Shown here: positions 1-64,000 of the stretch, in pieces
How the letters are laid out: each line of letters begins with the position of its first letter
How positions within the stretch are numbered: the first letter of the stretch is position 1
Origin: Hydrogenothermaceae bacterium
GTDB taxonomy: Bacteria > Aquificota > Aquificia > Aquificales > Hydrogenothermaceae
DNA: 64,000 nt
Assembly (NCBI GenBank): GCA_026418535.1
Contig: JAOABC010000004.1
Coordinates: 1 to 64,000, forward strand
Direction of reading: 5' to 3'
The notes under the pieces: generated by a model
What the model was told of the DNA's origin: nothing
Databases searched by the model: none
The model's input: only the letters and a program-made list of their open reading frames with translations
Translations under genes and position numbers: made by a program

Positions 1-204
1 GTATCCGAGGTAGTCTTTCAGTAGATGTTCTATATCTCTGAAAGATGATTTGTAGTGGATTTCAGTAAGTAGTGTTAAAAGTGTGACTTAGTTACTGTAT
101 ACAGATGGTCTACCTCTTTTTTGGTAGGTTTGTTATGTTGGGATCTGTACTGCTTTAGTTGGTTTTTGGATTAGGTCTAAGATAAATTGAACCTTATCTG
201 TCAT
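1..204 (-). pseudogene. Transposase remnant, 5' part, runs off the window
   Basis: Reading the minus strand from an ATG at 204 gives one continuous frame to the window edge, interrupted by TAA codons at 133-135 and 88-90. After the first stop comes KKRGRPSVYS- and then a leucine-rich helix ending SFRDIEHLLKDYLGY. A KRGRPxxYS start followed by such a helix is typical of the N-terminal region of DDE transposases of the IS4/IS5 kind. The two stops make this copy inactive. The family assignment is from pattern only, and the element's other end lies outside the window. Confidence 0.6.
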
Positions 205-241
205 TGTTTCTTGGATTTTTAAACAGATTCTCTAAAAACTC

Positions 242-270
242 TTGAAAAAAAACTTAATAAGTTGTATAAT
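242..270 (+). promoter_or_regulatory. Sigma70-type promoter of the tRNA cluster
   Basis: TTGAAA (242-247), a 17-nt spacer and a perfect TATAAT (265-270), ending 17 nt before the first tRNA. This is the best consensus promoter on the left side of the window and fits a strong stable-RNA promoter. Confidence 0.8.
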
Positions 271-287
271 ATTTTTCCGCTCACGAA

Positions 288-360
288 CGGAGTGTAGCTC
301 AGGTGGGAGAGCACGTGCCTTGGGAGCACGGGGTCGCAGGTTCAAGTCCTGCCACTCCGA
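288..360 (+). tRNA. tRNA-Pro (UGG anticodon)
   Basis: A full cloverleaf can be drawn. The acceptor stem is CGGAGTG/CACTCCG and the anticodon loop CTTGGGA gives anticodon TGG. The T arm is GCAGG-TTCAAGT-CCTGC. CCA is not encoded; the discriminator base is A at 360. First of three tandem tRNAs. Confidence 0.95.
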
Positions 361-371
361 CATTACAACGT

Positions 372-445
<74 letters not shown>

Positions 446-453
446 TTCAACAC

Positions 454-531
<78 letters not shown>

Positions 532-653
532 AAATTGTAATCTAAAAAGCATCTTTTAGTATTCTAAAATAACTACTATCGTTCAGCTGTTGACTTTCCG
601 GAGTCTATCAATCAGACTTATTTTAGTGGATTTTTCTCAAGAGGTTAGAAGTT

Positions 654-1808
654 GTGAGATTTTTCTCTATTACTATGATTACTATGTTATTGATGTTTAA
701 ATTAGTCTTCTCAGAAAGTTTAGATGAGCTTATAAACATAGCAAAGAAGAACAATCCGGATATAAAGAGATTCGAAAAAGAGATAGAAGTTCTAAAGCAG
801 AAATCAAAAACTGCAGGAAGATTACCAAACCCGTCTATTTCATTTAATATAAGAGATAAAGGAAGTTTTACCATATTCCAGTATATTCCGTGGTATGAGA
901 AGTTAAAACTTCAGAGGGAGATGGAGGAGAAGAGATACGAAGTCCAGCTGATTGTTTATCAACAGGAAAAGAGTAAAATATTAATACAGATAAAAGAACT
1001 AGGTTTAAGAACGTGGCTAAACAGAGAGAGGATAAAACTCAATACTCAACTTATATCTATAATAGACGGAGTTTTGCAGGGGGATATATCCGCGGGAGAC
1101 AAGAACAAACTGACCATCCTAAAGATAGATCTGCTTTTAGAAAACAAAGATTTAGAACTTTCCACTTTAAAACTCTTATCTGAGTTGAAGGTTCTACTAA
1201 ACAGCGATTTTGGGGATGTTGAGGTCGAAAGGGTAGATATTCCAGATCTAAAAGAAGAAGAGTTAAAGGAAAGGATAAAAACTATAGGGTTAGCTATAAA
1301 ACAGATAGATAAGCAGATAGAGAGGGACAGGTTGTCTTATAAACTGGCAAAGGAGATATACATCCCGGATTTTGGGGTCTCAATAACCTACAAAGTTAGG
1401 GAGAAGTTTGATGATGCAATCTCCGTTGGAGTTAACTTGTATGTAAACGTTCCCATATGGAGAAGACTAAACCAAGAGCAGATAGTCCTAGAGCAAAAAC
1501 TACAGTTAATATCATCTCAGGAGAAGAAGATCAATGTAATAAACCAAACTCTATGGTCTGCTGATAAGTTCATTCAAGAATACAAGATATCAAGAGAGAA
1601 GTTAGATATACTCAAAAAGAACTATCATCTATACAGATATGACATGGAACTTACGACAAACAGATACCTCAAAAAAGAGTCTGATATTAACAGTATCATA
1701 TACTCTATATCTAGATTTAAAGAGGCTCATAGTAGGCTTCTGCAGGAAACCTTATCAGTTAACATCTCTTATTTTCGGATACAGGAGCTGCTTGGAGAGG
1801 TTGAATAA
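654..1808 (+). CDS. TolC-like outer-membrane efflux protein
   Basis: A 384-residue protein with a GTG start behind an AGAGG ribosome site, a signal peptide (hydrophobic residues about 4-18, cut after FSES) and long coiled-coil helices (about 25-120, 190-235 and 290-380). It lacks disulphides and is rich in K/E/L/I, as expected of the two-repeat TolC/OEP fold. At 384 residues it is shorter than E. coli TolC but normal for CusC/CzcC-type or Aquificota members. No inner-membrane pump or adaptor gene is adjacent, so its substrate and partner cannot be told from context. Confidence 0.75.
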   Translation: MRFFSITMITMLLMFKLVFSESLDELINIAKKNNPDIKRFEKEIEVLKQKSKTAGRLPNPSISFNIRDKGSFTIFQYIPWYEKLKLQREMEEKRYEVQLIVYQQEKSKILIQIKELGLRTWLNRERIKLNTQLISIIDGVLQGDISAGDKNKLTILKIDLLLENKDLELSTLKLLSELKVLLNSDFGDVEVERVDIPDLKEEELKERIKTIGLAIKQIDKQIERDRLSYKLAKEIYIPDFGVSITYKVREKFDDAISVGVNLYVNVPIWRRLNQEQIVLEQKLQLISSQEKKINVINQTLWSADKFIQEYKISREKLDILKKNYHLYRYDMELTTNRYLKKESDINSIIYSISRFKEAHSRLLQETLSVNISYFRIQELLGEVE

Positions 1809-1828
1809 AAGCCTGCCCTTAGGCAGAC
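1804..1828 (-). terminator. Rho-independent terminator after the globin gene
   Basis: On the minus strand, TCTGCC-TAAG-GGCAGG(C) forms a short hairpin followed by TTTTATT. It overlaps the stop codon of the convergent TolC-like gene, so the hairpin may serve both genes. Confidence 0.6.
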
Positions 1829-1842
1829 TTTAAAGTTGGGTA

Positions 1843-2274
1843 TTATTTTACAGACACTATACTTTCTTTTAGTGGAGATACAGCTGCTAAGAACTCTTTC
1901 TGTACATCGGCAGGAACTTTAAACTGGTCTAATGTTTCTTTAGTTAGATCTACGAACCTTCCCCAATTTTTCTCTGATATCTTCAGCTTCTCATGGGCAG
2001 TTTTCATATCTCTACCTTTGTAATCACATGGACCACCTGTAGCTTTACATATGAAGGATGCAACCAGTTGTCTGTTTCTCTCTACTTTTTCTTTGTCAAA
2101 GCCTTTACAGTACTTTCCAAGTTGTTGGTCTTTCATCATCTTGTTAATAAGCTCAACGACCACAGCGTCTATAGCTTGTTTGCCTCCCAGCTTCTCGTAC
2201 AGTGTTTTGTCAGCAGAGAAAGACTGAGATACCAAAACAACGGCTAAGCCCACGGAAAGAGCTAACTTCTTCAT
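1843..2274 (-). CDS. Exported truncated (2/2) haemoglobin, group I type
   Basis: A 143-residue protein starting MKKLALS; this ATG is chosen because a strong AGGAGG site lies just upstream. Residues 1-21 form a Sec signal peptide ending SFSA, unusual because most truncated haemoglobins are cytosolic. The globin part begins LYEKLGG and has the GR-M-TAH-LKI block, whose His should be the proximal haem ligand (F8). The usual B9-B10 Phe-Tyr appears replaced by Leu-Ile, so distal-pocket chemistry may differ from NO-dioxygenating trHbN. Three cysteines (KYCKG, FICKA, GGPCD) could form a periplasmic disulphide. A monocistronic gene with its own terminator. Confidence 0.85.
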   Translation of the reverse strand: MKKLALSVGLAVVLVSQSFSADKTLYEKLGGKQAIDAVVVELINKMMKDQQLGKYCKGFDKEKVERNRQLVASFICKATGGPCDYKGRDMKTAHEKLKISEKNWGRFVDLTKETLDQFKVPADVQKEFLAAVSPLKESIVSVK

Positions 2275-2479
2275 GGCACACCTCCTCAAAGAAACAATAA
2301 TCTAATAAAAACTATAACCTCTTCCTTCTGGAGGTAGTCAGAAAAAATTTTATTTTTGCACCTTATTTTTTACGGTTGATTAAAATTTACTCTTTTCGGT
2401 CTTTTGTTGGTGGAGTAGTAGTTTTTACCTAAAAAAAGTGGGTATTGAACTTTGTGTGGAGATACTCTCCTTTTTCTGT

Positions 2480-2906
2480 AGTGTTTTATCAAAAGCTACC
2501 TATAACCAGGTCGTGGTCGTAGAAATTGTGTATATCACAACTCTACACTCGTATACAAGGAGAGACTCTGGAATGATAACTGAGGATATAGATACACTCT
2601 TTTCTTTTGTTATAGAGATAATCTCCCATTTATTCAGACTGTTTCCGTGGGTTTTTCCGGTTTTGTGGATATCTTCCAGGTACCTATACGGTAGGAAATT
2701 TATACTAAATCCCCAATCTCTTCTATCAGCTTTCTACTGTAGTTTTCTCTAGAACAGGAGAAGCCATATAAGAAAGGCTCTCTGTTTATCATCATATGGT
2801 GGGCTACTGCAAATGGGTTTTCCCCAACACACACAACAGCGACAGGTCTTGGTAGATAACCTAGAGTGTATCCACCTTCTGGAAGAGTCTTAAATCCCTC
2901 TAACAT
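2480..2906 (-). pseudogene. Flavin reductase-like (FMN-binding split barrel) pseudogene
   Basis: The first 68 codons (2906 down to 2700) are intact and read TLGYLPRPVAVVCVGENP, then MMINREPFLYGFSC and a helix to EEIGDLV, the N-terminal half of a flavin reductase/flavoredoxin domain. Translation stops at TAA, but the next frame continues with the expected YLEDIHKTGKTHG-NKWE-I segment and then ECRVV; after a second shift DHDLVIGSF appears and stops. That is the family order (GxxSGRDxDKF, ECR, DHxLVIGEV) broken by at least two frameshifts. A solitary decayed gene. Confidence 0.8.
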
Positions 2907-2995
2907 ATAGTCCTCCTTTCTTAATTCTGTGTTAACAAACTAAAAATCCGTTTATTGTATAATTTTAAGATACTTAAAAATTAAGAGGTGTAGAA

Positions 2996-3460
2996 GTGAA
3001 CCTGACTGAACTTTTCTTAAAGCTTGCTCTAGTAGGTGGAGACCCTGTCCTCTACGTATTAGTCCTTATGAGTGTAGTTATGGTAGCTGTAATCGTAGAA
3101 AGGCTTATCACAATAAGAACTATAGAGGCTAACCTTATATCTTACGAGCCTCTCACTTTGAAGCTACTGCTGGAGAAGAGGCTTGGGATACTTGCCACTT
3201 TTGGAAACAACGCTCCATTCATAGGACTGTTTGGAACTGTCCTAGGAGTTATAAAGGCCTTCCATAGCCTTGGAACCTCCACTGAGTTTGGAGTAAGGGT
3301 GGTTATGACTGGAATTTCGGAAGCCTTAGTTGCAACTGCATTAGGACTCTTTGTTGCCATACCTTCTGTTGTAGCTTATAACTACTTTGTCCGGAGGATA
3401 AAAACACTCCTTCTTATATACGAATACAAAAAAAGTATGAAAATCCAGTTAGAGGACTGA
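2996..3460 (+). CDS. exbB: ExbB/TolQ-type proton-channel subunit
   Basis: A 154-residue inner-membrane protein starting at GTG behind AGAGGTG. It has three hydrophobic segments (about 16-35, 70-90, 110-135). The GTVLGVI helix, followed by the GISEALVATALGLFVAIPSVVAYN block, is diagnostic of the MotA/TolQ/ExbB family, which forms the pentameric channel that uses the proton gradient to energise TonB. It is short for ExbB, with a reduced cytoplasmic loop, as is common in ExbB2-type proteins. First gene of exbB-exbD-tonB; a TATAAT at 2958-2963 may be its -10. Confidence 0.92.
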   Translation: MNLTELFLKLALVGGDPVLYVLVLMSVVMVAVIVERLITIRTIEANLISYEPLTLKLLLEKRLGILATFGNNAPFIGLFGTVLGVIKAFHSLGTSTEFGVRVVMTGISEALVATALGLFVAIPSVVAYNYFVRRIKTLLLIYEYKKSMKIQLED

Positions 3461-3464
3461 GATT

Positions 3465-3866
3465 ATGAAGTTGATAGATAAGGACGAAAAAGAGATATCT
3501 GAGATAAATATGACTCCATTCGTGGATATCATACTGGTCATTCTGATAATCTTCCTTGCCACTGCCACATTCATAGTAGAGGGGAAGATCCCCCTAGACT
3601 TACCAACTGCCAAAACCTCTGAACCAGCTAAACAGCTGCAAGATAAGATAGAGATAGTGATAAAGAAGAACGGTATTTTCTTCCAAGGTAACTTGGTGAA
3701 TCTAGAGATTCTTAAAGAAAAGTTAAAGCCTATGGCACAGCCAGAGAAGGTAGTAGTCTTGAAGGCAGAGAAGGATGTTGTGTTTCAGAATGTGGTATCT
3801 GTGATTGATGTGTGTAGGCAAGCTGGTATTTCTAAATATGTTGTTGAGACGAAGAAAGAACCTTGA
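3465..3866 (+). CDS. exbD: ExbD/TolR-type energy transducer
   Basis: 133 residues, four bases after exbB. A short cytoplasmic N-terminus (EISEINMTPFVDIILVILIIF) leads into one transmembrane helix; the aspartate in PFVD is the conserved proton-carrying residue. A periplasmic domain follows (about 45-133). The NMTPFVD motif is the family signature. It works with ExbB and the TonB encoded immediately downstream to power outer-membrane transport. Confidence 0.93.
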   Translation: MKLIDKDEKEISEINMTPFVDIILVILIIFLATATFIVEGKIPLDLPTAKTSEPAKQLQDKIEIVIKKNGIFFQGNLVNLEILKEKLKPMAQPEKVVVLKAEKDVVFQNVVSVIDVCRQAGISKYVVETKKEP

Positions 3867-4624
3867 TTCAGGTAAATGAGAAGAAAATAATAATTATCTC
3901 TTTTCTTATATCCATCTTCTTGCATGCTATATTAGTGGGCATGTTTTATCTAATAAACATAGAACCTCTTCTATCGGAAAAAGAGAAGATAATTACCATC
4001 TCTCTGGATACACCACCTTTAGAAGAAAAACCAAATATCTCCCCGTACAAAGAAGTATTAAAACATCCTCAGAAGATAGATAGTCCTCCAACACCCAAAC
4101 AACCTACTCCAGTTCCCAGGCCAGTACTAGAACAGACCAAGACTCCAGAGAAACTCCAGGAGAATATGAATCAATCTTTGACAGAACCTTCTTTACCTCC
4201 AGAAAACAACCAACTAAAGCCAAGCTCAGTACAGCCTACACCACAACAGATCCAACCACAACCGCAGAGAATAGACCTATCCCAGGGAAGGCCGGACCAG
4301 TTTAAAACACCTCAGAAAAAAGAGGAGGATGTAGACGGTTACCTGAAGGACTTAATCAGATACCTAAACCAACAGGCAAAGGAGAGAGACCTGTACCCTC
4401 CGATAGCAAAAAGACTAAAGATTGAGGGAGAAGTCATAGTGAGGTTAACTATAAACGAAGACGGAACTATAGAGGAGAACTCTATGATAGTAGTTGAGAG
4501 TAGCGGATACAATGTGTTAGACAAGGGAGCTTTAGATATACTAAAAAAACTCCAACCTTTTAAAAAACCTCCAAAAAAGATCACTGTTGAGATACCAATC
4601 ATATTCCAGATCATCTACATGTGA
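3863..4624 (+). CDS. tonB: TonB energy-transducing protein
   Basis: 253 residues starting at TTG, which overlaps the exbD stop (TTGA). Architecture is classic: a cytoplasmic tip, a signal anchor (about 8-30, containing the SxxxH-type FLISIFLHAI pattern), a long proline- and glutamine-rich periplasm-spanning region (about 50-160), and a C-terminal TonB domain (about 165-253) with YPPIAKRLKIEGEVIVRLTI and the ALDILKKLQPF segment. It delivers ExbB/ExbD energy to outer-membrane receptors. No receptor gene is adjacent. Confidence 0.92.
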   Translation: MIQVNEKKIIIISFLISIFLHAILVGMFYLINIEPLLSEKEKIITISLDTPPLEEKPNISPYKEVLKHPQKIDSPPTPKQPTPVPRPVLEQTKTPEKLQENMNQSLTEPSLPPENNQLKPSSVQPTPQQIQPQPQRIDLSQGRPDQFKTPQKKEEDVDGYLKDLIRYLNQQAKERDLYPPIAKRLKIEGEVIVRLTINEDGTIEENSMIVVESSGYNVLDKGALDILKKLQPFKKPPKKITVEIPIIFQIIYM

Positions 4625-4683
4625 AATTTTGAAAGTTTGGTGTAAAATATAGGGAAAATTAACTGCCAGAGAGGAGGAGAAAG

Positions 4684-4881
4684 ATGACACCACTAAGAGT
4701 TCAAAGGATAATGATGTCCATTATACTTATCTCCGGATTGCTACTAGACCTAAACAATGTAGAGTGGGGTAAGTACCTTATCTGGTTTGTTGCCTTTATG
4801 GCCCTGTTTGCTGGAATAACTGGATTCTGTCCATCTGACAAAATCCTTATGAAGATAACTGGAAAAGACAAGTTCTGCTGA
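4684..4881 (+). CDS. Small DUF2892 (YgaP-like) membrane protein
   Basis: 65 residues with two hydrophobic helices (about 8-25 and 30-50) separated by a short loop, ending FAGITGFCPSDKILMKITG. The GITGFCP motif is characteristic of DUF2892, the membrane part of YgaP-type proteins, which in some species is fused to a rhodanese. Function unknown; the cysteine in GFCP is invariant in the family. It has a strong AGAGGAGGAG ribosome site, and its TGA overlaps the start of the next gene. A paralogue sits at 14182. Confidence 0.8.
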   Translation: MTPLRVQRIMMSIILISGLLLDLNNVEWGKYLIWFVAFMALFAGITGFCPSDKILMKITGKDKFC

Positions 4882-6017
4882 TGAAGTTTATCCACCTATC
4901 TGATACCCATCTTGGGTATCAGCATCTAGGTTTAACGGAGAGGAAACAGGACTTTACAGAAGCTTTCTCCTACGTTGTAGACTATGCCATAGAAAACAGT
5001 GTTGACTTTATAATACACACTGGAGACTTCTTCCATAGCTCTCGCCCATCCAATGAGATCATAATAGAAGCGATACAACTTGTAAAGAAACTGAAAGATA
5101 ATCGAATCCCTATCTTTACCATACACGGAAACCATGATAGGGGTAGTGGAACAAGAGATAGGTCCGCCTTGGATATACTCAAAGAATTTGGTTTAACTCT
5201 GCTGGACAGTAACTTCTATACTCTAGAAGATATAAACATCTTTGGTATAAAGTACATCCACAGTATATTTTTGAAAAGAGTTGATCTTAAGTCCATACTT
5301 GAAAAGCTATATGAGGAAGCTCCTCGGAAAGAGTTTAACATGCTAATGCTTCATTTTGAGTTCTCTCCATTTTTCAAAACGGATTTGGAGATAGAGAGTG
5401 TGCTTCCAGAATGTTTTGAGTACGTAGGAGTAGGTCACTTCCATCAAGCACAGGAATCTTACAGAGTAAAAAACTCAGTGGTAGTCTATCCTGGTTCAAC
5501 AGAGTACACCCAGTTTAACGAAAGGGACTACTCACAAAAAGGGTTCTATCTAATCCATATAGAGCATATAAAGTCTATAAACAGCCAGTTTGTCCCCATA
5601 CCAAGTAGAAAGTTCATAGTCAAGAGATTTAATGATGATAGTCTCGAAAGTAGGATAGAAGAGCTAAGAAGTTTGGAGTTTAACGAAAGCAAGAAGCCTG
5701 TCTTAATACTAAAAGGAGCTACAAAAGGCAATCTATCCAAAAAAAATGTAGTACAACTTCTTGAAAACAGGGGACTAAAATCTGAGTTTTTACACATATC
5801 TGTAGATTTGGAAAGGATAGGTTTAGAGTATGAGTTTAAATACTTAGACCATATAGAAAAAACTCAGTCTTACGTAGAAGAAATTCTACAGAAGAACATA
5901 GAAGATGTCCAAGTTAGGGAAAAGGTAAGACAAGTTCTATACGCTATACACTCCTTTGAGAACCTTCAAGAGTTTGAAGTTTACATAGAGGAAAATAAAG
6001 AACTTTTTCAACTTTAG
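4881..6017 (+). CDS. Mre11/SbcD-type DNA repair exonuclease
   Basis: 378 residues with all calcineurin-like phosphoesterase motifs in order: SDTHLGYQ (7-14), HTGDFFH (about 47), IHGNHDRG (about 83), then LMLHFE and VGVGHFH (about 188). These bind two metal ions and form the nuclease centre of Mre11/SbcD, which processes DNA ends with the ATPase Rad50/SbcC. No sbcC/rad50 lies next to it, which is uncommon. The C-terminal part (230-378) fits the capping and Rad50-contact regions. Translationally coupled to the DUF2892 gene. Confidence 0.88.
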
Positions 6018-6028
6018 AGGAAGACGAT

Positions 6029-6898
6029 ATGAAGATTGTAGAGAAACTAAAAGAAAAAAAACTTAGTGTATCCTTCGAGTTTTTCCCCCCTAAGAATGAA
6101 CAGGCACAACAACAGCTTTTCAACACGATTAAAGATCTATCTCCCCTAAACCCTACCTTTGTGTCTATAACATACGGAGCAGGAGGTTCAACAAGGGATA
6201 AAACAAGGGAGGTTGTGAAGAGATTACATGAAGAGACAGACCTGACAGTAATGGCTCATCTAACCTGTATAGCCCATACACAGGAAGAGATATTAGATAT
6301 CCTTGGAGATTACCAAAAGATAGGTGTTCAGAATATACTAGCTCTCCGGGGAGACTTACCCTTAAACAGAAGAGAGGAGATTCTAAAAGGTTGTAAACAT
6401 GCTGATGGACTTGTGAGGTTGATAAGAGAGAGGTTTGGAGACTATTTCTGCATAGCTGTAGCTTCCTATCCAGAAAAACATCCAGAGAGTCCTAACTTAG
6501 AAAGGGATATACTAAACTTCAAGAAGAAAGTAAAAGCAGGAGCGGACTTCTCCATAACTCAGATGTTCTTCGATAACAGCTACTATTACAGATTTTTAGA
6601 GAGGGTGAGGAAAGAAGGTATAGATATTCCTATACTTGCTGGGATAATGCCAATAACCAACTTCTCTCAGATATCTAAGTTTTCTCAGATGTGTGGAGCG
6701 ACCATTCCTGAGAAGATTGTAAAAAAGTTTGAGAATTATACAGATGACTCAGAAGAAACAAAGAAGATAGGGATAGAAGTGGCAACTAAACAGTGTATAG
6801 ACCTTATAGAGTCCGGAGTTGATGGTCTGCACTTCTACACTCTAAACAAATCAGACGCAACCTCGATCATCTACAACAACATAAAAAGTTACTTTTGA
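6029..6898 (+). CDS. metF: 5,10-methylenetetrahydrofolate reductase
   Basis: 289 residues, the usual MetF length. SFEFFPPKN near the N-terminus, [12 protein letters not shown] (about 49-60), LTCIAHT, LALRGD (about 105) and [10 protein letters not shown] (about 178) are the FAD/folate TIM-barrel signatures. It makes 5-methyl-THF for methionine synthesis, consistent with metE at 25.7 kb, although the two are unlinked. Ribosome site GAGGAAG; the gene follows the Mre11-like gene by 11 bases. Confidence 0.95.
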
Positions 6899-6962
6899 AA
6901 AAGCTCCACAACTGGACTCTTAACCTTAAACACAGTCTACAAAACCCATCATACAAAATTCA

Positions 6963-7094
6963 CTAGCGTGTCCAAGCTTTAATTTTTACCTTTATCTCCA
7001 TCTCTGTCTTCCTTAAACTCTTTTTATGAAGTTTGTAAACGTCCTTTTGTGTTCCAACTAAAATTTTATCACCTCTCTTCACCGTCCTCAATAT
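6963..7094 (-). other. Unidentified short minus-strand frame upstream of the cmr remnants
   Basis: The minus strand has a 43-codon open stretch containing ILRTVKRGDKILVG and a basic tail ending IKAWTR, closed by TAG-TGA. No good ribosome site or start is visible and I do not recognise it. The lysine-rich composition and isolation suggest the end of a decayed gene divergent from cmr1. The remaining bases between metF and cmr1 (6899-7134) show nothing else. Confidence 0.25.
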
Positions 7095-7134
7095 GCTAAA
7101 ATATTCCTATACAAAATAAAAAACGGGAAATAAA

Positions 7135-8052
7135 ATGATAAAGAAATCCCTCCAGATAGAAATAGTAACACCGACCATAATGGGAGGAGCAAAGTAGGAG
7201 CTTCTGAGATAAAGGCCGTAATGAGACAAGCCTTCCGGATAGTGGCAGGTAGATACATAAACCATTCATCAAAGGACTCCATAAAAACACTCCTTGAAAA
7301 AGAAGGGGAGATATTTGGTAGTACTTCCAGAAAGTCTACATTCAGAATCTAGCTAGAAGGAACAGAAGGACTAATTGTAAGAAGTAAAAAAATCTACCCC
7401 ATAAATCAAACTTTGCTAAAGAAGCAGTAGATCTAAACCGGACCATTTAACTTAAACATAGTGAGCTTATCCAACACATATCCTCTTGAGTTTTAAAAAT
7501 CTCTTCTAAGAGTGGCACTCCTTCTGAGAATTGGAAACAGAAGGAACAGATTAGCAGGAAACATGCAGATTAAAGACATCCCTATAAAGCTCGAAAAAGA
7601 AGTAGAAAATATTGAGAAAGTATTTAAAGATAGAGAAATGTTCCATAAAGAGAGCATACTACAGATGAGCCACTATTCCCAAGTTTAACATTCAGAGAAA
7701 ACAAACAGGAAAAAAATTATCTAGTCTACTCTATCCATTTAAACTACCTAGAGAAATCTCTCAACTTTTAAGAATTACTCAAGAATTTATATAATCATGT
7801 AATACATCAAGTAGAAAAACATCCTGAATACTCTTTTATTATCGGTTCTACTAAGCCACAAGGCAGGGGTCATAATAAACTTTTCCATCCAAAAAGAGTT
7901 AAAAGGCTATAAACTTTATTTAATAGCCTTCTATACGTTAAATTTGTTAAATCTAATGGATTCACATACTAACAGTGGAGAGATACGGTAAACCTTGTGA
8001 AAGATCTATCTAAAAAATATTTCAGTGAGGATGAACTAAGAGAGGGAAGGAT
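7135..8052 (+). pseudogene. cmr1: Decayed cmr1 (type III-B CRISPR effector, Cas7-like)
   Basis: An ATG at 7135 opens SLQIEIVTPTIMGGAK, followed by TAG at 7195 and a shift; the next frame resumes ASEIKAVMRQAFRIVAGRY and EIFGSTSRKSTFRI. This is the Cmr1 order: the T-P-GGA start, then SEIRxxxxRxxxR, then the LFG/FGS segment. Further on LRIGNRRNRLAGNMQI corresponds to the G-R-RRGxG region, and FIIGSTKPQGRG lies near the end. Several frameshifts and stops break the reading frame throughout. Cmr1 contacts target RNA at the head of the Cmr complex; this copy cannot make it. Confidence 0.8.
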
Positions 8053-9589
8053 ATGGGAAAGTTCTTGGTGAAAGCAACCATTCCTGCTGTCCAAGATCTT
8101 ATACTCCAGTTTAGGAAATTATCAGACCTGTATGGAGGTAGTAATCTGATCCCAGAGGTCCTCCGGAAAACCATTAAATCTGTAAAAGACGACCGGATAA
8201 AACTTCTCATACCTTCAGAGAGATATCTTAATACAGATAATATGACGAATGAAGATGAGGAGGAGGGTGTAAAGTCATTTGGGAATTGATAGAGGAACAG
8301 TTTCAAAAAGCTCTCATCGAAAATTTATACGATGGAGTGATCTTAAAGAACGAGAAACTTAAATCTTGGTATAATCTGGCTGAATACCAGATAAAAAACT
8401 CTCTGAAGTTAATCTGGGGAGCTGTGGAGATAGAAAAAATGAGGATAATAAAGAAGATTTGGATAGTCTGTTCTACAAAGAACAAAATTTTGAGGAGTTT
8501 TTTGAGAATAAAAGCAAGTTGTTAGGTGGTCAGGGGGAATTACTATACATACCTTATAGGTGCATCTCTATGTAGTGTGTGTGATAATAGGACTATACTG
8601 GGAGCATCTGAAAAAGAGCCTACAAGGTAAATCTTTTTGGGATGAACACTACAAAGACAATAAAATTTCTGGAAAGAAGGAAGGAGAAAAGCTCTGTGGA
8701 TTTTGTTTTGCAAAAAGAAAATACCACGGGAAACAGTTCGACTCAGTAGCATACTTTGCCATAGCAGACTACTGTGCTAAGATGGAGATAGAATCTCTTC
8801 TAGAGGAATACGATATTCAGCTTGTGTTCAGAGAAGACATGGAATATAAAGAAAGCCTATCTGAGATAATTAAATCCCACGGAAAACCTTCAAAATACTA
8901 CGGACTGATAATGGCAGATGGGGATGGAATGGGAGAGAAGGTTGACACAGCCTTTAAAAATGGCAAGATTGAAGATTTTACTACAGAGCTATCCGGATAC
9001 TCTAAAAAGTTTACAAAGATTACAGAAAAAACGAAGGAAGTGTGATATACTCTGGAGGAGATGACATCCTTGCAATACTGCCAAAGTCAAAAACCATAGA
9101 AACATACAGAGATATAATCTCTGAATTTAAGATATCCACCATAAGCGGGGGAATAGTTTTTGCTCACTACAAAATCCCACTTAGTTATGTACTGCAGATT
9201 CTCAGAGAGAACGAAAAAAAGCAAAGAACAAAGGTAAAGATGGTTTTACATATCATATATAAAACATTCTCTTCTTCCGGATGCTTCGTAAAAAACATCT
9301 ACTTAGAATAGTTTAAAAAAGTTATAAATATGATGTCCTAAGAAGATTTTCCCAACATATTCGTATACCAGTTAGAAACTCTTCTTAGACATTATGGAGA
9401 GAGAACGAAAAAGAAGAATCAGGTTTTAAAACTAACAGAGTATCTTATAAATAAAAAGAGCTTTAGAGAGAGGAATTTAAAGAGTTCATCATGAATAGTC
9501 CCATCATGTTCGGTGAAAGTGAGGATGAGGTAAATATAAGAGATATAGTAGGAAGACTAAAAGTGGCACGCTCCTTGCAGGGGAAAGTG
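8053..9589 (+). pseudogene. cmr2: Decayed cmr2/cas10 (GGDD polymerase subunit)
   Basis: Fragments in successive frames rebuild Cas10/Cmr2. The start VKATIPAVQDLI-QFRKLSDLYGGS (8053) matches the P-V-Q-x-I-x-x-A-R-x-x-D-L-x-x-G-S region. A zinc-finger pair follows, SLCSVCDNR (about 8570) and KLCGFCFAKR (8690). The palm motif MADGDGMGEKV (about 8913) and YSGGDDILAIL (GGDD codons at 9054-9065) come next, and then an ARSLQG tail (about 9570). At least three frameshifts and an in-frame TGA separate them. No N-terminal HD nuclease domain is seen. The cyclic-oligoadenylate motifs are intact but cannot be translated together. Confidence 0.88.
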
Positions 9590-10146
9590 ATGCTTAAGGT
9601 CAGTCCTTTTGACGTATTTTTATTTGGAGATGGAAAAGAGTTTAACAGGGGGTCTACAAACGTTCCAGCAGAGCAAGTTTTTTTAAACCCTGTGCCTATT
9701 CTTGGTACCCTAAACAGAAAAGAGGGGAAAACTGAGCATACAGTTTATAGCTCTTCAAAAAGGAAGTAAACTTTACTTTAAAATGCCCTTGGATGTGAAA
9801 AAATCAAAAAGTGGTAAGCTTCTGAAGGGCAGCATAAAGGAGGTTAGATTTGTGTCTAAGGATGATACTCGTACTATAGTCGAATTTGATACGAAGGAGA
9901 AGGTAAGTGATATAGACGAGTACGTGTATTGGGATGTATTCAAATCTTATCTGCTTGGAGAGGTTAGAGATTTAGAGGATGATGTGCTGAAGATATCCGG
10001 AGATAAGGTTAGGTATAGAGATAAACCACAGCAACAGAACAATTGTAGAAGGGATGCTGTTCTATCAAACTTTCTGGAGATTAGAAGAGGGTGCAGGTTT
10101 CTTGGTAAAACTAAACGAAAAGGTTCAATCCGATAACTTACAGTAG
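9590..10146 (+). pseudogene. cmr3: Decayed cmr3 (Cas5-like subunit)
   Basis: An ATG at 9590 runs on from the end of cmr2. The start VSPFDVFLFGDGKEFNRGST matches the Cmr3 N-terminus (D-P-L-F-F-R-D-G-x-x-F). Later KGSIKEVRF and DDVLKIS are seen, and after a shift RTIVEGMLFYQTFWRLEEG and GAGFLVKL, the TxxxGxLYxxxxxRL region of Cmr3. Total span is about 557 nt against roughly 1 kb for an intact gene, so there is also internal or terminal deletion. Assignment rests on gene order plus these motifs. Confidence 0.7.
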
Positions 10147-10159
10147 TTAGCTATTTTTT

Positions 10160-10790
10160 ATGAAGGATAGAGGGAGACTATACACAGCTCCAACACGTGT
10201 ATTTAGACTTATTTCTGAGGGTTTTGTGTTTTACTACAGGCTAACAGACGAGTCTAAGCTAGATCAGATAGATTTTCCAGTTATTCCATCCTCTGCAATA
10301 AAGGGAGTGTTTAGAGCTAGCTACGAATATGAACGTTCAAGATAAAAGGTGGTAGAGATATTTGGTTTGGAGGAAAGTGGGGAAAAAGCCGGGAGCGTAG
10401 TTTTCACAGATGGGAAGATACTTCTATTTACTGTAAAATCCTTAAAAGGGGTTTTTGTCTGGGTTACATACCCTATGTTTTAGAGAGGTTTGAGAGAGAT
10501 GCAGGAAAGAATTTGGGTATTAACTACAAGGATGTAAGTAGTACGAGAGTTTTAGTATCCTCGCAGATCCCTATTGTAAATGGAAGATTGATACTGGAAG
10601 AGTTCAGTTTCTCTTGTGAAGAAGTTCAAAATATCAGAAAATTGAAAGATGTGGTCAAGCACCAGCTAGAACAAGGGAAGAGGAAAATCTAGTAGGACTA
10701 GTCCAATTTTTAAGAGAGAAAAAGGTGTTTCAATTTGGGGGAGATGAGACTCTTGGTAGAGGGTTCACAAAGATTAAAGTGGAGGGTTAG
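10160..10790 (+). pseudogene. cmr4: Decayed cmr4 (Cas7 backbone subunit)
   Basis: A 61-codon ORF contains FPVIPSSAIKGVFRAS, the P-x-I-P-x-S-x-x-K-G-x-x-R hallmark of Cmr4, then stops. Past the stop the next frame continues EIFGLEE-AGSVVFTDGKILLFTVKSLKGVF, the family order iFG..aG.l.f.Da.lL.fPvrSl.g. The far end reads GGDETLGRGFTKIKV, the Cmr4 C-terminal glycine-rich motif. Both ends are recognisable, but the N-terminal part is shortened and at least three stops or shifts occur. Cmr4 is the target-RNA-cutting backbone. Confidence 0.82.
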
Positions 10791-10792
10791 AG

Positions 10793-11202
10793 ATGGGAAA
10801 ACTTCAAACAGTAGAACAGAGAAGGTCAGACTATGCCTTTGAAAGTATAAAGATAGTTAAAGGTAAACCTATCGAAAAAAGCATCATCATTGATAGAAAG
10901 ACTTGTAACTTTGATTCTTAGAAACGGCCTTGGTAACACTATAGCTTTCTTGTTTTCTAAGGGAAAGGAAGAGCATTCAGAGGTTGTGTACATCCTCTCA
11001 AAGTGGCTTATAAACTTTTCAGATTTACACAGAAAGGATATTGAAATCAATAGGGAAAGAATAGTAGGTCCTCAGGGTGAGATACTAAGGTCACTGGTTA
11101 CAAGGGTCAGTGTAGAGGAGTATATGTACTACACAGAGAAGAGTATCAGATCGTGAACTGGCTTAAGATTTTCTGATGCACTTCTTGAGAAAGGAGAAGA
11201 AA

Positions 11203-11210
<8 letters not shown>
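10793..11210 (+). pseudogene. cmr5: Decayed cmr5 (small subunit)
   Basis: The ATG at 10793 gives GKLQTVEQRRSDYAFESIK, the Cmr5 start (QxRAxxAxxxI), then shifts. The next frame reads LVTLILRNGLGNTIAFLFSK and HSEVVYILSKWL, which match the N-G-L-G-x-T-x-A-F-x-x-S-K and helix signatures of Cmr5. Another shift near 11140 moves to the VNWLK-FSDALLEKGEENE ending. Only two small indels spoil an otherwise complete gene, so the loss looks recent. Its TAG overlaps the ATG of cmr6. Confidence 0.82.
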
Positions 11211-12108
<898 letters not shown>

Positions 12109-12360
12109 TATTAATATCCTAAACTTCTTTGTTTTAAACTCAATTCCTATAACGATCTTTTTAAACATATTCTCTTTTGGTTTTATGTATCTCATACTCT
12201 ATCCAAATACAAATAGGAGGAGTGACTATCAGCTTGAAACGATACCTGAGAAGAGAAAGGTTCTTATAATGGCTATATAAAACCACCTGCATCTTAGTCA
12301 TTAAGGAATCCAATATAGACTAGAATTCATTTAAACGTTTAGCAAAAAATAGACCCCAAA

Positions 12361-12638
12361 ATGGAAGAATACATAAAGAAATCTGCAGAAATAGATTTTA
12401 ATAACCATGTAGAGGTTATGGAAGAGCTAAAGAAGATCTTAAGAGAGATAAAGAGAGAAGGTTATGAAGATACAGATATTTCTGTGAACATAAGTGATAG
12501 AACATCTGCGGTTACTATGGTTTGACTATACTTGCAGTGGAAGATGAAAGACAGATAAAATACTTTACTCAAGAAAAGGGAACTAAACATGTTAAATTCA
12601 ACCTAAGGAAAGACGATGCTATTGCATTCTTAATTTGA
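12361..12638 (+). pseudogene. Fragment resembling a CARF-type CRISPR accessory protein
   Basis: ATG at 12361 gives a charged helix (EEYIKKSAEI, EVMEELKKILREIKREG), then ISVNISDRTSAVTMV and TGA. Shifting one base after ATG restores GLTILAVEDERQIKYFTQE and a C-terminal stretch ending DDAIAFLI. The combined N-x-S-D-x-T-x-x-V-T-M-G-L motif resembles the D-x-T-G-G-T-x-x-M-x-x-G loop of CARF sensor proteins that accompany type III systems. Position next to cmr genes supports this, but only a short region is left and the match is by eye. Confidence 0.45.
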
Positions 12639-12800
12639 CTTAAACTTCTTGATATAAGCCAAAACTTCTGTTATTATTTTTTCTGTAATATTTGGCGAGT
12701 TACATCTGAACCGTGTGGAGTAGTTACTTACACCTGCTAATACTCCTAGCTCTTTGAAACTGTTCCATCTCTTTCAACCTCTTCTTGTCTAAGGTAAAAA
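12630..12800 (-). other. Decayed minus-strand gene end, unidentified
   Basis: On the minus strand a tail reads KELGVLAGVSNYSTRFRC, SPNITEKIITEVLAYIKKF, ending at TAA (12632-12630). An upstream piece, DKKRLKEMEQFQ, sits in another frame. It looks like the C-terminal 60-70 residues of a broken gene that I cannot name. Together with the plus-strand CARF-like fragment it fills most of the gap before leuC; the rest, to 12872, holds only AT-rich sequence with a TATAAT at 12834-12839 that may serve leuC. Confidence 0.35.
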
Positions 12801-12872
12801 CTATTTTCTAAAAAGAACTGTATCAAATTATTATATAATTGTTATGGAATAACTTTTAAGGAGGCTATTTTA

Positions 12873-14168
12873 ATGGGAATGACTATAACAGAAAAGATCA
12901 TAGCGGCTCATTCTGATAGGAAAGAGGTTGAAGCCGGAGAGCTAGTCACGGTCAAAGTTGACCTTGCTATAGCAAACGATATAACCGCACCTATAGCTAT
13001 AAAGCAGCTTGAGAAATATGGAATAGACAGAGTACACGATCCAAACAGAATAGCCCTTGTTATGGACCACTTTTTCCCTCCTAAAGATATTCTCTCAGCT
13101 CAACAGATAAAGATATCTAGAGACTTTGCTAAGAAGATGGGGATAAAGAACTACTTTGAAGGTCAGGACAGTGGAGTTATGCATACAGTCCTTCCAGAAA
13201 AAGGTTTTATAGCACCTGGAGATTTAGTAATTGGAGCAGACTCTCATACATGCACTTACGGTGGATTGGGAGCTTTTGCTACGGGAGTTGGTTCAACAGA
13301 TATAGCCTACATATGGGCAACAGGTGAAACTTGGTTAAAAGTGCCTGAGAGCATGAAGTTTGTATTCTATGGAAAACCTCAGAAATGGGTTGGTGGAAAG
13401 GACTTCGTCCTTTCAGTTATAGGGAAGATAGGGGTTGATGGAGCTCTATACAGAGCTATGGAATACCACGGAGAAGCCATAAAAGCCCTAAGTGTAGATG
13501 ATAGACTTACAATAGCTAACATGGCAATAGAAGCAGGTGGAAAAAACGCAGTAATAGAAGCTGACGAAAAAACTATAGAATGGGTAAAGAGAAGAACATC
13601 CAGGGAAGGAGTGATCTACAAAGCTGATCCGGATGCTAAATACTGCTGTGAGTATGAGTTTGATGCAGGCAGATTAGAGCCTGTTGTGGCTTGCCCTCAT
13701 CTACCATCGAATGTAAAACCTGTAAGTGAAGTAGCAGGAACACATATAGACCAGGTATTTATAGGCTCCTGTACGAACGGAAGAATATCAGATCTTAGGA
13801 TAGCAGCAGCCATACTGAAAGGTAAGAAAGTTCATCCGGAAGTTAGATGCATAGTTATACCTGCTTCAGCCCAAGTATACAAACAGGCTATGCACGAAGG
13901 GCTACTTGAGATACTTGCAGATGCAGGTTGTCTTATAAGCACATCTACCTGTGGACCTTGTCTTGGTGGACATATGGGTATACTTGCCGAAGGTGAGGTA
14001 TGTCTTTCCACGTCTAACAGGAACTTTGTAGGAAGAATGGGACATCCAGGAAGTTTTGTCTATCTATCAGGCCCTGCAGTAGCCGCAGCTTCTGCAATTT
14101 TTGGAAGAATAGCCCATCCGGATGAAGTAGTAAAGTACGAAGACGTTGCAACTTTAATAACACTCTAA
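12873..14168 (+). CDS. leuC: 3-isopropylmalate dehydratase large subunit
   Basis: 431 residues, the length of the archaeal/HacA-type LeuC rather than the roughly 466-residue enterobacterial form. Aconitase-fold signatures include the DHFFPPKD segment, GADSHTCTYGGLGAFATGVGSTD (the first cluster cysteine), then GSCTNGRISD and TCGPCLGGHMG with the remaining [4Fe-4S] cysteines. It isomerises 2- and 3-isopropylmalate in leucine synthesis. The small subunit leuD is not adjacent and leuB is 21 kb away. Ribosome site AAGGAGG. Homoaconitase activity cannot be excluded from sequence alone. Confidence 0.93.
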   Translation: MGMTITEKIIAAHSDRKEVEAGELVTVKVDLAIANDITAPIAIKQLEKYGIDRVHDPNRIALVMDHFFPPKDILSAQQIKISRDFAKKMGIKNYFEGQDSGVMHTVLPEKGFIAPGDLVIGADSHTCTYGGLGAFATGVGSTDIAYIWATGETWLKVPESMKFVFYGKPQKWVGGKDFVLSVIGKIGVDGALYRAMEYHGEAIKALSVDDRLTIANMAIEAGGKNAVIEADEKTIEWVKRRTSREGVIYKADPDAKYCCEYEFDAGRLEPVVACPHLPSNVKPVSEVAGTHIDQVFIGSCTNGRISDLRIAAAILKGKKVHPEVRCIVIPASAQVYKQAMHEGLLEILADAGCLISTSTCGPCLGGHMGILAEGEVCLSTSNRNFVGRMGHPGSFVYLSGPAVAAASAIFGRIAHPDEVVKYEDVATLITL

Positions 14169-14181
14169 GGAGATAGCTAAC

Positions 14182-14364
14182 ATGGCTTTATGGGATTCAA
14201 TGGTCAGAGTGTTATTAGGGCTTTTACTGATAACACTTGGAATACTAAAAGGTGGTGTTTTCACAATAGCCGTATTCATTGGTATAATCTTAACCATTAC
14301 TGCAATTACAGGTTTTTGTCCTCTGTACAAGATAGCCGGGATATCTTCAAAAGAAGAAGGATAA
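14182..14364 (+). CDS. Second small DUF2892 (YgaP-like) membrane protein
   Basis: 60 residues with two membrane helices and the same ITAITGFCPLYKIAGI signature as the protein at 4684. Preceded by AAGGAG and wedged between leuC and ruvX. Known family members have no agreed function. The GFCP cysteine is retained. The two copies in the window are clearly related but not recent duplicates. Confidence 0.8.
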   Translation: MALWDSMVRVLLGLLLITLGILKGGVFTIAVFIGIILTITAITGFCPLYKIAGISSKEEG

Positions 14365-14369
14365 ACAAG

Positions 14370-14780
14370 TTGAGTAGAATAGTGGGATTGGATGTTGGTT
14401 CTAAGAGGATAGGGATCGCAGTGAGTGACCCTTTCCTCATAACCGCATCACCTAAAGGATTCATACAGAATGACGAGAAAGCTATAGAGAAGCTAAAGGA
14501 GATCCTTCAAGAATTTAGAACCAAAGAGATAGTGGTTGGGCTACCACTCACGTTAAAGGGTTTAGAAGGTGAGCAGGCAAATTACACTAGAGCCTTCGTA
14601 GAGAGATTAAATTCAGAGATTCCAGACCTGAAAGTCCACTTTGTAGACGAAAGGTTTACTACCTCTTTAGCTCAGAAGTACATAGATCCAAAGAGGTCAA
14701 ACAACAAAGGATACTTAGATACTCTATCTGCAGTCTTTATTCTACAAACATACTTAGACAGTCTTACTTTTAGATCATGA
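14370..14780 (+). CDS. ruvX: RuvX/YqgF putative pre-16S rRNA nuclease
   Basis: 136 residues from a TTG at 14370; the open frame extends 60 codons further upstream but that stretch overlaps the DUF2892 gene. IVGLDVGSKRIGIAVSDP is the RNase H-like strand-1 aspartate motif, IVVGLPL and FVDERFTT the following ones. It trims the 5' end of 16S rRNA in E. coli. Its stop overlaps the next start (ATGA). Confidence 0.9.
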   Translation: MSRIVGLDVGSKRIGIAVSDPFLITASPKGFIQNDEKAIEKLKEILQEFRTKEIVVGLPLTLKGLEGEQANYTRAFVERLNSEIPDLKVHFVDERFTTSLAQKYIDPKRSNNKGYLDTLSAVFILQTYLDSLTFRS

Positions 14781-15748
14781 AAGATGTTTTGCTTAAGGTT
14801 GTAGGAGTTTTACTCCTACTTACTCTGTACATCGTATACAAGGTAAACCAGAAGTTTCCAGTAGACAGTTCTGTAGAGATAAAGAAGTACGTATCCACTT
14901 TCCAGATAGGGGAGATTTTGAAAGAGAAGAAGGTTGTAGACTCCTCTTATATCTTCTTCCTCTACTCAAAACTAAAAGGAAATAACTTAAAAGCAGGATA
15001 CTACGAGTTTAAAGGGGATCTGTCTATATCAGATATATACAAGATTATGAGAGAAGGATTTGTTAAGGAATACATATTTACCATTATCCCCGGAGACAAC
15101 CTCTTCATAATCGGAAATAAGCTTCAGAGAGAAGGAATCCTGAATAAGGAAGAGTTTTTAAACTTCACCCTAAACTCAGAGAATGTTAAGAGATACGAAC
15201 TAGAAGGGGAAAGCTTCGAAGGATACTTTCCACCCGAGACGTACCGGATACCTTTTAAAGCTGGTATTGAGGATGTTGTGGGAATTTTTCTCAGAGAATT
15301 CCGAAAAAAATATCTACCCTACAAGGAGAAATTTTCAAATAAAATAAACTTTTATCAAGGAATGATAATAGCTTCCATGATAGAGAAAGAGGCCTTCTTA
15401 GAGGAAGAAAAGCCTAAGATAGCTGGTGTAATATTAAATCGTCTTGAAAAGGATATGAGACTACAGATAGACCCAACTGTGATCTATGCTCTGGTAATCC
15501 AAAACAGTTATACTGGAAAACTAAAAAGAAAAGACCTGACAGTCCATTCTCCTTACAACACTTACAGAAATAAAGGTTTGCCTCCAACACCTATCTGTAG
15601 TTTTACCTTAAGCTCCTTAGAAGCTGTTTTAAACCCTCAGAGACATAACTACCTCTACTACGTCCTTTCAAAAGACAAAAAAAGTCATGTTTTCTCCCAG
15701 GATTATGAGACCCACCTGAAAAACATCAAGCAGAAGCTAAAAGATTAA
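14777..15748 (+). CDS. mltG: Endolytic murein transglycosylase MltG
   Basis: 323 residues with an N-terminal anchor (about 5-22) and a YceG domain. IASMIEKEA (about 200) contains the catalytic glutamate, followed by the VILNRL and MRLQIDPTVIYAL blocks and SPYNTY-GLPPTPI near the end, all typical. It cuts nascent glycan strands in the periplasm to end peptidoglycan polymerisation. The ruvX-mltG pair overlaps by four bases. Confidence 0.94.
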   Translation: MKDVLLKVVGVLLLLTLYIVYKVNQKFPVDSSVEIKKYVSTFQIGEILKEKKVVDSSYIFFLYSKLKGNNLKAGYYEFKGDLSISDIYKIMREGFVKEYIFTIIPGDNLFIIGNKLQREGILNKEEFLNFTLNSENVKRYELEGESFEGYFPPETYRIPFKAGIEDVVGIFLREFRKKYLPYKEKFSNKINFYQGMIIASMIEKEAFLEEEKPKIAGVILNRLEKDMRLQIDPTVIYALVIQNSYTGKLKRKDLTVHSPYNTYRNKGLPPTPICSFTLSSLEAVLNPQRHNYLYYVLSKDKKSHVFSQDYETHLKNIKQKLKD

Positions 15749-16629
15749 AGAACCAGAAGGATCAAGTCTCCTCTTGTTCCATCCTGCTTATTATAACCAT
15801 AACCTTTAAGGCGGATCTTCATTGGAGGTTTTTCTTGGGGCATCTCTATCGAGACCTTCTCTCCTGTTGGCACTCGGATATTAAGATACCTATAATGATC
15901 CGGAGAGTTTGGAAGTTTAAGTCTAAGCAAGATATCATCCCCAACCTTCTCAAAAACACCAAAATCTACACTGAACCTGACCTTTAAATCACCGTACTCT
16001 CCACCGTTAAGACCTGCATTGCCAAGATGTTTAAAGACTTTAGTAGAGCCATCCTCCACCCCTTGGTTTATTTGGAGGTAAAGGGACTGAGTTACCTTTG
16101 TATGTCCCGAGCCTTTACAATCCCTACATGGATTCTTTATTAAGAATCCCCTACCAAGACATACAGGGCATACAAACCTTCCAAACTTTGTCTCCATTCT
16201 ACCATCTTTACAGCCATCACACTCAACTACCACACTTTCTTCATCAAAACCACATCCATCACATCTCTTACAGATGACCCTCCTTTGGTAGAGGACCTCT
16301 TTTTCCACCCCCTCTATAGCTTCCTTTAAGGAGAGTTTTATTTGTAGGTTTATATCCGTTCCTCTCTTTGGTTTATCCGTAAAACCTAAGATCTCCACAA
16401 ACTTCTCACTGAAAGTTTCCAACAGTCCCTTTTTTGAAAGGAAAGCTTCATACTCTTTCCTCTTGTTTGAGTCTATTAGAGTCTGGTAGGCTTGTGTTAT
16501 GTATTTAAACAGGGTTGAACTGTTTGGGTTTACATCCGGATGGAACTTTTTGGCCTTATGATAGAAGGCTCTTTTTATCTCCTCTGGCTTTGAGTTTGGC
16601 AAAACCCCCAAAAGCCTGTAAAAGTTCAT
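15745..16629 (-). CDS. dnaJ: DnaJ co-chaperone lacking the G/F region
   Basis: 294 residues: J domain (about 1-65) with the HPD motif in KKFHPDVNPN, then directly a type I zinc region with four CxxC blocks (CKRCDGCG, CDGCKDG, CPVCLGRG, CRDCKGSG), then two beta-sandwich domains. The glycine/phenylalanine-rich linker found between J domain and zinc region in E. coli DnaJ is missing, explaining the length (about 375 is usual). A truncated type of DnaJ or CbpA/type I hybrid; its ATG overlaps the grpE stop, so GrpE and DnaJ are made together to serve DnaK. dnaK is not in the window. Confidence 0.88.
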   Translation of the reverse strand: MNFYRLLGVLPNSKPEEIKRAFYHKAKKFHPDVNPNSSTLFKYITQAYQTLIDSNKRKEYEAFLSKKGLLETFSEKFVEILGFTDKPKRGTDINLQIKLSLKEAIEGVEKEVLYQRRVICKRCDGCGFDEESVVVECDGCKDGRMETKFGRFVCPVCLGRGFLIKNPCRDCKGSGHTKVTQSLYLQINQGVEDGSTKVFKHLGNAGLNGGEYGDLKVRFSVDFGVFEKVGDDILLRLKLPNSPDHYRYLNIRVPTGEKVSIEMPQEKPPMKIRLKGYGYNKQDGTRGDLILLVL

Positions 16630-17210
16630 CAGGTGATCTCTTCTTCTTCCTCTTGTATGGCTACTACTACCTTTGCAGGTCTTATAACCTTACCCTTGTA
16701 CATGTATCCATTCTGTAAGACTTTCACGATCTGATTAACTTGTAAATCTTTATTTTTAACTATCTCTAAAGCTTCATGGTACAGTGGGTTAAACTCTCCG
16801 GAAGCATCTATCTTTTGGATACCAAACTCTTGAAGAAGACTCACAACTTGGTAGTGAACCATCTGGATGCCTACTATTATAGAGTTTATGTCCGAAGAGG
16901 ATTTTAAGCTCTCAAGAGCCTTCTCAAAGTTATCTACCACATCAAGAAACGCTTTGGCAAACCTCTCTATAGCTTCTTCTTTTATCTGTTCTTTTTCCCT
17001 TATAGTCCTGATTTTGTAGTCTTCAAAGTCCTTCTGAAGTAGCTGATACATACTACTCAATCTCTTCGCTGCTTCTTCTGTTTTCTGGAGCTTTAACTTT
17101 AGCTCCTCATTTTCCTTTGTAAGGCTATCTATCAGAGCATCTTTGCCCAGTTGTTGAACTTCAACCTGTACGTTATCTTCTTGCACCTGCTGTGTATTTT
17201 TCTCTTCCAT
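16629..17210 (-). CDS. grpE: GrpE nucleotide exchange factor
   Basis: 193 residues. A long N-terminal coiled coil (about 25-85) is followed by the family core [34 protein letters not shown] and the C-terminal beta domain [13 protein letters not shown]...[17 protein letters not shown]. The thymine-free ATG follows AGGTG. It releases ADP from DnaK and acts as a heat sensor. The gene is preceded by a 130-base region with several stable inverted repeats (described separately), which may control the operon; no CIRCE element is present. Confidence 0.95.
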
Positions 17211-17221
17211 TTTTCACCTAC

Positions 17222-17342
17222 TCGTCTAAACTGTAAAAACTACACAGGCTTAGACGGCTGGGGTATTTATTATCCGCCTTCTTCAGCTTTCCCTACCCCA
17301 GCTGGCGGTATTTAGGGAAAGTCATCTCTAAATCTCTAACAT
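17222..17342 (-). ncRNA. Candidate structured leader RNA of grpE-dnaJ
   Basis: Between the NYN gene and grpE, four perfect helices can be drawn in the minus-strand transcript. P1 pairs 17313-17320 with 17288-17295 (TTTCCCTA/TAGGGAAA). P2 pairs 17294-17301 with 17258-17265 (TACCCCAG/CTGGGGTA). P3 pairs 17304-17308 with 17274-17278 (GGCGG/CCGCC). P4 pairs 17250-17256 with 17223-17229 (TTAGACG/CGTCTAA). P2 and P3 use the loop of P1, so the fold is a pseudoknot or a choice between exclusive folds. P4 ends 13 bases before the grpE ATG. I match it to no riboswitch class I know; role inferred. Confidence 0.5.
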
Positions 17343-17876
17343 TCAAAGGAATATGTCTTCTCCGAATGATGATAGGTCTATAAACTCGTCAGAGACTTCT
17401 ACAAGCTCCCTAGCTGCGGTTTGTTTGAAGGCTGCAACCTCAACTTTCACACCCTTTGCCTGTAGGTATCTAACCAAGTCTCTAAAATCTCCATCTCCAC
17501 TTATCAGGACCGCCACATCAATCTTCTCTGCCATAGATATTGTGTCCATGGCTATACCCATATCCCAGTCGGCCTTAACAGTAGTCCAAATATTACCACT
17601 CTCATCAAACCTCCGAAACATCTTGGGCTCTTTTTCTCTAACCTGATAACCAATCTGCTTGAGAGTGTGAATAAAAGCCTTCTGGTCTACACCGTGTAGT
17701 TTAACTAGATATGCTATAGCCCTGATCAGAACCCTACCTGAAACTATCTTATCCAGTATTTTCTCAAAGTCTACTTTTCTATTGAAAGTGTCTCTAGCAG
17801 AGTAGTAAAGATTTTGGACATCTAAAAATACCGCTACCCTTTGGTTCTGATAAATTTTTTTATTCAACTCTACCAA
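17343..17876 (-). CDS. NYN-domain (LabA/DUF88-like) putative RNase
   Basis: 177 residues. VAVFLDVQNLYY (about 14-25), KADWDMGIAMD (about 100) and VLISGDGDFRDLV (about 120) carry the spaced aspartates of the NYN/PIN-like nuclease fold. RNA or small-ligand cleavage is inferred from the family; specific substrates are unknown for LabA-type bacterial members. The protein ends with an acidic tail. Lies between radA and the structured leader of grpE, all on the same strand. Confidence 0.8.
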   Translation of the reverse strand: MVELNKKIYQNQRVAVFLDVQNLYYSARDTFNRKVDFEKILDKIVSGRVLIRAIAYLVKLHGVDQKAFIHTLKQIGYQVREKEPKMFRRFDESGNIWTTVKADWDMGIAMDTISMAEKIDVAVLISGDGDFRDLVRYLQAKGVKVEVAAFKQTAARELVEVSDEFIDLSSFGEDIFL

Positions 17877-17891
17877 CTCCTTAATTCCATA

Positions 17892-19244
17892 TTATACCAA
17901 CTTAGGAAGTGTCTTTGCTATATCCTCAACAGAATTCAGTTCTATATAGTCTACATTTCCAAATTTCTCCTTCAGGTTTGCCACTACCCTCTTTATCCCC
18001 ATCTTCTCACACTCCTTTATCCTCAAGTCTGAAAAGTATACACCCCTGACTTCACCAGTCAGACCTATCTCTCCGAAAAAGGCTATGCTTGAGGGTAAAG
18101 GTATATCTCTGTAAGAAGATAGTATAGCTGCTGCGATAGGTAGGTCTACAGCTGGGTCGTCAACCTCGATCCCACCAACTACGTTCACGAAAATATCTCT
18201 ATCCTTCAGGTTTATCTTTAGATACTTTTCCAGGACTGCTGTTATGATGGATAGTCTGTTTGGGTCTACACCTTGGGCTCTCCTCTGTGGAACTGGGTAG
18301 AACGTCTTCGAAACTAAAGCTTGGACCTCTATAAGTATAGGCTTTGAGCCTTCTGTGTAAGGGAAAATCACACTTCCGGAAGTGTTTAACGGTTTCTCAG
18401 ATAGGAAGAAGGATGAAGGGTCTAACACCTCTTCCATACCTCTCTCCGTCATGTTAAAAACTGCCATTTCTCCGGAGGAGCTAAACCGGTTCTTCGTTAT
18501 CTTAAGTATCCTATATCCGTATCCTTTACCTCCATCAAACTGGACTACTGTGTCCACTGTGTGCTCCAGTACTTTTGGGCCTGCTATAACGCCCTCTTTG
18601 TTAACCTGACCAACTATGACAGAAATTAACCCTTTCGACTTTGATAACTCTGTTATCTTTCCGGAGATATATTTAACCTGAGAAACAGAACCTGCTGAAG
18701 ACTCAAGTAAGTCAGAATATAGAGTCTGGATAGAATCAAAGACTATAAACCCAGGATTTACACTCTCTATACCTTCTAAGATAGCTTCCAGGTTGGTCTC
18801 TGAAAGGACAAAAAGCTCCGTATCCTCTACTCCTAACCTCTTAGCTCTGATGTATATCTGCCTAGCAGACTCTTCTCCTGATACGTACAGGACTCTCTTT
18901 ACTTTTGAGATGTTAGAAGCGATCTTCAACAAAAGAGTAGACTTACCTATTCCTGGCTCTCCAGACAGGAGCACCACCTGGCCTAAAACAAATCCACCTC
19001 CAAGAGCACTGTCTAGGTTTTTATAGCCTGTTTTCAGTCGTTCTCCTTTGTAGGATACATCTATGCTGTTTATAGGTTTAGGAACAGATTTTGTGGTTAT
19101 GTATGGTTTTAAACTTGTGGTGGAGATTATCTCTTCCGTTATACTGTTGTAAGCACCACACACAGAGCATCTACCAGACCAGGTTGGAAACTTAGCCCCA
19201 CAATCGTTGCAGACATAAACCGTCTTTAGTTTAGATTTTTTCAT
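17892..19244 (-). CDS. radA: DNA repair protein RadA (Sms)
   Basis: 450 residues in standard order: C4 zinc finger CNDCG...CSVCG (about 11-31), RecA-like ATPase with Walker A GEPGIGKST (about 87), the RadA-specific KNRFSSSGE loop (about 250) and a Lon-protease-like C-terminal domain (about 310-450) with VVGGIEVDDPAVDLPIA. RadA is a hexameric helicase for recombination branch migration. The stop overlap with the NYN gene is absent (15-base gap), but it overlaps rnhA by four bases. Confidence 0.95.
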   Translation of the reverse strand: MKKSKLKTVYVCNDCGAKFPTWSGRCSVCGAYNSITEEIISTTSLKPYITTKSVPKPINSIDVSYKGERLKTGYKNLDSALGGGFVLGQVVLLSGEPGIGKSTLLLKIASNISKVKRVLYVSGEESARQIYIRAKRLGVEDTELFVLSETNLEAILEGIESVNPGFIVFDSIQTLYSDLLESSAGSVSQVKYISGKITELSKSKGLISVIVGQVNKEGVIAGPKVLEHTVDTVVQFDGGKGYGYRILKITKNRFSSSGEMAVFNMTERGMEEVLDPSSFFLSEKPLNTSGSVIFPYTEGSKPILIEVQALVSKTFYPVPQRRAQGVDPNRLSIITAVLEKYLKINLKDRDIFVNVVGGIEVDDPAVDLPIAAAILSSYRDIPLPSSIAFFGEIGLTGEVRGVYFSDLRIKECEKMGIKRVVANLKEKFGNVDYIELNSVEDIAKTLPKLV

Positions 19245-19678
19245 CCCTTAAACTTCATAGCCTCTCTCTTTGCTATTCTATCACACTCCTCATTTAGGGG
19301 GTCCTTGTTGTGTCCCTTTATCCAGTTTGGAACTATTCTATGTATACTCCTAAGTCTGTTTAACTTCTCCCATAGATCTCTGTTTAGGACATCTTTTCCA
19401 GAGGATGTCTTCCAGCCTTTACTCATCCAGTTATCAAGCCAGATCTTCAGACCCTGCACTACGTAGTTAGAGTCTGTATATAGATAAACCTCACAGGGCT
19501 CTTTAAGAGCCTCTAAAGACTCTATAACTGCCGTTAACTCCATCCTGTTGTTTGTTGTGTAAGGTTCTCCTCCGGATATCACTTTCCTGTTGTTGTTATA
19601 TATTATTATCCCACACCAACCACCAGGACCAGGGTTTCCAATCGAAGAACCATCAGCATAGATTAAAACTTTTTTCAA
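19241..19678 (-). CDS. rnhA: Ribonuclease HI
   Basis: 145 residues. The catalytic D-E-D-D set is visible: IYADGSSIGNPGPGGW (D8), NNRMELTAVIE (E about 47), YTDSNYV (D about 69) and NEECDRIAK (last D about 133), with the basic handle GWKTSSGKDVLN. It degrades the RNA of RNA:DNA hybrids. Starts at TTG with only a weak ribosome site; translation may depend on readthrough from the preceding acyltransferase, 20 bases upstream. Confidence 0.95.
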   Translation of the reverse strand: MKKVLIYADGSSIGNPGPGGWCGIIIYNNNRKVISGGEPYTTNNRMELTAVIESLEALKEPCEVYLYTDSNYVVQGLKIWLDNWMSKGWKTSSGKDVLNRDLWEKLNRLRSIHRIVPNWIKGHNKDPLNEECDRIAKREAMKFKG

Positions 19679-19697
19679 ACTTAAAAACCCTTCCAGT

Positions 19698-20582
19698 TTA
19701 ACTGTAAATCCTCTCTAACTCCTCGTTTTCTCTAGTCTTCCACCTTTTATGTACCCAGAGATACTGCTCCGGAAACTCCCTAACCGCCCTCTCTACAGCC
19801 TCTGTATAAGCCTGAACTATGTTTAATAGAGTCTCTTCCTCTGTCTTACCCTCTCTGTAGGATAACTTCTCCATCCTTAGGTAATATCTCTTGTCCTCTT
19901 CTTTGAAGTAAGAGTAAGCAAAATATATAGGCTTTCTGTACCTTAGGGCTAACTTTGCTGGAAAACTGACAGTAGAGGCCTTTAAACCAAAGAACTCCAC
20001 AAACACACCTCTGTGTTTCAGAGTGTTCTGGTCTACAAAGAAAGTGAGAAGCTTACCCTTGTTCAAGAGTTCCACCATCTTTTTAAGTGGCTGATCGTGG
20101 AAGACTATCTCTATTCCGGAAGATGTCCGGATGTCCGTCAATAATTTATTTATCCTCTCATTCCTTTGACGGTAAGCCAGGTCAACTATACCATCCACAT
20201 AAGCAGATAACCCTGCTCCTGCGATCTCCCAGTTCGAGATGTGAGCGGTTGTTATTATAGCTCCCCTTTCCTCTTTCAGAATATCCTCTAAACCTCTCTC
20301 AAACAAAACCATGTCTTTAATCTTACCCTTTTGAACGTAGTCTTGTTGGTTTGGAAACTCAACCAGGACTCTACCTATATTCTCCATACATTTCTTCCGT
20401 ATATAGTTTCTCCAGTCACTGTCCTTTTCCGGAAAGGCTATCTGAAGGTTCTTCTCCACCACGGACTTACGGTAGTTTGATATATAGAGGATATAACCTA
20501 TAAGTTTAGAGAGTTTTAGAGCGTTATTTCTGTCTATCTTCCTAAAAAACCAGAATACAGGCTTTACAACTTTATCTACCAT
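19698..20582 (-). CDS. Lipid A biosynthesis acyltransferase (LpxL/HtrB family)
   Basis: 294 residues. The TTAHISNWEIAGAG segment (about 112) has the catalytic H-x4-E of the LpxL/LpxM superfamily, and RKPIYFAYSY plus the QYLWVHKRWKTR C-terminal block confirm it. It adds a secondary acyl chain to Kdo-lipid A (or a precursor) at the inner membrane, implying a Gram-negative outer membrane. Overlaps the Nudix gene by 11 bases. Which acyl chain is transferred cannot be seen. Confidence 0.88.
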   Translation of the reverse strand: MVDKVVKPVFWFFRKIDRNNALKLSKLIGYILYISNYRKSVVEKNLQIAFPEKDSDWRNYIRKKCMENIGRVLVEFPNQQDYVQKGKIKDMVLFERGLEDILKEERGAIITTAHISNWEIAGAGLSAYVDGIVDLAYRQRNERINKLLTDIRTSSGIEIVFHDQPLKKMVELLNKGKLLTFFVDQNTLKHRGVFVEFFGLKASTVSFPAKLALRYRKPIYFAYSYFKEEDKRYYLRMEKLSYREGKTEEETLLNIVQAYTEAVERAVREFPEQYLWVHKRWKTRENEELERIYS

Positions 20583-20994
20583 TCAGCTTTTTTACTGCAA
20601 TCTCAAACACTTTTTTATCTTTATCAAAGGATAGGAGGTTATAAACATCTTCTAGAAGGAAGAACTCTGCAGACTCTATCTCATCTTTCTGAGGGTTTAT
20701 ATCTCCACCTGTATAACTCATTAGATAGTAGTAGACGAACTTATGAATAGTATCTGTTCCAGATCTATACCAGTACTCTACATTCCCAAGGTAATCCTCT
20801 ATCTTTGCGTCTATACCTGTCTCTTCTTTGACTTCCCGAACAGCAGCATCTTCCTTCTTTTCAGTCCTTTCTACGTTTCCTTTGGGGAAACCATACCTGT
20901 CCTTATTTTTAATGAGTAGGATCTCTACTTTTCCATCTTGAGACTTCCTGTAAACAATTCCACCTGCAGAGAACTCCCACTTTACCGCCATCAT
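20572..20994 (-). CDS. Nudix hydrolase, Ap4A/dinucleoside polyphosphatase-like
   Basis: 140 residues with a perfect Nudix box (G-N-V-E-x5-E-D-A-A-x-R-E-V-x-E-E-T-G-I, about 38-60) and the early SAGGIVYR strand and GFPKGNV typical of the Ap4A hydrolase/MutT-like subgroup. A house-cleaning role on Np4N is likely, but substrates of Nudix proteins are hard to call. Two ATGs (20994, 20991) are possible; both sit at the stop of the upstream symporter gene. Confidence 0.85.
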   Translation of the reverse strand: MMAVKWEFSAGGIVYRKSQDGKVEILLIKNKDRYGFPKGNVERTEKKEDAAVREVKEETGIDAKIEDYLGNVEYWYRSGTDTIHKFVYYYLMSYTGGDINPQKDEIESAEFFLLEDVYNLLSFDKDKKVFEIAVKKLNGR

Positions 20995-22451
20995 CCACTC
21001 CTAAATAAATTTAAGAAAATAAATATTATAACACCTCCAACTATATCCAATATAATACCTGTCTTTATCATGGTCCTTATTGGCACCATCTTGGTCCCGT
21101 AGACTATTGCGTTTGGTGGCGTGGAAACTGGAAGGACGAAGGCAAAACTAGCAGCAACAATCACAGCCATAACAGGAGGGACTATGTCTAAGTTTAGACT
21201 CTTTAGAGAGTAGATAACTACAGGGATGAAGGTTATGGCTGTAGCTGTGTTGGAAATAACTTCGGTTGCTACTATCACAAGCACTATCAGTAGCAAGAAA
21301 AACAGGAGTATACTCTCCTGATTAAACATACCGGTAAAAGTATCACCTATTACCTTGGCTAAACCTGACTTCTCCACCAACTTTCCAAGGGATAAACCCC
21401 CTGCAAAGAGAAGTACAGTATCCCAGTCTATACTTTTTAGGTCTTCTAACTCCAGTACAGGTTTAAAATTCTTCATGTTCGTTGGTATTAAGAAAAGAAG
21501 AGAAGAGCAAAGGATAGCTACAGAAGATTCTGGGATGTACTTTACTATACTCTTCGAAAAAGACTCATGGCCAAAGATCAAGACTAAAGAGGGTAGGACC
21601 CAGAGGAAAACGGCCAACAAGAAAACTACCCCTACAACAACCTCCTCTTTAGAGAGCTTTCCTAAAGAGCCTCTCTCTTTTAGGATGGTCTGTAAAAGAG
21701 CATCCTTTTCCACATGATGGACCATCCTCCCACCCTTTAGCCATACGTACAGTAGCAAGAAGAATAGAGATAGTAAGGCTATTGGTAGTGTAAAGGCAGA
21801 CCACTTGAGGAAGGTTATATGGACACCTTCTTGAGAGAGAAATCCCAGACCTACAAGGTTTGTAGGACTCCCAACTACAGTTCCTATACCCCCCAAAGAG
21901 GCAGAGTAGGCTATGGTAAGTAAGAAAAGGGCGGAGAACAGCTTGAAATCTTCAGTATCCTGCCTGAGTAGTTTTAGAACCCCAAGGGCTATAGGTAACA
22001 TCATAGCTGTGGTAGCAGTGTTACTAAGCCACATAGATAGGATGAAGGTCAAAACTGCCAGTCCTACTAAAACAGAAAAAACAGATCTAGAGAACAGCCG
22101 AAAAGATAGCACATACATAGAGATCCTTCTGTCCAATCCATGTTTATTTATGGCTAAAGCAAGAAGGAAGCTACCTATCATTAGAAGTATAACAGGATTG
22201 GAAAATCCGGAGAAGGCATCTTTTATGTCATTTATTCCAAATAGGACGGAGAGTATGATCCCAAGTATAGCTATCATGGATAGAGGTGCTATTTCGGACA
22301 CCCAAAGGATTAAACAGAAGATTATTATAGAGAGAGTTAGGTTAGCTTCATACTCTACCCTTCCTTCAAACAGAAAGAAGGAGATAGAGGGTATCAAAAT
22401 GGATAAAAAGATGTATGCAAATTTAGTATCAATACTCTTCCTCATCTTCAA
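20991..22451 (-). CDS. SLC13/DASS family anion:sodium symporter
   Basis: 486 residues with about 11-12 membrane helices. Two copies of the family Ser-Asn-Thr motif are present (SNTATTAMMLP, about 142-152; SNTATAITFIPV, about 398), plus VSTPPNAIVYGT near the C-terminus, which is the DASS signature. Transports dicarboxylates, sulfate or phosphate; substrate undetermined. An ATG two codons downstream (22445) is an alternative to the TTG at 22451. The start lies inside the end of hom. Confidence 0.88.
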   Translation of the reverse strand: MKMRKSIDTKFAYIFLSILIPSISFFLFEGRVEYEANLTLSIIIFCLILWVSEIAPLSMIAILGIILSVLFGINDIKDAFSGFSNPVILLMIGSFLLALAINKHGLDRRISMYVLSFRLFSRSVFSVLVGLAVLTFILSMWLSNTATTAMMLPIALGVLKLLRQDTEDFKLFSALFLLTIAYSASLGGIGTVVGSPTNLVGLGFLSQEGVHITFLKWSAFTLPIALLSLFFLLLYVWLKGGRMVHHVEKDALLQTILKERGSLGKLSKEEVVVGVVFLLAVFLWVLPSLVLIFGHESFSKSIVKYIPESSVAILCSSLLFLIPTNMKNFKPVLELEDLKSIDWDTVLLFAGGLSLGKLVEKSGLAKVIGDTFTGMFNQESILLFFLLLIVLVIVATEVISNTATAITFIPVVIYSLKSLNLDIVPPVMAVIVAASFAFVLPVSTPPNAIVYGTKMVPIRTMIKTGIILDIVGGVIIFIFLNLFRSG

Positions 22452-23760
22452 CTCTAATTATAACAGGTCTTTTTATGGATAATTTTTGTTTAACGATATC
22501 TTTTATAGACTGCTGAACACTATTTTCCGAAGCTGTGTGGGTTAAGATTACCAGAGGGACTAAGTTCTGAATATCCTCTCTATGGAGCTTTATAACTTTC
22601 TCCTTCTGTATAACAGCAGCTATACTTATACGGTAACTTGCAAAGACAGAGGCTATCTTTGCCAGTATCCCTGTAACATCCGGAACTGTAAACCTTATAT
22701 AGTACCTTGTATAAAAATCCTTCACCTTCGTCAGGTTTAGTTCCTTGTGTTTCCAGTTGATAGAGGTTATCTCCCCTTCCTGGCCCATATCGAGCTGTAT
22801 AGACTTTGCTATACTAACTACATCACTGACTACTGCGCTGGCTGTAGGTAAACTACCTGCACCTTTTCCGTAAAACATAACTTCTCCTACATTGCTTCCT
22901 TCTACCATAACTGCGTTGAAAACTCCATCTACTTTGGAGAGGGGGTGGTCAGATGGCAGGAAAGTTGGGTTAACTCTGACCTCAACCTCCTCTTCGTGAG
23001 ATTTTGCTATAGCAAGTAGTTTTAAAGTGTAACCAAGCTCTCTACCAAGTTCTATATCCAGACTGTCTATACTCTCTATTCCTTCAACGTAGACCTGATT
23101 AAAGTCTAAGAAACCACCAAAAGACAAAGATGCAAGGATGGATATCTTGTGAGCTGCATCTATTCCGTTTATATCTAGGGTTGGGTCTGCTTCTGCGTAC
23201 CCTTTCTCCTGGGCTTCGTTTAAGGCTTGCTTAAAACTTTTCCCCTCTTTCTCCATAGACGTAAGTATGTAGTTTGTAGTTCCGTTTAGTATACCGTAGA
23301 CTTTGGATATACTGTTTGCCACTAGACCTTCCCTAAGGGCTCTGATTACTGGAATTCCTCCTGCTACAGCACCCTCAAACCCTATCCTGAGATTCTTATC
23401 TTGGGCGAGCTGAAATATGTTCTTACCTTTCTCAGCCAAAAGGGCTTTATTTGCGGTCACGATATGTTTGCCTCTTTCCAGGGCTTGGGTAATAAACCTG
23501 TATGGAAACTCTATTCCACCTACCACCTCCACCATGATATCTATCTCTGGGTCCTCGAGTAGCTCTTCTAAGTTTTTCGCCTTTAAGTTGTCCGGAAGAG
23601 GGTAAAGAAACTTTTTGTCCCAATTCCTTGTGTATACCTTCTTTAGATTTATCTGACAGTTAGATTTCTGTTTTATTAGATCAGATTGCTCTAAAAGTAT
23701 CTTTGCTACCCCATTCCCAACTGTTCCATAACCTACGATACCTACGTTTACAGTTCTCAA
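22429..23760 (-). CDS. hom: Homoserine dehydrogenase
   Basis: 443 residues starting at TTG behind GGGAGG. NAD(P)-binding GIVGYGTVGNGVA, then the VEVVGG, TANKALLA and GILNGTTNYIL signatures, the catalytic AEADPTLDINGIDAAHK, and a C-terminal ACT domain (about 345-443) that in this family mediates threonine feedback. Gives homoserine for methionine and threonine, feeding MetE/MetF in this window. Preceded by a transcription terminator of the upstream gene. Confidence 0.95.
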   Translation of the reverse strand: MRTVNVGIVGYGTVGNGVAKILLEQSDLIKQKSNCQINLKKVYTRNWDKKFLYPLPDNLKAKNLEELLEDPEIDIMVEVVGGIEFPYRFITQALERGKHIVTANKALLAEKGKNIFQLAQDKNLRIGFEGAVAGGIPVIRALREGLVANSISKVYGILNGTTNYILTSMEKEGKSFKQALNEAQEKGYAEADPTLDINGIDAAHKISILASLSFGGFLDFNQVYVEGIESIDSLDIELGRELGYTLKLLAIAKSHEEEVEVRVNPTFLPSDHPLSKVDGVFNAVMVEGSNVGEVMFYGKGAGSLPTASAVVSDVVSIAKSIQLDMGQEGEITSINWKHKELNLTKVKDFYTRYYIRFTVPDVTGILAKIASVFASYRISIAAVIQKEKVIKLHREDIQNLVPLVILTHTASENSVQQSIKDIVKQKLSIKRPVIIRVEDEEEY

Positions 23761-23800
23761 GATCTGCCTCCCAGTTTATTTGAAAAAAATTTTACCATAG

Positions 23801-23829
23801 AAAAAAAGGGCCCCCTGTTGCAGGGAGCC
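23801..23829 (-). terminator. Intrinsic terminator after the NapH-like gene
   Basis: On the minus strand GGCTCCCTG-CAA-CAGGGGGCC forms a nine-pair hairpin (one T:G) followed by CTTTTTTT. Sits between the Fe-S protein gene and hom and is a textbook Rho-independent terminator, separating the two transcripts. Confidence 0.9.
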
Positions 23830-23868
23830 AAGTTGGGGGATTTGGGAGGAGGGGGTAAGATGAGAAAG

Positions 23869-24735
23869 TTAATGTTTAGATAAAGGCTTTCCGGATATAA
23901 AATCTTGGTCCCTTGGTGGAAGTTCCTTAACTACACCCATAGCCACAGGTAGACATTTCTCAGACTGTGCTTTAACACAGGAGTCTATACAGTTGTAGCA
24001 CTCAATACAGGCTGCAATACCCTTGTAGAAGTCTTGTATGTATGCCATCCTTCTTGGGTCAAGAGCCATAGGACAGTTCTTTACACACTCTCTACAGTCC
24101 GTACAAACATCTGGATTCACAAGAGTGGGTTTGTATATATGATAGCAGGGGGTTATCTTCTGGTATATGCCGGTGGGACAAAAAACCCTACACCATCTCT
24201 TACCTATAAAAAGCTCAAAGTAGAACATCCCAGTCATTCCTAGAAAGACCAACCACATGGGAATAAAGGATGGATTTGTCTTGTATACTAGGACTCTCAA
24301 GTCTGTAATCCAGTTTAAGAAGAGAAAAGCGAAAAGAATAGATGTAAACACCGTAAACAGTATATAAGATAACCTTTGAGCTGAGTTTGATTTTAGGTTC
24401 CACCACATCTTCCTGAACTTCTCTTGGATTTCAGCAAACCAACCACCAGGACATATCCATCCACAGAAAACTCTACCAAGCAGAAGGTTTAAAACTATAA
24501 CGAGTATAGCGAATATACCGATAGCAAAAATTACAGGTGCCAGCCCCTCTGCCAGAGAAACAGGTTTACCTAATATAAAAGCTTCATTCCGAGCTATATC
24601 TATCCTAACTATGTTGAACATGGGCACAATCACAAGAAGAGCTATAACAAACAGGTATGCAACGTTTCTAAGAATAGTAAACTTATTTTTTTCGAAAAAA
24701 GATGTTTGTGGGCAGCTCTGTGCTGTAACTTGCAT
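23869..24735 (-). CDS. NapH/CcoG-like polyferredoxin membrane protein
   Basis: 288 residues from the ATG at 24735 with an AGGAGG site; an upstream in-frame start is rejected because it would bury this site. About five membrane helices; LLGRVFCGWICPGGW (about 97-111) and FIGKRWCRVFCPTG (about 185) are the paired CxxxCP motifs of NapH-type proteins, and two [4Fe-4S] sites follow, CTDCRECVKNCP (about 219) and CIECYNCIDSC (about 252). Likely shuttles electrons between quinol and periplasmic or cytoplasmic partners. No nap or cco genes are adjacent. Confidence 0.82.
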   Translation of the reverse strand: MQVTAQSCPQTSFFEKNKFTILRNVAYLFVIALLVIVPMFNIVRIDIARNEAFILGKPVSLAEGLAPVIFAIGIFAILVIVLNLLLGRVFCGWICPGGWFAEIQEKFRKMWWNLKSNSAQRLSYILFTVFTSILFAFLFLNWITDLRVLVYKTNPSFIPMWLVFLGMTGMFYFELFIGKRWCRVFCPTGIYQKITPCYHIYKPTLVNPDVCTDCRECVKNCPMALDPRRMAYIQDFYKGIAACIECYNCIDSCVKAQSEKCLPVAMGVVKELPPRDQDFISGKPLSKH

Positions 24736-24760
24736 TTCAACACCTCCTATATGCAAAAAA

Positions 24761-24800
24761 ATCTTAACACAAAAAATTTCGTTAGTAAAGGTTTACTAAC
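24761..24800 (-). promoter_or_regulatory. Promoter with palindromic operator, NapH-like gene
   Basis: GTTAGTAAA-GG-TTTACTAAC (24781-24800) is a perfect nine-base inverted repeat 46 bases upstream of the start. On the minus strand a -35-like TTTACT (24784-24789), 17-nt spacer and -10 TAAGAT (24761-24766) place the palindrome over the -35, an arrangement typical of a regulator-bound promoter. Arm sequence is dyad-like as in CRP/FNR family sites but not the FNR consensus. Confidence 0.6.
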
Positions 24801-24817
24801 TAAAATTAGTACATATC

Positions 24818-25468
24818 CTAAAAATCTTCAAGCTCCGGATTTACAGGAATAGTTCCGTATCTTGCTCCTTTAACTATAACTTTCCTACCTTCAACTAGTA
24901 CTCTGTCCTCAACTATCCATTTTATTGCCTGAGGGTAAGCTCTATGCTCAAAAGAAAGAATCTTCTTCTCAAGACTCTTAACTGTATCCTCTGGAGATAT
25001 AGGAACCACTGCCTGAACTATTATGGGTCCGTTGTCAAGCTGTTTAGTTACAAAATGAATAGAGCACCCTGTAAGGAGAGTACCATACTCAAAAGCTTGT
25101 CTCTGAGCATTCTTACCCTGAAAAGCTGGTATAAGGGAAGGATGGACGTTGATGATCTTTCCCTCAAAGGTATCTATAAACTCGTCACTAAGTATCCTCA
25201 TATAACCAGCCAATACCACCAAGTCAGGTTGATGTTTTTTTACAAGCTCAGCTATATATAAGTCGTATCCCCTACGTGTCTCAAAGAAAGAGGGATCTAT
25301 GAACTTCGTTTTTATACCATGATCTTGAGCTATCCTTAGTCCAAGGGCATCCTTTTTATTAGAAAGTACTAAGGATATTCTGGCGTTTATCTTCCCTCTC
25401 TCTACAGCATCGATTATAGCTTTTAAGTTAGAACCTCTTCCAGATATAAGAATTACTAAGTTTTTCAA
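24818..25468 (-). CDS. purN: Phosphoribosylglycinamide formyltransferase (formyl-THF)
   Basis: 216 residues. LVILISGRGSNLKAI is the N-terminal GART motif, GYMRILSDEF (about 88) and IINVHPSLIPAFQG (about 105) carry the catalytic Asn and His, and HFVTKQLDNGPII the Asp region. Third step of purine synthesis. Starts at TTG behind GGAG. Divergent to metE, with a 223-base shared control region. Confidence 0.95.
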   Translation of the reverse strand: MKNLVILISGRGSNLKAIIDAVERGKINARISLVLSNKKDALGLRIAQDHGIKTKFIDPSFFETRRGYDLYIAELVKKHQPDLVVLAGYMRILSDEFIDTFEGKIINVHPSLIPAFQGKNAQRQAFEYGTLLTGCSIHFVTKQLDNGPIIVQAVVPISPEDTVKSLEKKILSFEHRAYPQAIKWIVEDRVLVEGRKVIVKGARYGTIPVNPELEDF

Positions 25469-25618
25469 TTTTTCTCCTATAGGTATGGTTAACCAAATAT
25501 TTTAACAGAAGATACACGTCAGATGAGGCTGTTTTTAAAATATAGACCACTCCTAAATTAGAACTTGGATGTCTTCTGTCTGAACCTATCCCCTCTCGAG
25601 GTTTTCCTCCGGCACTTT

Positions 25619-25674
25619 TGCAAATAGTTTGCATTTTTATTTGTAGGCTGGTATAATTTTGCAAATAATTTGCA
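25619..25674 (+). promoter_or_regulatory. metE promoter with twin palindromic operators
   Basis: TGCAAATAGTTTGCA (25619-25633) and TGCAAATAATTTGCA (25660-25674) are the same 15-base palindrome (TGCAAA-N3-TTTGCA) repeated 41 bases apart, close to four helical turns. A TTGCAT -35 (25629-25634), 17-nt spacer and perfect TATAAT (25652-25657) sit between and over them: the first copy covers the -35, the second the transcription start. Strong evidence for repressor control of metE. The remaining bases back to purN (25469-25618) show nothing else. Confidence 0.8.
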
Positions 25675-25691
25675 TTTAAAGGAGGAAAAAG

Positions 25692-27980
25692 ATGAAAACA
25701 ACAGTCTATGGATATCCAAAGATAGGAAGGAATAGGGAGTTAAAGAAGATTCTTGAATCCTACTGGACTGGGGAGACATCAAAGGAAGAGTTGCTGTCCA
25801 GAGCCGAGGCTCTATCTCTCCAGAGGATAAAGAAGATCATAGATAGTGGTGTGGATATAGTTCCTTCAAACGACTTTTCTCTCTACGACTTCGTTTTGGA
25901 TGTATCTACTATGTTAAACATCATCCCAAACAGGTTTAGGAACATACACGACAGCTTAGACATATACTTCGCAATGGGAAGAGGTAGTAAAGATGCTGTA
26001 GCATGTGAGATGACCAAGTGGTTCGACACAAACTACCACTACATAGTTCCTGAGCTGTTTGGAGAGATAGAACCTATAAAAAACAGACCTCTGGAAAGCT
26101 ACAAAAATGCAAAGAATCACTTCTGGATAGAAACAAAACCTGTGATTGTAGGACCCTTTACATTCACGTATCTCTCAAAAGTTTATAGAACAGATGGAAC
26201 TTTCTCTTTGGTAACTCTACAGAGGGCTTATGAGAGTGAGAAATTTGAAGGGTTCCTGAACATAATAACGGAAGGATATATAAAGATTTTACAGGAGTTA
26301 GAGAGAGAGGGATGTGGTTATGTCCAATTGGATGAGCCTGCCTTTGTATTAGATTTATCGGAAAAACAGAGAGACCTTGCTATCTCTACGTATGAGAAGA
26401 TAACAAAGGCTCTCTCCTCCTTAAAAGTGATAGTCCAGACTTACTACGAGAATATCTCCCACTACAGAGATTTTGCTTATAGGCTTCCTGTATACGGCCT
26501 TGGGTTGGATTTCGTCCTTGGGAAAGATAACCTTGATTATATAAAAAGTTTTGGATTCCCTTCCGAAAAGGTTCTTGTAGCTGGCTTGATCTCTGGAAGG
26601 GATGTATGGAAGACAGACTTTGAAGAAGTCCTAGAGATGTACAGGGAGCTGGAAAAGACTGTATCTCCAGATAGGATAATCCTATCAAACTCTTGTCCTC
26701 TATTTCACCTACCTATAACAGTTGAAGATGAGAGGGGTTATCTTCCGGCAGACCTGATAGAGATGTTATCTTTCGCAGATGAGAGAGTATATGAACTAAA
26801 CACCCTTAAAGGAATTCTGGAAGGAAGAGTCAAGGTTGAGCCAAGTAAGTTAAAGGATTTCTTCCAGAAGTATCAAGACAGAGAAGTTAGAGAGAAAGTA
26901 AAGCGAATTAAGAATATAAACATCTCAAGAGAAACTCTTTTCGAGGAGAGATACTTAAAACAGAAAGAGATATTGAACCTACCTCTCTTCCCTACCACTA
27001 CAATCGGCAGTTTTCCACAGACCAAGGAACTTAGGAAAGTAAGAGCGGACTACAAAGCTGGAAGGTTATCTCCAGAAGATTATGAAGAGTATATAAAAAG
27101 TGAGATAAAGAACTGTATACAGGTCCAGGAAGAGATTGGTTTGGATATCCTTGTCCACGGAGAGTTTGAAAGGACAGATATGGTTGAATTCTTTGGAGAG
27201 AGATTAAATGGGTTCACTTTCACAAAGAACGGTTGGGTTCAGTCCTATGGTTCAAGATGTGTTAGACCTCCTATAATATATGGGGATGTTTCTAGACCAA
27301 AGCCTATGACCTTAAAAGAGATAACCTACGCCCAGAGCTTAACAGATAGACCTGTAAAAGGGATGTTAACTGGAGCTGTAACTATCTTGAACTGGTCTTT
27401 CTACAGGAAAGATATACCTAAGGAAGAGGTAGCTTATCAAATAGCTCTGTCTCTACAAGAAGAGGTTTTAGATCTAGAGAGAGCTGGTATTAAGATTATC
27501 CAGATAGATGAACCTGCGTTTCGGGAAGGTCTACCTCTTAAGAAATCAAAACAGTCAGAATACCTAAACTGGGCAGTAAAGGCCTTTAGGCTCTCTCACT
27601 TGGGTGTAAAGGATATAACTCAGATACATACACATATGTGCTACTCTGAGTTTGATGAGATAATTGAGTACATATACAAAATGGATGCAGATGTGATATC
27701 TATAGAGGCCTCAAGGAGTGGTGGAGATATCTTAACATCTTTTGAAAGGTTTAACTATAACAGAGGAATAGGTCTCGGTGTCTACGACATACATTCTCCA
27801 AGAGTACCTTCTATAGAAGAGATGAGGAATATTGTAGTCAGGGCTCTGAAAGTCATAGACAAGGGGCTGTTCTGGATCAATCCGGACTGTGGTCTAAAGA
27901 CAAGGAGATGGGAAGAGGTTGTTCCTGCTCTGAAGAACATGGTTGAGGTGGCAAAAGAGTTAAGGAAAGAGTTCTCTTAA
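25692..27980 (+). CDS. metE: Cobalamin-independent methionine synthase
   Basis: 762 residues, full length. N-terminal half (1-380) begins TTVYGYPKIGRNRELKK; catalytic C-terminal barrel from about 425 (FPTTTIGSFPQTKELRK) with the zinc ligands His and Cys in QIHTHMCYSEF and the later Cys in WINPDCGLKTR. Transfers the methyl of methyl-THF polyglutamate to homocysteine. Has AAAGGAGG 7 bases before the ATG. Controlled by the twin palindrome just upstream. Monocistronic, with a hairpin after the stop. Confidence 0.97.
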   Translation: MKTTVYGYPKIGRNRELKKILESYWTGETSKEELLSRAEALSLQRIKKIIDSGVDIVPSNDFSLYDFVLDVSTMLNIIPNRFRNIHDSLDIYFAMGRGSKDAVACEMTKWFDTNYHYIVPELFGEIEPIKNRPLESYKNAKNHFWIETKPVIVGPFTFTYLSKVYRTDGTFSLVTLQRAYESEKFEGFLNIITEGYIKILQELEREGCGYVQLDEPAFVLDLSEKQRDLAISTYEKITKALSSLKVIVQTYYENISHYRDFAYRLPVYGLGLDFVLGKDNLDYIKSFGFPSEKVLVAGLISGRDVWKTDFEEVLEMYRELEKTVSPDRIILSNSCPLFHLPITVEDERGYLPADLIEMLSFADERVYELNTLKGILEGRVKVEPSKLKDFFQKYQDREVREKVKRIKNINISRETLFEERYLKQKEILNLPLFPTTTIGSFPQTKELRKVRADYKAGRLSPEDYEEYIKSEIKNCIQVQEEIGLDILVHGEFERTDMVEFFGERLNGFTFTKNGWVQSYGSRCVRPPIIYGDVSRPKPMTLKEITYAQSLTDRPVKGMLTGAVTILNWSFYRKDIPKEEVAYQIALSLQEEVLDLERAGIKIIQIDEPAFREGLPLKKSKQSEYLNWAVKAFRLSHLGVKDITQIHTHMCYSEFDEIIEYIYKMDADVISIEASRSGGDILTSFERFNYNRGIGLGVYDIHSPRVPSIEEMRNIVVRALKVIDKGLFWINPDCGLKTRRWEEVVPALKNMVEVAKELRKEFS

Positions 27981-27984
27981 GAAC

Positions 27985-28005
27985 ATGGGGCACTACGTGC
28001 CCCAT
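27985..28005. terminator. Hairpin between convergent metE and gatA
   Basis: ATGGGGCAC-TAC-GTGCCCCAT is a perfect nine-pair stem with a three-base loop, placed 5-7 bases from both stops. No long T-tract follows on either strand, so it may act as a bidirectional processing/terminator hairpin rather than a strong intrinsic terminator. Confidence 0.65.
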
Positions 28006-28011
28006 CATAGA

Positions 28012-29469
28012 TTATACATTAGGGAATATTCTGTAAATTTGACTTATCTTTTCTACTCTGTCAGCAACGGATATTATACTGCCTTCATCGAAAGGTCTTC
28101 CTATAACCTGTAGACCTACTGGTAGACCTTCTTTTAGTCCACATGGAACACTTATAGCTGGCAGTGTAGCAAGGTTTATTGATACTGTAAATATATCGGA
28201 CAGATACATCTGTATTGGGTCTGAGGATTTTTCTCCTATCTTAAAGGCTACATCCGGAGTAGTCGGTGTAATGATAACATCTACCTTTTCAAAAGCTCTC
28301 ATAAAGTCTTGGTAGATAAGCGTTCTAACTTTTTGAGCTTTTAAGTAGTAGGCGTCGTAGTATCCAGAGGACAGAACGTAGGTCCCTACCATTATCCTTC
28401 TCTTTACCTCTGTTCCAAAACCTTCATCTCTTGTCTTTGCGTACATGCTGTCTATATCCGTGTAATCCTTTGCTCTGTATCCGTATCTTACTCCGTCAAA
28501 CCTTGCAAGGTTAGAAGATGCTTCAGAGGGTGCTATTATGTAGTATGTTTCTATGGCATACTTGGTGTTAGGAAGGGATATCTCCTCCACCGTAGCTCCT
28601 TCTCCTTCTAACCTCTTTACCATCTGCAACAAAATATCTCTTATCTGACTGTCTAAGTCTTCTGGGAAGAACTCTTTAGGTATTCCTATCTTCAGACCAT
28701 TTATCTCTCTTCCCACAAAATCTAAGTAGTTTGGAACTGGAACTGCCTTGGATGTTGAATCTCTATGGTCTCTACCGGCTATTATATTCATCATCAGAGC
28801 AGCATCCTCTACTGTCCTAGTAATCGGACCTATCTGGTCTAAAGAGGAAGCGAAGGCAACTAGACCATACCTTGACACTCTACCGTAAGTGGGCTTTAGC
28901 CCTACCACTCCACAGAATGCGGCAGGCTGTCTTATGGATCCTCCTGTATCAGAACCTAAAGAAGCAGGAACCATTCCGGAAGCTACAGTTGCAGCAGAAC
29001 CTCCAGAGGAACCTCCTGGAACTCTCTCTAAATCCCAAGGGTTTCTAGTTGTAAAGAATGCAGAGTTTTCTGTAGAAGAACCCATAGCAAACTCGTCAAG
29101 GTTTGTTTTTCCAGTGATTATATAACCACTTTCCTTTAACCTCTCCACAACGGTAGCATCAAAAACAGGAACAAAATTCTCCAACATCTTTGAGGAGCAA
29201 GTCGTCCTTATCCCTTTAGTTGAGATGTTGTCTTTTATAGCTATAGGTAGACCAAAAAGAGTAGGGATAGTCTGTAGAGTTACCACATCATCATCTTTCT
29301 TCTTTGCCTCTTCCATAGCGATCTCATCTGTTACAGTAACGTAAGCCTTTATCTTCTTTTCTACATTGTTCTTTCTCTCTATAAAAGCCTGGACTATCTC
29401 AGAAGGTTTTACTTCCTTTGACCGAACTAAACTGGATAACTCCACTAAACTTCTCTTCCATAACTCCAT
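28012..29469 (-). CDS. gatA: Glutamyl/aspartyl-tRNA amidotransferase subunit A
   Basis: 485 residues from ATG at 29469, which overlaps the upstream stop (TGATG). The amidase triad is present: LPIAIKDNI (Lys about 77), [17 protein letters not shown] (cis-Ser about 152) and [19 protein letters not shown] (Ser about 176). It supplies ammonia from glutamine to convert Glu-tRNAGln (and Asp-tRNAAsn) via GatB. gatB/gatC are elsewhere. Subtle: the final 30 residues are standard. Confidence 0.95.
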
Positions 29470-29903
29470 CAAAGCTCTCCTAACTTTTCTTCAGAAGTAG
29501 ATTTTTCTTTGATTGTTAGTTTATCAAAATAATCTTTGCATCTGGTGTCTGGTGTAGCTTTAATTTGGTCCAATTCCTGAGCATGATCTATACACAGAGT
29601 TGTCCAGGGAACAGCTTCAAGCCTTTCCTCCTTTATCTTTTTTCTACAGACCTCACACAGCCCATAACTACCATTATCTATTCTCTCTAAAGATCTATCT
29701 ATCTGGTTTAAAAGCTCCATCTCTATCTCTTCAAGTTGAGACAGGATCTCCTGTGTTATGTCTATAAGGGCATACTCCGGAATATCTCTTGGCTCTCCGG
29801 CTTGTTCAGTCAACACTTTCTGAGTGTCTTCCTGTTTGAAAAACCTCTCCAGTATCTGGGCTCTCTTCTTTAGTAGGATCTTTCTGTATTTCTCTAGTTT
29901 CAT
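29469..29903 (-). CDS. DksA/TraR-type zinc-finger protein
   Basis: 144 residues: N-terminal coiled-coil hairpin (about 1-75) and a C-terminal zinc region [19 protein letters not shown]...LCIDHAQ. The second pair is C-x-x-H where most DksA proteins have C-x-x-C, so the zinc site would be Cys3-His. DksA-like proteins bind the RNA polymerase secondary channel and work with ppGpp. Whether the coiled-coil tip carries the acidic pair needed for this is not obvious here. Co-transcribed with gatA. Confidence 0.78.
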
Positions 29904-30005
29904 TATATTTTCCCTTTCTGTATAGAATATTTTAAAATTATAGCATATAAGAAAGGTAGAGATGTTAGTGTTAAAATATTATAGAAAAATTTAATGAGGT
30001 AATAA

Positions 30006-30320
30006 ATGGTGCTTCTATATCCTTTTCTTTTCATCCTTGGCTTTTTATCTGGTTTAGTCTATTTCTGGCATATGTGGAAGAGTATAGGAAATTATGGAAC
30101 CAAAAAGAGTAAAGTTCTTATGAGTATGGTGGTTAGACTTCCATTCCCCATAGTGGCATCCCTCGTCGGATATCTAATTGGGAAGTTTGAAGGGATTATA
30201 GCCGTACTGGTAGGTTTTACAACCTTTCAGATTATATTCCTTGTGAAAAAAGGAAAAGCACTGAAGAGAGAGCTAGAAGAGGAGCTAAAGAGGGAAAGTG
30301 AAGGCAAGAAAAAAGATTAG
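30006..30320 (+). CDS. Small membrane protein, AtpI/AtpR-like
   Basis: 104 residues with three hydrophobic stretches (about 3-22, 40-62, 60-80) and a charged, KEL-rich tail. GFLSGLVYFWHMW followed by the R-x-P region resembles the small AtpR/AtpI helper proteins of ATP synthases, but no atp genes are near and the match is by appearance only. Starts a plus-strand run; preceded by a weak AGGT site. Its tail overlaps the start of the next gene. Confidence 0.5.
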   Translation: MVLLYPFLFILGFLSGLVYFWHMWKSIGNYGTKKSKVLMSMVVRLPFPIVASLVGYLIGKFEGIIAVLVGFTTFQIIFLVKKGKALKRELEEELKRESEGKKKD

Positions 30321-30783
30321 ATTTCTGTTCTCAAAACTTATAGATAGACTCTCGAACATAGACAACAGCCTTATAAAGTTTTTGGAAAACTTTGATAGAA
30401 TAGTGCACCTATTTTTGGCAGTTTTGATAGTTTTTGTCACCATAGCTATATTTACGTGGTTTATCCATGATGTTGTAAACCTGTTTAAGAGTGTAGTTGA
30501 GTTCAAAAAAAACATAAGTTCTAACGCTCTTAGGCTCTTTGGAACAGCTATACTCCTATGGCCTCTTTCCTCCTTACTAAAGGCGGAGATAGAGGTTATA
30601 AAGGGTGGGAAAATTTCCCTAAATTTGTTTATAGATACAGCCATAGCAAGTTCTATCCGGTCTGTGTTGATATCCTCTGCGGAAGGAGAGGAGGTAGACA
30701 CGTACAAGTTCGTAGTTGCTATAGTAGCTTTGGCTGTAGTTAGGTTGATAGTTGTCTACACGGAGAATTTAGAGAGGAGATGA
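30298..30783 (+). CDS. PsiE-family (phosphate-starvation-inducible E) protein
   Basis: 161 residues starting at GTG inside the preceding gene. Four membrane helices (about 37-58, 83-100, 108-123, 138-153) with a charged linker and a final YTENLERR. The pattern fits PsiE, an inner-membrane protein of unknown function induced by phosphate limitation in enterobacteria. The name reflects family likeness only; no Pho box was looked for beyond a glance. Confidence 0.6.
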   Translation: MKARKKIRFLFSKLIDRLSNIDNSLIKFLENFDRIVHLFLAVLIVFVTIAIFTWFIHDVVNLFKSVVEFKKNISSNALRLFGTAILLWPLSSLLKAEIEVIKGGKISLNLFIDTAIASSIRSVLISSAEGEEVDTYKFVVAIVALAVVRLIVVYTENLERR

Positions 30784-30786
30784 GAG

Positions 30787-31581
30787 ATGGAGATACACGA
30801 AGTAGTTAAAGTCTTAGGTATATTCATCCTGGGACTCTCTGTAGGTAGCTTTTTAAATGTTGTGATATACAGGATACCCAGAGATATGAGTATAGTATAC
30901 CCTCCATCTACCTGTCCTTCCTGTAAAAGTAGGATAAAGTGGTTGGACAACATTCCCATCATATCTTACTTGCTACTGAGAGGAAGGTGTAGATACTGCG
31001 GCAGTCATATTGGGATGAGATACCAACTGGTTGAACTTATAACTGGTATATCTGCTGTTCTAACGTATACCAAATTTGGTTTTGGTTTAGATTTCCTTTT
31101 TTACTTCTACTTTGTCGGGAGTATGATAGCCCTGACTTTCATAGACATAGAGTTTAAGATTATTCCAGACCAGATAAACTTTGGTGGGCTTTTTGTAGGA
31201 CTTGTCTTCAGTGTTGTAAAGTCTATAAAAGAGGTTTCCTTTGAGCCTGTTATATCCGCAATAGTTGGATCGTTAGTAGGGGCAGGGTTTTTATTCTTCA
31301 TAGCATACCTCTACCTAAAGATAAGAGGCATAGAGGGACTTGGAATGGGAGATGTGAAGCTCCTTACCTTCATAGGTAGTTATACAGGCTGGTTTGGTTC
31401 TCTCTTTACTATCTTCTTTGGATCTTTAGTAGGAGCTGTAGTTGGTGTTGTACTTATAAAACTGATGAAGAAAGACTACTACTATGAGATACCTTTTGGT
31501 CCGTTTTTGGCTTTGGCAGGGTTGATATATCTTTTTTTTGGAGAGTATATAGAAAAATTCTACTTTGGAGGGACAGGATGA
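30787..31581 (+). CDS. pilD: Type IV prepilin peptidase / N-methyltransferase
   Basis: 264 residues. SFLNVVIYRIPR then the tetra-cysteine cluster CPSCKSRIKW...GRCRYCG (about 38-76) and the aspartate proteinase pair FIDIEFKIIPD (about 121) and the GMGDVKLLTFIG (GxGD, about 186) are all present, with about seven membrane helices. Processes and N-methylates type IV pilin-like precursors at the inner membrane. Pilin genes are not in the window. Confidence 0.95.
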   Translation: MEIHEVVKVLGIFILGLSVGSFLNVVIYRIPRDMSIVYPPSTCPSCKSRIKWLDNIPIISYLLLRGRCRYCGSHIGMRYQLVELITGISAVLTYTKFGFGLDFLFYFYFVGSMIALTFIDIEFKIIPDQINFGGLFVGLVFSVVKSIKEVSFEPVISAIVGSLVGAGFLFFIAYLYLKIRGIEGLGMGDVKLLTFIGSYTGWFGSLFTIFFGSLVGAVVGVVLIKLMKKDYYYEIPFGPFLALAGLIYLFFGEYIEKFYFGGTG

Positions 31582-31913
31582 AGAACGGCCTTAAGATCAA
31601 CTACAAGGTATGGTTAGAAAAAGATGGAGAGATAGTGATAGGTCAGGGTAAGGAGCTACTGCTGAGATACATTAATGAAACAGGATCTATACACCAAGCT
31701 GCAAAGAAACTAAACATGAACTATAGGAAAGCTTTCTATTACATAAAAGCTATGGAGGAGAGGTTAGGAAAGAAACTGGTTGAGAGCTATCGAGGTGGAG
31801 CAACAAGAGGTGGTTCCAAGCTAACCCAAGAGGCTAAGAAGCTCCTAGAAAAGTATGAGAAGATAATAAACACACTGGATGAAGTTATAAGGAATTTAGA
31901 GAAGGATGCCTGA
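31578..31913 (+). CDS. ModE-type DNA-binding regulator, HTH only
   Basis: 111 residues. The winged helix-turn-helix (about 25-85) with GSIHQAAKKLNMNYRKAFYYIKAME and GGATRGGSKLTQEAKKLL matches the N-terminal domain of ModE-type regulators, but the molbindin sensor domain is missing. Such short forms occur in many bacteria; target unknown. Overlaps pilD by four bases and the next gene by eight. Confidence 0.78.
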   Translation: MKNGLKINYKVWLEKDGEIVIGQGKELLLRYINETGSIHQAAKKLNMNYRKAFYYIKAMEERLGKKLVESYRGGATRGGSKLTQEAKKLLEKYEKIINTLDEVIRNLEKDA

Positions 31914-32244
31914 TATACACTCAAGGAAGATATACTTTGCATCCCTTTTCTCAGTTTTTATACTCTTTGGTATACTTATAATAGCCAGGACACCGTTTAA
32001 TCTCTTGATAGACGAGGGACTGTTATACTTAATCTCCACTTCTGCTATAATCCCTGCTCTACTTATATTTATGAAGAGAAAAAGGATAGAGCTGAAAGTG
32101 GTTGTTGGGTATATTCCAGGGATATTGGGCTTTATCATCTCTATACTGTCCAATAACAGCGTTTACTTTCTAATATCCTTCCCTATATTTTTACTTAGCT
32201 TTATAGTCATATTCCCAAGGAGGAAAGATGGAAGACTATTTTGA
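31906..32244 (+). CDS. Small four-helix membrane protein, unknown
   Basis: 112 residues with four membrane helices (about 8-27, 36-55, 63-80, 82-103) and a charged RRKDGRLF tail. No family recognised. It overlaps both neighbours, so it is translationally coupled to the ModE-like regulator and to the heptose nucleotidyltransferase gene, which favours it being a real gene. Confidence 0.5.
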   Translation: MPDIHSRKIYFASLFSVFILFGILIIARTPFNLLIDEGLLYLISTSAIIPALLIFMKRKRIELKVVVGYIPGILGFIISILSNNSVYFLISFPIFLLSFIVIFPRRKDGRLF

Positions 32245-32689
32245 GAGATTAAGCAAACTAAAGAAGGAAGGAAAGAGAATAGTTTTCACAAATGGATGCT
32301 TTGACATAATCCATGCTGGGCATGTGGACTACCTTGAAAAGGCAAGATCTTTGGGTAATTTTCTCATAGTAGGGTTAAATAGTGACGGCTCTGTTCGGAG
32401 ACTAAAAGGACCAGACAGACCGGTAAACTCCCAAGAACAGAGGAAGAGAGTTTTAGAAGCTCTAAAGTCTGTAGATATGGTTATAATCTTCGAAGAAGAT
32501 ACTCCAGAAAGGCTGATAAGAGAGATAAAGCCGGATGTACTAGTAAAGGGTGGAGACTGGAGCATAGAAAACATAGTCGGTGCGGATTTTGTTCTTTCTT
32601 ATGGTGGGGAGGTCTACACAGTAGACTTCATCTACGATACCTCAACAACTAAGATAATCCAGAAGGTAAGAGATGGGTCTGGCAAATAA
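32228..32689 (+). CDS. Heptose-1-phosphate adenylyltransferase (HldE C-domain type)
   Basis: 153 residues. FTNGCFDIIHAGHVDYLEKARSLG carries the HxGH motif, then LIVGLNSDGSVRRLKGPDRPVN and LVKGGDW, and STTKIIQKVR at the end. Makes ADP-heptose for LPS core from the 1-phosphate. A stand-alone version of the C-terminal half of HldE; the kinase part is not adjacent. ATG follows GAGGAAAG and overlaps the preceding gene. Confidence 0.9.
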   Translation: MEDYFERLSKLKKEGKRIVFTNGCFDIIHAGHVDYLEKARSLGNFLIVGLNSDGSVRRLKGPDRPVNSQEQRKRVLEALKSVDMVIIFEEDTPERLIREIKPDVLVKGGDWSIENIVGADFVLSYGGEVYTVDFIYDTSTTKIIQKVRDGSGK

Positions 32690-33224
32690 ACTTACCCTCC
32701 TGAGAATATTCTTAGTTCCCATATTCATCATACTTATAGGCTATAGCGAGCCTCTCTATGCCCTGATCGTGTTTACAGTTGCAGGCTTAACAGACGCTAT
32801 AGACGGCTACGTTGCAAGGAAAAGGAACGAGATAACCCAGTTTGGCAAGATTGTAGACCCTATAGCTGACAAGACCTTACTCTTATCAGCATTTGTGTTT
32901 ATATACAACAGTAGCTTGATGTACAAATTTCCATTCTGGTTTGTGGTACTGGTTATCTCGAGAGATGTTTACATACTCCTTGGAAGCTTCTTGATATACT
33001 TGATAAAGGGACATCTAAAGGTAAACCCTTCCATATTTGGTAAAATGACAACCTTCTTACAGATAGGAATTGTTATATACGTCCTTGTATCAAACATCTA
33101 CAGTAACGTATACAATCCCTACATCTACAACACACTACTGGGTGTAACTGTGTTTATGATGGTCTTATCCATCTTGAGATACTCATACGACGGGATAAAC
33201 CAACTCAACTCTATGACAAGATAA
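32673..33224 (+). CDS. pgsA: Phosphatidylglycerophosphate synthase
   Basis: 183 residues, about four membrane helices. The CDP-alcohol phosphotransferase signature D-G-x2-A-R-x8-G-x3-D-x3-D is complete: DGYVARKRNEITQFGKIVDPIAD (split here from about 38). It makes phosphatidylglycerol phosphate. ATG overlaps hldE-like stop; convergent with the dapE-like gene, with which it shares 14 bases at the 3' ends. Confidence 0.93.
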   Translation: MGLANKLTLLRIFLVPIFIILIGYSEPLYALIVFTVAGLTDAIDGYVARKRNEITQFGKIVDPIADKTLLLSAFVFIYNSSLMYKFPFWFVVLVISRDVYILLGSFLIYLIKGHLKVNPSIFGKMTTFLQIGIVIYVLVSNIYSNVYNPYIYNTLLGVTVFMMVLSILRYSYDGINQLNSMTR

Positions 33225-34272
33225 ATCCAGAGAGTACATTGAATGATTCCATTAAGTTATCTATAGGTATATACTCATTCCTTTGGTGAGCCTGGGCCGG
33301 GTCTCCTGGACCAAAGTTGACAGCATCAATCCCATACTCACTGAGTCTTCCTACATCAGTCCAAGCTTGTTTAGCCTCTATCTTTAGGTTGTACTTAGAA
33401 ACTAACTCCATAACAAGGAGGTTGTCTTTACAGACTCTACCAGCTGGGGAGACATCTGTAAACTCTATCTCCACTTCATCCCCAACAAACTCTATAAGGT
33501 TCATCTTTGCTTGCTGAATAGATTTCCCTGGAGCAAAACGGTAGTTGAGGTTAAGTTTAAACTCCTCCGGAATTATGTTCCTACCTCCGGAGAAATGACA
33601 CATAGTGGCGTTTATAACTTCATAGAACTTAAGACCGTCAAAATCATACTCTACCCTACCAAACTCTGAAAGTTTTTTAAGAAGATTATGAGCTTTATGA
33701 ATAGCATTATCTCCTTCCCAAGGGCGTGCTGAGTGAGCTCTTTTACCCTTAAACATCACCCAGGCATGCATAGTTCCAAGACATCCAAGCTGAACTGTGT
33801 TATTGGTAGGTTCAAGGGCAAAAACCAGATCAGCTCTTTGTATAATATCATACTCTTTCAAAAGTGGCTCTAAGCCGTTATCCCTGTAAGGACCTTCCTC
33901 CTTCTCATAGAATACATATATCAGGTTGTAGTTTGAATCTTTATCTTTTAGATACTCTATAAGAGTCATCATAACAGCAAGACCACCCTTCATATCACTT
34001 GCACCAAGACCGTATATCCTGTTATCTATAACTTTTCCTGTATAGTCGTTGCTACCGGGAACTGTGTCTATGTGCCCTAAAAGACAGATAGTCCTTTTAT
34101 GTAGGTTGAAATCTGTAAAGGCAATAAGAGAATTGCTGTGCCGGATTATGTTTGAAGAAGGGAAGTACTTTAATAAAAAGTCTTCAACGTAATCAGCTAT
34201 CTTCTTCTCATTACCGATAACAGAGTTTATGCTAACCAGTTTTATAGTATGGTTTATCAGACATTCCTTCAC
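33211..34272 (-). CDS. M20 peptidase, succinyl-diaminopimelate desuccinylase-like
   Basis: 353 residues starting at GTG. LLGHIDTVPG (metal His and catalytic Asp), GASDMKGGLA (bridging Asp), FYEKEEGP (catalytic and metal Glu), FALEPTN (metal) and AHQRNEYI (last His) are the co-catalytic zinc motifs in order. Compact dimerisation domain (about 175-285). DapE (lysine pathway) is the best guess; N-acetyl-ornithine/lysine deacylase is the chief alternative. Overlaps the IclR gene by four bases. Confidence 0.82.
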   Translation of the reverse strand: MKECLINHTIKLVSINSVIGNEKKIADYVEDFLLKYFPSSNIIRHSNSLIAFTDFNLHKRTICLLGHIDTVPGSNDYTGKVIDNRIYGLGASDMKGGLAVMMTLIEYLKDKDSNYNLIYVFYEKEEGPYRDNGLEPLLKEYDIIQRADLVFALEPTNNTVQLGCLGTMHAWVMFKGKRAHSARPWEGDNAIHKAHNLLKKLSEFGRVEYDFDGLKFYEVINATMCHFSGGRNIIPEEFKLNLNYRFAPGKSIQQAKMNLIEFVGDEVEIEFTDVSPAGRVCKDNLLVMELVSKYNLKIEAKQAWTDVGRLSEYGIDAVNFGPGDPAQAHQRNEYIPIDNLMESFNVLSGFILS

Positions 34273-35063
34273 AGTTGAACCTCTTTTGAGTAGCCCAATT
34301 TCTCTGATAGTTCCTCTGAAGCTTCTAAAAACCTATCCTTTATCTTACCCGTCAGTAGGTTGAAGGGAAGTCTGAAGGACGGTGCAGATAGTGTTAGAGC
34401 TGCAATAATATCTCCCGTGTAGTTTCTAACAGGGACAGATATACATCTGACCTCTTTTTCCCACTCTTCATTATCTACCGCGTAGCCTTTTTCCCTGGTC
34501 TGCCTTAACTCTTTCAAAAGTTTTTCTCTGTCTGTTATTGTATTTTCTGTGAACTTTTCTAACTTCACCTCTTTAAAAAACTCTTCTAAATCTTCCTTGT
34601 CCATATAGGCAAGGTGTATCTTTCCAGAGGCAGAAGCATACATGGGAAGTAGTCTACCGACCCTCGACTTTACTACAACTTTCCTTTGAACTTCGAAAGC
34701 GTCTATGTAGACTATCTCAAAATTACTCTTAGTTGCAAGGTATACATTCTCTCCAAACTCGTTTGCAAGCTTCTGAAGGTATGGTCTTGCTTGCTTTCTT
34801 ATCTCTCCGTGGAGTAGATAAGACTGCCCAAGCTCAAAGTTCTTTATTCCAAGTGTGTATATCCTCCTTCTCTTATTGTAATCCAAGTATCCTCGAATGA
34901 TTAGAATCTCTAGAATCTTCTCTAATGTCTGGGGTGAGATGTTGAATCTCTCCTCTATGTCCCTTAGCTTCATACTGTTTTTTTTAGCTACGTAGAATAG
35001 GATATCGAAAGCAAGGTCAACATTTTGGACTATGTAGTCTGACTTTTCCCTTTTACGATGCAT
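34269..35063 (-). CDS. IclR-family transcriptional regulator
   Basis: 264 residues: N-terminal winged helix (about 10-70) with LRDIEERFNISPQTLEKILEIL and a C-terminal effector domain with GRLLPMYASASGKIHLAYM and the REKGYAVDNEEWEKEVRCISVPV blocks, both standard. Overlaps and precedes the dapE-like gene, so it may control it. Effector not identifiable; no palindromic operator stood out in the 35-base gap before the tRNAs. Confidence 0.9.
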   Translation of the reverse strand: MHRKREKSDYIVQNVDLAFDILFYVAKKNSMKLRDIEERFNISPQTLEKILEILIIRGYLDYNKRRRIYTLGIKNFELGQSYLLHGEIRKQARPYLQKLANEFGENVYLATKSNFEIVYIDAFEVQRKVVVKSRVGRLLPMYASASGKIHLAYMDKEDLEEFFKEVKLEKFTENTITDREKLLKELRQTREKGYAVDNEEWEKEVRCISVPVRNYTGDIIAALTLSAPSFRLPFNLLTGKIKDRFLEASEELSEKLGYSKEVQL

Positions 35064-35097
35064 TATACCAATCTTTGTTGTTTTTTTTCTTAAAAAG

Positions 35098-35173
35098 CGG
35101 AGCCGACGGGATTCGAACCCGCGACCTCCTGCGTGACAGGCAGGCGTTCTGGGCCGAGCTGAACTACGGCTCC
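35098..35173 (-). tRNA. tRNA-Asp (GUC anticodon)
   Basis: Minus-strand cloverleaf: acceptor GGAGCCG/CGGCTCC, discriminator G, anticodon stem CCTGC/GCAGG with loop CTGTCAC (anticodon GTC), T arm GCGGG-TTCGAAT-CCCGT. CCA not encoded. Second of a Val-Asp tandem. Confidence 0.95.
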
Positions 35174-35179
35174 GTTTAA

Positions 35180-35253
35180 TGGGCGGTAGAGGATTCGAAC
35201 CTCTGACCCCCTCCTTGTAAGGGAGGTGCTCTGGCCAGCTGAGCTAACCGCCC
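35180..35253 (-). tRNA. tRNA-Val (UAC anticodon)
   Basis: Minus-strand cloverleaf: acceptor GGGCGGT/ACCGCCC, discriminator A, anticodon loop CTTACAA between CTCCC and GGAGG (anticodon TAC), T arm AGAGG-TTCGAAT-CCTCT. CCA not encoded. Six bases before tRNA-Asp; both follow leuB on the same strand. Confidence 0.95.
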
Positions 35254-35310
35254 AGGAGATAAATATTATATTATATTTTTTTTAAGAATGCAAGTTTTCA
35301 AAACTCTCCT

Positions 35311-36384
35311 TTACAACCTTCTTGCTATCTCTTCAGCCATATCGAAGGTTCCTACTTTCGTAGTCCCTACAGACCATATATCCACCGTTCTAAAGCCATC
35401 ATCAAGGGTTTTCTCAACGGCTATCTCTATGTCTCTCGCAGCTTTTGGTAACTTACAGGTTATATCTAGCATCATAGCAGCAGATAGGATTGTAGCTATA
35501 GGGTTTGCTATACCTTTACCTGCTATATCTGGAGCAGAGCCGTGTATAGGTTCATAAAAGGCGTATCTCTCTCCTATACTGGCTGATGGTAGCATTCCCA
35601 GGCTTCCAGTTAGAGCTCCTGCCTCATCGGATATTATATCCCCAAAGATGTTTCCTGTAACTATAACATCAAAATCTTTAGGTCTCCTTATCAGTTGCAT
35701 AGCACAGTTGTCAACATACATATGCTCCAGTTCTACATCAGAGTAGTCTGCATGGACTTCGTTCACTATATCTCTCCACATACCACTCACTTCCAGAACG
35801 TTAGCTTTGTCTACACTTGTGACTTTATTTCTTCTTTTCCTTGCCAGTTCAAAGGCAAGCTTTGCTATTCTCCTAACTTCGTGTTCGTAGTATATCATAG
35901 TGTTGTATCCTACTCTCTCTCCATTCCTTACTTCTCTACCCCTTGGTTCTCCAAAGTATACATCTCCTGTAAGCTCCCTCAGGACTAGAAGGTCAACTCC
36001 TTTTATTACAGACTCTTTGAGTGGAGAAGCATCCAAAAGAGGTTCATAGGCCTTAGCTGGTCTTAGGTTTGCAAAGAGTTGTAGCTCTTTCCTTATCCGG
36101 AGAAGTCCTTTCTCAGGCCTTTTATCTGTTGGAAGATTATCCCACTTCTCCCCACCAACAGCACCGAATAGAATAGCATCACTTTCCTTACATATCCTTA
36201 GGGTTTCCTCTGGAAGTGGATCTCCAGTTTCATCGATGGCAGCACCACCAACTAAACCATACTTGTACTCAAAATGTACGTTGTACTTTTTAGATACAAT
36301 ATCCAATACCCTTATAGTGGCATCGACAATCTCCGGACCTATACCATCTCCTGGTAGAACGGCGATTTTAAAGACTTTCTTCAT
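35311..36384 (-). CDS. leuB: 3-isopropylmalate dehydrogenase
   Basis: 357 residues from ATG at 36384; the frame opens earlier at a TTG but GGAGG lies between, so this ATG is preferred. [31 protein letters not shown], the [14 protein letters not shown] catalytic Lys/Asp region, and the [20 protein letters not shown]-terminal motif are all in place. NAD-dependent decarboxylation in leucine synthesis, with leuC at 12.9 kb. Follows nadC by 15 bases. Confidence 0.96.
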
Positions 36385-36399
36385 CTTAACCTCCAAGTT

Positions 36400-37233
36400 T
36401 TATTTAAACCTTAGACTTATATCCACCCATCTTGCTGAGTGTATGATTGCTCCAGATGAGACGAAGTCTACTCCTGTAAGTCCGTAATCCCTCACGTTCT
36501 CTAAGGTTATGTTTCCGGATGCTTCTAAAAGCTTCTTCCCTTTGTTCATCTCTATAGCCTTTCTTACATCATCAAGAGACATGTTATCTAACATCACTAT
36601 GTCTACCTCTGTACTTAAGGCTTCTTCAAACTCCTCAAGGTTTGATACCTCAACCTCAACCTTAACCATAGGGGAAACTCTACTCTTCACATACTCAACA
36701 GCTTTAGTAATAGAACCAACCATTTTTATGTGATTATCCTTCAACATAACCATGTCGTACAGAGAAAACCTATGGTTCTTACCACCTCCAACTTTAACGG
36801 CATACTTTTCAAAGGCTCTAAAACCAGGAGTGGTCTTCCTTGTGTCTAATATTCTGGTTCTTAAACCCTCTAGGACGTCTACATACTTTCTTGTTTGGGT
36901 AGCTATACCTGAAAGTTTCTGGAGTATGTTCAGAGAGACTCTCTCAGCTTTTAGAAGACTCTTACCGTTTCCTTCCAACCTAGCAATAACCTGACCCTTT
37001 CCCACAAACTCTCCATCTTCTTTACACTTCTCAAACTTCACATCCTGGTCTAGAACTTTAAACACTTCCCCTGTAAAATCTAAACCAGCTACTATAAACT
37101 CTTCCTTTGCTATGATCTCTCCAGAAACATACCTTGATATAGGTAAATTATCTGTAGTTATATCACTATAACCAATATCTTCTTCTAAAAACTCTTCTAT
37201 TTTCTTCCGGAGAAAGATCTTGTTTAAACTCAT
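36400..37233 (-). CDS. nadC: Nicotinate-nucleotide pyrophosphorylase (QPRTase)
   Basis: 277 residues. EEDIGYSDITTDNL at the N-terminus, ERVSLNILQKLSGIAT, ILDTRKTTPGFRAFEKYAVKVGGGKNHR and VEVEVSNLEEFEEAL/DIVMLDNMS are the NadC signatures. It converts quinolinate to nicotinate mononucleotide in NAD synthesis. Between the lytic transglycosylase gene and leuB, likely one transcript. Confidence 0.95.
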   Translation of the reverse strand: MSLNKIFLRKKIEEFLEEDIGYSDITTDNLPISRYVSGEIIAKEEFIVAGLDFTGEVFKVLDQDVKFEKCKEDGEFVGKGQVIARLEGNGKSLLKAERVSLNILQKLSGIATQTRKYVDVLEGLRTRILDTRKTTPGFRAFEKYAVKVGGGKNHRFSLYDMVMLKDNHIKMVGSITKAVEYVKSRVSPMVKVEVEVSNLEEFEEALSTEVDIVMLDNMSLDDVRKAIEMNKGKKLLEASGNITLENVRDYGLTGVDFVSSGAIIHSARWVDISLRFK

Positions 37234-37241
37234 CCTGCGGT

Positions 37242-37748
37242 CTAATTACCTCTCTTTGCTACAAATCCCATAGATATAAGAGCCCTGTAGACTTTGTAAG
37301 CATAATCTCTCCTTCCATTATATCTCCATATAGCATCCCAGGTAAATCCGTACCTATTTATGTTTTCCCGGAGTATAAAAGCTGACACCGTGAGGTTATT
37401 ACATGGATCTAGTAGAGAAACAGGGTCTATATTAAACCTCCGGATATTGGAAACGTTTATTTGGCCTATACCAACATCGTAGTTATAGCCGTTCTGGTGT
37501 AAGTATTTCACGTAGTATACAGCCTCTTCGTAGCTCTTTGGGTTGATGACCTTAACAGACATTCCATTCTGGTTTATGTTCATTACCCAAGGTCTAAACC
37601 CACTCTCCACTTTTGCTATGGCAACAAGAAGAGCAGGAGGTATGTTATACCTTGACGCTGCCTCTGCAAAGCATTTATTCAAATCCTGGGCTTTAGAACC
37701 AAGACTTAGAAACATCAGTAAAACAAAAAATATAAACACTCTCTCCAT
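37242..37748 (-). CDS. Exported lytic transglycosylase-like (SLT) protein
   Basis: 168 residues with a signal peptide (about 1-20, cut near SKAQD). The SLT fold motifs IAKVESGFRPWVMN (catalytic Glu), YDVGIGQIN and IWRYNGRRDYAYKVY are present. Similar one-domain proteins (IagB/PilT-like) act on peptidoglycan around pili or secretion machines. Which machine is not indicated here. Confidence 0.85.
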   Translation of the reverse strand: MERVFIFFVLLMFLSLGSKAQDLNKCFAEAASRYNIPPALLVAIAKVESGFRPWVMNINQNGMSVKVINPKSYEEAVYYVKYLHQNGYNYDVGIGQINVSNIRRFNIDPVSLLDPCNNLTVSAFILRENINRYGFTWDAIWRYNGRRDYAYKVYRALISMGFVAKRGN

Positions 37749-37842
37749 AACAGTTATATTTTAGCAAAAAATTTAGTCATAGTTAGATTTTAAAGATATG
37801 GTATATAATCTATGTAAGCAAACAAAATTGTGGGAGAAAAGA

Positions 37843-38643
37843 TTGGAAAAGTTTATAGATATAATCCCTATGTTTTTATATTTCTTGTCATCTGTAACAT
37901 TCTGGATATACCTGTTCAACAGAAATGTAACTTTTCAGAAGTTAGGGCATTCTTTCTTCGGACTTGGTTTTAGCTCTCAGATACTACTTTTCATATTCAA
38001 GACTATAAACAAAGGTTCTCTACCCTTATCTGACATAAATGAGATTCTATTCTTCCTATCCATGGTTATGGCCATGATCTTTTACGGCTTTTCTTTCGCT
38101 TACAGAAAACAACTTGTAGAGTTTGGTTCTCTCATGGCCCCACTGATAATGTTCTTAATAGCCTTCACAATTCCATTTGAGTCTAGGTCTACAAACATAT
38201 ACCACAATTTCTGGTTCTACATGCATGTAGGCTCCCTCGTTTTGTCCTACGGACTTATAATGTTCTCTTCCATAACAGCGATCATCTATATTATGACAGA
38301 TAGAGACTTAAAGAGAAAAAAACTAAATTCCTTCTTCGTATCTAAGTTCTCTTCATCTTTGGAGATGGTAAATAACCTTGAGTATAAATCAACCATCCTT
38401 GCTTTTATATTCCTCAGTATTGGCCTTATCTCCTCATCTGTATGGACAGCAATATATGTAGGAAAGCACTGGACTTGGGATTTAAAACAGGTTCTATTAT
38501 CTTTTCTGTGGCTATTCTACGGTTTCATACTACACACCCGGATAATAAAGAACATAGTAGGAAGAAAAGCTTCCTACCTCACTCTCCTTGGAGGCTTGAT
38601 AGCATTCATTGTGTTCTGGTTAGTAGGTCATCCTATCTTCTAA
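37843..38643 (+). CDS. CcsA-type cytochrome c assembly protein
   Basis: 266 residues from a TTG at 37843 with GGGAG five bases before; an ATG at 37798 is in frame but has no ribosome site. About eight membrane helices; SVWTAIYVGKHWTWDLKQ (about 200) is the tryptophan-rich haem-handling WWD-like motif of CcsA/ResC family proteins, with His residues in HNFWFYMHVG and at the GHPIF end. Delivers haem to apocytochromes in the System II pathway; the partner CcsB is not adjacent. Consistent with the di-haem peroxidase at 50 kb. Confidence 0.82.
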   Translation: MEKFIDIIPMFLYFLSSVTFWIYLFNRNVTFQKLGHSFFGLGFSSQILLFIFKTINKGSLPLSDINEILFFLSMVMAMIFYGFSFAYRKQLVEFGSLMAPLIMFLIAFTIPFESRSTNIYHNFWFYMHVGSLVLSYGLIMFSSITAIIYIMTDRDLKRKKLNSFFVSKFSSSLEMVNNLEYKSTILAFIFLSIGLISSSVWTAIYVGKHWTWDLKQVLLSFLWLFYGFILHTRIIKNIVGRKASYLTLLGGLIAFIVFWLVGHPIF

Positions 38644-39184
38644 GTAGGTCTGAAACTTTAAAGATGGACGTTAGCTCTAACCCCTCTTTCCTTATGTTTT
38701 CTTCTCCACCTTCTTCCCTATCAACAAGGGTTATAATACCTAAGACTTTCAACCCAAAATCCTTAGCAACCTTAACTGCCTTTAGGGATGACCCCGCCGT
38801 CGTGACTACATCCTCAAGGATATACACTCCATCTCCAGGTTTGACATTTCCTTCTATCTGTTTTCCAATCCCATGACCCTTGGGCTCTTTCCTGACTACA
38901 AACGGCTTTATAGGATTTTTGTTTATGTAGGATATAAGAGAGGTTGCATAAGCTATAGGATCTGCTCCAAGGGTAAGGCCACCTATCCCATCCACTTTCT
39001 TGTCTTTTATCATTTCATATATGACATTACCTATAATAAAACCTCCCTCCGGGTCCAAAGTTATAGTTCTTAAATCTATGTAGTAGTTACTCATTTTTCC
39101 GGAGGAGAGTTTAAAGATAGGCTCATCTGCTACCTTAAGAGCTCTTTCCCTTATAAGCTCCTCTAATCTAACTCTGTATTTCAT
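38633..39184 (-). CDS. pyrE: Orotate phosphoribosyltransferase
   Basis: 183 residues. DEPIFKLSSGKMSNYYIDLR (about 19), GIGGLTLGADPIA, FVVRKEPKGHG and the PRPP loop VYILEDVVTTAGSSLKAV (about 121) match PyrE of the shorter, archaeal/Aquifex type. It makes OMP in pyrimidine synthesis. Overlaps the 3' end of the convergent ccsA-like gene by 11 bases. Confidence 0.95.
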   Translation of the reverse strand: MKYRVRLEELIRERALKVADEPIFKLSSGKMSNYYIDLRTITLDPEGGFIIGNVIYEMIKDKKVDGIGGLTLGADPIAYATSLISYINKNPIKPFVVRKEPKGHGIGKQIEGNVKPGDGVYILEDVVTTAGSSLKAVKVAKDFGLKVLGIITLVDREEGGEENIRKEGLELTSIFKVSDLLRR

Positions 39185-39188
39185 CTTC

Positions 39189-39944
39189 CTAATACTCCAT
39201 CTTTATTTTATTCCTTATCCGATAGACCTCATCAAGTTCAACATCTGCAGAAATTACTCCTTCATCGTTCCTCTCTATATCAAGTATATCTCCCCATGGG
39301 GAGTATATAGCAGAGTATCCCCCATACTCAACATCTCCTATACTACCAACTGTGTTACTTAGAACTAAAAAAGACTGTGTCTCTATAGCCCTAGCTCTTG
39401 AGAGAACTTTGAGATGTTCTACCCTGTCTTTACCCCACTGAGCCGGCACCAAGATGATCTCCACATCTTTCTTCCTCAAGTAGTAGGAGATATTAGGGAA
39501 CCTGAGCTCAAAACATATCATAAACCCAAGATTTCCTACAGAGCTCTCTGTTATGTGGAAATTGTTCTTTCCGGCTTTAAAGTATCTATGTTCATCCGTG
39601 GGCGTAAACAGCTTTACCTTTGGTCTTTTGGCTGTGATCTCTCCATTGTCTATAACAAATCCCATGTTGTATACATCGCCTTTTTTCCTCTCCGGAAGTG
39701 TTCCAGCTATAACAAGGGATTTTTCCTTAGAGATATTCTGGAGCTCTCTGTATACCTTAGGGGTAAACTTAGAGTGGTTTTGGAGGTTTTGATTATCAAA
39801 ACCACAACTGAACATCTCCGGAAGTAAAACCAAAGAAGAGTGTCTTATCTTCCTTGAGCTGAGAATATAGAACACCTTCTCAAGATTGTAGTCTACATCT
39901 CCAAGTTTTAGCTGAAGCTGAACAGCGTGTATATACATGGTCAA
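39189..39944 (-). CDS. Nitrilase-superfamily carbon-nitrogen hydrolase
   Basis: 251 residues. The Glu-Lys-Cys triad is recognisable: VLLPEMFSCGF (Glu about 43), KRPKVKLFTPTDEHRYF (Lys about 110), GFMICFELRFPN (Cys about 144). Compact and without extra domains, in the omega-amidase / Nit2 style. Substrate uncertain; omega-amidase (2-oxoglutaramate) is likely in autotrophs. An internal ATG (39938) is an alternative start. Next to pyrE with a five-base gap. Confidence 0.85.
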   Translation of the reverse strand: MTMYIHAVQLQLKLGDVDYNLEKVFYILSSRKIRHSSLVLLPEMFSCGFDNQNLQNHSKFTPKVYRELQNISKEKSLVIAGTLPERKKGDVYNMGFVIDNGEITAKRPKVKLFTPTDEHRYFKAGKNNFHITESSVGNLGFMICFELRFPNISYYLRKKDVEIILVPAQWGKDRVEHLKVLSRARAIETQSFLVLSNTVGSIGDVEYGGYSAIYSPWGDILDIERNDEGVISADVELDEVYRIRNKIKMEY

Positions 39945-40046
39945 GATATTTTACCACAAAGATGTTAAAACCTCTAAACTTCAGATTAATAACCAGTTCA
40001 TATGGATCAGATAAATTTAATGTAGAAAATTTAGGAGGTTTAAAAG

Positions 40047-40235
40047 ATGAAGACTAAACAGGAACTGAACATTGAATTCAAGGAGGTTAACTATCTGTGC
40101 GGTTGCGGAACTATAAACAAAGAAGTGGCTATAGTTCTAAACGGATACGGCTTTGCAGACAGCAACTGTAAAAACTGTGGAAAGAGATACAAAATTGAGG
40201 TTGACGAGAACTTCATCTACGCAAAGTCAGTATAA
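40047..40235 (+). CDS. Small zinc-ribbon-like protein, unknown
   Basis: 62 residues with two CxC/CxxC groups: NYLCGCGTI (about 17) and SNCKNCGKRYKIEV (about 40), giving a possible four-cysteine zinc ribbon. Rich in K/E/N. ATG follows AGGAGG. Not a recognised family; length and cysteines argue it is real. Convergent with the symporter gene at its 3' end (23-base overlap). Confidence 0.65.
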   Translation: MKTKQELNIEFKEVNYLCGCGTINKEVAIVLNGYGFADSNCKNCGKRYKIEVDENFIYAKSV

Positions 40236-41535
40236 GGAATAGACTGACAAAAAGACCAGCGAGTATCCCAAAAGTCCTGTAGGAAAGAATGATATCAAAG
40301 ATAAACCATACGAGAAAACCACCAACCATAGACAGGATAGCTCCAATCTTCCCAACCTTTTTACAGTAGATACCACAGACTAAAGGAGCAAATAAAGACA
40401 CCAGGGTAACTGTAGAAGAGGAGGCTACAAGCTCATAGATAGTCTGGCCAGAGAAGGCAAAGATAAGAGAAAACATAGAGACAAACACAACTGTAAGCCT
40501 GTTTAAGATTACTTTTGAGAAGCCATTGAAAAGGTTTGAAATCAGGTTCTCTGAGATAATGGCCGATGGAGCAAGAATAGCAGCTGAAGATGTGCTTAAG
40601 ATTGTAGACAGCAAACCAAGAAAAAAGGCAAGTTTTAACAGTGGATTTAGTGTATTTATGTAATCCAGCAGGGTAAGGCCTGCCTCGAACTTTGCATACA
40701 GAGCTATAAAGAGAGGTAACATTGCTACAGAAAGGTACATAAAACCAGCTATGATGGAAGATATAACTGCTACATCTTCAGACTTAGAAGACATAAATCT
40801 CTGAAAGAGATCCTGAGAAGGAATAGAGCCAAGGCCTATAACTATCCAAGCAACTATATATTCTGAAATATCCTCAAGTTTTGGATTTGGCAATAGACGG
40901 AAATATTCCTCTGGTACTTCTTTTACAATCACATCTAAACCTCCAACTAGGAAGAAGGTGTATACAGATATTACAACTAAACTAAAGAGTATTATCAGAG
41001 TCTGTATAAAATCAGTAAGGGCGATAGCCCACATTCCACCAAAGTAGACCATAAGAATGGAGACTGAGAATGCTATAAGGATCCCGTAATCCAGGCTAAC
41101 TCCAGTTAAGGTTTTGAGAATTAGAGCAAAGGCAACATACTGGGCAGCAATCCATCCAAAGTAGGATATAACCAGTAAGATACTGGAAAGTAGTTCCACT
41201 TCTCTTCCGTATATGACCCTGTAAAAGTCTGCAAAAGTAAGAATGTTCATCCTGTAGATAGGTCTTACAAAGAAAAGACCTGCTAAGATAAGACAGAGAG
41301 CAGCTCCAAATGGTTCTTCTATAACACTTAGGAACCCTCCTTCTGCAAACTCTTTAGAAGCTCCAAGGATAGTCTCAGACCCAAACCATGTTGCAAACAG
41401 AGCAAAAGTTGAGATGGAAAGAGGAAGAGACCTACCTGCTAATAGATAGTCTCTATCCGTCTTTATAAGTCTTTTCGAAAGATAAGCTATAAAAATCAAA
41501 AAGATAAGATACAGCCCAACTAATATCAGGAGCAT
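40213..41535 (-). CDS. Sodium:solute symporter family protein
   Basis: 440 residues, about 12-13 membrane helices. DYLLAGRSLPLSISTFALFATWFGSETILGAS near the N-terminus, FSGQTIYELVASSSTVTLVSLFAPLV and the helix with GLGSIPSQDLFQRFMSSK are typical of the SSS family (proline, pantothenate, acetate transporters). Substrate unclear. The 3' end ties into the overlapping zinc-ribbon-like gene; it follows argH closely on the same strand. Confidence 0.85.
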   Translation of the reverse strand: MLLILVGLYLIFLIFIAYLSKRLIKTDRDYLLAGRSLPLSISTFALFATWFGSETILGASKEFAEGGFLSVIEEPFGAALCLILAGLFFVRPIYRMNILTFADFYRVIYGREVELLSSILLVISYFGWIAAQYVAFALILKTLTGVSLDYGILIAFSVSILMVYFGGMWAIALTDFIQTLIILFSLVVISVYTFFLVGGLDVIVKEVPEEYFRLLPNPKLEDISEYIVAWIVIGLGSIPSQDLFQRFMSSKSEDVAVISSIIAGFMYLSVAMLPLFIALYAKFEAGLTLLDYINTLNPLLKLAFFLGLLSTILSTSSAAILAPSAIISENLISNLFNGFSKVILNRLTVVFVSMFSLIFAFSGQTIYELVASSSTVTLVSLFAPLVCGIYCKKVGKIGAILSMVGGFLVWFIFDIILSYRTFGILAGLFVSLFLILTLRR

Positions 41536-41538
41536 CTA

Positions 41539-42918
41539 TCATATTTTGAGAATTCCTTCCCAGAACTCTATCTGTTTTAGAACCTGACTTTTTGCTGTAC
41601 CACCAAAAGAGTTTCTCCTGTCAGCTACAACCTCTGGCTTTAGCAAATTCAAGGCATCTTCATAAAACAGATCACTGAATTTCTTCAGCTCTTCCAAAGT
41701 TATACTTTCTAGATCTCTGTTTTGAGAGACAAGATATCCAACTAAACTGCCAACTGTATGGTGAGCCTCCCGAAAGGGGACCCCTTTTTCTACCAGATAG
41801 TTTGCCAAGTCTGTAGCAAGTGAAAAACTTCCAGATGCTTTGTAGGTAATACTGTCCTTTATCCGAAGACCATCTACTACCTTCCTTATACCTGTCAGAG
41901 AGCCTTTCAGAGTTCTCACGGCATCAAAAACAGGCTCTTTGTCCTCCTGTAAGTCTCTATTGTAAGCAAGAGGTAAGCCTTTTATCGTTGTAAGGAGGGA
42001 GACAAGACTACCGTAAACTCTTCCTGTCTTACCTCTGATGAGCTCTAGAACATCCGGATTCTTTTTCTGAGGCATTATAGAGGAGCCTGTAGTCAGTTTA
42101 TCCGGAAGTTCTACAAAAGAGAACTCTGTAGAGGAGTAGATTATCATATCTTCAGAAAACCTCGACATATTAGCCATACAGATCGCACAAGCTGATAGAA
42201 ACTCAACTGCAAAGTCTCTGCTAGAAGTGGCGTCAAGAGAATTCCTCATAACCTGGGAGAAACCAAGCTCACTAGCGACAAACTCTCTATCTATCGGAAA
42301 ATCAACCCCTGCAGAAGCTCCGGATCCAAGGGGAAGCATATCAACTCTCTTAAAACAATCTGAAAACCTATCCCTATCCCTACTGAACATCTCCAAGTAG
42401 GCTAAGAAGTAGTGAGCTACTCTTATAGGTTGAGCCCTCTGTAGATGAGTATAAGATGGCATAAGATAGTCAACTGTATTCCTAGCCTTGTTTAACAGAG
42501 ATAACATCAAAGACTCTAGTAGAGAGACTATATGAGAAATGTTGTCCTTTAGGTATAGTCTGAAAGCTGTAACTGCTTGGTCGTTCCTTGACCTTCCGGT
42601 GTGGAGTTTTCCCCCTACTGGACCTATTTTATCAGTAAGAGCTTTCTCTATGTTCATATGAACATCTTCAAGTTCCCTCTTCCAGATAAATCTACCGTTT
42701 AATATTTCATTTTCTATATCTCTCAACCCGGAGACTATTTTCTCTCCATCCTCTTTTGGGATAATTCCCTGTCTTGCTAACATAGTAGCATGAGCCATAC
42801 TTCCCTTTATATCGTAAAGAGCAAGCTCCATGTCAAAAGAGACACTCTCTGTAAACTCTTCCACAAACTCATCAGTGCTCTCTGAAAACCTACCACCCCA
42901 AAGCTTCTTCTGTTGCAT
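41539..42918 (-). CDS. argH: Argininosuccinate lyase
   Basis: 459 residues. Fumarase-superfamily signatures: LHTGRSRNDQ (about 104), the catalytic YTHLQRAQPI (His about 157), and TGSSIMPQKKNPD (about 276). Last step of arginine synthesis. Precedes the symporter gene with a three-base gap and is divergent from the broken diguanylate cyclase. Confidence 0.97.
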   Translation of the reverse strand: MQQKKLWGGRFSESTDEFVEEFTESVSFDMELALYDIKGSMAHATMLARQGIIPKEDGEKIVSGLRDIENEILNGRFIWKRELEDVHMNIEKALTDKIGPVGGKLHTGRSRNDQAVTAFRLYLKDNISHIVSLLESLMLSLLNKARNTVDYLMPSYTHLQRAQPIRVAHYFLAYLEMFSRDRDRFSDCFKRVDMLPLGSGASAGVDFPIDREFVASELGFSQVMRNSLDATSSRDFAVEFLSACAICMANMSRFSEDMIIYSSTEFSFVELPDKLTTGSSIMPQKKNPDVLELIRGKTGRVYGSLVSLLTTIKGLPLAYNRDLQEDKEPVFDAVRTLKGSLTGIRKVVDGLRIKDSITYKASGSFSLATDLANYLVEKGVPFREAHHTVGSLVGYLVSQNRDLESITLEELKKFSDLFYEDALNLLKPEVVADRRNSFGGTAKSQVLKQIEFWEGILKI

Positions 42919-42969
42919 TACGTATCTCTCCTAATTAATTTTATTAGTAAACACACGATAATTATTATA

Positions 42970-44456
42970 ATGAAAAAGAATAGAGAAAAAATAGCTTTAT
43001 TAATAGGGTCTGTGCTGGTCTCTATAATCTTAGTTGGCCTTTTGTACTTTGACAAGAAAAGTAAAGAGAAGTTCTACCTGAATAAGAAGCTAGAGAAGTT
43101 AGAAGCAGGGTTTTTTATAACCACAGATAAATTTGACAAAATATCAGACATTACATCAAAGATAAAGATAAAGAAGGATTTAATAACATCAACTCTGTAT
43201 ACTAAAGATTTCATGAAAAGATACATCATATTCAACGCTATGTGCGACGATTTTAGGATACTAAAGTCATACGGGTGCAAAGATGTACTCTTTGTGCTTC
43301 CGGATGGCAGACTGTTCTTAAGCATGGAAAGTCCCGGCAAGTATGGGAAAAGGATAGTGGATTAGAGAGTATCATTATAATTCCAAGTACACTAAAAAAC
43401 TCCGTGAACAAAAGGTTCTACGATAGTATGGTTTACTCCTATCCACTCTTCTATAGAGGTGATTTTGCTGGGACGGTTTACTTCATAGTACCTCTCTACA
43501 CTGTAGGAAATGATCTATCAGATATATTCAAAAATTTCTACGTCTTTTATATAAAGAAAAACTACCTCTCTTTACAAGGTAAAAAAGAATTCGTACAAAC
43601 AGAACTGAGTGAAAACTACTTCGTAGATAGACGGTTCTACAACATAAAATTGAAAACAAGCTCAGAAAATGTAACGCAGATATCAAACATAAACGATGAA
43701 ATTAAGGATAAGGTAAAAAGTCATATAGATAAAGAAATCTCTTTCTCCATACTCCACAAACACAACAACATATACTACATAATAAGCTTTTACTCGATAA
43801 GATATATAACTGGAAACCACATAGGATACTTAGTATCTTATGAAGAAGATGATACATTCTTCCAATTTTCTAAGTTATTCTATATCTCGGCTTTTCTAAC
43901 TATAGTTATAGTTGTACTGGTGTCTGTACTTATGCTGTACATATTAAAGATGAAACAGATTGCAGAAAAAACCGCTATCACAGATAAACTTACTGGTGCC
44001 CTAAACAGGACTGCCATAGAACCTATAATAAAAATAGAGTATGAGAGGGCAAAAAGAAGTAAAAAACCTATCTCATTAATACTATTTGATATAGACTTCT
44101 TCAAGAAGATAAATGATACGTACGGACATAACGCTGGAGACTACGTCTTAAAAAAGGTTGTAGAGATTGTAAAGAAAAATATAAGGAAATCTGACTGTCT
44201 AATAAGATAGGGAGGAGAGGAGTTCCTTTTACTACTATCAGAGACAGAGGTAGAGGATGCAGTTAAAATAGCTGAGAAGTTAAGGGTCTTAGTAGAGTAG
44301 TTTCCGTTTAAGGATGTTGGAAAAGTTACAATAAGCCTTGGTGTAACTCAGATAAAGAGTGGTGAAAACCTTGACCAAGCCATAAAAAGAGTTGATGAGA
44401 TGCTTTACTTAGCCAAGAATAAGGGAAAAAACAGGGTTGAATTTATACCTTACTGA
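42970..44456 (+). pseudogene. Broken membrane-bound diguanylate cyclase (GGDEF)
   Basis: Assembled, the frame gives about 490 residues: membrane helix (about 6-24), periplasmic sensor region (about 25-295), second helix (about 296-325) and GGDEF domain. Three defects are visible: a frameshift near 43340-43365 (a purine-rich run), and two in-frame TAG codons, one directly before GGEEF (44208-44210) where the family has Trp/Tyr, the other at 44298-44300. ITDKLTGALNR, FDIDFFKKINDTYGHNAGD and GGEEF are intact. c-di-GMP output is presumably lost. The last seven bases overlap cinA. Confidence 0.8.
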
Positions 44457-45643
44457 AGCTTTAACCTTATCAGATTGAGCATATACTGGGAGATATACAG
44501 TCTAACGTCGTTCCTTTCCCCTGTATAAATTTCTTTAAAGACTTCAACACCAATAGAGTCTGCATAGGCTATGTAGTGTAATCCCAGGGGTTTTTCCGAG
44601 GTCCAGCCAGTAGGACCTACTATCCCTGTATCACTTAAGGCTATATCTGACCTTAGTAGATTTCTCACTCCTACGGCCATCTGTTTAGCCACATTTTCAG
44701 ACACAGCCCCAAACTTCTCTATTAACTCCGGATTAACTTTTAAGGTTTCTACCTTTACACTGTTTGAGTAACTGACTACACTACCCTTAACATACTCTGA
44801 AGAACCTGGGACATTTATGAGTCTAGAGATCGCAAGGCCTCCTGTTGATGATTCTGCTGTAGATACAGTTAAACCTCTCATCCTTAATATCTCTCCAACA
44901 ACCTCCTCCATCTCTCTATCCCCTTCTGTGTATACATAGTTACCAAGTCTTTCTATTATAAGAGCTATCTTATTGTAGAAGGAGTTTTCATCTACATCTG
45001 AAAGAAATATATCCACCCCTTTGGGCGATACACTGTAGTATAGACCCTTTATATCCTCTAAAATATAGTTTATATCCAACTCTTTCATGCCAAAGGTTCT
45101 AAATAGTTTAACTAACCTTACTTTTTTATGCAACATTAACCTACCCAGAACATCATCCAGCATGGGCTTCATCTCAGTAGGAACACCAGGAAGAGCCACT
45201 ATCACTTTTCCGACATCATCCAGGGATTTTAGGAAGCCGATGGCTCTACCTACAGGGTTGTCTATCTTAACAGCACCGTAAGGTATCTTACACATAGACT
45301 TTCTCTCTGGAGTAAACTCAACCCCTGAGGATATGTAGTATTTTTTTAGCATACTTAAGCAAGCCTCTTCGTATATGAGAGGAACACCAATGGCATCAGC
45401 GATAGCGCTCCTTGTAAAATCATCTGAGGTGGGGCCAAGCCCTCCAGATACTACTACCAAATCTGCTTTATCTAGCGAGTACTTGATATAGTTTACGAGA
45501 AGATAGTAATTGTCTGGAGCTATAATAATACCTTCAACGTCCGCTCCCCTCTCAAATAGTCTCTTGGCTATATAATTTCCGTTTTTATCCGACTTCCTAC
45601 CCTGTGTAAACTCACTTCCGGTAACCAGAATTATAGCTTTCAT
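44450..45643 (-). CDS. cinA: CinA-like protein (competence/damage-inducible)
   Basis: 397 residues. N-terminal MoaB/MoeA-like domain with VTGSEFTQGRKSDKNG, VVVSGGLGPTSDDFTR and ALPGVPTEMKPML; C-terminal nicotinamide-mononucleotide deamidase-like domain with STAESSTGGLAISRLINVPGSS, YSNSVKVE and GIVGPTG. Full-length fusion as in most bacteria, so a role in pyridine-nucleotide recycling is likely. Last gene of an all-minus block. Confidence 0.92.
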   Translation of the reverse strand: MKAIILVTGSEFTQGRKSDKNGNYIAKRLFERGADVEGIIIAPDNYYLLVNYIKYSLDKADLVVVSGGLGPTSDDFTRSAIADAIGVPLIYEEACLSMLKKYYISSGVEFTPERKSMCKIPYGAVKIDNPVGRAIGFLKSLDDVGKVIVALPGVPTEMKPMLDDVLGRLMLHKKVRLVKLFRTFGMKELDINYILEDIKGLYYSVSPKGVDIFLSDVDENSFYNKIALIIERLGNYVYTEGDREMEEVVGEILRMRGLTVSTAESSTGGLAISRLINVPGSSEYVKGSVVSYSNSVKVETLKVNPELIEKFGAVSENVAKQMAVGVRNLLRSDIALSDTGIVGPTGWTSEKPLGLHYIAYADSIGVEVFKEIYTGERNDVRLYISQYMLNLIRLKLQ

Positions 45644-45646
45644 CGA

Positions 45647-46066
45647 CTACTCTCTATAGTTATTTAATACTATCTCAAGTTCAGATATTCCAGATTTTAG
45701 AATCTTAGCCTCAGAATCACAGTATCTCCCATCTTCAAATGGATTTCCAGATTTAGAGGTCTTTACGTGTAAAATCAGGTCTCCTTTAAAGAGGGAAAGA
45801 TTAGACTCTATCATAACGTCTGCAGGAGAGACAGTAAAGCTATAGGGATAGGATGGGTTTTTAATTCTCTTTACCACAAGAGGTTGGTTAGAATCCATGC
45901 TCCTGACTATGATGAATAAAAACCCTTTACACTTGCTCTCTATCTTGCTGTCAATCTTTATAACTCCAGATATTTTGTTTTCTTCTATGAATTTGGCCTC
46001 TGGAGGAAGTTGCTGACACGAGATTCCCAAAAAGACTACCACAAAGAAAACCACAAACTTTGACAT
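45647..46066 (-). CDS. Lipoprotein with a CcmI/CycH-like C-terminal domain only
   Basis: 139 residues. The signal peptide ends in lipobox FLGISC (Cys 17), predicting a lipid-anchored periplasmic protein. The rest matches the Ig-like domain seen at the end of CcmI/CycH: the strand GFLFIIVRSMDSNQPLVVKRI, then LSLFKGDLILHVKTSKSG, ARVSKSG-like. CcmI normally adds this to a TPR domain; here it stands alone as a lipoprotein. Possibly a stand-alone part of cytochrome c handling. Adjacent to the probable origin. Confidence 0.6.
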   Translation of the reverse strand: MSKFVVFFVVVFLGISCQQLPPEAKFIEENKISGVIKIDSKIESKCKGFLFIIVRSMDSNQPLVVKRIKNPSYPYSFTVSPADVMIESNLSLFKGDLILHVKTSKSGNPFEDGRYCDSEAKILKSGISELEIVLNNYRE

Positions 46067-46110
46067 ATGTGCACCTCGTTTAAACTACACCCTTACCAAA
46101 TTTTATCATA

Positions 46111-46360
46111 ACTATGTGGATAACCTGTGGATAACTTGTGGATAAAATGTGGATAACTCCAAACAAACCCTACCTATACCCACCGCTTATCCACATGATA
46201 TCCACATCTTAACCTACCTATTTTAGGTATTCAAGATATTGATGAAAACGATTTTTTTAAAAAAGTTGTCCACATATCCACATTCTATTATTTATATAAA
46301 AATTTATATAAAAATAAATAAAAATAATAAAATAATAATAAAAAATAATTAGAAATAAAA
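46111..46360. other. oriC: Probable chromosomal replication origin (oriC)
   Basis: This intergenic region (46067-46401) holds four perfect DnaA boxes TGTGGATAA in the same orientation at exact 11-bp steps (46115, 46126, 46137, 46148). A perfect box TTATCCACA (46187) and three near boxes follow in the other orientation: ATATCCACA (46198), TTGTCCACA (46266) and ATATCCACA (46274). The last two abut an extended, almost GC-free stretch (46284-46370) with TAATAATAATA-like repeats resembling a DNA unwinding element with DnaA-trio-type sequence. No dnaA or dnaN is adjacent. Confidence 0.82.
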
Positions 46361-46401
46361 TTTACTTTTTTAATGGATGAGTTTCTATATTTTTTTTGTA
46401 G

Positions 46402-47022
46402 TTAGATCGCTTCTGCCTCTGCTGTTTGGGAGTCTTTAATCAGTTTTATTTTCTTCTTTATCACTAACCCTCCGGATAAGACGGTTCTCATAGCCTCTTC
46501 AACTGTCAAGTCTGTGAATATCAAATCATCCTTATTTACGAAAAGTAAGAATCCGGAAGTAGGGTTTAGAGCAGCCGGAACAAACACCAAATACTTTTCA
46601 TTCTCACAAACCTTAACTTGGTTAGATAAAAACCCTATAGCTAGAGAATCTGGATGAGGGTACTTCACCAATACAACCTTTGAGAAACTCTCCTTGTTTA
46701 AAAAAAGTGTCTCAACAGTCTGTTTTGTTGCGTTGTATATAGATCTTACTATAGGAATTTTTGATATCAGTAGTTCCCAATACAAAAGAATTCTTTTACC
46801 AGCGTAGTTTTGAGTCATAACTCCAAGGATAAAGATGATGGACAAAGTTATAACTATACCTATACCAGGTATCTCTGGGATAGGTATACCGATAAGTCTT
46901 ATATATGGTAGTATCAAGTCGTTTATGGTAGTAAGGACAGCCTTTACTACCCAGAATGTTATGGCAATAGGTATCAACACAAATAGACCTGTTATGAGAT
47001 AGTTTTTTATCCTCTGTATCAC
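46402..47022 (-). CDS. DUF502 membrane protein
   Basis: 206 residues with two N-terminal membrane helices (about 9-33 and 51-70), ITGLFVLIPIAITFWVV and PGIGIVITLSIIFILGVMTQNYAGKR, and the family blocks IPIVRSIYNATKQ and VFVPAALNPTSGFLLFVN. Widely conserved, function unknown. Ends at the edge of the origin region; overlaps the protease gene by four bases (ATGA). Confidence 0.9.
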   Translation of the reverse strand: MIQRIKNYLITGLFVLIPIAITFWVVKAVLTTINDLILPYIRLIGIPIPEIPGIGIVITLSIIFILGVMTQNYAGKRILLYWELLISKIPIVRSIYNATKQTVETLFLNKESFSKVVLVKYPHPDSLAIGFLSNQVKVCENEKYLVFVPAALNPTSGFLLFVNKDDLIFTDLTVEEAMRTVLSGGLVIKKKIKLIKDSQTAEAEAI

Positions 47023-47870
47023 TTCCTCACAGCCTCCGGTCTTTTAATAGGTTCTGGTATATACTGGACTGTAGGAATTCCAGCAGGTTGTGGATATAAT
47101 TCCATAAGAGCGTAAACCTCCTCATCTACCTCTGTGCTTACCTTTATACCCAGAGATTGTAGAAACTCCACAGTCAGTGGATAGTCATGGGTAAATTTAC
47201 CCTGAGATAAGACTTTAGCTATTTTCCTTGCACTCTCCTTATCGTAATTTTTCTTGAGAAGTATTTCCTCAACAGTTTCGTACATCTGTCTTAAAGCCTT
47301 CTTACTTATATCTATCTTTATAAAAGTCTCATCATCTATATCCTTTGGATCTTTTATCTTCTCTATGGCTACGATTGAGGATGCCGGTTCCGTTCCGATC
47401 TGGGGGTCTAAAGGTCCAAGGACAGCATGTGGATCCATAACTATTTCATCTGCTGCTAAGGCTATGAGAGTCCCTCCGGACATGGCAAAGTGAGGTACTA
47501 TCACTCTAACTTTACCCTTATGGTCTGCAAGAGCTCTTGCTATCTGAGTTGCGGCTAAGGCTATTCCTCCGGGACTATGGACTATAAAGTCAATCTGTTT
47601 ATCCCTTGGAGTCATTCTTATTGCCCTTAAGACCGCTTCAGAGTCTTCTATCGTAATCATCCTCATCATAAAAAAGCCAAATAGAGATCTTGTCTCCTGT
47701 CGGTGTATCATAGTTATAACTTTGCTGTTGTTTTTCAGCTCTATCTTTCTCAAAAGTTTCTCTCTTCCGTAGTTCAGAATTTGACTCTGGACTATAGGCA
47801 CTATAAGAAGAAGTATAAAGAGTAACCAAAATAGCTGGATAAAAAAGTAAAACCCAGATGATTCCATCAT
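47019..47870 (-). CDS. SDH-family ClpP-like membrane serine protease
   Basis: 283 residues. One N-terminal membrane helix (about 8-27) followed by a ClpP/crotonase-fold domain: IDFIVHSPGGIALAATQIARAL (about 95-115), HFAMSGGTLIALAADEIVMD (nucleophile Ser about 130) and HAVLGPLDPQIG (about 148). This matches the SDH_sah/SppA-like family of membrane-anchored proteases with unknown clients. Operon partner of DUF502 and the dUTPase gene. Confidence 0.85.
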   Translation of the reverse strand: MMESSGFYFFIQLFWLLFILLLIVPIVQSQILNYGREKLLRKIELKNNSKVITMIHRQETRSLFGFFMMRMITIEDSEAVLRAIRMTPRDKQIDFIVHSPGGIALAATQIARALADHKGKVRVIVPHFAMSGGTLIALAADEIVMDPHAVLGPLDPQIGTEPASSIVAIEKIKDPKDIDDETFIKIDISKKALRQMYETVEEILLKKNYDKESARKIAKVLSQGKFTHDYPLTVEFLQSLGIKVSTEVDEEVYALMELYPQPAGIPTVQYIPEPIKRPEAVRK

Positions 47871-48565
47871 ATCAAACCTCTTGTCTCTTGGTGTAGCCTT
47901 TTAAAGGCTTCCCTTATTTCTTTCTCCAAAGTCTCTATATTTTCAACTCTGTTTATAACCTCAAGAAGGTATCTGTTATCCTCTACTCCGTTTGTGGTCT
48001 TATTGTAGCTTCCACCTTTATATCCCATCTCTTGTCTTATCCTGTTTAGTATATTCTTTCCAAAGTAGAGTAGATAGAGTCTTTCAAAACCTATAGTATC
48101 TCTTACCAGAAGACCAAAGAAGAAAAGAAGGTTATCATAGTCTCCCCTTAGTGAGTACTCTGCTACTCTCTCTATCAGAAAGATATACTCTCTTACCTTA
48201 TCTCCCTTGTAAAGGTCGGCTAAGTAATGGTTTAGACACTCCCCATCTACCTTTGACAAGTTTGAGAAGTCTGAAGTTAAGGCTTTTTTAAAGTAAAGAA
48301 GCTCATCGTCAAACTTTAAGATGGATAGAGATAGGATGAAATGGAATATATCTGCTATCTCTATCTCTAAGTTTTTCATATCCAGAGACATATTTTTCCA
48401 CCACTTCCAAGGCAGACTGTCCAAAGCCTCTGCACACTCAGTCCATATAGCTCTATAAAACTCTTCTTCTGTCCTTTCTTCCTTCCAGAATAGGTTTATC
48501 TGACTGTTTAGACTGTCCTGTAGTTGTAGGCAAGCTGATAATCTATCTTTCAATTTAAAGTTCAC
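47867..48565 (-). CDS. Dimeric all-alpha dUTPase
   Basis: 232 residues. AIWTECAEALDSLPWKWWK (about 39) and LEIEIADIFHFILSL (about 66) contain the metal-binding E-x-x-x-E...E-x-x-D set of the dimeric dUTPase/MazG-like fold, and RIRQEMGYKGGSYNKT-GVEDNRYL (about 176) is the second half typical of Campylobacter and trypanosome dUTPases. Hydrolyses dUTP (and dUDP). Unrelated to the usual trimeric Dut. Confidence 0.85.
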   Translation of the reverse strand: MNFKLKDRLSACLQLQDSLNSQINLFWKEERTEEEFYRAIWTECAEALDSLPWKWWKNMSLDMKNLEIEIADIFHFILSLSILKFDDELLYFKKALTSDFSNLSKVDGECLNHYLADLYKGDKVREYIFLIERVAEYSLRGDYDNLLFFFGLLVRDTIGFERLYLLYFGKNILNRIRQEMGYKGGSYNKTTNGVEDNRYLLEVINRVENIETLEKEIREAFKRLHQETRGLI

Positions 48566-48575
48566 CTCGAAAAGT

Positions 48576-50144
48576 TTAACTAACTATTATATCTCTAAAT
48601 ATGCTGTTCTTGTTCTCTAGAATCTCTAAGTACTGGACATCAACATCTTCCCTTAACATCCTCTCCAGTTCGAAGAAGTTACGTATATGCTGATTTAGTC
48701 TTGATGTTGCATACTCTTTTGCTGTACCGGTTGTTATCAGGAAAGTCCAGTCACTGCTCTGAGCAAGAAGGAGTTCTCTTTCCATCTGCTGTATAATCCT
48801 CTTTCTAATGGGCTCCGGATCTGTATACTGCTGTTTTAAACTCTGAATTACTCTCTCCATCTGATGGAGATGTTTGTATACCCAGTCGTTTCCTCCGTTC
48901 AGCCATACGTCGTAGTAGCCTCTATCTCCCCAGGATGAGGGTGATGGTCTTACTACTTGGTTCTCCGGGTAGATATCAAGGTACTCTGATGGTGTTATAG
49001 GTTGTATCTGTTTATATGTGTCTATCTCTTTGAATAGATGGTATAGAAAGTCCGGACCTTCAAACCACCAGTGTCCAAAAAGTTCTGTATCATAAGGTGA
49101 TACCATTAGAGATGGTCTATCCATGAAGTTTGATAAATACTCTGCCTGTTTCTCCCTTGAAAAATGGAAGTGTTGGGCATGTATCTTTGTCTTTTCAAAT
49201 GCTTCCTCCGGAATGTAAGGCTCTTTATCAGCAAGGTTAACATTTCCAGTTATCCGGTAGTACTTTATACCTGTATAAACTCTCACTCCGTCTGGACTTA
49301 TATAGTCTTTTATGTACTCAAAATCTAAATCAAACCCTATGTCTCTATAGAAATCTCTGTAGCTAGGGTCTCCTGGATAACCTTCTTTAGAACTCCATAC
49401 CTGTTTTGAGGACTGTGGGTCTCTTGCAAAGGCTGCAACTTTTCCAGGAGTGTATACAGGTGCAAAAACTCCGTACTTTGGGAAGGGCTTTCCATAACTC
49501 AGTCCGTGAGAGTCTAAAAAGAAATACTCTATACCATACTTTGCAAGAATCCTGTCTAAACCATCATAGTAGGCACACTCTGCTAACCATATACCCTTTG
49601 GTTTTTTCCTAAAGTGTTTTTCGTAGCTTTGAACTGCAAGATTTATCTGTCTCTCTACGGCTGATACATCTGGATTCAGCAGTGGTAGAAAACCATGTGT
49701 AGCATTACATGTAATGACCTCTATGTATCCCTCCTCTTGAAACATCCTGTATCCATCCAAAACATTACAATTAAGGTCAGAAAGGAAGAAATCCCTTATC
49801 TGATTTAGCGTCTCATTGTAGAATGTAGACAGTTTATTGAATCTATCGCTATACCTTGTCCTTACAATCTCTTTTTCAGTAAGTTCTATCATCTTCTCAA
49901 GGTATCTGAGATATTTAGTAGAGAAGTAACTATCAGAGAGCATATCCGCCAAAGGAGGTGTTATAGAAGTGGTAAGTCGGAAGTTTACTCCTTCCTCCTT
50001 TAACCTCTTCAATCTCATTAGAAGTGGTATATAGCTTTCAGTTATAGCCTCAAAAAGCCAGTGTTCCTCAAGAAAGAAGTCATACTCCGGATGTTTTACA
50101 AACGGAAGATGAGAGTGTAAGACAAGCATCCAATATCCTTTCAT
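48576..50144 (-). CDS. GH57 1,4-alpha-glucan branching enzyme-like
   Basis: 522 residues. YWMLVLHSHLPFVKHPE at the start, WLAECAYYDGLD (nucleophile Glu about 189) and MVSPYDTELFGHWWFEG (acid/base Asp about 354) are the conserved GH57 regions, plus the branching-enzyme type middle DSHGLSYGKPF. The C-terminal helical domain (about 400-522) is as in Thermus/Thermococcus branching enzymes. Implies glycogen storage. Preceded by AAGGATA. Confidence 0.9.
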   Translation of the reverse strand: MKGYWMLVLHSHLPFVKHPEYDFFLEEHWLFEAITESYIPLLMRLKRLKEEGVNFRLTTSITPPLADMLSDSYFSTKYLRYLEKMIELTEKEIVRTRYSDRFNKLSTFYNETLNQIRDFFLSDLNCNVLDGYRMFQEEGYIEVITCNATHGFLPLLNPDVSAVERQINLAVQSYEKHFRKKPKGIWLAECAYYDGLDRILAKYGIEYFFLDSHGLSYGKPFPKYGVFAPVYTPGKVAAFARDPQSSKQVWSSKEGYPGDPSYRDFYRDIGFDLDFEYIKDYISPDGVRVYTGIKYYRITGNVNLADKEPYIPEEAFEKTKIHAQHFHFSREKQAEYLSNFMDRPSLMVSPYDTELFGHWWFEGPDFLYHLFKEIDTYKQIQPITPSEYLDIYPENQVVRPSPSSWGDRGYYDVWLNGGNDWVYKHLHQMERVIQSLKQQYTDPEPIRKRIIQQMERELLLAQSSDWTFLITTGTAKEYATSRLNQHIRNFFELERMLREDVDVQYLEILENKNSIFRDIIVS

Positions 50145-50230
50145 AATACATCCCCCTGTTTTTTAAATAATATTATTATTTTAAGATATTTTGGTCAATG
50201 TTATCTTTATTATTTCTTAAGATGGCTTAA

Positions 50231-50254
50231 GAAAGGGGACTAGAAGCCCCTTTC
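50231..50254 (-). terminator. Terminator after cytochrome c peroxidase
   Basis: GAAAGGGG-CTTCTAGT-CCCCTTTC on the minus strand forms an eight-pair stem with an eight-base loop followed by TTAAG and AT-rich sequence, 10 bases after the peroxidase stop. The T-tract is weak but placement fits. Confidence 0.65.
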
Positions 50255-50263
50255 ATAGATTCT

Positions 50264-51322
50264 TTATATCTGAGGTTTTGGTGTTTTAGGTGAAGAAGGA
50301 GGAAGAACGGGAACTTTTAGAGCATCTTCCGGAATCTTTCCTGTAGTAGAGTCTAAAAAGGCAACTATTTTGTCTATCTCTTCTTCAGTTAAGTTTATGC
50401 CAAGCTGAATCTCTCCCATTATCATAACAGCTTCCCTTATATCCCACACCTTTCCGTCGTGGAAGTAAGGGTAAGTTCTCGTTACATTCCTTAGAGATGG
50501 AACTTTATATACATATTTATCTGCTTCGTTTTTGGTTACATTGTACCTTCCAAGGTCGTTAGGGTCTTGGTATTTGTATGGCTTAACTACTCCAAACTTC
50601 TGGAAGATTCCACCACCTATTCCAACACCGTTGTGGCAAGAAGCACAACCTTTCTCAATGAATAGCTTTAAACCTTCCTTCTCTTTTAGGGTTAGGGCCT
50701 TAGTGTTTCCTCTTAAAAATTCATCAAATCTTGAAGGAGTTACTAAAGTTCTCTCAAAGGAAGCTATGGCTTTGGCCACGTTGTCATAGGTTATTGGCTC
50801 TTTATCCTTAGGAAAGGCCTTTTTAAATTCGTTTACATAGCCCTTTATGCTCTTTAGTCTCTCTATCACCAAATCTGGATTAGGCATAGCCATCTCAACA
50901 TCTGCAAGGATAGGACCTTTAGCTTGGTCTTCTAAAGTTTTAGCTCTTCCATCCCAGAACTGGGCTATGTGAAAACCTGCGTTTAAAACAGTAGGAGCAT
51001 TTTTACCACCTGTCTGGAACTTGTGACCTAAGGATGTTTCAACACCGTCAATACCGTAAGTAGCTATATTGTGACACGTATTACAACTTATAACACTAGA
51101 TAGGGATAGTCTTGGATCGTAGAATAGCTTCTTTCCAAGTTCTACTTTTTCCTTTGTATATGGGTTATCCTCTGGAGCAGGCATCTCCTTTGGAAGTGGT
51201 TGGAAGTATTTTTTAGCTTGGTTTAATAGATCTTTGTCGTTTATTTTTCCCTGAGCTACCGTGAAAGACACTAACCCACCAACAAACATTAAACCTGCAA
51301 CAGCTAAAGCTCTCTTTTTCAT
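50264..51322 (-). CDS. Di-haem cytochrome c peroxidase (MauG/CcpA family)
   Basis: 352 residues with a signal peptide (about 1-24). Two CxxCH haem sites, SCNTCH (about 81) and GCASCH (about 227), with the connecting FERTLVTPSRFDEFL, the FFDPRLS-type start and the TYPYFHDGKVWDI ligand region, all typical of bacterial CcpA. Reduces H2O2 to water in the periplasm. Upstream lies a PerR/Fur-like palindrome; the ATG follows AAGGAG. Confidence 0.95.
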   Translation of the reverse strand: MKKRALAVAGLMFVGGLVSFTVAQGKINDKDLLNQAKKYFQPLPKEMPAPEDNPYTKEKVELGKKLFYDPRLSLSSVISCNTCHNIATYGIDGVETSLGHKFQTGGKNAPTVLNAGFHIAQFWDGRAKTLEDQAKGPILADVEMAMPNPDLVIERLKSIKGYVNEFKKAFPKDKEPITYDNVAKAIASFERTLVTPSRFDEFLRGNTKALTLKEKEGLKLFIEKGCASCHNGVGIGGGIFQKFGVVKPYKYQDPNDLGRYNVTKNEADKYVYKVPSLRNVTRTYPYFHDGKVWDIREAVMIMGEIQLGINLTEEEIDKIVAFLDSTTGKIPEDALKVPVLPPSSPKTPKPQI

Positions 51323-51337
51323 CGTACATCTCCTTAA

Positions 51338-51352
51338 TGATAATTATTATTA
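51338..51352 (-). promoter_or_regulatory. PerR/Fur-like operator before cytochrome c peroxidase
   Basis: TGATAATTATTATTA matches the PerR box TTATAATNATTATAA at 13 of 15 positions, and the wider TAATGATAATTATTATT resembles the Fur box. It sits 16-30 bases upstream of the ATG, overlapping the likely 5' leader, fitting repression relieved by peroxide or iron change. AT-rich context weakens it; inference from family knowledge of PerR control of peroxidases. Confidence 0.5.
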
Positions 51353-51455
51353 ATGATATTTTAGTAAAAGAAAATACTACAGTCAACACTTTTAAATATA
51401 AATGCTTTTAACCTAATATCAAATCAATTTGTGGACAAGATATGTTGAATTGAGT

Positions 51456-51698
51456 TCAGTCTAACTCTTCCTGTTGGTACTCAAACTCCATCTCTTTCTT
51501 TGGGGCTATAGTGGTAATCGCATGTTTGTAAACAAGGACTTCCCTTGGACCCTCTTTAAGGAGTAGAGTAAAGCTGTCAAAGTATTTAATCTTACCTTCA
51601 AGCTTTACACCATTTACTAGGTATACATCACACCTTATTCTCTCTTTCCTTACTCTATTTAAGAAAGTTTCTTGGAGCCTTGTTTTTTTCTCGGTCAT
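51456..51698 (-). CDS. hfq: RNA chaperone Hfq
   Basis: 80 residues. QETFLNRVRKERI (Sm1 with conserved Gln), VYLVNGVKLEGKIKYFDSFTLLL and the Sm2 VYKHAITTIAP are clear. A hexamer-forming sRNA/mRNA chaperone. The tail (68-80) is short. Overlaps nothing; 12 bases from the ADP-ribosylglycohydrolase gene. Confidence 0.95.
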   Translation of the reverse strand: MTEKKTRLQETFLNRVRKERIRCDVYLVNGVKLEGKIKYFDSFTLLLKEGPREVLVYKHAITTIAPKKEMEFEYQQEELD

Positions 51699-51710
51699 AT
51701 CTATCCTCCA

Positions 51711-52658
51711 TCAATGTAAAGCTGCTTTGTATAAACTCTCAGCAGTTTCCAATACAATATTATAACTCAATAACTTTTCTTTCCAATTTTCTGGTAGAGC
51801 ACTGTCTCCGTGATAAGCTCCAGAGAGAGCTCCAGTTATCAGTCCTATACTGTCTGTATCCGCACCGTAATTTCCGTAACAGTTTACAGCTTCTACTATC
51901 GCATTTTGTGGGTTTGAACTGTTCTTTATGAATATAAAGAGAGATAGGAAGAATGACTCAAGGCAATAACTTCCATTTCCAAGTTGATTTATAGCCTTCT
52001 CTAGATCTGCATCTTCCTTTATTAGGTTCTCTAACGTTTTTAGATACTTTTTTGTTAAACTACTGCTGGCAAACCTCTCCAGAAGTTTCAAGAGGTATTC
52101 CCACTCATCTTGGATGTAGAACCTACCTTCTACCAGTTCGGAGATGGTAACAGCAAGCATAACCCCACAGTCTACCACTTGCTCGTTCCTTGATGTTATC
52201 ATCACTACAGCTTTTGCTCCCTCTGCTGCTAAGTGTGGATTTTTGTAGTAGTATAGAGCTACTGGGATGGCAGGTAGTATATGGTCTACAGTAGAGCCGG
52301 TTTTCTCAAGCTCTCTACCTTCAAGTATGTAGTCTATACCTAGAAGGAAGTTTGGGTCTACGTAAGTATGGATCTCTCCCTTCTCTTTCCACTCTATGTA
52401 CTTCTCTATAATATCCCTGACGTCTAGTCTCTGCTTTTCAACAAGAGACTTTGCAACTATACTTACTATCTCAAACTCAGACGTGTTCTCTCCTGCTCTT
52501 AGAAAGTATGATGGGGATGATGGATGAGGCTGGACTAGATCTTTTACAGGGCCACCGTAGTAAAGGACTATCTCATCTACAGGCAACTCTTCTACAGTCA
52601 TCCCCATAGCATCTCCTATCGCAGCTCCAAATAACGTGCCTCTGAATTTTTCTATCAC
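51711..52658 (-). CDS. ADP-ribosylglycohydrolase family protein
   Basis: 315 residues. FGAAIGDAMGMTVEE at the N-terminus and GNYGADTDSIGLITGALSGAYHG near the C-terminus carry the metal-binding Glu/Asp residues of the DraG/ARH fold, with helical core between. Removes ADP-ribose from proteins or nucleic acids; substrate unknown here. No nif genes are nearby, so DraG control of nitrogenase is not suggested. Between lysS and hfq, close spacing. Confidence 0.85.
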   Translation of the reverse strand: MIEKFRGTLFGAAIGDAMGMTVEELPVDEIVLYYGGPVKDLVQPHPSSPSYFLRAGENTSEFEIVSIVAKSLVEKQRLDVRDIIEKYIEWKEKGEIHTYVDPNFLLGIDYILEGRELEKTGSTVDHILPAIPVALYYYKNPHLAAEGAKAVVMITSRNEQVVDCGVMLAVTISELVEGRFYIQDEWEYLLKLLERFASSSLTKKYLKTLENLIKEDADLEKAINQLGNGSYCLESFFLSLFIFIKNSSNPQNAIVEAVNCYGNYGADTDSIGLITGALSGAYHGDSALPENWKEKLLSYNIVLETAESLYKAALH

Positions 52659-52661
52659 CTT

Positions 52662-54392
52662 TTAAGCCTCTGGTCTTAGTGTTGGGAACAAGATAACTTC
52701 TCTTATTGAGTTACTGTCTGTTAGCATCATAACTAACCTGTCTATCCCTATACCTTCTCCTGCAGTTGGTGGTAGTCCGTACTCTAAGGCTGTTAGAAAT
52801 ATCTCATCAACTTCCATCGCCTCTTCATCTCCCATCTCTTTTTCCTTTATCTGTTCTATAAACCTTTCCCTTTGGTCTATTGGGTCATTTAGCTCAGTGT
52901 AAGCGTTTGTGATTTCTTGTCTGTTCACTATTAACTCAAACCTTTCAACCAAGTCTGGGTCTTCTCTGTGTGTTTTTGCTAAAGGTGAGAGTATCTTTGG
53001 AAAGTCTGTTACAAAGGTTGGTTGAATTAGCTCTTCTTCTACAAAGTGTTCAAACAGTTTATCAAGGAGCTTTGTATGGGTAAGGATATCAGCTTTAGGT
53101 ATTCCAACCTCTTTCGCAAAGGCTCTTGCCTTTAACTCGTCAAGGAAAAATGATTTATCTCTACCCGTCTTTTTTTTGAGAGCATCGAAGAATGCTATCC
53201 TTCTAAAGGGTTTTTCAAAGTCAAGCTCGACTTCTCCCCATGTTATCCGTAATGTTCCTACTGTATCAATCAGTACTTTTCTGAGTAGTTCTTGGGTAAG
53301 CTCCATGAGGTCGTTGTAGTCTAGATATGCAGCGTAGAACTCAACCATTGTGAACTCGGGATTATGGGTTGTGTCTATTCCCTCGTTCCTAAAGTTTCTA
53401 CCTATCTCGTATACTCTGTTAAATCCACCAACCACAAGCATCTTAAGGTATAACTCCGGAGCTATCCTGAGAAAGAGGTTCATATCAAGGGCATTATGGT
53501 AGGTTATGAATGGTTTTGCCATTGCTCCAGAGGCCACAGGTTGGAGGATTGGAGTCTCTACTTCCATAAACCCTTTACTGTCTAAAAATTCTCTTATACT
53601 CTTTATAACCTTTAATCTTATCTTGAAGATCTCTCTGGACTTTTTGTTGGCTATCAGGTCAAGGTACCTCTGTCTGTATCTGTGTTCTACATCCTTAAGA
53701 CCATGCCATTTCTCTGGAAGAAGTCTGAGAGATTTTGAAAGAACCCTTATATCTTCCACGTCTACTGTAAGCTCACCGGTCATAGTTCTAAACAACTTCC
53801 CAACTACTCCTACTATATCTCCAACATCAACCAACTCTAGTATCTCTTTATACTTCTCCTCTCCGAGGTTATTTGAGGATATGTATATCTGCAGTTTTCC
53901 TTCAGAGTCTTGGATATGTCCGAATGATGCCTTTCCTTGGTCCCTTAAGGCTATTAGCCTTCCTGCTACTGATACAGCTGTGTTCTGTGGGTCTTTATCG
54001 TATTTTTCTTTAATCTCCCTTACACTAAAACCATCTAGTATCTCCTTAAACTCTTCTGCCATAAGAGTCAGTTTTCCATCTTCCCTGCTAAGTCTTCCGT
54101 AAAAACTACCTTCTGTGTTTGGAGAGATCGAGGACTTTAAAGGGCATACAACTTGAATTTCATAGTGTCCTTCTAAGTCTTCAAACCTTACAATGTAATT
54201 GTCCTCTTTTTTAGAAACTCTTTTTATCTTCCCTTTTATCCATATCTCTACACTTTCTGGGTCTATCTCTAAGTCTTCTCTTACACCGGACAGAGTATGA
54301 GTGATGTTGAATCTATGGGGATAGGGCTCAATAGATCTTTCTCTCATTCTTCTCACCTTCTCTAAACGGCTATCCAAGATCTCTTCAGACAT
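52662..54392 (-). CDS. lysS: Lysyl-tRNA synthetase, class II
   Basis: 576 residues. N-terminal OB fold (about 45-150 and extra insert) with anticodon binding, class II motif 1 [10 protein letters not shown], motif 2 [23 protein letters not shown] and motif 3 [14 protein letters not shown] near the end. It is longer than E. coli LysS (505). The extra length is an insertion of about 70 residues (110-185, containing [17 protein letters not shown]), which is a second OB-like copy, odd but seen in some bacteria. Confidence 0.93.
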
Positions 54393-54521
54393 ACGAGCCT
54401 CCAGATGGAATTTTTCTTAGAGATTATTATATCTTGTTTTTTCTCTTGAGTTTAATCATAAAAAAATTTTTATATATGTTCTATGATACTTCGTATAAAC
54501 AAAATTTTATAGGAGATCATT

Positions 54522-54806
54522 ATGGAAAGAGGAAAAAGGTTATTTGAGGTGTCAAAGGTAGAGAAGACTGAGGATGGAGTGGTGGTCAGAGTTGTGGAAG
54601 AAGGGGTTGTAAAGGAAATGGTAGAGGAGATAGTAAATAACTGTAAAACAGGTCAGTGTAGCTGTATGTCTGAAGAGACAAAGAGAAAGGTGAGTTTTAT
54701 AGAGGTTAAGATACTTGGAGGTAAGCCTGTAATAGAGATAAGAGGAGATGTTTCTAAAGAGGAAATAGAAGAGGCTGTATCAAAATCAGATAAGATAGTG
54801 GGATGA
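54522..54806 (+). CDS. Small ars-operon protein with a Cys cluster, unknown
   Basis: 94 residues: an acidic/basic mixed beta-alpha protein with a central NNCKTGQCSCMSEET motif (C-x4-C-x-C, about 41-48). No match known to me. It overlaps arsR by four bases (TGATGA) and heads the arsR-arsC-arsB operon, so thiol binding of arsenite, ArsD-like delivery or sensing are possible; none is shown by sequence. Divergent from lysS, with 129 bases of promoter region between. Confidence 0.6.
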   Translation: MERGKRLFEVSKVEKTEDGVVVRVVEEGVVKEMVEEIVNNCKTGQCSCMSEETKRKVSFIEVKILGGKPVIEIRGDVSKEEIEEAVSKSDKIVG

Positions 54807-55117
54807 TGACCAGTAAAAGGTTAGACAAATTCTTTTATGCTCTCTCTGATGAGACAAGGCTAAAGATTGTCAGAATACTTCTATACTATCCGGAGGTGTG
54901 TGTATGTCAGTTCCAAGATATATTCAATACATCCCAACCAAAGGTTTCTTTCCATTTGAGAGTTTTGAAAGAAGCAGGGATAATAAAAGGTGTGAAGGTA
55001 GGAAAATGGACCTACTACTCGTTGGATAGATTGCCTGACTGTATAGAGGTTCTTTTAAGAGAGATACCTATAGAAGAGGTAAATACTAGCTGTGAGGTGG
55101 GAGATGAAAAGAGTTAA
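54803..55117 (+). CDS. arsR: ArsR-family metalloregulator
   Basis: 104 residues; winged helix with ALSDETRLKIVRILL and SQPKVSFHLRVLKEAGIIKGVKVGKWTYYSL. VCVCQF (about 33) is the ArsR As(III)-binding Cys pair region. It represses the operon until arsenite binds. The last 14 bases overlap the arsC start. Confidence 0.93.
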   Translation: MMTSKRLDKFFYALSDETRLKIVRILLYYPEVCVCQFQDIFNTSQPKVSFHLRVLKEAGIIKGVKVGKWTYYSLDRLPDCIEVLLREIPIEEVNTSCEVGDEKS

Positions 55118-55532
55118 GATAGGATTTATATGTACCGGAAACTCTGCAAGGAGTCAGATGGCGGAAGGTTTTGGAAAGTACTTTGCTAAAGTGTACGGTA
55201 AGGAAGTGGAGATTTACTCTGCAGGTTCAAATCCTTCCGGCTACGTTCATCCAAAAGCTATTGAAGTTATGAGAGAGTTAGACATAGATATCTCTAACCA
55301 GTACTCAAAAAGTATAGATGATATACCTGTGGATGAACTTGATTATATTATAACACTCTGTGGGGATGCTGCTGAGAGCTGTCCTATTGTACCGGGGGTA
55401 ATCACCCAACACTGGGGGCTACCGGATCCTGCAAAAGTGATAGGACCAACAGAGGATGCTAAGATCAACGCTTTCAGAAAAGTTAGGGACCAGATAAAAT
55501 CAAATGTTGAAGAGCTTATAAAAGGTTTGTAG
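55104..55532 (+). CDS. arsC: Arsenate reductase, thioredoxin-coupled
   Basis: 142 residues from ATG 55104 with GAGGTGGGAG before it. CTGNSARSQMAEG is the low-Mr phosphatase-type CX5R loop, and TLCGDAAESCP (about 86) holds the two other redox cysteines of the ArsC (Staphylococcus type) cascade. Reduces As(V) to As(III) for export by ArsB downstream. Confidence 0.93.
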   Translation: MKRVKIGFICTGNSARSQMAEGFGKYFAKVYGKEVEIYSAGSNPSGYVHPKAIEVMRELDIDISNQYSKSIDDIPVDELDYIITLCGDAAESCPIVPGVITQHWGLPDPAKVIGPTEDAKINAFRKVRDQIKSNVEELIKGL

Positions 55533-55533
55533 T

Positions 55534-56832
55534 TTGTTGCCTTTTTTGATCTTTACCCTTACTCTATTTCTCGTTATAAAACAACCAAAGGGCATAGGTA
55601 TAGGATACAGTGCTACAGCAGGAGCGGTGTTGGCCCTCTTAGCTGGAGCTGTGTCTCTAAATGATGTTTGGAGAGTTGTCCAGATAATCTGGGACCCAAC
55701 CTTAGCCTTTTTAGGTATAATCCTTATATCCATAGTGTTAGACAAAATAGGCTTTTTCGAGTGGGCCTCTCTCCATATGATGTGTATGGCTAAAGGTGAT
55801 GGTAGGAGACTATTCTTGTATATAATCTTACTTGGAGCTATAATCTCTGCTTTCTTTGCCAATGATGGAGCAGCTTTAATACTCACTCCCATCGTTTACC
55901 AGAAGATAAAACATCTTGGACTAGGCAGGAGAGCAATGTTTCCTTTTATAATGGGAAGTGGGTTCGTTGCAGACACTACGAGCTTACCCCTACTTATCTC
56001 TAACTTAGTAAATATCTTAACGGCGGACTTTTGGGGAATAGGATTCTTTGAGTATGCTTTCCGGATGGTATTTGTTAATTTCTTCTCCTTTTTAGCTACT
56101 ATAGTTCTGTTATACCTATACTTCTGGAGAGATCTAGTAAAGTCCTACGATGTTGAAGCACTTGAAGATAAGCCTCCAAAGCTTGCTATAAAGGACCCAT
56201 TTCTCTTTAAGATAACATGGGTTGTTGGTATCTTAATGTTGTTTGGATTCTTTGTCAGTGAGCTTTTTTACCGTATACCTGTCTCTGTGATAATAGTATC
56301 AGGAGGTGTCTTGCTATTGGTAGCATCCCTTAAAAACAGAGTTTATGATGTAAAGTTTGTATTGATAAAGGAAACCCCTTGGAAGATAGTTGTCTTCTCT
56401 GTTGGAATGTACGTGGTAGTTTACGGTCTAAAGAACGCTGGTTTGACTACGTGGATATCTAGGTGGTTAGAGTTTTCTATGGGTTTTGGAGAGTTTGTAG
56501 GGATCACATTTACAGGGTTCCTCTCTGCCGTAATGTCCTCTATCATGAACAACCTACCTTCTGTGATGTTAGTAAACCTGGCTATAGATGAAACAGTCTT
56601 AGCGATGGAGAGTAAAAAGATACTTGGTTATGCAAATGTTGTAGGCTGTGATTTAGGGCCAAAGATAACTCCTATAGGCTCACTTGCTACTCTACTTTGG
56701 CTTTATGTTCTTGAAAAGAAGGGAATGGAGATAGGATGGGGATACTATTTCAAAGTAGGTATCGTCATTACTATTCCAATTTTGTTCTTCACACTCCTGG
56801 GCTTGTATTTGGTTGTCTTATTATTAGGCTAA
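55534..56832 (+). CDS. arsB: Arsenite efflux transporter ArsB
   Basis: 432 residues with about 11-12 membrane helices. Starts at TTG one base after arsC. IFFANDGAALILTPIV, MGSGFVADTTSLPLLISNLVNI and SIMNNLPSVML with GCDLGPKITPIGSLATLLWL are the ArsB/NhaD signatures. Works as a secondary carrier, since no arsA is adjacent. Confidence 0.93.
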   Translation: MLPFLIFTLTLFLVIKQPKGIGIGYSATAGAVLALLAGAVSLNDVWRVVQIIWDPTLAFLGIILISIVLDKIGFFEWASLHMMCMAKGDGRRLFLYIILLGAIISAFFANDGAALILTPIVYQKIKHLGLGRRAMFPFIMGSGFVADTTSLPLLISNLVNILTADFWGIGFFEYAFRMVFVNFFSFLATIVLLYLYFWRDLVKSYDVEALEDKPPKLAIKDPFLFKITWVVGILMLFGFFVSELFYRIPVSVIIVSGGVLLLVASLKNRVYDVKFVLIKETPWKIVVFSVGMYVVVYGLKNAGLTTWISRWLEFSMGFGEFVGITFTGFLSAVMSSIMNNLPSVMLVNLAIDETVLAMESKKILGYANVVGCDLGPKITPIGSLATLLWLYVLEKKGMEIGWGYYFKVGIVITIPILFFTLLGLYLVVLLLG

Positions 56833-57711
56833 CTCTTCCCGGATCTTTGTAAGGAAGTGGTGGAATGCACTTTCTGTCTTTGAAAGTCTGATGTTCTTCT
56901 GAGTGATGATTGAGAAGTTCCTCTTTATGCTAATTCCTCTTACCTTGATCTCCTTTAAAACTCTACAACTGAGCATCTCAGACACTACAAACCTTGATAC
57001 AAAGGAGAGGCAATCTGAATTCTCCACCAACTTTGCTATAGCTTTGCTGCTAGATACTTCCATAACTGGTTCTAGCTTTACCCCTAAGCTCTTCTCTACC
57101 ACATTTCTTGTTCCACTTCCTTGTTCTCTCATTATAAGTTTGTATTTCTTTAAATCTTGTAGGGATATCTCTTTTGGGATTGGACTGTTTGCAGATGCAA
57201 TTCCCACTATCTCATCCTCAAAAAACTTCTTAACAGATAGCTTGTTTGACTCTATCTTATCCTCAATCAACCCAAGGTTGAAGACCTTTGATAGGACAGC
57301 CTCTTCAACTTCCTTTGAGTTGCCCACAAAAAGGTTTAACTTTATGTTGCTGTTCTCTCTAAGGAATTTTGGGACTATCTTTGGTAGTAAGAAGTTCCCT
57401 ATAGTTGAGCTTGTAGCAATATTCAGTATACTGAACTTTTCTCTCTTTACCTCTTTTAGCTCTTCTTCTAGTTCTGTGTATTGGTTTAGTATCTTTTCTG
57501 CGTATCTGTAGAGTAGTTTTCCCTCTTCTGTAAGCTCTAAGTTGTTCTTACCCCTTCTAAAGAGAGCGGTTCCTAGGTAGTTCTCTATCTTCTTTATCTG
57601 CAGTGTTACTGTAGGTTGGGAGATGAAGAGTATATGGGCTGCCTTTGATATGCTCTTTAGGTCTGCTACGGTTTTGAATATCCTAAGTTTATGGTAGTCA
57701 AGAACTTCCAT
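56824..57711 (-). CDS. LysR-type transcriptional regulator
   Basis: 295 residues: N-terminal LysR HTH (LRIFKTVADLKSISKAAHILFISQPTVTLQIKKIE) and a periplasmic-binding-type effector domain, SSTIGNFLLPKIVPKFL and MREQGSGTRNVVEK. The latter resembles the CysB/CysL/CbbR group, common in autotrophs. Target unknown; convergent with arsB (nine-base overlap), so not obviously its regulator. Overlaps tlyA by 14 bases. Confidence 0.88.
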   Translation of the reverse strand: MEVLDYHKLRIFKTVADLKSISKAAHILFISQPTVTLQIKKIENYLGTALFRRGKNNLELTEEGKLLYRYAEKILNQYTELEEELKEVKREKFSILNIATSSTIGNFLLPKIVPKFLRENSNIKLNLFVGNSKEVEEAVLSKVFNLGLIEDKIESNKLSVKKFFEDEIVGIASANSPIPKEISLQDLKKYKLIMREQGSGTRNVVEKSLGVKLEPVMEVSSSKAIAKLVENSDCLSFVSRFVVSEMLSCRVLKEIKVRGISIKRNFSIITQKNIRLSKTESAFHHFLTKIREELA

Positions 57712-58501
57712 CTAAAACCTTGTGGGATCTCTGGACAGTGTTTGTTATCTCTTCTTCATAGATAGACTCTTCCTTGGATTTTTTTATGTATGCTAAGAAC
57801 TCTATGTTTCCTTTTGGACCCTTTATAGGTGAGAAATCTAGGCTCTTTACACTATAGCAACTGCTCTTTAGCTCCTCTGCTACAGACTTTATGGCTTTTA
57901 TGTGGAGTCGTATGTCTCTCACTACCCCGTCTTTTACTTCCATCTTAGATAGTTCAAACTGTGGTTTTATAAGAACTACGCCTTCGGCGTCATCTTTTAG
58001 TAGATTACATATATTAGGTAGTATCTTGGTGATGGATATGAACGATACATCAGATACAACTACATCTACCTTCTCCGGAATCTCCTTTTCTGTTAGGTAT
58101 CTTGCATTGAACTCTTCGATGGATATCACTCTTGGGTCTTTCCTGAGTTTTTCATGGAGTTGGTGTTTCCCTACATCTACTGCGTAGACTCTCTTTGCTC
58201 CAGCCTGTAAGAGGCAATCTGTGAAACCTCCTGTTGAGGCTCCTATATCAAGACAGACTTTATCTTTTACATCTAAATTAAATACTTCTAAGGCTTTCTG
58301 GAGTTTGAATCCTCCTCTGGAAACAAAAGGCAGGGGTTCCTTTATATAGATCTCTCCTTCTAGGTCTACTTTTGCTCCAGGTTTATCTACCTTCTGGTTG
58401 TTTACGAAGACTACTCCACTCATTATCAAGGCTTGAGCTTTTTCTCTACTCTCTACAAATCCTCTATCTACTAAAAGCTTGTCTATCCTATCTTTTTTCA
58501 T
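57698..58501 (-). CDS. tlyA: TlyA-family rRNA methyltransferase
   Basis: 267 residues. N-terminal S4 RNA-binding domain (about 3-62, DRGFVESREKAQALIMSG) and FtsJ-type methyltransferase, VCLDIGASTGGFTDCLLQAGA (SAM loop, about 82) and VDVVVSDVSFISI. In mycobacteria TlyA 2'-O-methylates rRNA. Overlaps the LysR gene and def (ATGA). Confidence 0.9.
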   Translation of the reverse strand: MKKDRIDKLLVDRGFVESREKAQALIMSGVVFVNNQKVDKPGAKVDLEGEIYIKEPLPFVSRGGFKLQKALEVFNLDVKDKVCLDIGASTGGFTDCLLQAGAKRVYAVDVGKHQLHEKLRKDPRVISIEEFNARYLTEKEIPEKVDVVVSDVSFISITKILPNICNLLKDDAEGVVLIKPQFELSKMEVKDGVVRDIRLHIKAIKSVAEELKSSCYSVKSLDFSPIKGPKGNIEFLAYIKKSKEESIYEEEITNTVQRSHKVLDGSS

Positions 58502-59004
58502 CTGTACACTTTTCTTTTGAATATATCTCTCGGTGATACTACCTTCTCTATGAACACCTTCCCGTCTAAGTGGTCTATCTCGTGTTGAATTACTACAGCT
58601 TCAAAACCTTCTGTATCGAAGGTTATGATTTTTCCATCTATATCTTGAGCCTCTACTTTTATGTAGTAGTATCTCTTTACGTTTCCAGTGTAATCAGGAA
58701 CAGACATACAACCTTCTCTGAATACTATCTCCCCTTCTCCATGGACAATTCTGGGATTAGACAGGATCATAGGTCCGTGGGAGATCACGTTTGTTTTATG
58801 ACTGCTCTTAGAAGAGTCTACGATAATGGTCCTAATATGCCTGTTTACTTGTGGCGCCGCTATCCCCACACCACCTGGGGAGTTATACATCGTGTATTTT
58901 AACTTCTCTACAAACTCTTTAAACTCTCTACCAAAATCATCAACCTCTTTAGAGACTATCTTTAGTCTCTCATCCGGATACTTTAGTATCTCCAATTTTT
59001 CCAT
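58498..59004 (-). CDS. def: Peptide deformylase
   Basis: 168 residues. Three motifs: PGGVGIAAPQV (G-x-G-I-A-A-P-Q), FREGCMSVPDY (E-G-C-x-S) and VVIQHEIDHLDGKVF (H-E-x-x-H). Binds Fe2+ and removes the N-formyl group from nascent proteins. In the gcvH-ACT-def-tlyA cluster. Confidence 0.95.
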   Translation of the reverse strand: MEKLEILKYPDERLKIVSKEVDDFGREFKEFVEKLKYTMYNSPGGVGIAAPQVNRHIRTIIVDSSKSSHKTNVISHGPMILSNPRIVHGEGEIVFREGCMSVPDYTGNVKRYYYIKVEAQDIDGKIITFDTEGFEAVVIQHEIDHLDGKVFIEKVVSPRDIFKRKVYR

Positions 59005-59532
59005 CTATAGTTCTGCTTCTTCTAGAGGATAAATAACTATATCCACTTTAAGGGACTCTTTTAGTCTCTCTATCTCCTGGTTGAGTCTTTCTAGAGATAA
59101 CTCGGCCGGAATCCCAGCTTCTATAAACATAATATATAGATTGTCCGTCTTCTCCGTCCTCAGGTCAGAGATGTTTGCTTTTAGGTCTGCAAGGAGTTTT
59201 GATACACTGTATACGATTCCTAGCTTATCGGCACCGTAAACAACTATATCCACTATTTGTGGGTATAAGACTGTTCTTTTAGTTATAGTTTCTTCCGGAA
59301 GTTCCTTTATGATAACAGTGAGGTTCTCTTCTCTCTCTACCGGAAAGAAGGCTTCTTTCAGTTCCTCTAAGCTCCTATCTCCTTTTACTATAAGCATGAT
59401 GGTAAATTCGTTGTTTAACCTGGTCATAGAGGAGTCTTCTATATTAAAACCCATCTCATACAAAATCTTAGTGGTCTTTGCCACTATACCTGGTCTATCC
59501 TCCCCAAATGCTGTTATTATAAAGTGAGCCAT
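59005..59532 (-). CDS. Two-ACT-domain protein, GcvR-like
   Basis: 175 residues from ATG at 59532 (the GTG at 59535 is an alternative). Two ACT repeats: FGEDRPGIVAKTTKILYEMG (about 10-30) and YGADKLGIVYSVSKLL (about 100-115). GcvR-like proteins sense glycine and repress glycine cleavage genes in E. coli; adjacency to gcvH supports this role. Stop of gcvH overlaps the ATG. Confidence 0.82.
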   Translation of the reverse strand: MAHFIITAFGEDRPGIVAKTTKILYEMGFNIEDSSMTRLNNEFTIMLIVKGDRSLEELKEAFFPVEREENLTVIIKELPEETITKRTVLYPQIVDIVVYGADKLGIVYSVSKLLADLKANISDLRTEKTDNLYIMFIEAGIPAELSLERLNQEIERLKESLKVDIVIYPLEEAEL

Positions 59533-59936
59533 CACTCTTCCTCTGCTTCCACTTCCTCTAAGTATGCCCTGTAGTCGTTGGCTGTCATCAGGTCTTCAAT
59601 CTCTGTAGGGTCTTTTGTCTGTATATCACATATCCATCCATCCCCATAAGGGTCTGAGTTTATCGTAGACGGATCGTTTGACAGGTCTTCGTTTATCTCT
59701 ATTATCTTGCCAGTTAAAGGCGCATAAACTTCAGATATGGCCTTGACAGACTCTACGGAGGCTATTACCTCTCCGGACTCTATCTCTCTACCTATTTCCG
59801 GCATATCGATAAACACAATATCCCCAAGCTGGTGTTGTCCATAGTCAGTTATCCCTATAGTTGCCATATCCCCTTCAATCTTTACCCAGATATGTTCCTT
59901 GGTATAGTAAAGATCCTCCGGAACTCTATACTCCAT
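59532..59936 (-). CDS. gcvH: Glycine cleavage system H protein
   Basis: 134 residues. DLYYTKEHIWVKIEGDMATIGITDYGQHQLGDIVFIDMPEIG and VESVKAISEVYAPLTG with the lipoyl-lysine (about 65). Carries the aminomethyl group between P, T and L proteins, which are not in the window. In Aquificota lipoate-binding GcvH paralogues also serve the sHdr sulfur pathway, so the role is not fully set. ATG follows AGGATG. Confidence 0.9.
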   Translation of the reverse strand: MEYRVPEDLYYTKEHIWVKIEGDMATIGITDYGQHQLGDIVFIDMPEIGREIESGEVIASVESVKAISEVYAPLTGKIIEINEDLSNDPSTINSDPYGDGWICDIQTKDPTEIEDLMTANDYRAYLEEVEAEEE

Positions 59937-60131
59937 TTACATCCTCCTAAGAAACAGATTTTTAAATTTTAAGATTATTTTACCACATATGTTTAATCTG
60001 GTTTTAATTGTACATTTTAACCTTTTAGAGTCCACATTAAAAGACGGCTGTTATGATGTGGAAGTTATTATGTGTAACTCTCAAGAGGCTAAGATTATTT
60101 GCTAATCCGATTTTATCCCTACTTGATATCT

Positions 60132-60159
60132 TTGACAAAAAAAGTTAATATTTTATAAC
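60132..60159 (+). promoter_or_regulatory. Promoter of nuoCD-nuoI-midA
   Basis: TTGACA (60132-60137), a 16-nt spacer and TATAAC (60154-60159), 36 bases before the nuoCD ATG. Consensus -35 and near-consensus -10, so complex I transcription could start here. The rest of the gap back to gcvH (59937-60131) shows nothing recognisable. Confidence 0.7.
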
Positions 60160-60195
60160 ATTGTTTTGAAAAAAAACTCGTAGAGAGGCGGTAGT

Positions 60196-61926
60196 ATGTC
60201 TTGGATAAGTTTACAAAAAGCGAAGGAGTTAGAGGCAAGATTTGGTTATGTTAAAGTTTCCGAAGGGAAAGGAGTTGTATCTGTTGAGGTTCCAAAGGAT
60301 AGATTTATAGAGTTCTTAAAGTTCCTCAAAGAAGACCCAGAGTTAAATTTCAGAATGTTTATAGACCTTACATTAATAGACCATGGAGAAAAGGAGAATC
60401 CTCGTTTTCAGGGTGTTGTGGTCCTCTTCTCTCCTAAGAACCAAAACAGGATAATCGTTAAAACCTGGGCTGAGGATGAGACGTTACCTACCCTTACAAC
60501 CCTCTGGAAAGGTGCTAAATGGGCAGAGAGAGAAGCCTGGGATATGTTCGGAATAAAGTTTGAGGGACATGAGAATCTAGTCCGGATGCTCCTATGGGAG
60601 ACTTATTCATACCATCCCCTCCGAAAAGATTTTCCCTTAGAGGGTATAAAGGATACAGAGCTTCCATCCCTCAATGAGACACTCCGAGGGGATAGTTTAG
60701 AGGGGATGTTTAATTATGATAGAATGCATACAGCAATTCCAACCATGGAAGACCTGGAGATTACCCAAAAGACTAGGATACCTGTAAAAACCTCTCAGAT
60801 AGTCCTTAACTGGGGGCCTTTACATCCAGGAACACACGGAACTATATGGTTTCTCTTTGACCTTGACGGAGAGTACGTAAAACAGTGTGATATCATCATA
60901 GGACAGCTCCATAGAGGAGTTGAGAAGCTTGGAGAGAATGTTAACTGGCAACAGTTTATCCCCTATACTGACAGGATGGACTATATAGCTGCTATAAACG
61001 AGAACCACGGATACGTCCTTGCAGCAGAAAAGCTCCTTGGTATAGAGGTTCCAGAGAAGGCCAAGTGGATAAGGACGATGATGGCGGAGCTCTCGAGGAT
61101 AAACAGTCATCTACTTTGGCTGGGAACCTATGCTCTAGACTTGGGAGCTCTGACTATGTTTCTCTACACATTCAGAGAAAGAGAGAAGTTGATGGACATT
61201 ATAGAGGGTATAACAGGAGCAAGGTTTACGATAAACTACTTCCGGATAGGTGGTGTGTTTGCAGATCTGCCTTATGGGGCATTGGATGCTATTGAGCATC
61301 TTATGAAAGACCTGCCAGCGAGGATAAACGACTACGAGACCTTGCTTACAAGGAACAGAATATGGGTCTCAAGGAACAAAGGAATCTGTATAATCACAGA
61401 AGAAGATGTGTACGACTATGGCTTGACAGGAGCTGTTGCAAGAGGCTCTGGAGTTGCTTACGATATCAGAAAGATAGACAAGTACGATGCTTACGGGGAA
61501 GTTGAGTTTGATATACCTGTTGGAGAGGTTGGAGATTCTTACGACAGGTATCTTGTCAGAATGGAAGAGATTAGGCAGAGCATTAAGATCGTACAACAGT
61601 GTGTGGAAAAGTTAAGGAAGATGTCTAAAAACGATCCATACTTCTTTCAGACACCTGATGAGAAGAAGCTTAAAGTTTCTATAGATGGAAGAGGTATGAA
61701 GCTACCGGCAGGAGAGACATACGCATCCTCAGACAATCCAAGAGGAGAACTTGGATTTTACATCTACAATAAGAAAGATGGACTGAAGGCTCACAGGATG
61801 AGGATAAGGTCTGGAGCTTTTTATAACCTTCAGGTATTCACAAAAGCAATAATAGGAAGGCCTATAGCAGATGCCATAACCCTTCTATCTACCATAGACC
61901 CTGTAGTAGGTGAGACTGACAGATGA
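60196..61926 (+). CDS. nuoC: NADH-quinone oxidoreductase subunit C/D fusion
   Basis: 576 residues. N-terminal NuoC part (about 1-150) with AKWAEREAWDMFGIKFEGHENLVRMLLW and HPLRKDFP; NuoD part (about 185-576) with LNWGPLHPGTHGTIWFLFDLDGE, IGQLHRGVEKLGE, YTDRMDYIAA and the C-terminal FDIPVGEVGDSYDRY. This is the quinone-site subunit pair. The gene starts the cluster without nuoA/nuoB upstream. The ATG follows AGAGGCGG. Confidence 0.95.
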   Translation: MSWISLQKAKELEARFGYVKVSEGKGVVSVEVPKDRFIEFLKFLKEDPELNFRMFIDLTLIDHGEKENPRFQGVVVLFSPKNQNRIIVKTWAEDETLPTLTTLWKGAKWAEREAWDMFGIKFEGHENLVRMLLWETYSYHPLRKDFPLEGIKDTELPSLNETLRGDSLEGMFNYDRMHTAIPTMEDLEITQKTRIPVKTSQIVLNWGPLHPGTHGTIWFLFDLDGEYVKQCDIIIGQLHRGVEKLGENVNWQQFIPYTDRMDYIAAINENHGYVLAAEKLLGIEVPEKAKWIRTMMAELSRINSHLLWLGTYALDLGALTMFLYTFREREKLMDIIEGITGARFTINYFRIGGVFADLPYGALDAIEHLMKDLPARINDYETLLTRNRIWVSRNKGICIITEEDVYDYGLTGAVARGSGVAYDIRKIDKYDAYGEVEFDIPVGEVGDSYDRYLVRMEEIRQSIKIVQQCVEKLRKMSKNDPYFFQTPDEKKLKVSIDGRGMKLPAGETYASSDNPRGELGFYIYNKKDGLKAHRMRIRSGAFYNLQVFTKAIIGRPIADAITLLSTIDPVVGETDR

Positions 61927-61960
61927 TAAGTATAACCTTTTGTAGAGGAGGCTTTAAACG

Positions 61961-62653
61961 ATGGGTATAAAAAAAGTTGGAGCAAAACCCCAGACTTTAG
62001 TGGAGAAGGTATTCTTCTTAGATTTTATCAAAGGTTTGAAAACTACGATAAAGCATCTTTGGAAAAAGGTTATAACTACCGACTTCCCTTACGAGATGGT
62101 GGTTCCTCCAGTTAGGTTCAGAGGTATCCATGGACTTAGGACTGTAGATGGAACTGAGAGTCCTGAGTTTGATGGTTGGGTGAAGAGACTGAAGATAAAG
62201 CCTCCAGAGAAAGGAGAGACGAGATGTATAGCCTGTAAATTCTGTCAGGCTGCTTGTCCGGTTCCAGAACTATTCGATATACAATCTGAGAAACTGGATG
62301 TTCCGGAAGACCACCCTCACTATGGGTTGAAGGTCCTAACTATGTTTAACATGGACCTATCTAAGTGTACTTTCTGTGGTCTTTGTACTCAAGCTTGTCC
62401 TACAGACTGCATAATAATGACAGATATATACGACCTATCCTCCTACACAAGAAGAAACTGGGTTCTTAATAAGGAGATGCTGACCCAGATAGCCAACGAT
62501 TTTACATCAAGAAGAAGGGATGAGAAGTTTGACCAACATTCTCAGTGGAAAGAGAGTCAAAGTATATGGCCAGATTACGATAAAACAAGGGAAAAGTTAT
62601 GGGACTTCAACATGCCTAAACTTGGTCCTAACTACCAAGACCAGACAGTTTAA
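61961..62653 (+). CDS. nuoI: NADH-quinone oxidoreductase subunit I
   Basis: 230 residues, long for NuoI (about 160-180) with a charged extra N-terminus. Two [4Fe-4S] motifs, CIACKFCQAACP (about 87) and CTFCGLCTQACPTD (about 130). Passes electrons to cluster N2. Follows nuoCD by 34 bases with AGAGGAGG and overlaps the start of midA by one base. Confidence 0.95.
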   Translation: MGIKKVGAKPQTLVEKVFFLDFIKGLKTTIKHLWKKVITTDFPYEMVVPPVRFRGIHGLRTVDGTESPEFDGWVKRLKIKPPEKGETRCIACKFCQAACPVPELFDIQSEKLDVPEDHPHYGLKVLTMFNMDLSKCTFCGLCTQACPTDCIIMTDIYDLSSYTRRNWVLNKEMLTQIANDFTSRRRDEKFDQHSQWKESQSIWPDYDKTREKLWDFNMPKLGPNYQDQTV

Positions 62654-63804
62654 TGAAGTTATCTGGGAAAGATGAGTTAATCAGAGTCATCAAAAGTAAG
62701 ATAGAAAAAGAAGGAGTTATCTCCTTTAGAGAGTTTATGGAGATAGCTCTTTACTATCCGGAGTATGGTTATTACACATCTGATAAAGACAAGATAGGAG
62801 GGTTTGGTGACTATTTTACCGTCTCAGAACTTGACCCAATATTCGGACAGCTTCTTGCTAAACAGTTTATGGAGATCTATAGAGAGTACTTTTCTGGTGA
62901 GGATTTTCAGGTCGTAGAGATAGGCTCTGGAAAAGGTTATCTACTCCAGGATGTAATCGGATCTATCAAAGAAAATTGGCCTGATATATTTGACAGGATA
63001 ACCTTCATCTCTGTTGAGAGATCACCCTATCACAGGAAGTTACAACAAAAGCTCTTACGAAATTTTAATAATCTTTTCTATTTAGAGGATGTTTCTGAAC
63101 TTCCTAAGGTCAGGGGTGTTATATACTCTAACGAACTTTTTGATGCTATTCCGACCTATATGGTGAGAGTAAGGGATGAAAAGGTTTACGAAGTTTATAT
63201 AACATTAAAGGATGGAGAAGAAGTAGTAGAAGAGGAAAGAGTTCCACCGGCGGATATACTCTCCTACCTTAAACACCTGGGTATAAGGCTTCCAGACGGT
63301 ATGACTACAGAGATAAACCTTGATGCTGTGAAGCTGTTGAAGGAGATAGGGCTAAAGTTAGAGAAAGGCTTTATCTTTACAGTAGATTATGGATATCCAT
63401 CTGCTGAGCTATACAAGCCTTACAGAAACAGAGGAACTCTAATCTGTTATCATAGACACAAGTACAACGAGAACTACTACGAGAATGTTGGGATTCAAGA
63501 TATAACTTCCCACGTGAACTTTTCAGCTCTCTCTCTCTACGGGGAGGAAGTGGGTTTAAAGACTCTTGCCTTTACAGATCAAGCTCACTTTCTGATAAAC
63601 CTTGGACTGGTAAATGAGCTGAGTAGTCTGTACGAGAAAGGAGACTATAGATCCTACGAGAGGGCTAATAGACTTAAGACTTTAGTCCTACCAAAAGGTA
63701 TGGGTGAGAAGTTTAAGATATTAGTTCAATTTAAAGGTATAGAGAATCCAAGGATCGAAGGACTGAAAGTCCTGCCACCTAAAACAGATAGATACAGACT
63801 CTAA
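62653..63804 (+). CDS. MidA/NDUFAF7-type SAM-dependent methyltransferase
   Basis: 383 residues. GVISFREFMEIALYYPEYGYY (about 19) and GDYFTVSELDPIFGQLLAKQF (about 55) are the family's N-terminal signatures, QVVEIGSGKGYLLQDVI (about 93) the SAM loop, and YSNELFDAIP (about 157) and FTVDYGYPS later motifs. In mitochondria NDUFAF7 dimethylates an arginine of the NuoD counterpart for complex I assembly. Its place between nuoI and the following gene, in one operon with nuoCD, supports the same role here; bacterial function is inferred. Confidence 0.88.
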   Translation: MKLSGKDELIRVIKSKIEKEGVISFREFMEIALYYPEYGYYTSDKDKIGGFGDYFTVSELDPIFGQLLAKQFMEIYREYFSGEDFQVVEIGSGKGYLLQDVIGSIKENWPDIFDRITFISVERSPYHRKLQQKLLRNFNNLFYLEDVSELPKVRGVIYSNELFDAIPTYMVRVRDEKVYEVYITLKDGEEVVEEERVPPADILSYLKHLGIRLPDGMTTEINLDAVKLLKEIGLKLEKGFIFTVDYGYPSAELYKPYRNRGTLICYHRHKYNENYYENVGIQDITSHVNFSALSLYGEEVGLKTLAFTDQAHFLINLGLVNELSSLYEKGDYRSYERANRLKTLVLPKGMGEKFKILVQFKGIENPRIEGLKVLPPKTDRYRL

Positions 63805-63815
63805 GAGAGGTTAAA

Positions 63816-64000
63816 ATGGTATACAACTTTTTAGTGGCTTTTGTCTTCTTACTGGTAGCCACTTTCTCCTACTGGTACTCCTCAAAGCTCACCTTATACA
63901 AAGAGAGTTCCTTTTTAAAGTCCTTCTTTTTGGTCCTTGTATCCTATACACTGTCCGGACTCTTTAAGATAACAACTCAGAAGTTCTTAGGTATTTACTC
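63816..64000 (+). CDS. Partial membrane protein gene, runs off the window
   Basis: The ATG at 63816 follows AGAGAGG, 11 bases after midA. About 62 residues are visible: VYNFLVAFVFLLVATFSYWY then a short charged loop and a second helix FFLVLVSYTLSGLF, ending at the window edge. Two N-terminal membrane helices, no recognised signature. As part of the nuo operon it may be an accessory or complex I membrane protein. Confidence 0.6.
   Translation, partial: MVYNFLVAFVFLLVATFSYWYSSKLTLYKESSFLKSFFLVLVSYTLSGLFKITTQKFLGIY

Follow-up and report, generated by a model that had tools for sequence, protein, structure and literature searches.

A predicted chromosomal replication origin with DnaA-trio-like and IHF-like elements in the Hydrogenothermaceae

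In Escherichia coli (NC_000913.3), two DnaA boxes of the replication origin (oriC), which we take to be R1 and R5M, are separated by 55 bp, and a match to the IHF consensus, GATCAACAACCTG, starts at +27 from the first of them. The origin of Thermotoga maritima presumably has a divergent DnaA box. DnaA-trio elements occur in the unwinding element of this thermophile-lineage origin, and ssDUE recruitment with HU has been proposed for it (PMC10316083). In Bacillus subtilis, the basal unwinding system (BUS) combines a DnaA box pair, a short spacer and trios of defined strand and side, and its published rule calls for a DnaA box (≤2 mismatches) and, no more than 16 bp away, three or more NAN trios (PMC8287927). 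The published IHF consensus is WATCAANNNNTTR (PMC5742627). IHF itself is reported only for the proteobacteria, nitrospirae and nitrospinae, a distribution that does not include the Aquificota (PMC10316083), and HU has been proposed to serve in its place elsewhere (reviewed in PMC10380432). Among the papers searched, none studied a Hydrogenothermaceae origin (DoriC may hold predictions for named relatives), and the locus presented here would place one for this lineage.

The window is a 64,000-nucleotide stretch (contig C24; JAOABC010000004.1) of a genome of 1.468 Mb in 29 contigs (GCA_026418535.1) from the Hydrogenothermaceae, a family of heat-loving bacteria. Its intergenic segment at 46115–46370 is very probably the chromosomal oriC (probability roughly 0.93), based on box anatomy, uniqueness of the box cluster, family conservation, and the skew axis and distance conservation found in relatives (Table 1). 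An origin at this position had been proposed in the first-pass annotation, and the proposal is supported by conservation across the family, by a DnaA-trio module, by third-position GC (GC3) axes in three relatives (G001, G003, and G024), and by conserved distances between two of them (G003 and G024). The individual sequence features were also recovered as described: the four boxes in 11-bp steps are exact copies of TGTGGATAA on the plus strand, the opposite-orientation boxes comprise one exact copy and three with a single mismatch, and the nearly GC-free element is the lowest-GC 88-mer in the window, where a GC content of 10% or less is confined to its surroundings. The placement of the four boxes on the same helix face is approximately right, since 11-bp steps at 10.5 bp per turn drift by a total of ∼50 degrees. 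Exact TGTGGATAA boxes number 29 genome-wide, five of them in the cluster, and no other box pair at 11-bp spacing (≤2 mismatches) occurs elsewhere in the genome. Against a background of 24 other sites in ∼2.9 million strand positions, chance does not account for three more perfect boxes at a fixed spacing. The cluster is unique in this genome, and the AT-rich unwinding element directly adjoins its boxes.

Table 1. Features of the predicted origin (window coordinates).
Feature	Position	Strand	Remarks
Predicted oriC (DnaA-box region and AT-rich unwinding element)	46115..46370		inside intergenic 46067-46401
Array of four perfect DnaA boxes, 9 bp each, 2-bp spacers	46115..46156	+	starts 46115, 46126, 46137, 46148
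Two opposed DnaA boxes, 11-bp spacing	46187..46206	-	46187 perfect; 46198 one mismatch
IHF-like site CATCAATATCTTG, one mismatch to WATCAANNNNTTR	46232..46244	-	between unwinding-side boxes and array; consensus match, family-conserved position class; putative protein-binding site
Unwinding-side DnaA box pair TTGTCCACA/ATATCCACA, 8-bp spacing, 1-bp overlap	46266..46282	-	starts 46266, 46274, each one mismatch
DnaA-trio-like triplets CTA TTA TTT ATA (+ strand; 3'-GAT AAT AAA TAT-5')	46285..46296	-	2 bp from box
AT-rich duplex unwinding element, 88 bp	46283..46370		3.4% GC

We searched 60 relatives for two boxes at 11-bp spacing. A dense box cluster was detected in most Hydrogenothermaceae genomes, at a single locus in each besides scattered two-mismatch matches, while some genomes had no cluster at this box-pair stringency. 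Most origins of the family have (TAA)nTAG-type repeats, the pattern of DnaA-trios, beside the box that is closest to the AT-rich element, with a spacer of ∼1 to 14 bp, often 2 bp. This arrangement is like the B. subtilis BUS in its box pair, its short spacer, and the strand and side of its trios (PMC8287927), and differs from it in that the unwinding-side pair of one relative (G003), of genus g7, and of the window has an 8-bp spacing and overlaps by 1 bp. In the window, this pair is followed by TT and then by triplets with the required middle base, and the BUS rule is matched by the box at 46274–46282, the 2-bp spacer, and the four triplets, although the rule is lenient in AT-rich DNA. Family conservation is a better argument for the trio module than the rule match; the TAATAATAG trio repeats of relatives are clearer than those of the window, which are few. 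Trio elements within the unwinding element are shared with T. maritima, whose eTrio of three TAG repeats is absent from the window.

Strand composition in relatives provides a further line of evidence. GC3 skew per gene was compared between leading- and lagging-strand genes and scanned over axis positions; for G003 and G024, the samples covered about a third to two fifths of each chromosome. The cluster ranked first of 194 axis positions in G003 (p = 3e-6) and first of 192 in G024 (p = 1e-8), and in a contig of the genus-mate G001, the best axis fell at 65 kb, compared with 66 kb for the cluster (p = 7e-14), these p-values being optimistic in that they assume independent genes. The sign of the skew in the relatives corresponds to a G-rich leading strand, as at an origin. 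For orthologues of G003 and G024, distance from the cluster is correlated and side is not (45 blocks, rho = 0.35, p = 0.018, likewise optimistic in assuming independent blocks), and the two clusters together rank seventh of 420 axis pairs, the best pair being one step off. Plain GC skew and gene orientation were too noisy in the G003 and G024 samples for placing an origin, and a first orthologue-distance test, based on 34 pairs from 10 blocks, could not tell the axes apart and was then enlarged.

The window's own contig behaves differently. GC3 skew keeps its sign across the cluster (difference -0.032, p = 0.09), the 29 contigs of the genome are unordered, and samples of three other contigs have moderate, mixed skew with no clear switch. 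Gene order on C24 is the same as in G001 from the left up to the cluster and is reshuffled rightward, where the first block is inverted. Put most simply, the chromosome has probably been rearranged next to the origin, and an assembly join is possible. It is also conceivable, but improbable, that the locus acts as oriC in the relatives but that here the assembly is chimeric or wrongly joined on the right, or the active origin has shifted: the absent sign change would fit, as would a right flank that opens with a block situated ∼190 kb away in the genus-mate, but all origin parts lie to the left of the break in the order of the genus-mate, the genome has no second cluster, and the many shuffled blocks farther right are as ordinary rearrangement would give. 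We regard as more improbable still that the cluster is a datA- or DARS-like locus, which would titrate or regulate DnaA instead of acting as an origin. Such loci likewise contain both an IHF site and DnaA boxes (PMC5742627), but this cluster is the sole one in its genome, abuts an unwinding element with trios, and sits on the skew axis in three relatives.

The cluster is flanked on the right by DUF502 (PF04367, 95.7 bits) and on the left by a small lipoprotein-like ORF. These neighbors had been named in the first-pass annotation, although its label "CcmI-like" for the latter is weak because the Ig_CycH match is sub-threshold (23.5 vs. a cut-off of 27 bits). In G001, the left neighbors (lipoprotein, CinA) are retained. 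DUF502 was rejected as an origin marker, since the contig search gave one locus, ∼190 kb from the cluster in this genus-mate; the gene order shared with the window stops between the unwinding element and DUF502 (46283–46402), with shuffled blocks rightward. A rule based on gene neighbors would indeed miss the cluster, because the neighboring genes are not conserved and vary between genera. Nor is the cluster beside dnaA, which sits on another contig (C27) and is intact, its product matching TIGR00362 (467 bits) and the Pfam AAA+ and DNA-binding domains. This location away from dnaA is a difference between the Hydrogenothermaceae origin and that of B. subtilis, and dnaA is a poor guide to the origin in most Hydrogenothermaceae examined. 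The distance from dnaA to the cluster is 861 kb in G003 (C2), 725 kb in G024 (C1), and ∼765 kb in G059 (C1), which in chromosomes of 1.75–1.93 Mb leaves dnaA nearer the presumed terminus; G005 is an exception, with dnaA 47 kb from the cluster.

The gap between the unwinding-side box and the next array has a modal length of 54 bp in the family. Among 27 such gaps (from related species, and hence non-independent), the IHF consensus occurs perfectly in 12 and within one mismatch in 24, as against dinucleotide-shuffle expectations of 0.13 and 2.7, and counts of 1 and 7 on the opposite strand. Every one of the nine genera tested has at least one member with a site within one mismatch, and several family members have more than one IHF-type site. 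Site starts fall into two groups, at roughly +26 to +30 and +37 to +38 relative to the box, about one helical turn apart. At the family level, an IHF-consensus site thus lies between an R1-like box and an array. The window's gap holds a one-mismatch site rather than a perfect one (CATCAATATCTTG), at +30 from the second box and within a 68-bp box-to-box interval. A strict box-IHF-box pattern was matched by 16 genomes among 136 Aquificota, all of them Hydrogenothermaceae, with no control matches and no match in the window's genome.

As candidate bending proteins, the window's genome encodes three members of the HU/IHF family (PF00216), one of which is HU-like, while IHF models outscore HU models for the other two; none of the three scores above the curated IHF or HU cut-off, and no genome-encoded IHF was found by this measure. 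The first divergent type is present in most of the family (exceptions among the more complete genomes being G005, G009, and G029), and the second is likewise widespread. The second divergent type has a shortened DNA-binding arm and is without the usual RNPKT tip, as observed family-wide for the HU/IHF-like paralogue at L085:1471-1752 (contig C23 of the window's genome), so that a standard IHF heterodimer cannot be assumed. A simple link between the presence of a divergent paralogue and the presence of the site was inconsistent across the family. The window's genome is not classed as having an IHF-bent origin of the E. coli type, although it may still work in this way. With a likelihood that we place somewhat short of even, the gap element could instead be a weak DnaA box or a flexible stretch preferred by HU. 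The reported restriction of IHF to proteobacteria, nitrospirae and nitrospinae (PMC10316083) and the sub-threshold scores of the three proteins are in keeping with this alternative, as are a variant, TTATCAATA, that matches the DnaA box at 7/9 bases, and the perfect site kept by G009, in which no divergent paralogues were found at the thresholds used. However, the elements share a cross-genus core, WATCAA with TTR four bases on, and include forms such as AATCAAACACTTA that are unlike a DnaA box; they keep to one strand (12 perfect sites in the expected orientation and 1 in the other, against 0.13 expected), and their offsets from the box cluster at 26–30 or 37–38, about a helical turn apart.

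Judged from its sequence, the Hydrogenothermaceae origin layout is in part like that of E. coli and in part like that of Bacillus. The family shares with E. coli an unwinding element, an R1-like box, an IHF-consensus site, a head-to-tail array, and opposed boxes, as well as the R1-to-array distance (55 bp in E. coli, modal 54 bp in the family) and a site offset of +27. The E. coli array sites are weak, whereas the family arrays consist mostly of perfect-consensus boxes, and the family differs further in its clear TAATAATAG trios and, in several members, additional IHF-type sites; the window departs from E. coli in its 68-bp gap and one-mismatch site at +30. At such an origin, DnaA would bind the boxes and assemble head-to-tail as two oppositely oriented arrays, and an ATP-DnaA filament would run from the box pair at 46266–46282 onto the adjoining trios, opening the AT-rich element (46283–46370), where the helicase would be loaded. 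The array that follows the unwinding-side boxes could be brought to the opened strand, and help hold it, through bending of the intervening DNA, probably by a protein of the HU/IHF family. These steps of binding, filament formation, bending, and opening at 46115–46370 are inferred from the arrangement of the elements.

We conclude with high confidence that the locus in the Hydrogenothermaceae window is oriC. What is unusual is that, family-wide, phased IHF-type sites occur alongside a clear trio module, a combination that the window represents imperfectly. More tentatively, and with odds we consider to be against it, a divergent IHF-like protein may bend these origins at specific sequences and in conserved phase, in combination with the trio module, such that ssDUE recruitment (as argued for E. 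coli) and a trio filament (as argued for B. subtilis) would act at one origin, and the R1-bend-array geometry would be common to Aquificota and Gammaproteobacteria. With origins of consensus quality, the family makes trio-filament and bend-assisted unwinding testable in one system, and specific IHF-type bending at oriC beyond the phyla with reported IHF becomes directly testable.

The boxes themselves vary within the family. In G009, three contigs (C112, C135, and C278) carry an identical 62-bp origin stretch, as either duplicate contigs or real copies. The origin boxes are TGTTGATAA instead in several species of genus g8 (G021, G025, and G031) and have shifted to TGTGCATAA in genus g9 (G009 and G022), which suggests an altered DnaA-box preference inside the family.
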